Source: Candidatus Adlerbacteria bacterium RIFOXYC1_FULL_48_26 (GTDB taxonomy: Bacteria > Patescibacteriota > Minisyncoccia > Phycocordibacterales > SBAW01). Taken from it: 39,858 bases of DNA. The notes under the pieces were generated by a model. It did not search any database and was not told the origin of the DNA. It worked only from the letters and a program-made list of their open reading frames with translations. Numbering within the stretch: the first letter of the stretch is position 1; the number at the start of each line of letters is the position of its first letter. Positions 1 through 39,858 of the stretch are shown piece by piece. A program made the translations under genes and the position numbers. The stretch lies in NCBI GenBank assembly GCA_001773575.1, contig MEXB01000002.1, positions 1 to 39,858 of the forward strand. The letters run 5' to 3'.

Positions 1-36
1 AACCCACCGAAGCGGGATTTCCGTTTGGTGGGTTTA
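1..36 (-). terminator. Rho-independent terminator for the minus-strand orphan operon
   Basis: AACCCACC...GGTGGGTT inverted repeat just downstream of the stop of ORF 34..327(-). Confidence 0.6.
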
Positions 37-327
37 TTCGAAATAGCGACGTTCCCACACAGTGGGGAAGCGCTTCTTGAAGTCCTCGTTGACCGCCGAC
101 AGCTCTTTGCTGGCAGCCTGGACTCCGCTAAGCCGCCGCGACGCATCGTCGTAGGCAGACTGGGCGGCTTCCACTCGGCCGACAGCCGACTTACAGCTGA
201 TCGCATCAGTGGTGTTGTTGCACCGCTGCCGCATGCTGTCGTACTTCATCTGAGGTACGGGATTCTGAGCCATTGCCTGACCGGCAATGCAGCCAAGAAT
301 GATTGAAAGAACTGCTGTGCGAACCAC
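34..327 (-). CDS. Small putative secreted protein (signal peptide MVRTAVLSIILGCIAGQAMAQ), unknown function
   Basis: 97-aa ORF with signal-peptide-like N-terminus, downstream of 344..730 on the same strand, terminator at its 3' end. Confidence 0.7.
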   Translation of the reverse strand: MVRTAVLSIILGCIAGQAMAQNPVPQMKYDSMRQRCNNTTDAISCKSAVGRVEAAQSAYDDASRRLSGVQAASKELSAVNEDFKKRFPTVWERRYFE

Positions 328-343
328 TCTACTCTCCTTCGGG

Positions 344-730
344 CTAGATCAACTTGGTTCCTGGTACCGTCTTGAGCGATTGTAGGCGACGATCTTCTGG
401 AGCATAGCCCCAACCCAACCACGCATGAGGATCTCCCGGTGCATGGAGGCTGAGATCGTAGACAGCGACAGTCCCTTCTTTGTTGAAGAGGACGTTCGCG
501 TATCCAACGTCGTCTTTGAAACGAAGGTTGGAGACCTCGCCTTCGATAAGTTGGTAGAACACCTTCTTCTCTTCGGGCTCGATCCCCACGAACACCGTGG
601 CCGTTTTCTTGTCGAAATCGATCTGCTTAAAGCGCACGCGCTTTCCCAGATAGACCTCGAGGGCGACGCGAAGCTGCTCCATTTGGGTGCACCATTTCGC
701 GCTCACAACATTGTGCTTTTTACGAGACAT
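344..730 (-). CDS. Hypothetical protein
   Basis: 128-aa ORF with SD-like AGGAGA upstream and a strong promoter at 802..830(-). Confidence 0.7.
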   Translation of the reverse strand: MSRKKHNVVSAKWCTQMEQLRVALEVYLGKRVRFKQIDFDKKTATVFVGIEPEEKKVFYQLIEGEVSNLRFKDDVGYANVLFNKEGTVAVYDLSLHAPGDPHAWLGWGYAPEDRRLQSLKTVPGTKLI

Positions 731-801
731 CGCGCTCTCCTATTCCAGCAAAGCATTCAGAGGGTTTACCTCCGGGACCGACATTCATCAATTCCAAAAA
801 T

Positions 802-830
802 ACAGTACATATTAATATCAATATTGTCAA
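802..830 (-). promoter_or_regulatory. Sigma70-type promoter of the 730->34 operon
   Basis: Minus strand TTGACA - 17 nt - TACTGT. Confidence 0.65.
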
Positions 831-871
831 TGTATTTAAAGAAATACAATCAAATACTGTATAATTTAGCT

Positions 872-2260
872 ATGAAATTCCAAACGACTCCTGCAAAGGA
901 TGCTATTACTGTTGAACTTATTGAAGGGTCATTGAATCGTTTTGATGGAAAAACTCTCTCTATTGGATATGGGACAGAGAAGCCGCTTAAGCGCCGTAAG
1001 TTTGTTCTATTCACTCGAAAGATAATAAGCGTAGCGAAAGCAAACCGCATCAAATCTATTACTGTTGATTTTGCAGAACTAAAAGCCCTTACACCAAGCG
1101 ATGTAAGCGATTCAGAGGCAGCAGAAATCGCAACCATTTCGTTTGTGATGGCAAACTACGAACACAACACATATAAGCGAGTACCAAAGAATGGATTCTC
1201 AAGCGTTGATACAGTCTCATTCCTGGGCGCATCAAAAGATGCACAGGTTGGCATAAAAGTCGGCACTATCGTCGGAGAAGAGGTGAATGCAGCCCGCGAA
1301 CTTTCTAATACTCCAGGTGGCGATATGACACCTAAACAGTTCTCTGCACTCGCAAAGAAAACAATTGAGGGTGCAAATACAAAAGTTACCGTTCTTGGAC
1401 GAAAGGAAATGGAGAAGCTTGGTATGGGTGGCGTCGTTGGTATTGGCAAAGGCTCTGACAACGAGCCTCAGTTTGTCGCCGTGGAATATTGGGGCGCAGC
1501 TAAATCTCAAAAACCAGTCGTACTCGTCGGTAAGGGCGTAACATTCGATTCAGGCGGATTGAACTTGAAACCAGGCGACCATATGTACGAAATGCACATG
1601 GACATGTCCGGTGGCTCAGCAGTGCTCTACACTGTCGCACTTGCAGCAAAACTAAAATTGAAAGCAAATGTTGTTGGTCTTATCCCAACTGTAGAAAATA
1701 TGCCGGGCCAACACGCTGTTCGCCCAGGCGACATGCTTAAGTCTATGTCTGGCCGCCACATTGAAGTGTTAAACACCGACGCAGAAGGCCGCGTTATCTT
1801 GGCCGACGGCATTACCTACGCAAAGAAATACAATCCCGTAGTTGTTGTAGACGTTGCAACACTTACAGGCGCCGCACTTACCGCACTTGGCACACAAGCA
1901 TCGGCAATTATGTCTACCGACCAGAAGCTTGAAGACACACTTCGCAAACTTGGAGAAGAATCCGGCGACTATGTATGGCCATTCCCAGTCTGGGAAGAGT
2001 ACGAGGACATGACAAAAGGCATCTTCGGCGATGTCCCAAACATCTCAACCGACGGCAATAGCCGTTACGGCGGCGTTATCGCAGGTGGCATGTTCCTCCG
2101 CGAATTTGCGAAGGACCTCGACTGCCCATGGGCCCACATAGACATGGCACCACGTATGACAGCCAACTCTAACGAATTCCTCGCTAAGGGCGCTGTAGGC
2201 GCTCCTGTGCGCCTTCTTTTGGCCCTTATAGAAAACTATGCCGATAACCGTAAAAACTGA
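872..2260 (+). CDS. pepA: Leucyl aminopeptidase (M17)
   Basis: NTDAEGRVILADGITYA and VGKGVTFDSGGLNLKP motifs. Start at ATG 872 instead of the ORF-track start 425, with TATAAT 6 nt upstream. Confidence 0.93.
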   Translation: MKFQTTPAKDAITVELIEGSLNRFDGKTLSIGYGTEKPLKRRKFVLFTRKIISVAKANRIKSITVDFAELKALTPSDVSDSEAAEIATISFVMANYEHNTYKRVPKNGFSSVDTVSFLGASKDAQVGIKVGTIVGEEVNAARELSNTPGGDMTPKQFSALAKKTIEGANTKVTVLGRKEMEKLGMGGVVGIGKGSDNEPQFVAVEYWGAAKSQKPVVLVGKGVTFDSGGLNLKPGDHMYEMHMDMSGGSAVLYTVALAAKLKLKANVVGLIPTVENMPGQHAVRPGDMLKSMSGRHIEVLNTDAEGRVILADGITYAKKYNPVVVVDVATLTGAALTALGTQASAIMSTDQKLEDTLRKLGEESGDYVWPFPVWEEYEDMTKGIFGDVPNISTDGNSRYGGVIAGGMFLREFAKDLDCPWAHIDMAPRMTANSNEFLAKGAVGAPVRLLLALIENYADNRKN

Positions 2261-2969
2261 TGTATTTGAAGGGCCGCTAGACCTACTCCTTGAGCTTATA
2301 GAGAAGCGCAAGCTTCTTATCAACGATGTATCGCTGGCAACAGTGACCGACGAATATATCGCACGTATCTCAGGCCAAGACATGCCTGTAGGGGAGACTG
2401 CAGAATTTGTTGCACTTGCAGCAACACTACTTCTTATTAAATCCCGTTCGCTTTTGCCAACACTTGAACTTTCGCCAGACGAGTCGAAAGATATTAAAGA
2501 ACTTGAGTATCGCTTGGCCGTATACCAACTTATCAAAGAAGCTGCGCGTGGTGTTAGCGCTTCGCTTGAAGGCGCGCCACTATATGAAGGAAATGCTCCA
2601 GCGGCCGAGCCGATGTTTTTATTCGACACCACTGCCACGCTAGATTCTCTCCGTGCATCTATCCAGAAAGTGATAGAAGAATTTCCTGCACAGATTTCAC
2701 TTCCAAAAGTCGCCGTAAAGAAAATTGTTTCTATTGAGGAGATGATCCAGAAGATGGCAGGCCGAGTGTCCTCTGCCTTTAGTGTTTCTTTTAAAGAATT
2801 CTCCGGGTTAAACAAAAAGCAGGGTGAACATGCAAAACACGAAATAATCGTGAGCTTTTTGGCACTCTTAGAGTTAGTGAAGCAGGGTATAATTAAGGCA
2901 CATCAGGGCGACCACTTCAGCGACATCACGCTTGAGACTGATGCTATTTCTACTCCAACCTATGAATGA
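2238..2969 (+). CDS. scpA: Segregation and condensation protein A
   Basis: FEGPLDLLLELIEKRKLLINDVSLATVTDEYI N-terminus typical of ScpA; overlaps pepA end. Confidence 0.93.
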   Translation: MPITVKTDVFEGPLDLLLELIEKRKLLINDVSLATVTDEYIARISGQDMPVGETAEFVALAATLLLIKSRSLLPTLELSPDESKDIKELEYRLAVYQLIKEAARGVSASLEGAPLYEGNAPAAEPMFLFDTTATLDSLRASIQKVIEEFPAQISLPKVAVKKIVSIEEMIQKMAGRVSSAFSVSFKEFSGLNKKQGEHAKHEIIVSFLALLELVKQGIIKAHQGDHFSDITLETDAISTPTYE

Positions 2970-3507
2970 TCTCCAGAATAAAATTGAAGGGCTGTTGTTT
3001 GCACTTGGACGCCCAGTTTCCTATATCGAGCTGGCAAAGATTTTAGCAACAGATGTTGGCGCTATTGCCGACGCAGTACGCATACTTAGAGACGCTCGCC
3101 AAAACAGCGGCATTGTTCTTGTTGATGATGGGAAGATGCTTGAACTGCGCGCATCACAAGCTGCCGCTGAAGTTATCGAGCAAATTCGCCGAGAAGAATA
3201 CTCTCGCGAAATAGGGAAGGCAGGGTTAGAGACTCTTGCAACAGTGATGTATCGTGGGCCACTCTCTCGAAGCGAAATTGATTTTATCCGCGGCGTAAAT
3301 TCATCGCAGACTCTCCGCACCCTTTTAATGCGTGGTCTTGTCCGCCGCATTCCAAACCCTCGCGATGAACGCTCTTTCCTATACGAAGTAACAACTGAAG
3401 TGCTTGCCCAGCTCGGCCTCCAAGACCTCCGCGACTTGCCCGACTATGCAGATGTGAAAGATAAATTATCCGCCCTCGAAGAGTCCTACCGCAATGCCAA
3501 CGCATAA
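2962..3507 (+). CDS. scpB: Segregation and condensation protein B
   Basis: KIEGLLFALGRPVSYIELAKIL and ETLATVMYRGPLSRSEIDFIRGVNS; overlaps scpA stop. Confidence 0.92.
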   Translation: MNDLQNKIEGLLFALGRPVSYIELAKILATDVGAIADAVRILRDARQNSGIVLVDDGKMLELRASQAAAEVIEQIRREEYSREIGKAGLETLATVMYRGPLSRSEIDFIRGVNSSQTLRTLLMRGLVRRIPNPRDERSFLYEVTTEVLAQLGLQDLRDLPDYADVKDKLSALEESYRNANA

Positions 3508-4435
3508 CACACACTCAATTGCATCAGCTATAGGCGCACTAAGCCTTGTGGCTGTGGCGTTTTTAAGCGGCGTGGGTGCGGTTTCCGTACTCGACACCAT
3601 CAATAGAAATATTTCAAACACCGCCTCTGTTGCACACGCATTTCCTACAACTCTCTCAGTTGACCCAGCCTCACTGACCGCAAAAGCAGCGATAGTATAT
3701 GACCCAACAACGCATCAGGTGTTGTATGAAAAAAACGCATATACATCACTACCGATTGCATCACTTGCCAAGCTCGTAACCGCGACTGCTATTTTGGATC
3801 GTGTTATTGGAAACCCAACCATAACCATCACCAAAGATGATCTTGTGCAGAATGGTGCTGAATCTGATGCAGATTTTGTCCCAGGAAATAGAATAAAACT
3901 GCACGACCTACTTGAGATAGGGCTTATAGCCTCATCAAACAGTGCTATGCAAGCCGCAGCAAGAATGCTCGGAACAAACTACACCGATGTTCTGCAAGCA
4001 ACTGCGTTTGGTCTTGGCATTAAAGACATGGAATTCCATAACGGAACCGGTCTTGATGTAACCACCTCAACAGCGGGTGCGTACGGCTCTGCATACGACA
4101 TAGCTCTTATAGCGGCAAACTTTGCCAAGCAACATCCAGAATATTTTAATCTTACGCAAAAACCTGACGTAACCATCCCAGCTGGTTGGGGCGGTACCAT
4201 TAGCGCACACGCGACCAATCTCCCGCTACAAGACATGCCTGGTCTTATCGGCGCAAAAACGGGATACACTGATCTAGCAGGCGGCAATATCGTAGCGTTG
4301 TTTGACCTTGAAGTTGGACACCCTATTGTTATTGCAGTCCTCGGTTCCACCCAGACCGCTCGTTTTACCGACACTGAATTACTTCTTGCGGCCGCTCGTG
4401 CAACATTAAGCGCATCGAAGAACCACACCCAATGA
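3494..4435 (+). CDS. D-alanyl-D-alanine carboxypeptidase (S11, penicillin-binding)
   Basis: SLAKL (SxxK), SNS (SxN) and KTGYTDLAGG (KTG) motifs; N-terminal membrane segment. Confidence 0.88.
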   Translation: MPTHNTHSIASAIGALSLVAVAFLSGVGAVSVLDTINRNISNTASVAHAFPTTLSVDPASLTAKAAIVYDPTTHQVLYEKNAYTSLPIASLAKLVTATAILDRVIGNPTITITKDDLVQNGAESDADFVPGNRIKLHDLLEIGLIASSNSAMQAAARMLGTNYTDVLQATAFGLGIKDMEFHNGTGLDVTTSTAGAYGSAYDIALIAANFAKQHPEYFNLTQKPDVTIPAGWGGTISAHATNLPLQDMPGLIGAKTGYTDLAGGNIVALFDLEVGHPIVIAVLGSTQTARFTDTELLLAAARATLSASKNHTQ

Positions 4436-5487
4436 TTACCTCAGATATCATCCGCGTTTTTGTTCCCGCAATGATCACCTTTTTGGTGGGCATTGGCATC
4501 ACACCTTTTGTCACTCATTTTCTTTACAAGTGGAAGATGTGGAAACCTAAAGCAGGGAAGATCGCCTTCGATGGAAAACCTGCAGAGGTGTTTAACCAAC
4601 TCCACCAAGCACGCGAAACTGGTACGCCACGTTTCGGCGGAATCATCGTATGGGGAAGTGTGCTTCTATGTGCCACGTTCCTTTCTGTACTCTCATTTGT
4701 AGACCCAGAATCTTTCGGGGGCCTTACATTTATCAGCCGAAGCCAAACATGGCTGCCATTTACCGCACTTGTTGCGGGAGCACTTGTTGGGTTCTTCGAT
4801 GACCTCTTTGAAGTGCGCGGAACGGGAGGCCTCAAACTACGCATCCGTCTTCTTATCGTTGCAATTATTGCCGTCTTCTGCGCGGTCTGGTTCTACCAAA
4901 AACTTGGAGTATCCTCTATTTCATTCCCATTCGTCGGAATACCTCTAGACCTCGGTGCATGGTTTATGCTCTTCTTTGTTCTCACCGCACTCTTTATGTA
5001 CGCCGGCGGTGTAATAGACGGAATAGATGGCTTGGCGGGCGGAATATTCTGCACAATGTTTGCAGCCTATGCAGGCATCGCATTCTTCCAGCACCAGTTC
5101 GACATCGCAGCACTCTCAGCAGCTATCGCAGGCGGATTGCTCGCATTCTTGTGGTTTAACATTCCGCCAGCACGGTTCTATTTGTCCGAAACAGGCACCA
5201 TGGGCCTAACTCTAGCGCTTGTCGTTATAGCGTTCTTAACCGATATGCACGGTGGAGGGAAGGGGATTATGGTACTTCCTATAATCGCACTCCCGCTTGT
5301 TGTTACCGTCGCATCGATTATCTTGCAGCTTGTATGGAAAAAACTATTTAAGAAAAAACTATTACGCATCGCCCCTCTCCATCACCACTTTGAAGCGCTT
5401 GGCTGGCCTGCGTACAAAGTAACCATGCGCTATTGGATCGTAGGCGTAGTGGCCGCACTTATCGGCATGACTATTGCACTGCTGTAA
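4432..5487 (+). CDS. mraY: Phospho-N-acetylmuramoyl-pentapeptide-transferase
   Basis: TPRFGGI, GVIDGIDGLAGG and APLHHHFEALGW motifs. Confidence 0.94.
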   Translation: MITSDIIRVFVPAMITFLVGIGITPFVTHFLYKWKMWKPKAGKIAFDGKPAEVFNQLHQARETGTPRFGGIIVWGSVLLCATFLSVLSFVDPESFGGLTFISRSQTWLPFTALVAGALVGFFDDLFEVRGTGGLKLRIRLLIVAIIAVFCAVWFYQKLGVSSISFPFVGIPLDLGAWFMLFFVLTALFMYAGGVIDGIDGLAGGIFCTMFAAYAGIAFFQHQFDIAALSAAIAGGLLAFLWFNIPPARFYLSETGTMGLTLALVVIAFLTDMHGGGKGIMVLPIIALPLVVTVASIILQLVWKKLFKKKLLRIAPLHHHFEALGWPAYKVTMRYWIVGVVAALIGMTIALL

Positions 5488-6602
5488 TGTCTCGAAGGAT
5501 CGATAAACCATTTCTTTTTGCTACCGGCGTACTCGTAATCTCCGGCCTGCTTATTTTTACCTCCGCCGCACTTGGACAACTTGCCCGAGACGGAGCCTCA
5601 TTTACCTCAGTGGCAGTAAGCCAACTTCTTCTTGGGTTCGTGTGTGGCAGCATACTCCTGCTGTTCTTTATGCGCCTCGACTACAAACTCCTCAAGCGCT
5701 ACACGCCCTACATCTTTGCATTTGCCTTCTTCCTTACACTGCTTACGTTTGTGCCTGGCATTGGCCTTTCTCTTAAAGGCGCATCTCGTTGGATTACTAT
5801 TGGAGGCTTCTCATTTCAACCAGAGGAACTACTAAAACTTGCAACAATCTTGTTCCTTGCCGCCATATACTCCACTCGTGCAAAAACTATACAGACACTC
5901 AAAGGAGGCATCTTGCCGATGGTACTTGTTACCGGAAGCGTTGCCGCAGTTCTTATAGCCCAGCCAAACACTGACGGTGTAGTAATTATCGGTATGGCAA
6001 GTGCCGCGATACTCTTTGCCGCAGGCGGACGCATCTCTCATCTTTTAATGCTCGCGGGCGTAGGTCTCCTTGTAGTAATTGCTGCAGCATTTACACATCC
6101 GCACGTAGCCTCACGTATCCAAATATATCTAAACCACGGGGACCCACAGGGCGCCGGCTACCAAGTAGAGCAGTCGCTTATTGCCATTGGTTCTGGAGGT
6201 TTTAGCGGGAGAGGGTTTGGGCAAGGTGTAGAAAAGTTCTCCTACCTTCCAGAACCGATAGGGGACTCTATTTTTGCCGTAGTTGGCGAAGAGTTTGGCT
6301 TTGTCGGTAGCAGCCTACTTGTTATGCTCTTCGCGCTCTTCACCATGTTGGGCCTGCGCATAGCGGCCAGAGCCTCTGACCCTTTTGGTGGACTGCTCGT
6401 CGTTGGGCTTGTTATACTCATTGCGGGGCAATCGTTTTTCAACATTGCCTCATCCTTGGCACTCGTGCCTCTTATAGGCCTTCCGCTTATTTTCGTATCA
6501 CACGGAGGCACAGCGCTGGCTCTGGCACTTGCAGAGGTCGGCATAATACTCAGCGTTTCAAGGCATATGCGTTCACCTGCCTCAGGCAGGCATCAATCCT
6601 AA
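5487..6602 (+). CDS. ftsW: FtsW/RodA/SpoVE family SEDS glycosyltransferase
   Basis: Polytopic; GASRWITIGGFSFQPEELLKLATILFLA and PEPIGDSIFAVVGEEFGFVG. ATG overlaps mraY stop (TAATG). Confidence 0.92.
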   Translation: MSRRIDKPFLFATGVLVISGLLIFTSAALGQLARDGASFTSVAVSQLLLGFVCGSILLLFFMRLDYKLLKRYTPYIFAFAFFLTLLTFVPGIGLSLKGASRWITIGGFSFQPEELLKLATILFLAAIYSTRAKTIQTLKGGILPMVLVTGSVAAVLIAQPNTDGVVIIGMASAAILFAAGGRISHLLMLAGVGLLVVIAAAFTHPHVASRIQIYLNHGDPQGAGYQVEQSLIAIGSGGFSGRGFGQGVEKFSYLPEPIGDSIFAVVGEEFGFVGSSLLVMLFALFTMLGLRIAARASDPFGGLLVVGLVILIAGQSFFNIASSLALVPLIGLPLIFVSHGGTALALALAEVGIILSVSRHMRSPASGRHQS

Positions 6603-6605
6603 ACT

Positions 6606-7733
6606 ATGAAAATCCTTTTTACCGGCGGAGTAACCGGAGGTCATTTTTACCCAATCATCGCAGTTGCTGAAGCTCTCCACGACAAAGTGCGCGAGGAGAA
6701 AATTCTCGACCCAAAACTATATTTCGCATCTCCTAACCCCTACGACAAGGAGATGTTGGTCGCAAACGATATCACCTTCGTACCTACCTCAGCAGGAAAG
6801 TTGCGCCGCTATTTTTCGATTCTAAACTTTTTTGATTATTTTAAAACCGCATGGGGCATTACAGAATCAGTTCTACGCACCTTCTTCTTGTATCCTGACG
6901 TTGTGTTTGGAAAGGGTGGCTACGGAAGTTTCCCAACATTGCTTGCCGCACGGCTGTTCCGTATCCCTGTCGTCATACACGAGTCAGACGCAGCACCTGG
7001 CCGCGTAAATATGTGGGCGGGAAAATTCGCAACAAAAATCGCAATCTCATATCCTGAAGCCGCAGAGTATTTTCCTAAAGACAAAGTGGCTTTTACAGGC
7101 AACCCTGTCCGTAAATCTTTAATGCTCCCAGCACGCGAAGGCATGCACGAATTTTTAAAGCTTGAACGCGATGTCCCTGTTATCTACGTCACCGGAGGCT
7201 CGCAAGGCGCCGAGGCAGTAAACGAAGCAATACTCGCGGCACTGCCGGAGCTCGTGGAGAAGTATCAGATCATCCACCAAGCAGGGGATTTAAATATTAA
7301 AGAAGTAACTCAGCGTGCCCGAGTTGCGCTTGTAGACTCAGTCCATAAAGATCGCTACAAACCATACGCATACCTTAACGACCAGGCGTTGCGCATGACG
7401 GCTGGCGTTGCACAACTTGTTATCTCACGCGCAGGTTCTACTATTTTTGAAATTGCGCTCTGGGGTATTCCATCTATCATCATTCCTATTCCAGAACCTA
7501 TTTCTCACGACCAGAAGAAAAACGCATTTGCATATGCGCGCTCAGGCGCAGCAACTGTTATAGAGCAAACCAACCTTACCCCACACCTCCTTGCGTCTGA
7601 GATTACACGCATCCTCAGCAACACCCAGCTACATGCCTCTATGGGTACCGCTGCACGAGGGTTTGCACGCGCAGATTCTGCAGGTTTGGTTGCGGACGCA
7701 TTACTGAATATAGGCCTTTCCCATGAGCGCTAA
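6606..7733 (+). CDS. murG: UDP-GlcNAc:MurNAc-pentapeptide GlcNAc transferase
   Basis: FTGGVTGGHFYPIIAVAEAL, VIHESDAAPGRVN and SRAGSTIFEIALWGIPSIIIPIP. Confidence 0.94.
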   Translation: MKILFTGGVTGGHFYPIIAVAEALHDKVREEKILDPKLYFASPNPYDKEMLVANDITFVPTSAGKLRRYFSILNFFDYFKTAWGITESVLRTFFLYPDVVFGKGGYGSFPTLLAARLFRIPVVIHESDAAPGRVNMWAGKFATKIAISYPEAAEYFPKDKVAFTGNPVRKSLMLPAREGMHEFLKLERDVPVIYVTGGSQGAEAVNEAILAALPELVEKYQIIHQAGDLNIKEVTQRARVALVDSVHKDRYKPYAYLNDQALRMTAGVAQLVISRAGSTIFEIALWGIPSIIIPIPEPISHDQKKNAFAYARSGAATVIEQTNLTPHLLASEITRILSNTQLHASMGTAARGFARADSAGLVADALLNIGLSHER

Positions 7734-9051
7734 TGTCGTAACTCGCATAGCACCAAGCCCTACAGGCGAGATGCATATTGGAACCGTGCGCACAGCATTG
7801 GTTAACTACATATTCGCGAAACAGAACGGCGGGAAATATATCGTTCGCGTAGAAGACACAGACAAGGAGCGCAATAAAACAGAGTGGGTAGATGCTATCT
7901 GGCGTGATTTTGAGTGGTGCGCACTTACACCGGACGCAACATATGTTCAGTCAGAGCACATTGCCCGCCATCGAGAACTTCTTTTGAAGCTTGTTGAGGA
8001 AAACAAAGCATATATTTCAAAAGAGGCTAAAAAAGATGATGCATCACAGACAGTAGAGGTTGTGCGCCTGCGTAACGCAGGAGGAATTGTGACGTTTACC
8101 GACCTTGTTCGCGGGGAAGTGAGTATCGACACCACCGAGCTTGGTGATTTTGTTATTGCGCGTTCAATTGACGACCCTCTCTACCACTTTGCAGTAGTTG
8201 CTGATGACGGAGACGCAGGGGTCACACATGTCATCCGTGGAGACGACCATATCTCAAATACACCTCGCCAGATTTTGATCCTAGAGGCGCTTGGCTTTAC
8301 ACGCCCTGCCTATGCCCACCTTCCGCTTATCTTGGCTCCTGACCGCTCTAAACTCTCAAAGCGCAAACACGGCGCCTCATTGGAAAATTATCGTGCGCAA
8401 GGATTTTTACCTGAGGCAATACTCAACTACCTCGCACTTCTTGGGTGGAACCCTGGCACAGAGAAAGAGATGTTTACTGTTGATGAGCTGGTTAGCGAGT
8501 TCTCACTGGAACGCGTTCACACAGCGGGTGCAGTATTTGATATTGAAAAGATGAAGTGGTTCAACCACGAATACATCAAACTACTTTCTATGGAAGAGTA
8601 TGGGGCCCGACTTACTGCGTTTATTGAATCGCGTGGGGAGAGCGCACCTTCGTATATGCCAGAGATACTTACAGAACTTCGCAACAGAGCGAGGACGTTT
8701 AGCGAAGCGGCTGATTTCCTCCTAGACGGTGAGTTCTCTTTTATGGAAGAAACAATTCCTACTCCTGCCGCAGAACTTCTGTTGAAAGGTGCGAAGGCTG
8801 AGGCATCTGCAGTTAAAGAACATCTACAGACAGTCGCAGATATGTTGGCAAACCATGAAGTGTTCACCGCAGACTCAGTGAAGGACGCAATATTCGCCTA
8901 TGCTACAGAGAAGGGGAGAGCTTCAGTACTATGGCCTATGCGTGTAGCACTCAGCGGAAAAGAAAAATCACCTGACCCCTTCACCCTGGCACAGCTTTTA
9001 GGCAAAGAAAGGACACTTTCGCGCATTGCGGCAGCCCTCGGTGTGTTTTAA
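7723..9051 (+). CDS. gltX: Glutamyl-tRNA synthetase
   Basis: RIAPSPTGEMHIGTVRTAL (HIGH) and KLSKRKHG (KMSKS); overlaps murG end. Confidence 0.95.
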   Translation: MSANVVTRIAPSPTGEMHIGTVRTALVNYIFAKQNGGKYIVRVEDTDKERNKTEWVDAIWRDFEWCALTPDATYVQSEHIARHRELLLKLVEENKAYISKEAKKDDASQTVEVVRLRNAGGIVTFTDLVRGEVSIDTTELGDFVIARSIDDPLYHFAVVADDGDAGVTHVIRGDDHISNTPRQILILEALGFTRPAYAHLPLILAPDRSKLSKRKHGASLENYRAQGFLPEAILNYLALLGWNPGTEKEMFTVDELVSEFSLERVHTAGAVFDIEKMKWFNHEYIKLLSMEEYGARLTAFIESRGESAPSYMPEILTELRNRARTFSEAADFLLDGEFSFMEETIPTPAAELLLKGAKAEASAVKEHLQTVADMLANHEVFTADSVKDAIFAYATEKGRASVLWPMRVALSGKEKSPDPFTLAQLLGKERTLSRIAAALGVF

Positions 9052-9060
9052 AGTAGAGGA

Positions 9061-10299
9061 ATGGTCTCATTCTTTGTTTCTCTACTGTTATTGCTTGCTC
9101 CTGTTGCACATGCGCAAACGGATCCTTCTATACAAAGCCAGCTTGATGCAGGCGCAGCGCAGATCCAACAACTCCAAGCAGAAATAGCGCAGCTACAGAA
9201 ACAGCTCGACGCAACATCTAAACAAAAGCAAACTCTGCAAAATGCGGTCAACGAAATTGCGCTCAACATCAAGAAGATAAATACAAACATTACGCTTACC
9301 AACGCGCAGATTACGCAAAAAGATAAAGAGATAGCGCGGCTCTCTGGAAGCATCTCAACCACTACCGATGAAATAGGTGTAGTGGAAGAACAAATAGACG
9401 ACTCGCTGAGACAACTCAACATGCTGGATGATGAACCAATAGCATTGGTTGTGTTAAGTGGTGCGGATATTTCATCAGTATTCGATACGCAAAATAACCT
9501 CGAGGCACTTAGAAGCGGGTTGCAGGAAAGAACAAGCCAACTTCAAAATTTGAAAGGAACGTTGGTCACCAGTAAAAATACAACCACACAGCAGCGCGCC
9601 CAACTTGCAACACTAAAAACAAAACTTGCACAACAAAAGACGAGCTTGGGGTTGGCGCAACAATCACAAACACAACTTTTGGCGCAAACAAAAAACCAAG
9701 AGAGTTCCTACCAAGCACTTATTGCACAAAAGAAAGCTGAAGAGGCTGCGTTCGAAGCTGAGCTTATCAGGCTTGCACAAGGACTTGGCTCCGCCGACGT
9801 ATCGAGTGCCGCATCGGCTAAGCGCGGCATATTGCAGTGGCCTCTCGACAACGTCACTGTCACACAAAACTTCGGCAACACCTCATTTGCAAAATCTGGC
9901 GCATACAGCGGACAAGGACATAACGGTATAGACTTCCGCGCACCCGTTGGAACACCGGTCAAAGCGGCACTGACAGGCACCGTGCAAGAGATAAACCTCG
10001 GTGCTGTAAAAAACTGCCAGTACGGAAAGTGGGTACTTGTAAAACATAACAACGGATTAACCTCTCTGTATGCCCACCTCTCTTCTATCGCGGTAAATAA
10101 AGGCGACCCTGTCGGCACAGGGCAGGTAATCGGATACGCGGGCGACACGGGGTACGCAACAGGCCCGCACCTTCACTTCACTGTATACGTTTCAAGTGCA
10201 GTTACTTTTAAAAACTACACATGCAACAGTGGCAAGTCTGCATATATTCCTATCGCACCTCTTAACGCGTACTTAAACCCTGGCGCATACCTTCCATAG
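9061..10299 (+). CDS. M23 peptidase with N-terminal coiled coil (EnvC/NlpD-like)
   Basis: Signal peptide, long Q/K-rich coiled coil, GHNGIDFRAPVGTPVKAA and GPHLHFTVY LytM motifs. Confidence 0.9.
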   Translation: MVSFFVSLLLLLAPVAHAQTDPSIQSQLDAGAAQIQQLQAEIAQLQKQLDATSKQKQTLQNAVNEIALNIKKINTNITLTNAQITQKDKEIARLSGSISTTTDEIGVVEEQIDDSLRQLNMLDDEPIALVVLSGADISSVFDTQNNLEALRSGLQERTSQLQNLKGTLVTSKNTTTQQRAQLATLKTKLAQQKTSLGLAQQSQTQLLAQTKNQESSYQALIAQKKAEEAAFEAELIRLAQGLGSADVSSAASAKRGILQWPLDNVTVTQNFGNTSFAKSGAYSGQGHNGIDFRAPVGTPVKAALTGTVQEINLGAVKNCQYGKWVLVKHNNGLTSLYAHLSSIAVNKGDPVGTGQVIGYAGDTGYATGPHLHFTVYVSSAVTFKNYTCNSGKSAYIPIAPLNAYLNPGAYLP

Positions 10300-10401
10300 T
10301 TCTCCCCAGGCAGGGGTTTACGTCCAAGATGGAAGCTTCATACTTATAGATGCGCGGTATCTTTGGTCGAGCCGCAAAAATCTCTAAAATATTTTTACAA
10401 C

Positions 10402-10623
10402 ATGAAAGTAGTACATATAATAGCGTTCCTTCTTCTCGTAGTTGGCGGACTTAACTGGGGCCTTGTTGGTCTTGGCGGTTTTGCTGGCAGCGACTGGAAT
10501 ATCGTGCACATGATCGTTGGCTCATGGCCAATGGTTGAGTGGGCAGTATACGTTCTCGTAGGCGCTTCAGCAGTATGGCTGCTCGTTGGCCACAAGAAAG
10601 CCTGCAGAGAGTGCGCAATGTAA
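10402..10623 (+). CDS. DUF378 family membrane protein
   Basis: FLLLVVGGLNWGLVGLGGF plus a second TM segment. Confidence 0.8.
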   Translation: MKVVHIIAFLLLVVGGLNWGLVGLGGFAGSDWNIVHMIVGSWPMVEWAVYVLVGASAVWLLVGHKKACRECAM

Positions 10624-10639
10624 TTGCATTACGCAAAAC

Positions 10640-10678
10640 AAAAAGCTACCCCGTAAGGGTAGTTTTTTGTTTTGCAAA
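10640..10678 (+). terminator. Rho-independent terminator
   Basis: CTACCCCGTAAGGGTAGTTTTTTG hairpin and T run. Confidence 0.75.
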
Positions 10679-10704
10679 CACTGACTATGCTATACTCTTC
10701 ACCT

Positions 10705-11442
10705 ATGCAAGCAATTTCTATAAAAGGTTTACGTAAGACCTACTCCACAGGCACACAGGCGCTCAAGGGGGTAGACCTCAACATCGAAGAGGGCGACTTT
10801 TTCGCGTTATTGGGCCCTAACGGGGCAGGGAAGTCTACTATCATCAGCATTATCACGAGCCTTACCCGAAAGTCGGAAGGGGAGGTGAAGGTATTCGGCA
10901 CATCTATTGACGAAGATCCTGACAAAGCAAAAACCTACATTGGGTTGGTGCCACAGGAATTTAACTTCAACATTTTTGAAAAGGTTATCGATATCGTAAC
11001 CACCCAGGCGGGCTACTACGGTATTCCACGAAAAGAAGCACTCGAGCGTGCTGATGAAATTATCAAAGCGCTGGGCTTGTGGGATAAGCGCGACACAATG
11101 GCGCAGCAGCTTTCAGGCGGTATGAAGCGCCGCCTTATGATTGCTCGCGCACTCATCCATAAACCAAAACTTCTTATCCTCGACGAGCCAACTGCCGGCG
11201 TAGATATTGAAATGCGTTTGGGCATGTGGGAATTCCTCCGCCGTATGAACGAAGAGGGTACAACTATTATTTTGACAACGCACTACTTGGAAGAAGCGGA
11301 GGAACTCTGCCGCAACGTTGCCATCATCAACAAAGGAGAAGTGCGTTTGCACAAACCAATGAAGGAGTTGCTGGAAAGCGGTAAAGAGAAACTCGAAAAC
11401 ATTTACCTCGAGATTATTCAGGAAGCTAAGCAAGAAAAATAG
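10705..11442 (+). CDS. ABC transporter ATP-binding protein (ABC-2/DrrA-like)
   Basis: GPNGAGKST (Walker A), LSGGMKRRL (signature), LLILDEPTAGVD (Walker B). TATACT 8 nt before ATG 10705. Confidence 0.93.
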   Translation: MQAISIKGLRKTYSTGTQALKGVDLNIEEGDFFALLGPNGAGKSTIISIITSLTRKSEGEVKVFGTSIDEDPDKAKTYIGLVPQEFNFNIFEKVIDIVTTQAGYYGIPRKEALERADEIIKALGLWDKRDTMAQQLSGGMKRRLMIARALIHKPKLLILDEPTAGVDIEMRLGMWEFLRRMNEEGTTIILTTHYLEEAEELCRNVAIINKGEVRLHKPMKELLESGKEKLENIYLEIIQEAKQEK

Positions 11443-11443
11443 T

Positions 11444-12217
11444 ATGACAGGCTACCAAATGTGGACATCGTACTACACGATGGCCCGAAAAGAATTTGTG
11501 CGCATGATACGTATCTGGTCCCAGACGCTTCTTCCGCCTATCGTAACCACCAGCCTCTACTTCGTAGTCTTTGGCTCGTTCATCGGCTCGCAGTTGGCAG
11601 CAATTGAAGGCTTTAGCTACATGCAGTTTATCGTGCCTGGCCTCATCATGATGTCCATGATCACCAGCTCGTACATGAACACCGTTTCAACCTTCTACTT
11701 CGCAAAATGGCAGCGCACGCTGGATGAAATACTTGTATCACCAACTCCAAACTGGATTGTTATCGCGGGCTTTATTAGCGGCGGAATGATACGCGGACTG
11801 TTGGTTGGAACATTGGTACTTATCGTATCGCTCTTCTTTACGCACTTGGTCATCCACCAGCTAGCGATAGTTATACTTGCAGGTATTTTGACCACGATGC
11901 TGTTCTCGCTTGCAGGCCTTGTAAACGGCATCTTCGCGAAGGGTTTCGATGGCATTTCTATAGTGCCTACCTTCGTCCTGACGCCTCTTACATACCTCGG
12001 CGGTGTATTCTTCTCAATCAACCAGTTCCCAGAGTTCTGGCGCATTGTGTCGTTGTTTAACCCTATCCTCTACATGGTAAATGCCTTCCGTTACGGCTTC
12101 TTGGGCATTAGTGATGTATCTATTGCTATGAGCTTCTCGATACTTATTGCTATCAACGTTGTGCTTCTTGGGCTCACAGTCTACCTCTTCAAGAAAGGTT
12201 GGGGATTCAAGAATTAA
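11444..12217 (+). CDS. ABC-2 type permease
   Basis: Polytopic; LTPLTYLGGVFFSINQFPEFWRIVSLFNPILYMVNAFRYGFLG; directly follows the ATPase. Confidence 0.9.
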   Translation: MTGYQMWTSYYTMARKEFVRMIRIWSQTLLPPIVTTSLYFVVFGSFIGSQLAAIEGFSYMQFIVPGLIMMSMITSSYMNTVSTFYFAKWQRTLDEILVSPTPNWIVIAGFISGGMIRGLLVGTLVLIVSLFFTHLVIHQLAIVILAGILTTMLFSLAGLVNGIFAKGFDGISIVPTFVLTPLTYLGGVFFSINQFPEFWRIVSLFNPILYMVNAFRYGFLGISDVSIAMSFSILIAINVVLLGLTVYLFKKGWGFKN

Positions 12218-12225
12218 CGTACTCC

Positions 12226-12290
12226 ACAAAAAACTACCCCTTACGAGCTTGCGCCTCTTACGCGGCTCGTGCGGGGTATTTTTTGTTTTG
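12226..12290 (+). terminator. Rho-independent terminator
   Basis: CTACCCCTTACGAGC...GCTCGTGCGGGGTATTTTTTG hairpin plus T run. Confidence 0.6.
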
Positions 12291-12293
12291 TAC

Positions 12294-12962
12294 CTAGAAA
12301 AGCTTCTGCGGCTTTTTACCACGCTTCCACTCAGTAAATCTGAGTGTGTTGCGTTCAAGAGGGGAGGTCTTGCGTAGGCGTCTACGTGCGCCGTTTGCGA
12401 TTATAGAAATATGCGGCGACTCATCTAACTCTTCAGCAATAAAATCTAGATGACCTTCTTTTCCTTCTGAGACAACCCACTGTTCTGGTTTATATCGGCG
12501 TAGGTCAAACGGTTTAGAAAATGCTTTGAGCGTTTTAACGCCGTCGTCTAAATAGTATTCATGGAAGAAAGACATCGCGAGCTCTCGCGGTGTTTTGTAT
12601 ACGGCATCGCGCCAACGCAGTATGGCGTGGTTCGTTTTGCTTATAGCGCCCCAGCTTCCTTTTTCTTGAAACAATGTAACGACATGGTCATCGTCATGGG
12701 CAAGCGTCTGCAAATCTAGAAGGAGTGGGCGGTGGCCGTGGTAGGCGAGTGCAGCTGCAGCAAACAATGCACCCTCCATACAGTGCGCTCTTTTGTGCTG
12801 TAGCACCTGGCGAGGGGAGAAGAGGGTGTCTCCTTCTGGTTCAAAGTTAATAGGGAGAGCGTCGAGGTAATCCTGGATCTTTTGGGGCGTATGTAAACGA
12901 GAAAAAACCTTGTGCTCCTGCTTCGTTAATAATCCCTTCAGGTTCTTTGTATACACTCTCAT
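12294..12962 (-). CDS. Hypothetical protein, possibly transglutaminase/cysteine-protease-like
   Basis: RAHCMEGALFAAAALAYHG followed by DDDHVVTLF is compatible with a Cys-His fold; family assignment from motif only. Confidence 0.65.
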   Translation of the reverse strand: MRVYTKNLKGLLTKQEHKVFSRLHTPQKIQDYLDALPINFEPEGDTLFSPRQVLQHKRAHCMEGALFAAAALAYHGHRPLLLDLQTLAHDDDHVVTLFQEKGSWGAISKTNHAILRWRDAVYKTPRELAMSFFHEYYLDDGVKTLKAFSKPFDLRRYKPEQWVVSEGKEGHLDFIAEELDESPHISIIANGARRRLRKTSPLERNTLRFTEWKRGKKPQKLF

Positions 12963-13021
12963 ATGTGCCAGCTCATCCGTTTAGAGTCGTGTTTATATTT
13001 AACCACATTTAACCCTCTCGT

Positions 13022-13177
13022 ATGTTATATACCATTGCAGTCGTTTTATTGATCCTTTGGGTATTGGGCCTCGTCTCGTCCTACACCATTGGCGGGTTTA
13101 TCCATATCCTTTTAGTCATCGCCGTGATTCTCGTCCTACTTCGCCTTATCCGCGGGGAGAAGCCATTTGACCTCTAG
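13022..13177 (+). CDS. Lmo0937/DUF5670-like small membrane protein
   Basis: 51-aa ORF absent from the track: MLYTIAVVLLILWVLGLVSSYTIGGFIHILLVIAVILVLLRLIRGEKPFDL. Confidence 0.8.
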   Translation: MLYTIAVVLLILWVLGLVSSYTIGGFIHILLVIAVILVLLRLIRGEKPFDL

Positions 13178-13200
13178 CCCTAACGCTACGCAGGATAGAA

Positions 13201-13237
13201 AAAGAAAAAAACCGCCTTTCCAAAGAAGGGCGGTTTT
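13201..13237. terminator. Bidirectional terminator (stronger T run on minus strand)
   Basis: ACCGCCTTTC CAAA GAAGGGCGGT stem; A-rich 13201-13210 gives TTTTTTTCTTT on the minus strand, TTTT on plus. Confidence 0.65.
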
Positions 13238-13417
13238 GAATATACGGAACAGAGCAGTACAGAGTGCAGTAGAGTGGAAACTCCTGGGGCGCGAACACGA
13301 GATAGCCATGCCAGACATCCTACGAAAGATGTCGACGACTTCTCAGTTCAAGCAACCCCAGGAGTCCATCGGGACGACACCCCCGTCCCGATTCCGATAC
13401 AAACACTAAGAACAATC
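13211..13417 (-). ncRNA. Candidate structured ncRNA (element C), orientation probably minus
   Basis: Closing helix 13280-13289/13356-13365 (ACTCCTGGGG/CCCCAGGAGT), apical hairpin GACATC/GATGTC, second hairpin 13368-13376/13384-13392, minus-strand TTGATT-16-TAATAT promoter (13424..13451), terminator at 13211-13234. Confidence 0.45.
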
Positions 13418-13453
13418 TCAAATATATTACCACACCCTTTCTATAAATCAAGA

Positions 13454-13517
13454 GGTATACAAAGGACCGTCCTTGGTAGGGCAAGAGGGTATACAAAGGA
13501 CCGTCCTTGGTAGGGCA
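13454..13517. repeat. Two tandem direct repeats (34-bp period), each with a 21-bp dyad
   Basis: GGTATACAAAGGACCGTCCTTGGTAGGGCA at 13454-13483 and 13488-13517; dyad TACAAAGGAC-C-GTCCTTGGTA. Confidence 0.8.
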
Positions 13518-13525
13518 TAGGTACA

Positions 13526-13556
13526 AAAAAGGCCACTCTTGCGAGCGGCCTTTTGG
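13526..13556 (-). terminator. Terminator of ORF 13571(-)
   Basis: AAAAGGCCGCTCGCAAGAGTGGCCTTTTTT on the minus strand. Confidence 0.6.
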
Positions 13557-13570
13557 ATAGTGAAAGTGAA

Positions 13571-13807
13571 CTAGTGTCGGCTGTACGCCTGGCAGGGAAC
13601 CTCCGGCCTGGCGGCGCACTCCTTCGCCTCCTCGTTGGTGATGAAGCAGATCACAGCCACCGCGCCGGCAAGGAGGATCAACCTGACCCCCCACTTCTTC
13701 TCTCGGATCAGCCTCAACCTCTCATTATTTGTCTGGTACACGTCGCCCTCCTCGCTGTTGAATGAACCTGGGCCGACAATACCAAACCCCTTGATAAAGA
13801 CAACCAC
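13571..13807 (-). CDS. Hypothetical small membrane protein (GTG start or shorter)
   Basis: 78-aa ORF with one TM (GVRLILLAGAVAVICFIT) and a terminator directly 3'. Start uncertain. Confidence 0.5.
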   Translation of the reverse strand: MVVFIKGFGIVGPGSFNSEEGDVYQTNNERLRLIREKKWGVRLILLAGAVAVICFITNEEAKECAARPEVPCQAYSRH

Positions 13808-14066
13808 TCAGTAGGGGAGGGAGTGGGTCACAAAGTACAGACCCAAACCAACCCCACCCAAGCCCAAACCGCACAATACAGCTTTAGGGTAGAAAAAGGG
13901 GACTATGAAAGTCACCTCAGGGTTTTAAGAGAAATATGCAGATTTCTAGTACTCATAGGCTTAAGGAAGTCCAGGAGAGGAGCGTATTGCCTTTTTGTCG
14001 AGTCCACTTGGAGGATGTTCTGGACCCCTGTTCTTGCAGCCTATAGAAGTTATAATGCAGACACAA

Positions 14067-15233
14067 ATGTCTGTACCTGATATCTTCATCACAAAGAGCC
14101 AAATTTATAAAAAATTCGTAGAACTTGAGGAGGACCCTGCAGGAATAACTTTTATTTTTGGAGCAGGGGCTTCCGCTGGGTACACTTCAGATACTGCAAA
14201 CCATCTTACGCCTCCCACTGTTGAACATATTTTGGATAGGGAAAAAAATACCGCTGTTGCACGTTTAAAAGAGAAAGGGGAACATGATGGAGTTTTTGAC
14301 GAAAAGGATCATATAGATGACTGGCTAACATCAAGACAAATGGATTTGGAATCTTATCTTGGCTCTCTTTTTAAAAAGAGAGCTGAGAACGAACCTTTCG
14401 TATTAAATTTTCTCGAATACCTCAATGATTTATGTGCCTTAGTCTCTAAAAATTTTGACACAAGTCAAAAAAATAATTACAAAAGACTTGCTCGTACAAT
14501 GTATACCCTTAGGGGTAATTTACCTTGGCACTGCCTTTCATTTAATTACGACACGTTGTTAGAGAAGTCTATACTTTCTTGTAAAAAAGACGACGATCGA
14601 AATTTTAATTCTTTCCCCGACTACCAACTAAAAAACCCTAGCGTAATTAAGATACATGGCAGTAGAAATTTTACGTTTTCCTATGTCGAAAAAACTAAAA
14701 CTCCAAAAAAGACACGTAAAGAGATCTTCAAACTTATGATGGATGGTTCAGTTGATGAGTCTTCCGAGCAGAGCTTTTACCGCTATTCTTCGGAAGAAGA
14801 TTTTTCTGGATACGTTGGCCTATCTCGTTCTACTGAATGGGTCAAATATTCTGACGACGAAGAGTCGGTCTATTCGGATATTTATCATTATCCCTTAACG
14901 ATGGTGCCGATTCATAATACGACTAAATTTGAATGTCCATATTTTAAAGAACAGCTTGAAGAGGCAAAGAAAAGAATTTCTGAATCAAAACTAGTTGTTG
15001 TTATTGGATACAATCTTGGAGATGACGTATTTCGTGAACACATCAAGGGCCTAGACACAACATCCAAGGAACTTATATTAGTTGGTACAAATTCCCCTAA
15101 AGGAATAATTAATCAAAACATTACGCACCAATCTTACAAGTGGGCTTCTGAAATTTGGGAGGGAAAGAATATCAAAATCTTTGACGGAAATGGTTTTGGT
15201 GAGTTTGTTAACGCCATAGCCATAGCATCATAA
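14067..15233 (+). CDS. SIR2-domain protein (SIR2_2-like), putative NAD-utilising defence protein
   Basis: ITFIFGAGASAG, CLSFNYDTLLEKS, KIHGSRNF and SKLVVVIGYNLGDDVFREHI. TATAAT at 14051-14056 overlaps the upstream ATG 14055, so ATG 14067 is preferred. Confidence 0.8.
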   Translation: MSVPDIFITKSQIYKKFVELEEDPAGITFIFGAGASAGYTSDTANHLTPPTVEHILDREKNTAVARLKEKGEHDGVFDEKDHIDDWLTSRQMDLESYLGSLFKKRAENEPFVLNFLEYLNDLCALVSKNFDTSQKNNYKRLARTMYTLRGNLPWHCLSFNYDTLLEKSILSCKKDDDRNFNSFPDYQLKNPSVIKIHGSRNFTFSYVEKTKTPKKTRKEIFKLMMDGSVDESSEQSFYRYSSEEDFSGYVGLSRSTEWVKYSDDEESVYSDIYHYPLTMVPIHNTTKFECPYFKEQLEEAKKRISESKLVVVIGYNLGDDVFREHIKGLDTTSKELILVGTNSPKGIINQNITHQSYKWASEIWEGKNIKIFDGNGFGEFVNAIAIAS

Positions 15234-15280
15234 ATAGGTGAACGTCTTGTCTCTGCAGGGGAGAGAGGTAGGATTGTGAT

Positions 15281-15376
15281 ATGAGTGGGAAAGAAATTCT
15301 TATATGTATTGTGGTAGCAGCGTTAACTCCCTTATTTATCAAGCTTGTACGTTGGTGGTGGCGTAATGGGTTGTAG
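15281..15376 (+). CDS. 31-aa single-TM micro-ORF downstream of SIR2 gene
   Basis: MSGKEILICIVVAALTPLFIKLVRWWWRNGL, SD-like GAGAGAGGTAGG upstream, 47 nt after the SIR2 stop, same strand. Confidence 0.55.
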   Translation: MSGKEILICIVVAALTPLFIKLVRWWWRNGL

Positions 15377-15389
15377 AGAAGACAGAGGG

Positions 15390-15887
15390 TTAATTTAGTA
15401 TGCGGCTAAATTCACTTGTGAGAAAATTTATTACAGGTTTATGAAAGCCATACATAAGGGCCATAAAACCACCTACGGTTACCCAGACTGACCCATTTAC
15501 TAAAATCAAAGATCTGTAGAAGGGGGTGAATTTAATAAATTCTCTACCCTTATACCGAAGTAAGATTTTCTTTGTGTTTGTGTCTTCTTTAATTAATTTT
15601 TCATCAATGCATTCTTGAGCTAGTGAGTGAAATTTTTCAACAAAATCATAATACTCATATTTCATTTTTCCATCCTCGATAGCCGCCTCTTCTTTGGGAG
15701 TCTTTTTAATCCTTAGAAAGAATAAGAGCGCAGAAAAAAGCCCCCAGTTCATGCATGAAAAACGAATAAAGTCACCTGAATCAATTCCATGAGTAATAAT
15801 CTTGGCATATTCTTTTTTAGAAAGATGTCTCTTTTGTCCGTCTTGAAAATACATCAACAGCAACAAGAAAATTCTTTTATCCCACAT
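15390..15887 (-). CDS. Hypothetical two-TM membrane protein
   Basis: 165-aa ORF with two hydrophobic segments, convergent to the SIR2 gene; TAGAAT 7 nt before its ATG. Confidence 0.7.
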   Translation of the reverse strand: MWDKRIFLLLLMYFQDGQKRHLSKKEYAKIITHGIDSGDFIRFSCMNWGLFSALLFFLRIKKTPKEEAAIEDGKMKYEYYDFVEKFHSLAQECIDEKLIKEDTNTKKILLRYKGREFIKFTPFYRSLILVNGSVWVTVGGFMALMYGFHKPVINFLTSEFSRILN

Positions 15888-16097
15888 ACAGCTAATTCTA
15901 CCTCAAAAGAGGGGAGTCACTCCCCCAAGTTTTGTAGATTTTTTTGTAAATATTTTTATAGTTTTTTATCAAACCAAATGGTGGGGATGTCAGAAATAAT
16001 TCCCAGACGCGCGCAGGGAAGAGAATGGGGCACAAAGTATAAGTCCGGATTTAACTGATCTGGGCCCAAGGGGATACCGGGTTTGAATATGGTTATA

Positions 16098-16172
16098 CGT
16101 CGCACAATATACCTTTTGCGACGCTTATTAGGCTCAATATAGAGGGGGCCTGGTCTAGGCCATGTTTGAGCC
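16098..16172. ncRNA. Intergenic double-hairpin region (possible structured RNA or leader)
   Basis: CGTCGCA/TGCGACG (16098-16104/16117-16123), then GGCTCAA/TTGAGCC (16131-16137/16166-16172) enclosing GGCCT/AGGCC (16147-16151/16157-16161). Confidence 0.35.
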
Positions 16173-16259
16173 GCTGGCTTTCAATTAATCCTTCCCCGCC
16201 CTATAGTTACTTTAGATTTGTGTCTTAGAATTATTTTATTTACTCTCCTCTTTTCATCT

Positions 16260-16610
16260 ATGAACAAGAACTTGGCCATCTTTATACTTGTGGTCCTTGT
16301 ATTGGTTCTACAGGCGTTTGCCAGTAGTCCAACTCGGCCGATCATTCACACAGCCTCTGTAGGCTCTTATAACGAGTCCGTTGTCATAAACCCGACCACT
16401 GATACCCGCGTCGAGGTCCGCGCCCAAGCTGAGGCCGCCGAACAGCCACAATGCAACCCAAACTATTCTGGTTGTCTAAAACCGTACGCAAGCGACTATG
16501 ACTGCGCAGGAGGTTCTGGAGACGGTCCGTACTACACAGGGCCTGTACGTGTCCTTGGGTACGACCAATACAGGTTGGACAGAGACTACGACGGCTGGGC
16601 CTGCGAATAA
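16260..16610 (+). CDS. Secreted excalibur-like calcium-binding domain protein
   Basis: N-terminal signal segment; CNPNYSGC...DYDCAGGSGDGPYY...YRLDRDYDGWACE C-terminus. Confidence 0.75.
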   Translation: MNKNLAIFILVVLVLVLQAFASSPTRPIIHTASVGSYNESVVINPTTDTRVEVRAQAEAAEQPQCNPNYSGCLKPYASDYDCAGGSGDGPYYTGPVRVLGYDQYRLDRDYDGWACE

Positions 16611-16622
16611 AAATTAATTAAA

Positions 16623-16645
16623 AACAGGGGAGTCACTTCCCTGTT
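16623..16645 (+). terminator. Putative terminator hairpin
   Basis: AACAGGG...CCCTGTT stem downstream of 16610; no long T run. Confidence 0.45.
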
Positions 16646-16649
16646 GGAT

Positions 16650-16678
16650 TTGACACATATTTATATATGTGGTAACCT
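16650..16678 (+). promoter_or_regulatory. Promoter of ncRNA element B
   Basis: TTGACA - 17 nt - TAACCT; predicted +1 = 16685, first base of the closing helix. Confidence 0.65.
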
Positions 16679-16684
16679 AGATTA

Positions 16685-16830
16685 GCTCCAGGGGAACTTA
16701 TGCCCCACATAAGCTAAAGCTTGGGTGTTTCCCCACAGATTCTTTAACGACGACACCGGGATCTGTTCATCTTAGCCTGCCCCTGGAGCAACACATCCGG
16801 CCGCCACTCGAAAGATTGGCGGCCTTTTTT
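16685..16830 (+). ncRNA. Candidate structured ncRNA (element B), three-way junction plus terminator
   Basis: Closing helix GCTCCAGGGG/CCCCTGGAGC (16685-16694/16780-16789), hairpin CTTATG/CATAAG (16697-16702/16708-16713), CAGAT/ATCTG, then terminator GGCCGCCACTCGAAAGATTGGCGGCCTTTTTT. Confidence 0.6.
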
Positions 16831-16846
16831 ATACTCACAAAGAAGG

Positions 16847-16874
16847 TTGACAGACTTCCCTTCCGTGGTAGTTT
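16847..16874 (+). promoter_or_regulatory. Promoter of ORF 16906
   Basis: TTGACA - 16 nt - TAGTTT. Confidence 0.5.
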
Positions 16875-16905
16875 GGGAAAGGCAACAAGAAGAAGGAGAA
16901 GACTT

Positions 16906-17193
16906 ATGTCCTTTCAAAAGAGTTCCCACCAGATTCGTCAGAAGCGCGACTATTTCATGAAGTGGAGTGGCTTCTGGGGCATCATCGGAATCGTGTTCCT
17001 CCTACTGTTCATGTTCTCGGGCAGCCCGGAACGGCCCTTCATCCGCGAGATTGTCGTCGTGTGCGGCATCGGCGCAATCGCCTGGTTCGTGGCGATGCTC
17101 GTGTTCCTCATCTGGCACCTCATCGACAGCCACGCTCGGCACAGCACGCCGCGCCCCGTCTTTCCCGTCCCCGACCGATATCGGTCCGCGTAG
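16906..17193 (+). CDS. Hypothetical two-TM membrane protein
   Basis: ATG after AAGGAGAAG SD; two hydrophobic stretches; terminator at 17197-17233. Confidence 0.7.
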   Translation: MSFQKSSHQIRQKRDYFMKWSGFWGIIGIVFLLLFMFSGSPERPFIREIVVVCGIGAIAWFVAMLVFLIWHLIDSHARHSTPRPVFPVPDRYRSA

Positions 17194-17196
17194 ACA

Positions 17197-17233
17197 ACAA
17201 AGCCCGTCCCTAAAAAGGATGGGCTTTCCCTTT
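17197..17233 (+). terminator. Rho-independent terminator
   Basis: AAAGCCCGTCC CTAAAAA GGATGGGCTTTCCCTTT. Confidence 0.7.
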
Positions 17234-17234
17234 A

Positions 17235-17263
17235 TTGACCGCAAAGGTCTTTATAAGTACTGT
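17235..17263 (+). promoter_or_regulatory. Promoter of ORF 17293
   Basis: TTGACC - 17 nt - TACTGT directly after the preceding terminator. Confidence 0.6.
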
Positions 17264-17292
17264 ATTTGTGCACCATCAACTGGAGGGCACAC

Positions 17293-17676
17293 ATGAGCAC
17301 ACAACCGCGTATCGAAGACATCGTGACGGCGGACTTCAAAAAGGGCCTGGAACTGCTCGACCGGACCATGCCCAGCTGGCGCACTAAGGTCAGGGAGCCC
17401 ATCGCTATCAGCGATGCCACATTCAGCCCCATCGCCCAGATCACCGGACAGGACTTCTTCCAGGCCGACCTCAGCACGTTCGGCTACGACCGCGAAGCGG
17501 CTACGGCGGCACACGGTGCGGACCGGGTCGCCCGCCAGGAATGGGCTGCCGACTTCGGCCTCTCGACCGGCGAAAAGCACCAGAAGGACGCGGACGGCCA
17601 CTGGTCGCTCGGCACGCTCCGGCGAGCCATCGACAAACTCAACGAGTTGTGGAACCTCGAGCTCGGTCTCGCCTAG
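17293..17676 (+). CDS. Hypothetical soluble protein
   Basis: In-frame ATG after GGAGG; GC-rich codon usage unlike the neighbouring core genes; terminator 3'. Confidence 0.7.
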   Translation: MSTQPRIEDIVTADFKKGLELLDRTMPSWRTKVREPIAISDATFSPIAQITGQDFFQADLSTFGYDREAATAAHGADRVARQEWAADFGLSTGEKHQKDADGHWSLGTLRRAIDKLNELWNLELGLA

Positions 17677-17695
17677 CTCACCCACATTTCAATCA

Positions 17696-17727
17696 AGGCC
17701 GCTCGAAAGAGTGGCCTTTTTCTTTTA
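17696..17727 (+). terminator. Rho-independent terminator
   Basis: AAGGCCGCTCGAAAGAGTGGCCTTTTTCTTTT. Confidence 0.7.
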
Positions 17728-18012
17728 AAAGTTTCCGAGCGAGTAGAGCAATGCTATAAGGATATACGGCACCACTATGGCAACACCTTGCGGGATGCTT
17801 AAACTCTTTTTACTCAAAGAAAGCCACACGGTTCCTGCAGAAATACCGCACAGGAGAATCAATATAACGTTTATCAAAGCGAGTGCTGCATATGCGCCAC
17901 TTGAAGTGGCATACGAGAACGCAAGAAGCGTACTTGGAGCCAACAAATAAATTATATAAACCGCGGCAATCGTGTGGAGAGCGGCGAGAAAGGTTAAAAG
18001 CATTTTAGACAT
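17725..18012 (-). CDS. Small polytopic membrane protein
   Basis: 95-aa hydrophobic ORF; TATAAT exactly 6 nt upstream of ATG (minus strand). Confidence 0.7.
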   Translation of the reverse strand: MSKMLLTFLAALHTIAAVYIIYLLAPSTLLAFSYATSSGAYAALALINVILILLCGISAGTVWLSLSKKSLSIPQGVAIVVPYILIALLYSLGNF

Positions 18013-18049
18013 GGAATGATTATAAAGCACCTGTAAAAAATCTCTGATA

Positions 18050-18077
18050 TTGACGCCCTACCCTTTTGTGCTATTTT
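18050..18077 (+). promoter_or_regulatory. Promoter of ncRNA element A
   Basis: TTGACG - 16 nt - TATTTT; predicted +1 = 18084, first base of the closing helix. Confidence 0.6.
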
Positions 18078-18083
18078 TGTTGC

Positions 18084-18263
18084 GGGTGCTGGAGGGTTCG
18101 CAGTGGTGCCCATCACTGCCGTATGTGTAGCCGGCTCTCTGCCTCGTCCTTGTCTCTCCCCGAGCAGACCTGGTAGATGAGAGTCTCACATATGCCTCCA
18201 GCACCTTATTCTTCAGAAACGTTCTTTGTTCACCAACCGCCAGTCTCTGGCGGTTTTCCTTTT
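18084..18263 (+). ncRNA. Candidate structured ncRNA (element A), three-way junction plus terminator
   Basis: Closing helix GGTGCTGGAGG/CCTCCAGCACC (18085-18095/18195-18205); hairpin GCAGTG/CACTGC (18100-18105/18114-18119); helix CGTATGTG/CACATATG (18120-18127/18187-18194); GGCTCTC/GAGAGTC (18133-18139/18179-18185); TGCCTCG/CGAGCA (18140-18146/18161-18166); terminator ACCGCCAG TCT CTGGCGGTTTTCCTTTT. Confidence 0.7.
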
Positions 18264-18322
18264 GTGTGGTATCGTATGTGTGCGCCAAGAGTATCCCTAG
18301 AGATACAACCGGAGGGCAGGCA

Positions 18323-18490
18323 ATGTCCATTTCAGAAGGTCGCATCAACTCAAAAGGTTCCAACGGCCACTACTTCCTGCACGGGTCCAGTGCACGGGAG
18401 TCCTGGCTCCACAGCAGCGAGTCCTGGCGGTTCAAGATCGGCGTCGTCGTCGGTATCATCCTGATGGTGGCGATTGTCCGTCAGTTTTAG
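18323..18490 (+). CDS. Small single-TM hypothetical protein
   Basis: 55-aa ORF MSISEGRINSKGSNGHYFLHGSS...FKIGVVVGIILMVAIVRQF; SD GGAGGG; terminator follows. Confidence 0.65.
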   Translation: MSISEGRINSKGSNGHYFLHGSSARESWLHSSESWRFKIGVVVGIILMVAIVRQF

Positions 18491-18507
18491 ATGAAGTGCG
18501 TTTTCAA

Positions 18508-18546
18508 CAAAAAAGCCGCCCCATTTCTGGGACGGCTTTTCTTTTT
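18508..18546. terminator. Terminator between convergent genes
   Basis: AAAAAAGCCGCCCCATTTCTGGGACGGCTTTTCTTTTT. Confidence 0.7.
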
Positions 18547-18550
18547 ATAG

Positions 18551-18991
18551 TTACTTACCAGCAGAGGCTAGAAGTTTTGCACTCTGAGTGTTACCCCAGC
18601 ATGGCTTGGACGAATTCCAAGGGGTAGTTCCTTCTCTTTCATATAGGTAGCGAGCGTACTCCATATTCCCTTCAAGAGAATATATGTCTATACCGAGCTT
18701 CTCTGAGGCACCCAAGTGGTAGTCCTCATTGACCTGCATAACGCCGACATCGCGGTCGTTTAGCTTGCCACGGTACACTTCGCCGTTTTTATTGAACTGG
18801 CGGAAGTGAGATTCACACTTCGCAATATCCACCATCACGGGGATATCGTAGAAGTATTCAGCGACCTGGTCGCGGATGGTTTGCGCCTGCGGTGCAATAC
18901 CCAACGTCGGTACGACTGAAGGGGTAGTTGAGGCAGGTGTTGCGCCTAGTGCTGACGAAAGCGCCAGAGCGAGGCCAAGAGCGAAAGGCAT
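18551..18991 (-). CDS. Secreted lysozyme/lytic transglycosylase-like protein
   Basis: Signal peptide; AKCESHFRQFNKNGEVYRGKLNDRDVGVMQVNEDYH resembles an SLT catalytic segment. Confidence 0.75.
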   Translation of the reverse strand: MPFALGLALALSSALGATPASTTPSVVPTLGIAPQAQTIRDQVAEYFYDIPVMVDIAKCESHFRQFNKNGEVYRGKLNDRDVGVMQVNEDYHLGASEKLGIDIYSLEGNMEYARYLYEREGTTPWNSSKPCWGNTQSAKLLASAGK

Positions 18992-19183
18992 GAGTAAATT
19001 TGCATACTAACTGATAGCTATTTAGGAACGAAAAAGGCCGGCTCGACTGCCGACTTAAGGAATATGGTGCCGGTTTTGAAGAGGCCGGTCAACGCTCGAG
19101 CTTGACAAGCCCATCTGTATACCCTTATCTCCAAAAAACCCTTATTTTACAAGGTATTTTGAATAGGCACTTTGGCCCAATTA

Positions 19184-19786
19184 TTAAAGCCAGGGAATTT
19201 CGTACTGGTCAAACTCTGGGAGCAGTTTTTTGTCGTATAGGAGGCGGGAGATGACTTCTGCATGGCTTTTTGCCCCCGTTAAAGCGTTATGAGGCTTTGG
19301 TTCCTCTGGAATTCCGCAGTAATTAAGCACTGCATCGAGGTTGAGCTTGGAGTGGTGCTTCTCTGGGTCCGTTGGGGGAGTCAGTCCCCTCTTTATCATG
19401 TGCATATAGCACAGGGTGTGGGTGTCTATAGTGCGGTGGGCAAACGGCCATTCTGTATGGCCAGCACGCTCTGCTCCTGCTGCCAGAAAATCCCTGTCAT
19501 AGGAGACGTTCTGCCCTGCCAAGGTTCGCTCCTCAAGCGTCTGTGCCCAATCCTTAAATTTGTGGACCAAATCGGCCTCAGACTGCTTCGCAGGGTCAGT
19601 TGCCTGTTCCCTACTAAAGCCGTTTACCTCCAAAGCCTCCTCTTCAATATGGGCACCGTCCCAGGCACGGCACTCCTCATAAAACTGGTTCTCTGGGTGG
19701 GCCAAGTCCAAGGCCCCCACGCTCAAAATCGAGTTTTTCTTGGCATCCAGGCCGCTTCCCTCCACGTCTACGATAAGCATTGCCAT
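19184..19786 (-). CDS. DnaQ-like 3'-5' exonuclease
   Basis: LIVDVEGSGLD (ExoI), NVSYDRDFLAAGAERAG (ExoII), HNALTGAKSHAEV (ExoIII). Confidence 0.85.
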   Translation of the reverse strand: MAMLIVDVEGSGLDAKKNSILSVGALDLAHPENQFYEECRAWDGAHIEEEALEVNGFSREQATDPAKQSEADLVHKFKDWAQTLEERTLAGQNVSYDRDFLAAGAERAGHTEWPFAHRTIDTHTLCYMHMIKRGLTPPTDPEKHHSKLNLDAVLNYCGIPEEPKPHNALTGAKSHAEVISRLLYDKKLLPEFDQYEIPWL

Positions 19787-19818
19787 AGTTTAACCTATCT
19801 GGTACTATCTTTCTACAT

Positions 19819-20094
19819 ATGGCATCAAAGAAAGCGGGCGGTACAGCGAAAAACCTAAACGACTCAAATGCAAAATATTTGGGCGTTAAGCTCTATGCTG
19901 GTCAACCAGCAAAGGTTGGCGACATTATCGTACGTCAGCGTGGCACAGCTATGATGCCAGGCAAGAACGTAGGTCTTGGTAAAGACCACACTCTCTTCGC
20001 ACTCATCAACGGCGTTGTCGGTTTCCGCAATGTCCGCAAGACAAACTTCAACGGCAAAAAGACCGTTCGCTCAGCGGTAGACGTTATCGCGTAA
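19819..20094 (+). CDS. rpmA: 50S ribosomal protein L27
   Basis: [48 protein letters not shown]. Confidence 0.95.
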
Positions 20095-20527
20095 ATCTCC
20101 AAGAAATATAGACTGACAATGGCACGAGAAGTGCCATTTGTGCTATTGGGCTAATACCCACTCCTAACCATATCGGCATCGCCGCAGTGTATGCCCACTT
20201 ATGTAGAGCCATCGCTTTATATTCAACCAGAAGCGCAATAACAAACCCTCCAATTCCAAGTGCGGCGTACTGCCGCGCTCGCCAAGGTCCGACCTTGTCA
20301 GAACATAAAAATACAAAAGCCGTAATCAGAAGGGTGTAGAGAACATCACCAGAGGTGGCCCAGAGAATAAGAGGGAGGCCACTCCCCAACTGCTCGTACC
20401 CAGTGTAGAGAGGTACGTGCGAGTACTCCCATAGTGCATGTAACGCAAAAGAGACAACAACAAGCACCGCTAAAAAATTAGTGTATCTGCGCATCGAGTT
20501 TCTTCTCGATAGAATCCAGGCGAGCAA
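20084..20527 (-). CDS. Polytopic membrane protein, unknown
   Basis: 147-aa hydrophobic ORF; start likely internal because it overlaps the upstream gene. Confidence 0.6.
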
Positions 20528-20861
20528 TTAATATCTTGAGGTCTACCGTTTCTGCGCGAAGTTCTGCCTCTGTTTTTTCAACAATTTTCTTCTCGTGCTT
20601 GATACCCGAAAGGATAATGCTGTCGCCAATAAAGAACGACACGAAGAGTCCTGTTGGGAGCATTATCAACGCCCCAAGAAGCAGTGACGAGACGCCATGG
20701 AGCGAAGGGTAGTATTCTGCCGTTTCCCATACGCCCTTCCAAAAGAGAACGATGCCTACACCGCCAATAAACGAATATACGAGAGGGTGATGGCTTAAAC
20801 GTCCTCGAACCTTATCTTCCAACTTGTCGAAAAAGTGATTGATTTTTTGATACACAGTCAT
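20478..20861 (-). CDS. Hypothetical membrane protein with C-terminal coiled coil
   Basis: Two TM segments, then [31 protein letters not shown]. Confidence 0.7.
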   Translation of the reverse strand: MTVYQKINHFFDKLEDKVRGRLSHHPLVYSFIGGVGIVLFWKGVWETAEYYPSLHGVSSLLLGALIMLPTGLFVSFFIGDSIILSGIKHEKKIVEKTEAELRAETVDLKILIARLDSIEKKLDAQIH

Positions 20862-20878
20862 AGATATCTCTACTATAC

Positions 20879-21325
20879 CTATATTCCCGCCGTAATGATG
20901 AGGGTCATTTCCACACCCACGTTCTTACCCGCAACCTTAAACTTGTGTTCCCCTGTAGTTTTTATAGCACCGCCAAGCTCAATAGAATCCTCTGAGATCT
21001 GGAGTGCGTGCTGGCCCAGAATAGCCTTTGCAATATCTTTTTCAGTAATCCCCTTAAACAGACCGCCCTTTTCTGTAGCCTTTGCTGTAATTGAAATAGT
21101 TTTGCCCTTCAATGAAGAAACTTTTTTATCTACCACCTCATCCTCTTTTCTCTGAGCTTCTGCGGCTGCTTCGTTCTGTGCCTCTATCTGTTTTACCTTT
21201 TCATCGGTAGCTGGCTCTGCAAATTTATTTTTGAATAGAAAGTTAACCGCGTACCCATCGGCTACGTTCTTAATCTCATGTCGTCTTCCAACGCCACGTA
21301 CATCTTTAGTCAGGATTACTTTCAT
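20879..21325 (-). CDS. rplI: 50S ribosomal protein L9
   Basis: [37 protein letters not shown]-terminus. Confidence 0.95.
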
Positions 21326-21326
21326 G

Positions 21327-22538
21327 TTAGTTCGAGAGGTACAGTACCGCTGCGTTTAACTGTGCATCGTTTCCGGCTTGGATAGCTGCGCGTGTTGTTG
21401 TTGCGAGAATATCAGGTTGTAGGCCACCATCTGAGATCGAGTTGCCATTTGGGGTTAGCCAGCGGGCGATAGTGACTTTGAGCTGCGCACCACCACCGAG
21501 GTCCATCAATTCCTGCACAGAACCTTTACCGAAGGTGCGTGTTCCAACTAGTTTTGCAACATGGTGCTGCTGGAGTGCGCCCGCGAGGATTTCTGATGCC
21601 GAGGCAGAACCCTGGTCTACCAACACTGCCATCTTAAAGTTCTTGTTACCCGCAAAGACGTTATAGCCGAGGCTGCGGTGTGAGACATTTTCGCGGGTGC
21701 CCTTAAAGTCTTCCGTAACGATCACCTCCCCTGTTGGCAAGAAGTAGCTTGCCATCTGGACAGCCGCATCGAGGTAGCCGCCTGGGTCGCCACGCAAGTC
21801 GAGGATAAGTTTTGTATTACCAGATTGTATAAACTGTCGAAGCGCGTCGCGGAAAAGATTAACTGAGTTTTCTGAGAAGCTATAGAGAGTGATTTTGAAT
21901 ATGCCGCCATTCATCTTCTCTGTTTCGATGATAGGGATATTGATAGTCTGGCGCGTAAGGTTAACCGTAAATGGCTTACCTGTGCCACGTACAAGTGTTA
22001 GAGAGACTGGGGTACCAACAGGCCCGCGGATTGTTTTTACTGCTTGGTCCGATGTCATCATTTCTGATGATGTTGCGCCGATAGCAACGATAATGTCGCC
22101 AGTTTGGATATCGGCCGCTGCCGCAGGAGTCCCCTTAAGCGGTGAGACGGCAACAAGCTGGCCCTTAGCATTGTTGTCGATCTGCAAACCAATGCCACCG
22201 AAGGAGCCGCTTATGTCTTGTTGAAATATTTCAGCATCGGATGGAGGGAAGAACACTGTGTATGGGTCGCCAAAGCTTGCTGTAAGCCCTGCAATTGCTC
22301 CATAGAGCTGCTCTTGTTCCGTGGGAAGTGAGCTTGATGCGTGGGTAACAATAAAATTCTGGTTGAGAAGCTGGTACGCTGCCCAAAACTGGGCCATGTC
22401 TACATCGCTAGGTTGCACGCCTGTTACAGCACGAGTAACTGCCGCCGACACACTCTGCTGATGCATTACCGTTCCGAGATAGAACGCTGCCATCAACGCC
22501 ACCACCGCTCCCGCTGCCTTCCATTTCTGTCTCGTCAT
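21327..22538 (-). CDS. ctpA: Carboxy-terminal processing peptidase (S41, PDZ)
   Basis: [74 protein letters not shown]. Start [10 protein letters not shown] at 22538. Confidence 0.94.
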
Positions 22539-22590
22539 ATATTGCTCAGTATAACATAATCGTAAAAAATTTCGGTGATATAATTTATTC

Positions 22591-23502
22591 ATGATCACGC
22601 GATACGTGCAGAGAAATCTCACGTGGATAGACTGCCTTTCTCCTACCGCGGCTGAGGTTCGCAGTTTAATGCACGAGTTCGATATTGACCCGCTTATTGC
22701 GGAAGAGCTTCTCCTCCCCTCTTACAAACCCAAAGTAGAGAAACTTGGCGACCTTATTTACATCATCTTGCACTTCCCCACCCTCCGTAATGGTCGCCAG
22801 ACGCCTGAGCAGGAAATAGACTTTATTATCGGAAAACACTTCCTTATAACGACACGGTACGAAAACATTGACCCCTTCCACACCTTTGCAAAGATATTTG
22901 AAGTGGAAGCGCTTCTAAAAAAAGAAGCACACGCTACACATGGCGGGCATTTATTTGTCGCACTGGTCCGAAACTTATACCAAGCAATAGAAAACGGCTG
23001 CACCACCATGCACCGCCGTCTTCGCGACATTGAGGAGCGTATTTTTAGCGGAGACGAACGTCGCATGGTCGCGGGACTTTCCCAAGTAGGCCGCTCCATC
23101 CACGATTTCCGTCAATCAATGGCTCCTCATGAGGAAATGCTCAAGTCCTTTGAACCTGTTGGCACGAAAACCTTCGGCTCAGAATTTGCATATTATGTTC
23201 GTGACCTTGAAGGCGCATATGAACGCATAGACAGGACTCTCGATAACCTCCACGGTTCGCTTACTGAACTCCGCGAGACTAACAACTCTCTCCTTTCGAC
23301 AAAACAAAATGAAATTATGAAAACCTTTACGGTTATGGCCTTTATCTTCCTTCCACTCTCCTTCATTGCCGGTCTTTTTGGTATGAACACGCGAAATAAC
23401 CCCATCGTTGGAACTGCCCATGACTTTTGGATTATCGTTGGTATTATGACAGTCCTTGCCTGTTGTTTCTTCATTTATTTCAGACGCAAGGATTGGCTCT
23501 AA
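22591..23502 (+). CDS. corA: CorA-like magnesium/cobalt transporter
   Basis: Two C-terminal TMs with the GMN motif (IAGLFGMNTRNNP). Confidence 0.94.
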   Translation: MITRYVQRNLTWIDCLSPTAAEVRSLMHEFDIDPLIAEELLLPSYKPKVEKLGDLIYIILHFPTLRNGRQTPEQEIDFIIGKHFLITTRYENIDPFHTFAKIFEVEALLKKEAHATHGGHLFVALVRNLYQAIENGCTTMHRRLRDIEERIFSGDERRMVAGLSQVGRSIHDFRQSMAPHEEMLKSFEPVGTKTFGSEFAYYVRDLEGAYERIDRTLDNLHGSLTELRETNNSLLSTKQNEIMKTFTVMAFIFLPLSFIAGLFGMNTRNNPIVGTAHDFWIIVGIMTVLACCFFIYFRRKDWL

Positions 23503-23508
23503 ATACCT

Positions 23509-24948
23509 ATGTTTTCATTTTTCAAACGAGCTGCAGTGCAAAAAGACCTGCCGCCGCTCACATTCCATAACACCCTTTCGGGTACCAAAGAAGAATTTCG
23601 TCCGCTCAACCATACGGTGCGGATGTATAACTGTGGCCCAACTCCCTACGACGAACAGCATATCGGCAACATGGTGCCTGCCCTGCTCGGCAACCTCCTT
23701 AGACGCTCTCTTGAGACGTGGGGCTATCCAGTAAACCAAGTAACTAACATCACTGACTTCGGGCACCTCTCTGGCGACAATGATGGAAATGCTGACTTGG
23801 GCGAAGACCGCATGAGCCGTGGGTTGAAGCGCGAAGGATGGGACTTCACCATGGAAAATATGCGTAAGTTGGCAGAGAAATATACTGAAATATTTCTGCA
23901 CGACATCGCAAGCTTGGGCGTGCCTACCAATAAAATTAAATTTCCCCGCGCGAGCGACTATATAAAAGAAGAAATCGCTCTTGTGAGAGCGCTTGAGGAG
24001 AAAGGTTACGCCTATGTTATTTCAGATGGCGTATATTTTGATACAAAAAAGTTTATAGGGTACGGGAAGCTTGGCGGCCTCGCAGATTCAGGCCCCACTG
24101 AGGCGCGCATTGAAGGAAACAGCGAAAAGAAAAACCCACGCGACTTTGCCTTGTGGAAATTTGCCGAAGGAGAGAAAAAACTTGGGTGGGAATCTCCTTG
24201 GGGTAAGGGCTTCCCGGGCTGGCATATAGAATGCACCGCGATGATCTTTGCGTTGCTTGGAAAACAGATAGACATCCATACCGGGGGCATCGAGCATATC
24301 CCTGTGCATCACAACAACGAGATAGCGCAGGCCGAGGCAGTTACTGGCAAGCAATACGTCCGATACTGGCTACATAACGCGCACATCACCATCGAAGGAA
24401 AAAAGATTTCGAAGTCTCTTGGCAATACTGTGTACTTGCACAATATAGTCGATAAAGGCCTTAACCCACTCGCACTCCGTTACTGGTTTATGACTGGCCA
24501 CTACCGCACACCAATGAACTTTACCTGGGATGCACTTGAAGGTGCCGACGCTGCACTTTCCCGCCTTACACGTGCGTATTTGGAAATGAAAGAAGGTAAA
24601 GCTGATGAAGTATTCTTACAGAAGTTTTATACATGCATCGCAAATGACTTGGGCACAGCGCAAGCACTCGCACTTGTATGGGAAAATCTTTCTACGCTTA
24701 ACAAGGCAACTCTGCGCCAAGCTGACAGAATTCTCGGACTAGGGTTTGCTGATGCTCGCCCACCACAGAAACTTACAGTGCTGAAACAGGAGGATCTTCC
24801 TGAAGAAATAAAAGAACTTGTAGAGGAACGCGAAGAAGCTCGCAGTACCCGCGACTTCAGTAAGTCCGACCATCTCCGTGGCCGCCTTGAAGAGCTCGGC
24901 TTTACCGTTACCGACAGCGCCGAGGGCCAAAAAATCACTAAGAAATAA
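23509..24948 (+). CDS. cysS: Cysteinyl-tRNA synthetase
   Basis: YNCGPTPYDEQHIGNM, GWHIECTAM, KISKSLGN. Confidence 0.94.
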   Translation: MFSFFKRAAVQKDLPPLTFHNTLSGTKEEFRPLNHTVRMYNCGPTPYDEQHIGNMVPALLGNLLRRSLETWGYPVNQVTNITDFGHLSGDNDGNADLGEDRMSRGLKREGWDFTMENMRKLAEKYTEIFLHDIASLGVPTNKIKFPRASDYIKEEIALVRALEEKGYAYVISDGVYFDTKKFIGYGKLGGLADSGPTEARIEGNSEKKNPRDFALWKFAEGEKKLGWESPWGKGFPGWHIECTAMIFALLGKQIDIHTGGIEHIPVHHNNEIAQAEAVTGKQYVRYWLHNAHITIEGKKISKSLGNTVYLHNIVDKGLNPLALRYWFMTGHYRTPMNFTWDALEGADAALSRLTRAYLEMKEGKADEVFLQKFYTCIANDLGTAQALALVWENLSTLNKATLRQADRILGLGFADARPPQKLTVLKQEDLPEEIKELVEEREEARSTRDFSKSDHLRGRLEELGFTVTDSAEGQKITKK

Positions 24949-24972
24949 AGGGATTCTCATCCCCTTTTTATC
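24949..24972 (+). terminator. Terminator after cysS
   Basis: AAAGGGATTCTCATCCCCTTTTTA. Confidence 0.6.
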
Positions 24973-25022
24973 CCCGCATTATCCATTTTTGATACTTGGA
25001 GAAACAAGGGTAGTCTATAGGT

Positions 25023-26402
25023 GTGGTTAAGAAAGATACAAAGTTCCGGATCCCCCCTCAATCGGGTGAAGCTGAGAAGGCTCTTCTTGGTGCCTTGATG
25101 ATACGCCCAGAGGGTATGGCTGAAAGTTCTGAAGTGCTTTCTTCTGAAGACGCATTTTATAGTGAGAAGCATCGCATTATTTACCGTGCAATGCTTTCGC
25201 TCTTTCAAAAGAATGAACCTATCGATATTGAAAGTGTTCGCGGACGACTCTCCGATGACAAAGGCCTTGAAGGTATTGGTGGCGTCTCCTATCTTGCTGA
25301 ACTTGTCAGTGAAGTGCCAGCCGCAAGCAATGCAAAGCACTATGCCGAACAGGTGCAGAAAAAGTTTATGCTCCGCAACCTTATTGATGCTGGAGAATAT
25401 GTAGCAGAACTTGGTTTTGATGAAAGTGGCGACATAGACGAAACACTCGACAAGGCAGAAAAGAAAATCTACCAAGTTACTGAAAGCCCCTCTCTTACTA
25501 AATTTACAGCTCTTAAAGAAACACTTGCTAAGGCGTGGGAGAACTTCGAACGTCTCCAGGACAATAAGGGTGAACTACGCGGCGTACGTACTGGCTTTAA
25601 AGAACTGGACAATATGCTCGCAGGTTTCCAAAAATCTGACCTTATCATTCTCGCCGCCCGCCCTTCCGTTGGTAAGACGAGCTTGGCACTCGACATTGCT
25701 CGCCAAAGCGCCATCCAGCACGGCACTACTGTTGGCTTCTTCTCGCTGGAAATGAGCGCACAGCAGCTTGTAGACAGAATGGTGGCCGCAGAGGCACGTG
25801 TTAACTCATGGAACTTGCGCACAGGACGCATTACCGACCAAGAAGACTTTGACCGTATCCGCGAAGCGTACGACCGCCTTTCTCGCGCTCCTATCTTTAT
25901 CGACGACCAACCAGGCAACAACATTTTGAAAATGCGCTCTGTTGCTCGCCGTCTCAAGAAAGAGCAGGGTCTCGACTTGATAGTCGTGGACTACTTGCAA
26001 CTTTTGGCCCCCACAACAACCCGTGCCTCTGACTCTATGGTGCAGCAGGTCACAGAAATTTCTCGCTCACTTAAAAACTTGGCGCGTGAACTTGATGTGC
26101 CTGTTATTGCTCTCTCGCAGCTTTCTCGCGCCGTGGAACAACGCGGCGGCAAGCCTCGCCTCTCCGACCTCCGCGACTCTGGTTCTATTGAACAGGATGC
26201 CGACGTGGTTATGTTTATCCATCGTGATGATAAACAGAATAAAGAAAGTGAGCGTCCAAATATTGCTGAAATCTTGATTGAAAAGCACCGTAACGGCCCG
26301 GTGGGTATGGTGGAACTATACTTCGACGACAAGCGCACAAGCTTCCAGACCCTCGAAAAGACGGACTTTGGTGTGTTCTCTGCAAACAGCACAGATTTCT
26401 AA
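25023..26402 (+). CDS. dnaB: Replicative DNA helicase
   Basis: PPQSGEAEKALLGALM, LIILAARPSVGKTSLALDIARQSA, DLIVVDYLQLL. GTG start with TTGATA-16-TAGTCT-6. Confidence 0.95.
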   Translation: MVKKDTKFRIPPQSGEAEKALLGALMIRPEGMAESSEVLSSEDAFYSEKHRIIYRAMLSLFQKNEPIDIESVRGRLSDDKGLEGIGGVSYLAELVSEVPAASNAKHYAEQVQKKFMLRNLIDAGEYVAELGFDESGDIDETLDKAEKKIYQVTESPSLTKFTALKETLAKAWENFERLQDNKGELRGVRTGFKELDNMLAGFQKSDLIILAARPSVGKTSLALDIARQSAIQHGTTVGFFSLEMSAQQLVDRMVAAEARVNSWNLRTGRITDQEDFDRIREAYDRLSRAPIFIDDQPGNNILKMRSVARRLKKEQGLDLIVVDYLQLLAPTTTRASDSMVQQVTEISRSLKNLARELDVPVIALSQLSRAVEQRGGKPRLSDLRDSGSIEQDADVVMFIHRDDKQNKESERPNIAEILIEKHRNGPVGMVELYFDDKRTSFQTLEKTDFGVFSANSTDF

Positions 26403-26405
26403 TAT

Positions 26406-27056
26406 ATGAATCCGATTGAGCGGCTTACAGATTTATTTAAAGAATTTCCTGGCATCGGTCCACGCCAAGCACGACGCTTTGTGCAATTTCTACTTTCGCA
26501 GCAACCAGGCTTCCGAGGCGATCTTTCCGAGGCAATAAAACATTTAGGTACTGAAACTGCACAGTGCAAATCGTGCCTGCGCTGGTACGCAAAAGGCTCT
26601 GAACATAACGGGCTGTGTTCTATCTGCGGAAGCTCGTCACGCGACAAATCCATCCTCTTCCTTGTTGAAAAGGATGCCGATATTGAGAATATTGAACAGA
26701 GCGGTTTCCGCGGCCTGTACTTCGTCTTAGGCGGAACTATCCCCCTTGCCTCTGAAGCCCCTGAAAAGCACGTACGCCTGCGGGAGATGCTTAAACGTGT
26801 GGAAGCCGATGCAGCTAAACTCCAGCTCACTGAGGTCATTGTGGGCCTTTCTGCGACCACTGAGGGCGACCATACCCGCCTTATCATCCAGGAAAAACTT
26901 CGCCCTATTTCTGAAGGTCTAAACCCCGTAAAAGGCTCTGAGCCTCACGGGGCAAGCTTTAAAATTTCCTCTCTCGGCCGCGGCCTCTCAACTGGTTCAG
27001 AGCTCGAATATGCCGACCCAGACACTATCGCCAGTGCCCTCTCTTCTCGTCAGTAA
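26406..27056 (+). CDS. recR: Recombination protein RecR
   Basis: EFPGIGPRQARRFVQFLL, zinc-finger-like CKSCLRWY...CSICG, Toprim segment. Confidence 0.92.
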   Translation: MNPIERLTDLFKEFPGIGPRQARRFVQFLLSQQPGFRGDLSEAIKHLGTETAQCKSCLRWYAKGSEHNGLCSICGSSSRDKSILFLVEKDADIENIEQSGFRGLYFVLGGTIPLASEAPEKHVRLREMLKRVEADAAKLQLTEVIVGLSATTEGDHTRLIIQEKLRPISEGLNPVKGSEPHGASFKISSLGRGLSTGSELEYADPDTIASALSSRQ

Positions 27057-27072
27057 TCCACACGTGTCGTTA

Positions 27073-27101
27073 TTGACATATTCGTTTATACGGGGTATAA
27101 A
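27073..27101 (+). promoter_or_regulatory. Promoter of ORF 27135
   Basis: TTGACA - 17 nt - TATAAA. Confidence 0.75.
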
Positions 27102-27134
27102 AAATATCGGAAACAACGTACAAAGGGAGGCACT

Positions 27135-27311
27135 ATGTCTGACAAAAAGAGTTCGAAGCCTTCGGCACCAACCACCGATTCGCAAAAGCGGACCTCGCTT
27201 GAAGTTGTCGCAAGAATTCTCGCCAACAGCGCCAACCCTCACGACTCGACCGTTGGGAACCCCGACAAGAGCCTCTACGGAAACAGCGACTACAAGCGCG
27301 GAATCCACTAG
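27135..27311 (+). CDS. Small hydrophilic orphan protein (58 aa)
   Basis: GGGAGG SD; MSDKKSSKPSAPTTDSQKRTSLEVVARILANSANPHDSTVGNPDKSLYGNSDYKRGIH; terminator 3'. Confidence 0.65.
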   Translation: MSDKKSSKPSAPTTDSQKRTSLEVVARILANSANPHDSTVGNPDKSLYGNSDYKRGIH

Positions 27312-27330
27312 TCCCCTGTCGGGACAAATC

Positions 27331-27366
27331 AAAAGACCACCCCTTGGGAGTGGTCTTTCTTTTTAT
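27331..27366 (+). terminator. Rho-independent terminator (near-identical to 27782..27818)
   Basis: AAAAGACCACCCCTTGGGAGTGGTCTTTCTTTTTAT. Confidence 0.85.
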
Positions 27367-27395
27367 TTGACAAAGTAGTTTATTTAAGGTAAAAA
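27367..27395 (+). promoter_or_regulatory. Promoter of ORF 27430, abutting the preceding terminator
   Basis: TTGACA - 17 nt - TAAAAA. Confidence 0.65.
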
Positions 27396-27429
27396 AATTA
27401 CGGACTATGTAGCACAACGGGAGAGAGCA

Positions 27430-27771
27430 ATGAATCTTAACGGAACTAGCGTCAGGTTGGCGCAGTTAGCTGAGCAAGCCCTCACGAAGGGCATGACGCG
27501 GGATTGGCGCATCACCCGCGTAGAACTCCGGCAAACGGAAGGCGGTCATTACGACACGATACCGTTCGACTGGGAGATGGAGAGCGTGTACGACAAGAAG
27601 CTCACCGGCACGGTGTATCTGTGCGAAGGGGGTCTGTACATTATCCACACAGAAACCACCCTCTTCGCGAATATCGGAATTCTCGAACCGGATCCCGTCC
27701 AGCGGGCTCAGGAGCGGGAGCGGAGAAAGAGTTGGCTGTACGACAAGTCGGCCGCACGCAGCTCTCACTGA
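27430..27771 (+). CDS. Hypothetical soluble orphan protein
   Basis: 113-aa ORF with promoter, SD-like GGGAGAG and terminator. Confidence 0.7.
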   Translation: MNLNGTSVRLAQLAEQALTKGMTRDWRITRVELRQTEGGHYDTIPFDWEMESVYDKKLTGTVYLCEGGLYIIHTETTLFANIGILEPDPVQRAQERERRKSWLYDKSAARSSH

Positions 27772-27781
27772 GAGCCAGAAC

Positions 27782-27818
27782 AAAAGACCACCCCTTTGGG
27801 AGTGGTCTTTCTTTTTAC
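27782..27818. terminator. Rho-independent terminator
   Basis: AAAAGACCACCCCTTTGGGAGTGGTCTTTCTTTTTACTT. Confidence 0.85.
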
Positions 27819-28171
27819 TTGATGCTTGAGATTTTTACCTCAAAGAATGGCTGTTTGTGGCCGCGCTTCTTGTAGTAGTTGCTCTTCGCCTTGTACTTGA
27901 TGACAGTAACTTTTGGTGCGCGAGAGATTTTAGAGATTTCAGCAGAGATAGTTGCACCCTTAATGAATGGGGTGCCGATAGTCGTATCTGAGCCGTTTTC
28001 AACCAAGAGAACATCACTGAAAGAGACCTTGTCTCCAACCTTGTGTTCGCCCATAAGCTTTTCAATCTTTACACTGTCGCCTGCAGACACCATGTACTGC
28101 TTGCCTCCAGTCTGGAAGATTGCGAATTCGCTTGTTTTTGCTGTTTTTTCTACTTTTTCCTTGGTTGCCAT
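27815..28171 (-). CDS. rplU: 50S ribosomal protein L21
   Basis: FAIFQTGGKQYMVSAGDSVKIEKL and KAKSNYYKKRGHKQPFFEVKI. Confidence 0.95.
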   Translation of the reverse strand: MATKEKVEKTAKTSEFAIFQTGGKQYMVSAGDSVKIEKLMGEHKVGDKVSFSDVLLVENGSDTTIGTPFIKGATISAEISKISRAPKVTVIKYKAKSNYYKKRGHKQPFFEVKISSIK

Positions 28172-28193
28172 AACGCGAACTACTATACCTTAA

Positions 28194-28523
28194 TTAGATC
28201 TTTTCGACAACTACGGCTGTCCCGTAGGCCAAAACCTCGGCTACCCCGGCGCTTACCTCGTTGGCATCGTAGCGCATACCGACAATGGCATTGGCACCCA
28301 TCTTTTCGGCATGTTCACAAAGGAGGGTAAAGGCATCCTCGCGGCTCTGTTCGCAAAGTTCTGTAAAAAGGGAGATATTGCCTCCCACAATGGTCTGCAA
28401 ACCCGCCCCGATAGAGCCAATAATAGAGCGTGAGCGGACGATAATACCGCGCGCCACACCTACGTTTTCGACAATCTTGTACCCTGGTAATTCAAGACCT
28501 GTAGTAACCATTTTTTGTTCCAT
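28194..28523 (-). CDS. YbjQ/UPF0145 family protein
   Basis: [44 protein letters not shown] and [12 protein letters not shown]. Confidence 0.9.
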
Positions 28524-28545
28524 ATATCTATTGTAGCAAATGCTG

Positions 28546-29628
28546 TTATTCCTTCCCTTCTACTATAGGCTTATCGAGCAGCGGCACGTCTATAGAAATA
28601 TCTGCTGACGCATCTATTCTCAATACGTCCTTTTCAATCTTGCCCAACTCTTTAGTCCCGGCATTGAAGTGGTTAACCGTTGTCGAAAGCGAGGCTCCCA
28701 ACTTTTTGTAATAATCTTGGTAGGCATTAATGTGTCGGCCGAGCGCCTCGACATTCTTAGCAATATCTTTTGCCTGCTCTTCAATCTTAAACGCCTTGAA
28801 GCCGTAGAGCACCGACTGGAGGTATGCAGCAAAGGTTGTAGGCGACACAATAATCACCTTCTTCTCGTTTTGTGCATAATCTAGAAGACTGCGGGTGTTT
28901 ACTGCACCAATACCATCGTTCAACAGGTCGTAATAGATGCTTTCGGCCGGAATGTACATAAACGCGAACGGGAGTGTGCCATCTTTAGGGCGCACATACT
29001 TGCTCGTTTCATCAATACGCTTTTTAAGATCACGCTTAAACGCCTCTTCAAACTCACCACGACGGATGTCATCTTTCTCGTCGTGTATACGAGTGTAGTT
29101 TTCAAGAGGAAACTTCGCATCGACTGGAATAAACCCTTCTTTGGTATGGATTATTGCATCAACTGTTTCCCCTCCTGGAAATTCGTATTGCATAGCGTAT
29201 GCACCGGGTGGCAAAATATTGCTCATCACAAGTTCGAGACTTGCCTCGCCCAAGTTTCCACGCTGCTTTTGATTTTTGAGAACCTTCTCCAAGTTGCTGA
29301 GCTGCTCTGCGATGACAAACACCTGCTTTGTAGATTCCTGTGTTTGGGTTACACCTTTCACCACTTCAAGGAGCTGATCTTGCACCTGTTTAGTGATAGT
29401 GCTCATAAGGCGTTGCGCCTGTTCAGACTGCGAGCTGGCAAGTTCTGACATGCTGCGCGTCCCCTCTCCAAGTTTGAGGTCCATTGAACGCGTAAGTTCG
29501 GCGAGCTGGTTTTGAAGCAACATTAACCCTTGAGTATTTTCAGGTTCTGCCTTGTTTTGGGCACGTATATATAGAAAGAGTTGAAACCCTAATACCGCCA
29601 CAAGCAGACCGATGATAAGCCATTCCAT
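28546..29628 (-). CDS. rmuC: DNA recombination protein RmuC homolog
   Basis: [67 protein letters not shown]. Confidence 0.92.
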
Positions 29629-29657
29629 AAAGCCATTTTAGCATGTAGACTAATTCC

Positions 29658-30110
29658 ATGACACAAAGTGAATTGAAGGAGCAGCTTAAGGACGCAATGC
29701 GCGCCAAAGATGCCGTTAAGTTATCAGTTATCCGTGGGCTTATGTCAGCTATGACAAACGAGGCAGTTGCTAAAGGCAAGGGCCCCGATGGCGTACTCGA
29801 TGCGGAAGAAGCTCTTACCGTTATTATGCGTGCGGCAAAGCAGCGCAAAGACTCTATTGAGCAGTTTGAAAAGGGCGGCCGTCCAGAACTCGCCGAAGGC
29901 GAAAAGGTAGAACTCGCATTTATCCAGACCATGCTTCCAGAGCAGATGTCTCGTGAAGAGATTGTTGCAGCAGCAACTGCGAAAGCTGCCGAGATGGGTG
30001 TTACTGACAAGTCAGGAGCAAACCAGTTTATGGGTGCGCTTATGAAAGACCTTAAAGGTAAAGCCGACGGCACACTTGTAAAAGAAGTTGTAGATTCAAT
30101 GTTTGTGTAG
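29658..30110 (+). CDS. GatB/YqeY domain protein
   Basis: LKDAMRAKDAVKLSVIRGLMSAMTNE...KDSIEQFEKGGRPELAEGEKVELAFIQTMLPEQMS. Confidence 0.93.
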   Translation: MTQSELKEQLKDAMRAKDAVKLSVIRGLMSAMTNEAVAKGKGPDGVLDAEEALTVIMRAAKQRKDSIEQFEKGGRPELAEGEKVELAFIQTMLPEQMSREEIVAAATAKAAEMGVTDKSGANQFMGALMKDLKGKADGTLVKEVVDSMFV

Positions 30111-30145
30111 ATTGTTTCTGGGTCTTTATTTAAAAAGTATTAGAT

Positions 30146-30922
30146 ATGAATAAAAAATATACTGTTCTCATAGTCTTGATCGTACTTATTGTTGGCGGGT
30201 TCGCGGCGTGGAAGATGAACAGCACTATGCCCGCAAAGGTCGCTGTCGCATCTGGCCACCCAGAATGGCCTCCTATCATGTACCAAAATGGTGACGTGAT
30301 CGATGGCGCAGGCCCAGCGCTCGTAAAGAAGATTTTCGCTGACCTTAATATCCCTGTGAGCTTCCCTGCTGAAGGCGCGTGGGACCAGGTCCAGGCAAAG
30401 GCAAAGACTGGAGAGGTTGATGTCTTGGTTGCCGCATATAAGACAGACGCGCGTCTTGAATACATGGATTACTCAGAGGCATACACTGTTGACCCTATCG
30501 CACTCTTCGTTGCAAAGGGCAAAGAATTTACTTTCACAAAGTGGGATGATCTTTTGACCAAGCACGGCGTTGCTATGACTGGCGACAGCTATGGTCAGGA
30601 GTTTGACACGTACAGCGCAGAAAAATTGAACTTCACCCACGTCGCCACAACAGAGGAAGCATTGGCGTTGGTAGCTTCAGGTAAGGCAGATTACTTTATC
30701 TACTCACTCTACGCAGGTAATGTGATGTTGAAAAACACAAAACACACCGACCAGTACCAAGCACTTCCAAAGACTGTCGCGGATGAGAGCTTCTACATCA
30801 CCATCTCGAAGAAGTCTCCTCTTGTAAAATACATGCCGCAAATCAACGCAGAGATCCAGAAGTACAAAGCCGATGGCACCATCGATGCCTTGGTCGCTCA
30901 GTACAACGCACAGTTGCACTAG
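30146..30922 (+). CDS. Extracellular solute-binding protein family 3
   Basis: N-terminal membrane/signal segment, WPPIMYQNGDVIDGAGPALVKKIFADL and KTGEVDVLVAAYKTDARLEYMDYSEAY. Confidence 0.88.
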   Translation: MNKKYTVLIVLIVLIVGGFAAWKMNSTMPAKVAVASGHPEWPPIMYQNGDVIDGAGPALVKKIFADLNIPVSFPAEGAWDQVQAKAKTGEVDVLVAAYKTDARLEYMDYSEAYTVDPIALFVAKGKEFTFTKWDDLLTKHGVAMTGDSYGQEFDTYSAEKLNFTHVATTEEALALVASGKADYFIYSLYAGNVMLKNTKHTDQYQALPKTVADESFYITISKKSPLVKYMPQINAEIQKYKADGTIDALVAQYNAQLH

Positions 30923-30939
30923 TTGCTCGAAACACTTCG

Positions 30940-30968
30940 TTGACAACACACAAAACAACCTCTACGGT
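30940..30968 (+). promoter_or_regulatory. Promoter of ORF 31010
   Basis: TTGACA - 17 nt - TACGGT, overlapping the terminator AACAACCTCTACGGTAACGTAAGAGGTTGTTTT. Confidence 0.5.
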
Positions 30969-31009
30969 AACGTAAGAGGTTGTTTTGTTTTCAACATACG
31001 GAGGACTCA

Positions 31010-31312
31010 ATGTTAGTTCGCCTAATGCTTGTAGTGGCGCTCTTCGCGCTACTGCTCACCCCCTCCCCAAGCAAAAGCCATGGAGATGTGGGATCTGTGC
31101 GGTCCTTTGAGCCGCCCGTGCTCGAAGTACACAGCGTCCAAAGCCTTTATTACTTGGCTCGCATCCCCGCTCCCCCACAAGGGCCACCCATATACTGGAG
31201 GCCCATGACGTACATCCCTCACGATGGCGAGGTCTGCGACAACGTTCCCTATGTAAAACGGTCCACTGGACGCGTCGGGAAATTCTGCGAGCGCTGGGGA
31301 CCGATAGAATAA
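31010..31312 (+). CDS. Small putative secreted protein
   Basis: MLVRLMLVVALFALLLTPSPSKSHG signal-like N-terminus; GGAGG SD; terminator follows. Confidence 0.65.
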   Translation: MLVRLMLVVALFALLLTPSPSKSHGDVGSVRSFEPPVLEVHSVQSLYYLARIPAPPQGPPIYWRPMTYIPHDGEVCDNVPYVKRSTGRVGKFCERWGPIE

Positions 31313-31352
31313 AAAAACGGAGGATTACTCAATCCCCCGTTTTTCTTTTTAT
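31313..31352. terminator. Terminator between convergent genes
   Basis: AAAACGGAGGATTACTCAATCCCCCGTTTTTCTTTTT. Confidence 0.7.
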
Positions 31353-32008
31353 ATCTTTGTGATGCTCGTTGCGCGGATTATTCCATCGATATCATATTTC
31401 TGCACTGAACTGAGTTGGTTGGCCGGAGTTACTATGCCTTCTATCTTTAGATGTGTACCTGTCGGGTAGTCCACTGGGTACGTCGACATAAGTGATGTGT
31501 CCACTGCGTAGTGTCCGTCGCTCTGGTCTTTTGCGATACCAAATGCACACTCCATCGTGTGTGGGCCATCTCCCTTGTGTGGCAAACATTCCCAAATACC
31601 TGTAATAGTCGTGCGTTGTGGAAGCTCGCTATACGCACCCTTTGTAAGAGCCGTTATCATCCATGAGCCACCCTGCTTCTCTACAGTAATAGAGACTGGG
31701 TACACGCCTGATGGTGACCCGCTTACCGTCTCGACTATATTTGCTTCTACTTGGTACGACTCAAATGCCTTCCCAGAAGCTCTTGGTGCAATTGAAACGA
31801 TGTTAATCTTGCTCGGCTTTTGTAATGTGGCACCGTACTCTACAATCACTGCCTCAATTGCAGACTGATCTCCGTTTGAAACTGTGTCTGATGGCACCTG
31901 CGCTTTTGGCGGCAATTCAGAACCTGGTCGATAGCTAGAGTACCCATATACACCGAGCGCCACGATGATAGTTAACAATCCCATCGCCCAAAGAGTTTTT
32001 GTATTCAT
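31349..32008 (-). CDS. Hypothetical membrane-anchored/secreted protein
   Basis: N-terminal TM (LWAMGLLTIIVALGVYGYSSY); TAGTAT 6 nt before ATG. Confidence 0.75.
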   Translation of the reverse strand: MNTKTLWAMGLLTIIVALGVYGYSSYRPGSELPPKAQVPSDTVSNGDQSAIEAVIVEYGATLQKPSKINIVSIAPRASGKAFESYQVEANIVETVSGSPSGVYPVSITVEKQGGSWMITALTKGAYSELPQRTTITGIWECLPHKGDGPHTMECAFGIAKDQSDGHYAVDTSLMSTYPVDYPTGTHLKIEGIVTPANQLSSVQKYDIDGIIRATSITKI

Positions 32009-32096
32009 ATATCTATACTACCAAAGACGTTTACATTTTTATGAACTTACAAAATCCCCGAAATCTTGCTATTATCGCCTGGTCAGTTCGAAGTGC

Positions 32097-32168
32097 GGCC
32101 CTATCGTCTAACGGTTAGGACGGAAGCTTCTCAAGCTTTAAATCGGGGTTCGATTCCCCGTAGGGTCA
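32097..32168 (+). tRNA. tRNA-Glu(CUC)
   Basis: Cloverleaf by hand: acceptor GGCCCTA/TAGGGTC, D arm GTCT/GGAC, anticodon stem GAAGC/GCTTT with loop TTCTCAA (CTC), T arm CGGGG TTCGATT CCCCG; upstream TTACAA-17-TATTAT. Confidence 0.93.
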
Positions 32169-33694
32169 CATTCAGAAACTTGGTCGGAAGTAAGCGCAAA
32201 ATCTGGGCGCGCCGAAGGCGCGATGTATGGTGATGAAATGAATTCCGTCTTGCGGGCGCGGGCGAATTCGGAGGGCGGGCAAAATGAGATCGAAATAGTT
32301 TTGTCTTTAAGCGCGGGGTTCGTTCCAAAAGAACGAAGAAAATCTCGCATCTCATGGAGATTTTCACTGGTTGCCAGAAACCCCGCGCGTTTTGAATCCA
32401 AAATCCACTTCCGCAGGGGTTCGACCCAATTCTTTCTCTCGGCTCGGGCAGATGAAGATTTCGCTTGAAGCGAGCTCCTTTGACGCATGAGCGCGTCCTT
32501 TTTTGTCAAATATATTTCGCGCTCAATATCGTGGTTTAGGTATAAATCCACGAGTGCGTCGAGTTTTGCTTCAAGCGTTTTCAAATCTTCCTTCATCTGT
32601 CCGAGCCGATTTCCCGAAGCGTGGATTTCGTCATGCTCAAAAACTTCAACTTTTTTGAGCATATAATCTGCCCACGCTTCGGGAAACGACACTGTTTGAA
32701 GCTGTTCTCTAACTTGGAGAGCGAGCGCATCTTCCTGCAAATATCCTTGACCACATTTTCCTTTCTTTTTCGTACAACGATAATAGCGATAACGACCACC
32801 CATTTTTCCAATACACCATTGAGCAGTTATCATCGAGCCACATTCCCCACAACGAAAAAGTCCAGTGAAAGGAAAATTATGAGATATTTTGCTATGTCTC
32901 GGATGCGCTCGCACGAGAAGTTGTTTTTGCGCAGCTTCAAACAGTGTCGGAGAAAGAATTGGCGCAAAGCTTCCGGGAAAATATTCCTCGTGATGTTTGG
33001 TAAATCCTAAGTACGCACGATTAGTCAAAATCCTTTTCACGGAAGCTTTGCCAAGTGGCGTTCCGGACTTTTGAGCAACACCGTGGTCAGCCAAAAATTG
33101 CGACAGCGAAATGAGGGTATGTGTTCCTTTTACATATTCACCAAAAGCGCGGACAATAATTTTAGACTTCACCACATCAGGTTCGATATTGCGCGTAGTT
33201 GGATTGTTCACATACCCGAATGGAGCGCGGGTTAGCCATTCTCCTCGTCGCAATTTTTGGCGCATACCTCGTTCGACATTTTGCTTCAAATTATCGGAAT
33301 AATATTTGCTTTGTCCGAACGCCACTTGCAACATAAAGAGTCCCTGCGGGGTGGGTTCAAACCAAAATGTCGGAAAGCGCAAAGAGACTATTTTAGAAGT
33401 GTCTACGGCGTAAATGATGCGACCTCCATCAATAGAATTTCTCGCTAGTCGGTCAGGATGCCACGCGAGAATACCTACACCACTCATTTTCTCAATACGC
33501 ATCATCATTTCGCCGAACACTTCTCGTCCCGGACTCTTTGCGCTTTTCGACTCTTGAAATTCCTCAAGGATTTCAAGATTTTCTCTGCTCGCAAATTCAC
33601 GAAGCTCCACAAGTTGAGCTGGAATACTCATCACTTGCTTATCATCATCTTCGGTGCTCTTGCGAGCATAGAGAAAATATTTTGGTTTGTTCAT
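32138..33694 (-). CDS. Large serine recombinase (resolvase N-terminus, recombinase domain, zinc ribbon)
   Basis: FLYARKSTEDDDKQVMSIPAQ, GILAWHPDRLARNSIDGG, FTGLFRCGECGSMITAQ...YYRCTKKKGKCGQGYLQE. C-terminus reads into the antisense of tRNA-Glu (DPTGNRTPI*). Confidence 0.93.
   Translation of the reverse strand: MNKPKYFLYARKSTEDDDKQVMSIPAQLVELREFASRENLEILEEFQESKSAKSPGREVFGEMMMRIEKMSGVGILAWHPDRLARNSIDGGRIIYAVDTSKIVSLRFPTFWFEPTPQGLFMLQVAFGQSKYYSDNLKQNVERGMRQKLRRGEWLTRAPFGYVNNPTTRNIEPDVVKSKIIVRAFGEYVKGTHTLISLSQFLADHGVAQKSGTPLGKASVKRILTNRAYLGFTKHHEEYFPGSFAPILSPTLFEAAQKQLLVRAHPRHSKISHNFPFTGLFRCGECGSMITAQWCIGKMGGRYRYYRCTKKKGKCGQGYLQEDALALQVREQLQTVSFPEAWADYMLKKVEVFEHDEIHASGNRLGQMKEDLKTLEAKLDALVDLYLNHDIEREIYLTKKDALMRQRSSLQAKSSSARAERKNWVEPLRKWILDSKRAGFLATSENLHEMRDFLRSFGTNPALKDKTISISFCPPSEFARARKTEFISSPYIAPSARPDFALTSDQVSECDPTGNRTPI
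32166..32280 (+). repeat. Left inverted repeat flanking the recombinase
   Basis: 115 bp matching the reverse complement of 33750..33864 with 4 mismatches; outer 57 bp identical; partial similarity continues inward ~20-30 bp. Confidence 0.93.
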
Positions 33695-33749
33695 AAATAG
33701 ATTTTGGATTCAAAAAAAGAAACTATTAAGATCTCATTTCTTGTTTTCC

Positions 33750-33864
33750 GCCCGCCCTCCGAATTCGCCCGCACCCGCAAGACGGAATTCATTTCCTCGC
33801 CATACAGCGCGCCTTCGGCGCGCCCAGATTTTGCGCTTACTTCCGACCAAGTTTCTGAATGTGA
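33750..33864 (-). repeat. Right inverted repeat flanking the recombinase
   Basis: See 32166..32280. Confidence 0.93.
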
Positions 33865-34009
33865 TCTAATCATATCCTTTGCTCGAACCTTTTTCCAACA
33901 AAACTCTGACTAATCGCACGCTCCGCGTGCGTGGTGGCTTTAGACCAATGCGTACGCCCCGATTGCGTGGTGACTCTCTCAATCCGACCAGCGCCTCGCG
34001 GACTCGGCG

Positions 34010-34093
34010 CTCCGCCCTCGCCCCGTTCCGCCTTTCCATACTTATTTTTTCGCGGGGGGGATTTTTTTAAAATTGAATGGGCGGAAACGGGGC
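34010..34093 (+). repeat. 84-bp hairpin repeat, copy 1
   Basis: Identical to the reverse complement of 39775..39858; ends pair internally as GCCCTCGCCCCGTTCCGCC / GGCGGAAACGGGGCGAGGGC. Confidence 0.93.
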
Positions 34094-34119
34094 GAGGGCT
34101 ATTTGTATTATATAACACT

Positions 34120-34137
34120 ATTGTTTTGAAAAACAAT
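34120..34137. promoter_or_regulatory. Palindromic operator candidate overlapping -35 of the XRE gene
   Basis: ATTGTTTT-GA-AAAACAAT; promoter TTGTTT(34121)-17-TATACT(34144). Confidence 0.6.
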
Positions 34138-34161
34138 TCTCGCTATACTAAAACTGTTGAT

Positions 34162-34368
34162 ATGAACAATTCCGCAAAGAAACTAGGCGACAATATACGC
34201 AGAATCCGCCTTGCAAAAGATATGACGCAGGGTGATTTGTGTCGCAAGCTCGGGCTTGATCGCGCCTATATGAGCAATGTTGAAAGTGGTAAAAAAAATC
34301 CAACACTTTCAACCATTGAGCGTATCGCCAAAGCGTTGAATGTTTCCATTGAGGAGTTGGTAAAATGA
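34162..34368 (+). CDS. XRE-family HTH regulator
   Basis: LGDNIRRIRLAKDMTQGDLCRKLGLDRAYMSNVESGKKNPTLSTIERIAKALNVSIEELVK. Confidence 0.93.
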   Translation: MNNSAKKLGDNIRRIRLAKDMTQGDLCRKLGLDRAYMSNVESGKKNPTLSTIERIAKALNVSIEELVK

Positions 34369-34381
34369 AGAGCTATTATTT

Positions 34382-36475
34382 ATGACACAATTTATTACAT
34401 CAATCTTGCCAACCATACAACATCTGGGCGACTTCGGGTATTGGATTGTACTGGTATTTGCACTCTTGGAATCACTGGCGTTCATAGGCATGATAGTTCC
34501 CGGCGCGGTTGTCGTCGTTTTTGCTGGTGTCCTCTCCGCGCAGGGATATCTTGATCTTATAGATCTCATATGGTTTGCCGCGATCGGCGCAATTCTTGGT
34601 GACACAATCAGCTACTATCTTGGGTCGCGTGGCAAGTACCTTTTTCGCCCCGAGAGTCGTTTTTTTAAATTAAGCCACTTAGAACGAGGTGAACAATTTT
34701 TTAAACGACACGGTGGCAAAAGTGTTTTTTTAGGACGATTTATAGGGTGGATTCGCCCATTAGTGCCGTTTGTCGCTGGACTTTTGAAAATGCGTATGCG
34801 TACGTTTCTATTGTGGAATATTTCAAGTGGTGTTCTTTGGGCGGCAGTGCATGTACTCCTTGGGTATGCCTTTGGAAACGTGTTGGGAGTTGTCGAGATT
34901 TGGTCATCTCGCGTCGGCTTGTTCATGTTTGGAGCCATAGTATTCGTTTTTGTCGCGTGGTATGGACTTTCAAGAAGCAGGCCGTTTTTTCTGTTCCTTG
35001 CCTCAATATGGCAATCTGTTACTCGCGCCATTGCCGAAAATCCTGATGTACTGCGCTTCAAGGAGCGACATCCAGGATTCGTAGAATTTGTACGAAATCG
35101 GCTTGACCCGCACTATTTCAGCGGACGCACACTAACACTTCTCTTGCTCGGAATATTGTATTCGTTCTCACTTCTTGTCGGCGTTGTTGAGGATTTTATT
35201 CGCAGTGACAGTATCGTTGCAATAGACGAGCGCGTGGCGAACCTTGTATATGCATTTCGCGATACAGAGTTACTGAACTTTTTCACATGGATTACTTTTT
35301 GGGGGAAATGGGAAATGGTTATCGTTGGAGTGATACTCGCTATCTTTCTTTTGTGGATATGGGGGCGGGGACGGTTCACGCTCTCACTCGTGGTTGCAAT
35401 CGCAGGTGCCGAGCTTTTCACAACACTTGGTAAAATCGTATTGCATCGGCCTCGCCCTGATATCGCGTACTATGTCGAACACGGGTTTGCGTTTCCAAGC
35501 GGTCACGCAACGATCGCGGTTGCGTTCTACGGATTTTGTGCGTACATTCTTGTTCGCACTGCCCCCAGTTGGTCGAGAAAGGTGGCGTATGCCGTCAGCG
35601 CCATATCTTTGATCGCTCTCATCGGCGTGAGCCGAATATATCTCGGCGTTCATTATGTGAGCGACGTATTGGCCGGGTACGCGGTAGGACTCCTCTGGCT
35701 TCTCATAGCTGTTTCGTTCAGCGAATGGTTGTTCTCACGACATCCTGATGTATTCGTTCCTCGTTTGCGCCGAGCAGGAGCAATCACACTCACAATTATT
35801 TTGATATGGGTAGCTACGTATGGAGTACTTGTGGCACGATACCATCCGCCTCGGGCGGTCATCGCAACGCCGACGTTCTCTGCTGTGCAGAACATTAAGG
35901 CGACGTTTGCCTCTAGCTCTCTCCCGCTCTTCACCGAAACAGTTACGGGTGCGACGCAAGAGCCTATCAGCATTATTTTTGTTGTGCGTAATGATGAATC
36001 TTTGGTAAATGCGCTCCAAAAAGCCGGATGGTTGCAAGCTGACCCCGCTACACTAAAAAATACTCTCATACTTGCAGCGCGCGCCCTTTCAAATACCGCG
36101 TACCCCAAAGCACCTATGACTCCGTCGTTTTGGGACACACGCGTGCATGACTTCGGATTCCAAAAAGAAACCTTGGCACAGACGGTTCGTTCGCGACATC
36201 ATGCACGCATATGGCATACGTCTTTACAAACCGCGGATGGACAGAATATATATGTCGGCACTGCCAGCCTTGACGTGGGATTGAAGTGGGGAGTGACGCA
36301 TATGATTGATCCGAATATTGATACCGAGCGCGAGTTTCTTTTACAAGACCTTGAAACCGCCGGCGTGGTTAGTAGCATAGAGAAACTACAGCTCGTAAAA
36401 CCAAGTTTGGGCGAAAATTTCTCGGGTGATTCGTTCTTTACCGACGGTATGGCATATATTCTTAAACTGCGATAA
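34382..36475 (+). CDS. DedA - PAP2 phosphatase fusion with LssY-like C-terminus
   Basis: N-terminal DedA-like domain, then KIVLHRPRPD...FPSGHATIAVAFYG...SRIYLGVHYVSDVLAG (PAP2), then a soluble C-terminal domain. Confidence 0.9.
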   Translation: MTQFITSILPTIQHLGDFGYWIVLVFALLESLAFIGMIVPGAVVVVFAGVLSAQGYLDLIDLIWFAAIGAILGDTISYYLGSRGKYLFRPESRFFKLSHLERGEQFFKRHGGKSVFLGRFIGWIRPLVPFVAGLLKMRMRTFLLWNISSGVLWAAVHVLLGYAFGNVLGVVEIWSSRVGLFMFGAIVFVFVAWYGLSRSRPFFLFLASIWQSVTRAIAENPDVLRFKERHPGFVEFVRNRLDPHYFSGRTLTLLLLGILYSFSLLVGVVEDFIRSDSIVAIDERVANLVYAFRDTELLNFFTWITFWGKWEMVIVGVILAIFLLWIWGRGRFTLSLVVAIAGAELFTTLGKIVLHRPRPDIAYYVEHGFAFPSGHATIAVAFYGFCAYILVRTAPSWSRKVAYAVSAISLIALIGVSRIYLGVHYVSDVLAGYAVGLLWLLIAVSFSEWLFSRHPDVFVPRLRRAGAITLTIILIWVATYGVLVARYHPPRAVIATPTFSAVQNIKATFASSSLPLFTETVTGATQEPISIIFVVRNDESLVNALQKAGWLQADPATLKNTLILAARALSNTAYPKAPMTPSFWDTRVHDFGFQKETLAQTVRSRHHARIWHTSLQTADGQNIYVGTASLDVGLKWGVTHMIDPNIDTEREFLLQDLETAGVVSSIEKLQLVKPSLGENFSGDSFFTDGMAYILKLR

Positions 36476-36479
36476 TTTT

Positions 36480-37061
36480 ATGTCAGCGTCTCCGCTCAAA
36501 ACCGATCAGGAACTGGTGCGTAATGCGCTCGCAGATCGTCATGCGTTTGCGGCACTTGTAACGAAATACGAAGCACCGTTACGTCGTTATGTGAAAAGGC
36601 TCGGCATCAATTCTGCCGAAGATGCAGACGACGTTTTGCAAGAAGCGTTCATTAAAGCGTACGTTAATCTCAACGATTACGACCCCTCGCTTCCATTTGG
36701 CGCCTGGATGTACCGTATCACGCACAATGAGAGCATCTCCCTTTTTCGCAAGCAACGAGTCCGCCCACATACCGTAGAAACGGAAGAGGAACTTGTAATA
36801 TTTGAGAATATTGCAGATGCTACCGATATTCATGCAGAGATTGACAAAAAGCTTTTAAAAGTAGCTGTTCACAAAGCTCTCGCGGGCATTGGAGAGCAAT
36901 ATAGGAGTGTGCTCGTCCTGCGCTTTTTGGAAGAGAAAAGCTATGACGAAATCGCCGATATTTTGCAAATCCCAAGTGGAACTGTCGCAACCTACATCAG
37001 CCGTGGGAAGCGAGAGCTCAAAGACTCGTTATTAAAGGAATTTATTAGCACGGACGTATAA
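36480..37061 (+). CDS. ECF-type RNA polymerase sigma factor
   Basis: DADDVLQEAFIKAYVNLNDYDPSLPFGAWMYRITHNESISLFRKQRV and RFLEEKSYDEIADILQIPSGTVATYISRGKREL. Confidence 0.93.
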   Translation: MSASPLKTDQELVRNALADRHAFAALVTKYEAPLRRYVKRLGINSAEDADDVLQEAFIKAYVNLNDYDPSLPFGAWMYRITHNESISLFRKQRVRPHTVETEEELVIFENIADATDIHAEIDKKLLKVAVHKALAGIGEQYRSVLVLRFLEEKSYDEIADILQIPSGTVATYISRGKRELKDSLLKEFISTDV

Positions 37062-37072
37062 TATATAAACCT

Positions 37073-37567
37073 ATGGAAAATTTTTCAGAACATATTGTAA
37101 AAGAAATAGCCGAACGCGGGGCAACTCCAAAACCGCGCTGGCATTTTCTCTTGAAGCGCTCAGTCTTTTGGACACTAGCTGGGCTTGCGATTGTCACAGG
37201 AGGCATCGCTGTTTCTGTCGCTTGGTACGTCTTTTCCGATAACGACGGTCTCAGGACTCTCGGGCAGCCTGCCTTGCAAGATACGCTTCGGGATTTTGCC
37301 CAAAGTATTCCGTACATTTGGCTTTTTGTACTCGGATTGTTTACCGCGTCGGCATATCTTGGGTTTCGCCGGACACGCAAGGGATATCGCTATGCTACGG
37401 TGGTGGTTGTCGGTGCGGCGATAATCCTCTCTCTCGTGTTCGGCCTTATTCTCGATAGACTCGACTTCGGACAAACGGTACACAAATACCTTCTCTCGAA
37501 TACCACTGTGTACGACAAGCTTATCCACTCCAGCGAGGATGAGGGAGATTACGAGGGCAACTACTGA
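37073..37567 (+). CDS. Membrane protein adjacent to sigma factor (possible anti-sigma)
   Basis: Several TM segments, starts 11 nt after the sigma stop; function inferred from position. Confidence 0.7.
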   Translation: MENFSEHIVKEIAERGATPKPRWHFLLKRSVFWTLAGLAIVTGGIAVSVAWYVFSDNDGLRTLGQPALQDTLRDFAQSIPYIWLFVLGLFTASAYLGFRRTRKGYRYATVVVVGAAIILSLVFGLILDRLDFGQTVHKYLLSNTTVYDKLIHSSEDEGDYEGNY

Positions 37568-37653
37568 TTTGAAAGAAACTCCACATGCCATGCGTAGTAA
37601 TAAATGGAAGGCAGATATCACTTCCGCATTACTAGCATTAACAATAACGAACT

Positions 37654-38142
37654 ATGAAAAACAAATCATTACTAGCTCTTTTGGCGATTCCACTGGCAGG
37701 ACTGGGTATTGTAGGAAGCGTAGCGTTTGCGCAAAGCAACGTCCCGACATCCCAGCCCACTCAGACGGAGACGGTAAACCAGAGAGAAGTGGACTCCGAC
37801 ACGGAGATTCCGGACGCCCAAGAACAGCAGATGCTTCAAGCCAAGGCCACAATCACCGCCGATCAGGCGAAACAGGTCGCTGAGACCAAACTAGGTGGGA
37901 CGGCAACAAGTATTCAGCTGGAAGATGAGGACGGCACAGTTGTCTACAATGTTGTTATCGGGGACCAAGAAGTTAAGGTAAACGCGGCAGACGGTACAAT
38001 TACAAAAATTGAATCCGCTGATACCGAAAACGACTCTGATGACACCAAGCAGATGACCACCGGACACGGTAACGAGCCAAACGACGGAGCGTCAGTCTCT
38101 GATGGTGACGGTGAGACCAACGACGATGGAATCATCCAGTAA
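37654..38142 (+). CDS. Secreted PepSY-domain protein
   Basis: Signal peptide; ITADQAKQVAETKLGGTATSIQLEDEDGTVVYNVVIGDQEVKVNAADGTITKIE. Confidence 0.85.
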   Translation: MKNKSLLALLAIPLAGLGIVGSVAFAQSNVPTSQPTQTETVNQREVDSDTEIPDAQEQQMLQAKATITADQAKQVAETKLGGTATSIQLEDEDGTVVYNVVIGDQEVKVNAADGTITKIESADTENDSDDTKQMTTGHGNEPNDGASVSDGDGETNDDGIIQ

Positions 38143-38156
38143 CCAGTCAAAAACAG

Positions 38157-38185
38157 GACTCCCTAAATCTGGAGTCCTGTTTTTT
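38157..38185 (+). terminator. Terminator after PepSY gene
   Basis: AGGACTCCCTAAATCTGGAGTCCTGTTTTTT. Confidence 0.75.
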
Positions 38186-38207
38186 AATTTGAGCATCGAG
38201 CTGAATG

Positions 38208-38248
38208 GGGAGTCCCGCCCGCGATCCCTTCTGTCCTTCGCGGGCGGG
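38208..38248. repeat. 41-bp hairpin repeat, copy 1
   Basis: GGGAGTCCCGCCCGCGATCCCTTCTGTCCTTCGCGGGCGGG; CCCGCCCGCGA/TCGCGGGCGGG stem. Confidence 0.88.
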
Positions 38249-38328
38249 GTTGTGCGCGTCTGAGTGTTTAAACCTTGTACACAGTGGCTATAGAGTTGTG
38301 TCCACATATTTAGTATAATGAATACACT

Positions 38329-39198
38329 ATGAACATTATAAAACCCATCGCAATTTCATTATTATTCATCCCATTTTTGGCTTTTGCGCAAAGCCCGCAA
38401 GTCACGCTTCCGTCGGCAGGTCTTACACCCGAAAGCTCATTCTATTTCCTTGACCGCTTAGGGGAAAATTTACGACAATTTTTTACATTTAATCCAGAGG
38501 CAAAAGCTAAGCTCCAAATTGAATTTGCAGGAGAGCGTATTGCGGAGATTAAAATCATGGTTGAAGAGAAGGGCGTTAACGCCAAAGGACTTGCGATAGC
38601 CCAGTCGCTTCTTCAAGCCAATGTAGCGTATGCCGCAGAGATTGTGAGTGAAGAGAAGACATCCGGCAAAGACGTGTCCGCTCTTGCCAAAACATTGAAT
38701 GACGAATTTGATGCGCGGGATAAACTTTTGGAGCAAACTTTCAAGGACGCTAAAGCGCAACTAAAAGCCCAGCGCAAAGAAATCAAGACGAATCTTCTTG
38801 CAGAAGCACGCCGTGTCGGAGACACCGCGCAGATAGCAATACTGGAAGCGCAACTTAAGGACATTGACGGACAGATTGACGCACTCGGGCAGAAAAAAGA
38901 CCAACTTGAGAATTCTCTTCAAAACGAACAAAACAAAATAGAGGATGAAATGAGTAAGGATGATCAGAAAAAGGAGGAAATTGAGCAAAAGGAAGAACAA
39001 GAAGCGGTAGAGGCGGAGGAAGCAACAGAAGCGGATGAACCAGAAGAGGTTGATGAGCCGAAAGAAATTGACGAACCAAAGGAAACTTCGGAACAGTCAG
39101 AGGCAGGAGAAAAAGATAACAAGAAAGACACTACTCAAAATTCAAATTCTTCAAATCAAGGCGATCAAAACACTACTAAGACAGAAGACAACGAATAA
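38329..39198 (+). CDS. Secreted DUF5667-like protein with acidic repeat tail
   Basis: Signal peptide, LTPESSFYFLDRLGENLRQFFTFNPEAKAKLQIEFAGERIAEI, then E/D/K-rich low-complexity tail. Confidence 0.85.
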   Translation: MNIIKPIAISLLFIPFLAFAQSPQVTLPSAGLTPESSFYFLDRLGENLRQFFTFNPEAKAKLQIEFAGERIAEIKIMVEEKGVNAKGLAIAQSLLQANVAYAAEIVSEEKTSGKDVSALAKTLNDEFDARDKLLEQTFKDAKAQLKAQRKEIKTNLLAEARRVGDTAQIAILEAQLKDIDGQIDALGQKKDQLENSLQNEQNKIEDEMSKDDQKKEEIEQKEEQEAVEAEEATEADEPEEVDEPKEIDEPKETSEQSEAGEKDNKKDTTQNSNSSNQGDQNTTKTEDNE

Positions 39199-39202
39199 TT
39201 TA

Positions 39203-39243
39203 GGGAGTCCCTCCCGCGATTCCTTCTGTCCTTCGCGGGCGGG
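39203..39243. repeat. 41-bp hairpin repeat, copy 2 (direct orientation)
   Basis: GGGAGTCCCTCCCGCGATTCCTTCTGTCCTTCGCGGGCGGG, 2 mismatches to 38208..38248. Confidence 0.88.
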
Positions 39244-39774
39244 ATTTGCGCGCGCATGGGTGGTGTGGGGCAAGCGCATCGGCTTCGCGCCTTCGGGCAT
39301 TTCCGCTAGGGCGTCCACGCCCTTGGATGAGCGCCGCCGTTCTCTTGCAATGCAGAAGTTTAGTAGCGGAAGCGACACCACGAAAGCAATATTGAAAACG
39401 AGGAAGGGGGTTGTGCGAGGGCGGACTCCGAAGGCACAAACAACGAAGCCACAAAGCGTAAGTAAAAGATAAACACAATAAAGCACTGAATACTCTGGCA
39501 AACCACTGCGAGGAGGAGACCGAAGCTGGGGGGAGGATTCCTTCCTCCCCCCAAACAGATGCGTGCCCGAGCACCCGCCCCGCAGGGCGGAAGTGCGAGG
39601 AAAAGCACGCTACCTAGACATCTAGGCGCGAGTAGCCCTAGCGGAAATGTCCGAGGCGGATGCCGAGGATGGACTCCATGGGCTGGACGAACTACTAGCG
39701 ATAAAAAATGACACGAGGCTCAATTTTGCATTTGTATTTTCCGACTGCTTCTTCCTTAGAAGAAGCCCGACCGA

Positions 39775-39858
39775 GCCCCGTTTCCGCCCATTCAATTTTA
39801 AAAAAATCCCCCCCGCGAAAAAATAAGTATGGAAAGGCGGAACGGGGCGAGGGCGGAG
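39775..39858 (-). repeat. 84-bp hairpin repeat, copy 2 (inverted; may continue past window end)
   Basis: Reverse complement identical to 34010..34093. Confidence 0.93.

What the first reader, a model, noticed from the sequence alone, without database searches (positions are those of the whole stretch)
16650..16830. Second structured ncRNA candidate (element B) with the same architecture as element A
TTGACA-17-TAACCT places +1 at 16685, again the first base of a perfect 10-bp closing helix (GCTCCAGGGG/CCCCTGGAGC). Inside, a short linker leads to a side hairpin (CTTATG/CATAAG), immediately followed by a distal arm (CTAA...TTAG, CAGAT/ATCTG), which is the same three-way-junction topology as A. 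A strong terminator (GGCCGCC...GGCGGCCTTTTTT) follows by ~10 nt. The primary sequence differs from A, so this could be a structural family or two separate RNAs.
Basis: partly seen in the sequence, partly recalled or inferred. Interest (0 to 1): 0.77.

Follow-up and report, generated by a model that had tools for sequence, protein, structure and literature searches.

The report
Orphan folded RNA gene, function unproven
This tiny-genome bacterium carries a short gene with its own promoter and terminator that probably makes a tightly folded, non-coding RNA; it shares its fold with a second RNA nearby, sits in a fast-changing cluster of tiny genes beside a likely chromosome-resolution site, and has an unknown job.

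Summary
Window 16685-16789 has a perfect 10-bp closing helix, a 5' side hairpin and a distal arm, between TTGACA-17-TAACCT and a strong intrinsic terminator. The fold is far better than chance (z -4.4), and no shuffled segment in 1,368 gave a closing helix this strong before a terminator. Nothing in the element competes with the terminator. It is non-coding and has no Rfam, phage, plasmid or family-level sequence relative.

"Same architecture as A" is partly supported. Element A (18085-18205) has a syntenic counterpart A' in a sister species: unalignable sequence, same three-way-junction plan. B, A and A' share a UGCCC P2 loop. A model of B ranks A' (14.6 bits) and A (11.8) above five other strong-closing-helix elements (9.5 or less). 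B itself has no ortholog; in the sister genome its place holds a different tiny gene.

Setting: a lineage-specific array of tiny orphan genes beside a 28-bp 11-6-11 palindrome present in most of the family's genomes, a likely dif site.

Best reading: an independently transcribed, stable, lineage-specific sRNA whose exposed C-rich loops bind RNA or protein; target unknown. Riboswitch, SRP, 6S, DNA-element and coding readings are disfavoured.

The parts
16624..16646 (.). palindromic repeat AACAGGGGAGTCACTTCCCTGTT just upstream of the -35; related palindromes at 15911 and 19375 and in sister genomes
   Evidence: the repeat finder D1/D2; sister sequences
16650..16678 (+). predicted promoter TTGACA-17-TAACCT (-10 weak; TGTGG precedes it)
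   Evidence: sequence; similar TTGAC-16/17-TAnnnT boxes in other units of the array
16685..16789 (+). element B, structured RNA of 105 nt
   Evidence: fold z -4.39; closing-helix control
16685..16694 (+). P1 5' strand GCTCCAGGGG
   Evidence: pair probability at least 0.99
16697..16713 (+). P2 hairpin CTTATG-CCCCA-CATAAG with the UGCCC(C) loop also found in A and A'
   Evidence: pair probability 0.82-0.93; shuffles with such a hairpin plus UGCCC 0.13%
16719..16776 (+). distal arm (P3 region) with CAGAUUC/GGGAUCUG stem and 14-nt loop
   Evidence: MFE and suboptimal folds
16780..16789 (+). P1 3' strand CCCCTGGAGC
16799..16830 (+). intrinsic terminator GGCCGCCACTCGAAAGATTGGCGGCC-TTTTTT
   Evidence: independent of the element in the ensemble
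16847..16874 (+). separate promoter-like site (TTGACA-16-TAGTTT) of the downstream 95-aa membrane-protein gene, arguing that B is not its leader
   Evidence: sequence; same layout in sister array units
18085..18205 (+). element A, the comparison element (11-bp closing helix, 5' P2 hairpin, distal arm); promoter 18050-18077, terminator 18235-18255
   Evidence: z -5.05; promoter and terminator; syntenic structural counterpart in G013:C5:56462-56570
16097..16124 (.). 28-bp 11-6-11 imperfect palindrome ACGTCGCACAA-TATACC-TTTTGCGACGC, candidate chromosomal dif site flanking the array
   Evidence: near-invariant in most of 26 family loci, one copy in the own genome

Best explanation
Element B is an independently transcribed small non-coding RNA. 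RNA polymerase starts at about 16685 from a sigma-70-type promoter and stops at the intrinsic terminator near 16830. The first and last bases of the body pair in a perfect 10-bp helix, so the transcript has no free 5' end and should be stable. That helix presents a 5' side hairpin with an exposed UGCCCC loop and a distal arm with C-rich and purine-rich single strands. B, A and A' are fast-diverging members of one loose three-way-junction family confined to a subclade. They sit in a lineage-specific array of tiny gene units next to a likely dif site. Most likely the RNA acts in trans through its exposed loops, by pairing with G-rich mRNA sites such as ribosome-binding sites (about 0.2 likely) or by binding a protein. 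Shown by computation: structure, independence of the terminator, lack of coding, syntenic structural conservation for A. Inferred: transcription, stability, common descent of A and B, trans action and any target.
For: Fold z -4.39 for B, -5.05 for A, -5.21 for A'. Closing-helix control: 0 in 1,368 shuffles. Terminator independent, P1 at least 0.99. No ORF of 25 aa or more on either strand. Downstream gene has its own promoter-like site. A' lies at the position of A between the same two genes with a different 13-bp closing helix. UGCCC P2 loop in all three; each 0.1-0.4% in shuffles. R1 bits: A' 14.6, A 11.8, against 9.5 or less for five other closing-helix elements. The 127-aa array gene is confined to G000, G013 and G021.
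Against: No ortholog of B in 41 family genomes, so B has no covariation evidence of its own. The UGCCC motif was noticed after the fact. The -10 box is weak. Loop pairing with array ribosome-binding sites is only weakly ranked: A loop 17th of 534, B loop 63rd-64th of 534, A' loop 176th of 543. No expression data.
Confidence: 0.6

Rival explanations
1. B is a cis-acting leader (riboswitch or attenuator) of the downstream 95-aa membrane-protein gene at 16906: a P1-closed aptamer followed by a terminator.
For: Aptamer-like closing helix followed by a terminator; the downstream gene starts about 76 nt after the terminator.
Against: Terminator arm pairs with the element at about 1e-8, so there is no antiterminator switch. 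The gene has its own promoter-like site and Shine-Dalgarno. No Rfam riboswitch match. The gene itself is an orphan with only weak, low-identity matches elsewhere.
Confidence: 0.1
2. B is a divergent housekeeping RNA (SRP, 6S) that Rfam models miss in this family.
For: No SRP, 6S or RNase P RNA reaches the Rfam gathering score in the own genome, and SRP and 6S models find nothing in 41 family genomes.
Against: A housekeeping RNA should be conserved through the family; B is absent even from the syntenic place in the sister genome. It lacks the SRP GGAA-tetraloop arm and the long 6S rod with central bubble.
Confidence: 0.05
3. B is a DNA-level element, for example a recombination or integration signal or a piece of a dif-integrating mobile element; the inverted repeat works as a folded single strand of DNA.
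For: It lies 0.6 kb from a likely dif site inside a hypervariable array. Perfect inverted repeat.
Against: Promoter and terminator flank it exactly. Its inverted repeat is not repeated at other array borders. No integrase or phage gene nearby by Pfam or PHROGs. No phage, plasmid or viral-contig relative.
Confidence: 0.12
4. A and B are unrelated RNAs that share a common, easy-to-evolve shape; B is a young sRNA or transcriptional noise locked into a stable hairpin.
For: Primary sequences differ; R1 scores for A and A' are low (E about 1 and 0.17 in 56 kb). Other strong-closing-helix RNAs of different layout occur in the same genomes.
Against: Shared order P1-P2-P3, UGCCC loop, and higher R1 scores than five control elements.
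Confidence: 0.3

Closest known systems
Orphan trans-acting bacterial sRNAs with C-rich loops (for example Firmicute C-rich sRNAs such as RsaE; from own knowledge)
   Same: Short, independently transcribed, terminated intrinsically, exposed C-rich loops
   Different: No shown target; much stronger closing helix at +1; no sequence relation found (no Rfam match)
Riboswitch aptamers with P1 helix and three-way junction
   Same: Closing helix, junction of two arms, terminator just downstream
   Different: No antiterminator, separate downstream promoter, no Rfam match
6S RNA (RF00013) and Bacteria_small_SRP (RF00169)
   Same: Stable RNA of about 100-190 nt with paired ends
   Different: No match of either model in 41 family genomes; defining motifs absent in B

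Membership tests
Any Rfam 15 family | covariance-model score over the gathering cut-off | tested here: not met
   none; best sub-threshold hit (isrD) rests mainly on the terminator
Loose family with elements A and A' | P1 of 10-13 bp, 5' P2 hairpin within 4 nt, distal arm, terminator or T-run downstream | tested here: met
Loose family with elements A and A' | UGCCC at the P2 loop | tested here: met
   (motif noticed after the fact)
Loose family with elements A and A' | significant covariance-model score | tested here: inconclusive
   A' E 0.17, A E 0.98 in 56 kb; better than controls
Transcription-attenuation riboswitch | alternative pairing between aptamer and terminator | tested here: not met
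Bacterial SRP RNA | RF00169 match | tested here: not met
6S RNA | RF00013 match; long rod with central bubble | tested here: not met
trans-acting sRNA | discrete transcript and base-paired target | not testable with these tools
   needs RNA-seq; loop-target ranking weak

The most novel reading that the evidence does not exclude
B, A and A' belong to a new family of rapidly evolving three-way-junction RNAs that, with lineage-specific tiny proteins, make up a dif-anchored cassette array in this Patescibacteria-like (CPR) lineage, where new small genes and RNAs are gained and replaced one transcription unit at a time.
Probability: 0.3. Interest if true: 0.65.

Novelty: new member of a known kind. 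Interest (0 to 1): 0.4.

Why it matters
Very little is recorded about regulatory RNAs in CPR bacteria; none of the top results of two full-text searches here dealt with them. If the array is what it looks like, it offers a place to watch tiny genes and structured RNAs arise in a reduced genome. As it stands the RNA is an orphan sRNA candidate with a sound predicted structure and no known target.

Tried and rejected
Rfam at gathering and relaxed thresholds: nothing for B. Blastn of B in 41 family genomes: only chance matches of 15-30 nt, read by eye and rejected. Exact closing-helix pattern in 84,980 species genomes: 22 hits in unrelated bacteria, near the roughly 14 expected by chance by my own estimate; none in viral contigs. 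Single-sequence covariance model over the family and over 886 kb of fetched DNA with default filters: only B itself. Descriptor scan for P1-P2(CCC loop)-P3: only A and A' stood out; B was missed because of its bulged P3. Pairing of the P2 loop with array ribosome-binding sites GGAGGGCA: suggestive for A (17th of 534), not for B or A'. MAFFT alignments of A, A' and B did not respect the helices, so no covariation table could be made from them.

Full report
Check of the observation. The sequence at 16650-16830 is as described: TTGACA-17-TAACCT, a perfect 10-bp helix GCTCCAGGGG/CCCCTGGAGC from 16685 to 16789, a P2 hairpin CTTATG-CCCCA-CATAAG two bases after the helix, a distal arm, and a GC-rich terminator with six T. 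RNA folding gives -39.4 kcal/mol against a shuffle mean of -25.8 (z -4.39). With the terminator included, P1 pairs have probability at least 0.99, P2 0.82-0.93, and the terminator arm has essentially no pairing with the element.

Is it more than chance? In the own genome, read in full as 36 stretches, 228 intrinsic terminators had enough upstream sequence to test. Three had a Watson-Crick closing helix scoring at least 18 (base pairs plus GC pairs) that ends within 32 nt upstream and spans 60-200 nt. None of 1,368 dinucleotide-shuffled segments did. B and A are two of the three; the third is a tRNA-like unit listed under things noticed in passing.

Not coding, not a leader. No open frame of 25 codons or more lies in either strand of the element. 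The downstream 95-aa membrane protein has its own TTGACA-16-TAGTTT site and Shine-Dalgarno after the terminator of B, the same layout as the neighbouring tiny gene units in two sister genomes.

Relatives. Blastn and a covariance model of B find nothing else in 41 genomes of the family, nor do searches of phages, plasmids or viral contigs. The locus could be followed by synteny: genome G013 (same genus) carries the Excalibur-like gene, the 127-aa gene, the minus-strand gene, the 55-aa gene and the transglycosylase-like gene in the same order. There, B and the 95-aa gene are replaced by a unit for a 26-aa protein. At the place of A lies A' (G013:C5:56462-56570), with a 13-bp closing helix GTCCTGAGGTGAA/TTCACCTCAGGAC, P2 GCUG-CCCCAAA-CAGC and P3 GACUAA/UUAGUC (z -5.21). 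A and A' do not align in sequence, yet both keep the helices. That is the strongest sign that the shape is under selection, though replacement by another unit of the same shape cannot be excluded.

Are A and B one family? All three P2 hairpins carry UGCCC at the loop. A P2 hairpin with UGCCC arises in 0.1-0.4% of interior shuffles of each RNA; the motif was noticed after the fact. A single-sequence model of B, run without filters over 56 kb, gives A' 14.6 bits and A 11.8 bits. As controls, five other elements with strong closing helices score 9.5 (G016), 6.0, 5.1, 3.3 and -0.4 bits on the transcribed strand. The order of scores follows the topology. Verdict: one loose family is more likely than not, but unproven.

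Setting. Window 16097-16124 is a 28-bp 11-6-11 imperfect palindrome. It is found in most of 26 family loci, usually with 0-3 mismatches, and once in the own genome, while its flanks have diverged. This is the form of an XerCD dif site (28-bp target, PMC3025954). GC skew does not switch sign there, so the assignment is a candidate only. Between this site and the transglycosylase/rpmA block lies a hypervariable stretch of tiny orphan genes, each with its own promoter and terminator. The 127-aa gene occurs only in G000, G013 and G021 among 297 genomes of the order.

Mechanism. Shown by computation: a self-contained transcription unit whose product should fold with paired ends and expose C-rich loops. 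Inferred: a stable sRNA acting in trans. The most concrete target idea is that the UGCCC loop covers the ribosome-binding site GGAGGGCA of the two neighbouring genes (only four such sites precede an open frame in the genome, two of them here). Ranking of loop-target energies does not support it well, so it is kept as a hypothesis at about 0.2.

Limits. No expression data. B has no ortholog, so it has no covariation of its own. Relationship statements rest on three sequences.

Noticed in passing
window 16097-16124: 28-bp 11-6-11 palindrome near-invariant in most family loci examined and single-copy in the own genome: candidate dif site. No GC-skew switch in the window.
   Followed up: partly
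L072:1860-2009 (+), L072:19145-19006 (-); G013 L161:8981-9098 (+), L179:9762-9897 (+), L182:1760-1588 (-): tRNA-like sequences (T-arm GGGTTCGANTCCC, acceptor stem, anticodon-like arm) not called by Rfam (own genome) or ARAGORN, each followed by a sigma-70 promoter, a short RNA complementary to its anticodon-like arm or acceptor, and a terminator. One unit is conserved between the two genomes (76% identity). Antisense duplexes reach -33 to -38 kcal/mol in three cases, though not always beyond shuffled controls. Possibly more interesting than B.
   Followed up: partly
L052:10365-10476 (+): Element C: 112-nt RNA candidate with closing helix GGACTCAGG/CCTGAGTCC, containing GGCTTAGAAGCAGCC, which matches the 23S GTPase-centre hairpin and recalls the SRP AAGCAGCC motif; terminator immediately downstream.
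   Followed up: partly
G016 L131:6170-6051 (-), G021 L130:7104-6976 (-), G021 L130:9364-9474 (+): Further long-closing-helix RNA candidates beside the dif-like site; the first two transcripts share a 5' GGCAGAC.GTTCTG.
   Followed up: partly
G013 L187:75-199 (+) and own L068:1341-1205 (-): RNA candidate with a 17-bp perfect closing helix in G013 and an imperfect counterpart in the own genome after the shared sequence AATATCTTATTATCGTTTTTCTGGAAGC.
   Followed up: no
G013 L185:1839-1986 (+): Strong promoter (TTGACA..TAGGAT) followed by a rod-like RNA of about 148 nt with an AGAGATCTCTAAGCAA/TTGCTTAGAGATCTCT helix; no Rfam match.
   Followed up: no
own genome (window, L042-L076): No RNase P, SRP or 6S RNA reaches the Rfam gathering score in a 96% complete genome; SRP and 6S are also undetected in all 41 family genomes.
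   Followed up: partly
window 15911, 16627, 19375: Short palindrome GGGGAGTCACTCCCC and variants, at promoter -35 regions of array units and also inside an exonuclease gene; similar copies in sister genomes.
   Followed up: no

What the first reader, a model, noticed from the sequence alone, without database searches (positions are those of the whole stretch)
18050..18263. Candidate novel structured ncRNA (element A) whose closing helix starts exactly at the predicted +1
Hand folding gives a coherent three-way junction: an 11-12 bp closing helix (18084/85-18095 with 18195-18205/06), a side hairpin GCAGTG/CACTGC, and a distal arm CGTATGTG/CACATATG that abuts the closing helix and continues through GGCTCTC/GAGAGTC and TGCCTCG/CGAGCA. 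TTGACG-16-TATTTT places +1 at 18084, the first closing-helix base, and a terminator hairpin with a T tract follows at ~18235-18263. I could not match it to RNase P, tmRNA, SRP RNA or 6S by their conserved motifs. That is a judgement from memory, not a search.
Basis: partly seen in the sequence, partly recalled or inferred. Interest (0 to 1): 0.8.

Follow-up and report, generated by a model that had tools for sequence, protein, structure and literature searches.

The report
Fast-evolving structured small RNA gene
Next to a few small accessory genes, this tiny uncultured bacterium carries a small RNA gene that is very probably real: its closest sequenced relative keeps the same folded shape in the same place although much of the sequence has changed. 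What the RNA does is unknown, and expression has not been shown.

Summary
The hairpin anatomy is real and folds far better than shuffled sequence (z about -5.4). Rfam has no match. A has no detectable DNA or covariance-model homolog, but synteny finds its ortholog in the nearest relative, G019. There the same promoter and neighbours enclose an RNA (A') with the same three-way junction. Aligned from the promoter, the closing helix has 4 of 10 pairs changed on both sides and none broken; the distal arm adds 5 double changes and one broken pair. No reading frame is shared. A second window element, B (16685-16789), repeats the plan: TTGACA promoter, helix starting 7 nt after the -10 box, 5' side hairpin with a CCC loop, distal arm, terminator. 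I conclude that A is a standalone structured sRNA gene of a small, very fast-evolving family seen in only two species. Transcription is not shown. The likeliest action, trans-antisense pairing through exposed C-rich loops, is inference. In passing: a stronger, 6S-like, strongly covarying RNA elsewhere in this genome, without an Rfam family.

The parts
18050..18077 (+). Promoter of A: TTGACG, 16 nt, TATTTT, with TG one base before the -10
   Evidence: Consensus scan; TTGACG, 16-nt spacer and TGnTA kept in ortholog A' (L063 2314-2341) inside a block otherwise about 69% identical
18084..18206 (+). Element A, structured RNA (three-way junction)
   Evidence: Fold z -5.38; ortholog A' with the same junction at L063 2349-2457; compensatory changes
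18084..18095 (+). Closing helix, 5' arm GGGTGCTGGAGG
   Evidence: Pairs with 18195-18206; 10 pairs comparable in A', 4 double changes, 0 single changes, 0 broken
18195..18206 (+). Closing helix, 3' arm CCTCCAGCACCT
   Evidence: As above
18100..18119 (+). Side hairpin GCAGTGGT-GCCC-ATCACTGC; counterpart loops CCCCAAA in A' and CCCCA in B
18120..18194 (+). Distal arm; base pairs 18120-18127 with 18187-18194; apical C-rich loop TCCCC at 18157-18161
   Evidence: basal helix has 5 double changes and 1 broken pair against A'
18235..18263 (+). Intrinsic terminator of A: AACCGCCAGTCTCTGGCGGTT then TTCCTTTT
   Evidence: A' lacks this separate hairpin and has AACTTCTTTTTT right after the closing helix instead
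18323..18490 (+). Neighbouring 55-aa ORF with one predicted membrane helix and a strong GGAGGGC ribosome site; kept next to A' in G019 (51% identity)
   Evidence: 82% identical leader block 18257-18322
17725..18012 (-). Divergent neighbour, small membrane protein; kept next to A' in G019 (56% identity)
16650..16678 (+). Promoter of B: TTGACA, 17 nt, TAACCT
   Evidence: Sequence
16685..16789 (+). Element B, probable paralog of A: closing helix GCTCCAGGGG/CCCCTGGAGC, side hairpin CTTATG-CCCCA-CATAAG, distal arm GCTAA/TTAGC
   Evidence: Fold z -3.33, 1 of 500 shuffles as good; descriptor scan; about 69% of aligned bases shared with A', alignment score 46 against shuffled mean 20, sd 7
16798..16829 (+). 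Terminator of B: GGCCGCCACTCGAAAGATTGGCGGCC then TTTTTT

Best explanation
Element A is a standalone small RNA gene. Transcription starts at the first base of a 12-pair closing helix and stops at a separate terminator, giving an RNA of about 175 nt whose first 123 nt form a three-way junction. Selection keeps the architecture (closing helix, 5' side hairpin, stacked distal arm, C-rich loops) while the paired sequence drifts quickly with compensatory changes. A, its ortholog A' and its paralog B form one small family. The likeliest mechanism is a trans-acting antisense sRNA that pairs through its exposed C-rich loops (GCCC and TCCCC in A; CCCCAAA and a long C/U-rich loop in A'; CCCCA and TTTCCCC in B) with G-rich ribosome-binding sites, such as the GGAGGGCA sites of the neighbouring small genes. 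Shown here: fold, covariation, synteny, absence from Rfam. Inferred: expression, start site, targets, antisense action. I put about 0.85 on a real structured sRNA gene and about 0.35 on the antisense mechanism.
For: Fold z -5.4. Ortholog in G019 between the same two neighbours, folding on its own into the same junction (z -4.98). Closing helix: 4 double-compensatory pairs of 10, 0 broken, on an alignment anchored at the promoter; sliding the partner by 1-3 columns drops pairing from 100% to 35-45%. Distal arm: 5 further double changes. RNAalifold on A and A': 10 of 23 predicted pairs changed on both sides. A model built from A alone, unfiltered, picks A' and B at their exact borders as its best other plus-strand matches in 6.6 kb, though not significantly (E 0.37 and 0.66). 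Unpaired CCC triplets in A, A' and B together: 10 against 4.6 in shuffles, 9 of 400 as high. UCCC or C-rich loops that pair with ribosome-binding sites are an established sRNA device in Gram-positive bacteria (PMC3861533). The loop UGCCC of A matches GGGCA in the ribosome-binding sites of ORFs 17293 and 18323.
Against: Only one ortholog and one paralog; nothing in 33 other genus members, so the covariation rests on two sequences. In the shuffle control for two rows 36 of 500 reach the same count, as must happen with so few sequences. No transcript data. The loop-to-target match is only 4-5 bases, and in A' it is shorter. GGAGGG sites before starts are not clearly enriched over permuted controls (28 against 17-25), and long ORFs in this genome show no Shine-Dalgarno enrichment at all, which limits the possible target set. 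Best-duplex energies with the neighbouring mRNAs are weakly informative: A 27 of 200 shuffles as good, B 7 of 200, A' 1 of 200.
Confidence: 0.5

Rival explanations
1. A is a cis-acting leader: promoter, sensor-like junction, attenuator terminator, then the 55-aa ORF at 18323. The structure would control read-through into the ORF.
For: The order promoter, structure, terminator, small membrane ORF holds at both A and B, with 117 nt from helix end to ATG in each, and the ORF is kept next to A'.
Against: ORF 16906 after B has its own good promoter (TTGACAGACTTCCCTTCCGTGGTAGTTT). The leader of ORF 18323 has an extended -10 (TGTGGTATCGT) kept in G019. A' has no separate attenuator hairpin. No clear antiterminator pairing is visible. 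Aptamers normally keep sequence in the core; here it drifts.
Confidence: 0.2
2. A is a protein-binding RNA: a scaffold or decoy, for example a 6S-like RNA or an RNA antitoxin, where shape rather than sequence matters.
For: Architecture is conserved while sequence drifts; ends are sealed by a long helix as in stable scaffold RNAs; small membrane ORFs lie nearby.
Against: No 6S-like central bubble; a much better 6S candidate exists elsewhere in the genome. No tandem repeats and no nuclease-type toxin beside it, as type III toxin-antitoxin systems have.
Confidence: 0.2
3. The inverted repeats are a DNA feature (mobile-element ends, a recombination site or an attC-like cassette site), not an RNA.
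For: The region is an accessory patch (GC 0.36-0.56 against 0.48), and such helices can be cruciforms.
Against: No other copy in the genome, no transposase or integrase among the flanking proteins scanned, no attC core motif seen by eye; promoter and terminator flank it; the distal arm covaries too.
Confidence: 0.07
4. Chance fold of non-functional intergenic DNA.
For: Promoter next to a long helix is not enriched genome-wide; A has no sequence-level homologs.
Against: z -5.4 and -5.0 in two species, and double changes without breaks in the closing helix.
Confidence: 0.05

Closest known systems
C-rich-loop antisense sRNAs (Staphylococcus Rsa family and RNAIII, UCCC motif; PMC3861533)
   Same: Stable hairpins, separate promoter and terminator, exposed C-rich loops able to pair with ribosome-binding sites
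   Different: No shown target; loops are GCCC, CCCCA or TCCCC rather than a fixed UCCC; long end-closing helix; host lineage with little Shine-Dalgarno use
6S RNA (RF00013)
   Same: Ends joined by a long helix that starts at the transcript start; independent gene
   Different: No large central bubble mimicking an open promoter; a three-way junction instead; no Rfam match; a better 6S candidate exists in the genome
Riboswitch-type transcription attenuators
   Same: Promoter, junction, terminator, small ORF in that order
   Different: No conserved core sequence, no separate terminator hairpin in the ortholog, neighbouring genes appear to have their own promoters
Type III toxin-antitoxin RNA (ToxI-like)
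   Same: Small RNA gene with terminator directly before a small ORF
   Different: No tandem repeat units and no ToxN-like nuclease

Membership tests
Any Rfam family | Score at or above the curated gathering score | tested here: not met
   Only a tRNA in the window passes. Permissive scans: for A only SNORD65 at E 4.5 on the other strand, for A' only an lncRNA fragment at E 8, for B only weak matches, the best of which overlap its terminator
6S RNA | Rfam 6S model match | tested here: not met
   No match in the window or in 41 relatives at E up to 1; controls ring
6S RNA | Large central bubble between closing and terminal stems | tested here: not met
   A and A' fold as a three-way junction with the distal arm abutting the closing helix
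SRP RNA | SRP model match, and Ffh present to bind it | tested here: not met
   RF00169 0 of 37 genomes; SRP54 GTPase domain absent from G000, only sub-threshold or P-loop-sized hits in relatives; SRP loss reported for Parcubacteria (PMC4508563)
tmRNA | tmRNA model match | tested here: not met
   The tmRNA of this genome is at C12:53486-53860
RNase P RNA | Conserved GAGGAAAGTCC core motif | tested here: not met
   Motif absent from A; a typical occurrence at C9:47942 on the minus strand
Trans-acting antisense sRNA with C-rich loops | Independent transcript with own promoter and terminator | tested here: inconclusive
   Both predicted, promoter kept in G019; no expression data
Trans-acting antisense sRNA with C-rich loops | Accessible C-rich loops | tested here: met
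   Unpaired C runs in A, A' and B, above shuffles jointly, 9 of 400
Trans-acting antisense sRNA with C-rich loops | Pairing with and regulation of target mRNAs | tested here: inconclusive
   4-5 base loop match to GGGCA sites only; full duplex energies weak; regulation not testable here
Attenuator or riboswitch leader | Conserved terminator hairpin between the structure and its ORF | tested here: not met
   Terminator hairpin present after A, absent after A'
Type III toxin-antitoxin RNA | Tandem repeats followed by a ToxN-like gene | tested here: not met
   No tandem repeat family covers A; ORF 18323 has no Pfam match
Retron msr-msd RNA | Adjacent reverse transcriptase gene | tested here: not met
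   None of 20 flanking proteins scanned is a reverse transcriptase

The most novel reading that the evidence does not exclude
Some Patescibacteria keep a family of sRNA genes whose architecture and C-rich loops are preserved while the paired sequence turns over faster than that of the flanking protein genes, as if under diversifying pressure (for example from phage, host cell or rapidly changing accessory genes).
Probability: 0.15. Interest if true: 0.6.

Novelty: new member of a known kind. Interest (0 to 1): 0.42.

Why it matters
My limited literature search found no paper on regulatory sRNAs in Patescibacteria, and sequence searches miss RNAs that drift this fast. The case shows that synteny with a close relative can recover such genes when BLAST, single-sequence covariance models and Rfam all fail. 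It gives a defined family of three for probing and expression tests.

Tried and rejected
DNA similarity in 60 relatives and in phages: only chance-length matches. A covariance model from A alone over the 35 genomes of the genus: only A itself. Loop-motif pattern AGGNGAAN{2,7}TGCCCCA over 147 genomes: only B and A' have the architecture; the other matches inspected lack it. Promoter-plus-helix scan of two whole genomes: no enrichment over reversed or complemented controls. Descriptor scan: A, A' and B are the only hits with promoters; the other hits, in genomes and controls, look like chance. A 3-sequence MAFFT alignment of A, A' and B failed, so no model of the family could be built with the tools. 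Full-length duplex energies with neighbouring mRNAs gave no clear target. Genome-wide Shine-Dalgarno enrichment as support for an anti-SD role: not found. Element C (13205-13410) was first taken as a third copy; it is a hairpin plus a rod, not the same junction. RNAalifold on A and A' uses a shifted register in the distal arm, so the distal-arm count is taken, where I chose the register from the two independent folds.

Full report
What was claimed.

The observation. It holds. The scan finds TTGACG-16-TATTTT at 18050-18077 and a 9-pair terminator stem at 18235-18255 with a T-rich tail. The best fold has the 12-pair closing helix, the side hairpin and the 8-pair distal arm, with z -5.35 for 18080-18265 and -5.38 for the element alone, 0 of 500 shuffles as good. 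Among 30,665 equal-length windows of the genome it ranks about 18th after correction for dinucleotides; its exact ends were chosen, so this is somewhat generous. A long helix just after a good promoter occurs no more often in this genome than in reversed or complemented sequence, so the +1 coincidence alone proves little.

Not a known RNA. Rfam shows nothing above threshold, and permissive searches give only noise. The window is a whole 39,858-base contig of a 630 kb genome. tmRNA and an RNase P candidate lie elsewhere. SRP RNA and the SRP GTPases are not found, as already reported for Parcubacteria (PMC4508563). Rfam 6S does not ring in 41 relatives.

Finding the ortholog. Sequence searches for A fail. 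Synteny succeeds: the gene at 18551-18991 is 86% identical in G019, and G019 also keeps the small membrane gene (56%), the 55-aa ORF (51%) and ORF 17293 (62%), in the same order. Between the membrane gene and the 55-aa ORF lies A' (L063 2349-2457), with TTGACG, a 16-nt spacer and an extended -10, and a helix GTCCTGAGGTGAA/TTCACCTCAGGAC starting 7 nt after the -10. It folds by itself into the same junction (z -4.98).

Covariation. An alignment anchored at the promoter and at the helix end puts GTGCTGGAGG against GTCCTGAGGT. All 10 comparable pairs form in both species; 4 differ on both sides, none on one side only, none is broken; slid registers pair only 35-45% of cells. In the distal arm, with the register taken from the two folds, CGTATGTG/CACATATG against CGAGACTA/TAGTCTTC gives 5 double changes and one broken pair. 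RNAalifold also finds 10 of 23 pairs changed on both sides, although its distal register is shifted. With two sequences the shuffle control is weak (36 of 500); the case rests on the absence of single-sided changes in the closing helix, the identical architecture and the shared position. Flanking DNA is about 69% identical upstream and 82% downstream, while A and A' align only slightly better than shuffled sequence, so the RNA drifts faster than its surroundings. No frame is shared.

A second member. B at 16685-16789 has TTGACA-17-TAACCT, a 10-pair closing helix 7 nt after the -10, a 5' side hairpin with loop CCCCA, a short distal arm and a terminator. It is as similar to A' as A is. An unfiltered model of A ranks A' and B next among plus-strand matches, at their exact borders, though not significantly. 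A descriptor scan finds no other promoter-bearing member in the two genomes, and a loop-motif scan of 147 genomes adds none.

How it may work. Shown: structure, covariation, synteny, no known family. Inferred: A is transcribed alone and acts in trans. All three RNAs expose C runs, jointly more than shuffles do (9 of 400 as high). Accessible C-rich loops that pair with ribosome-binding sites are an established sRNA device (PMC3861533). The neighbouring small ORFs have strong GGAGGGC sites, unusual here because long ORFs show no Shine-Dalgarno enrichment. The match is only 4-5 bases, so this remains a proposal. A cis-leader is less likely because ORF 16906 has its own promoter and A' lacks a separate terminator hairpin. 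A protein-binding scaffold cannot be excluded.

Verdict. A real but lineage-restricted structured sRNA gene, new as a family, ordinary in kind, with an unproven mechanism.

Noticed in passing
G000 contig C4:44142-44289 (+), locus L154 1501-1648: A conserved RNA gene with homologs in at least seven genus members: TTGACA-17-TAGGAT promoter, 16-pair closing stem with invariant CTCTAAGCAA/TTGCTTAGAG, an open bubble with a small hairpin on its 3' side, a terminal arm and a terminator. 21 of 49 pairs change on both sides, 0 of 500 shuffles as high. No Rfam match at gathering. Its shape resembles 6S RNA, which Rfam does not find in this lineage. A stronger lead than element A.
   Followed up: partly
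G000 and 36 relatives: SRP RNA and SRP54-type GTPases not found; SRP loss in Parcubacteria is already published (PMC4508563).
   Followed up: yes
G000 whole genome: No Shine-Dalgarno enrichment upstream of 549 long ORFs; A/T-rich, -10-like words instead, which suggests many leaderless mRNAs; small accessory ORFs such as 17293 and 18323 do have strong SD sites.
   Followed up: partly
15911-15929, 16627-16645, 19375-19393: Repeated palindrome GGGGAGTCACTYCCC near genes and promoters; similar GGGGATTGACGACTTCCCT sequences overlap promoters in G019 (L063 1250 and 1436). Possible operator or small repeat.
   Followed up: no
13205-13410 (-): Another strongly folded unit (z -6.5): a hairpin then a long rod GGACTCCTGGGG/CCCCAGGAG, followed by a terminator. 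G034 has a hairpin-plus-rod of similar plan upstream of its ORF 17293 homolog.
   Followed up: partly
G000 contig C12:10361 (+): Promoter-like sequence, 13-pair closing helix GGTCGGACTCAGG/CCTGAGTCCGGCC, three-way junction with the small hairpin on the 3' side, and an immediate terminator: a further candidate sRNA.
   Followed up: no
13454-13517: Exact 30-nt direct repeat GGTATACAAAGGACCGTCCTTGGTAGGGCA, two copies 34 nt apart.
   Followed up: no
13995-15233 (+): AT-rich gene with a SIR2-like domain (SIR2_2), possibly a defence gene, in the same accessory patch.
   Followed up: no
G019 contig C9:20658 (+): Promoter plus 13-pair helix CTGTGGAACATGA/TCATGTTCCACAG with a competing downstream terminator pairing to an inner segment: attenuator-like.
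   Followed up: no
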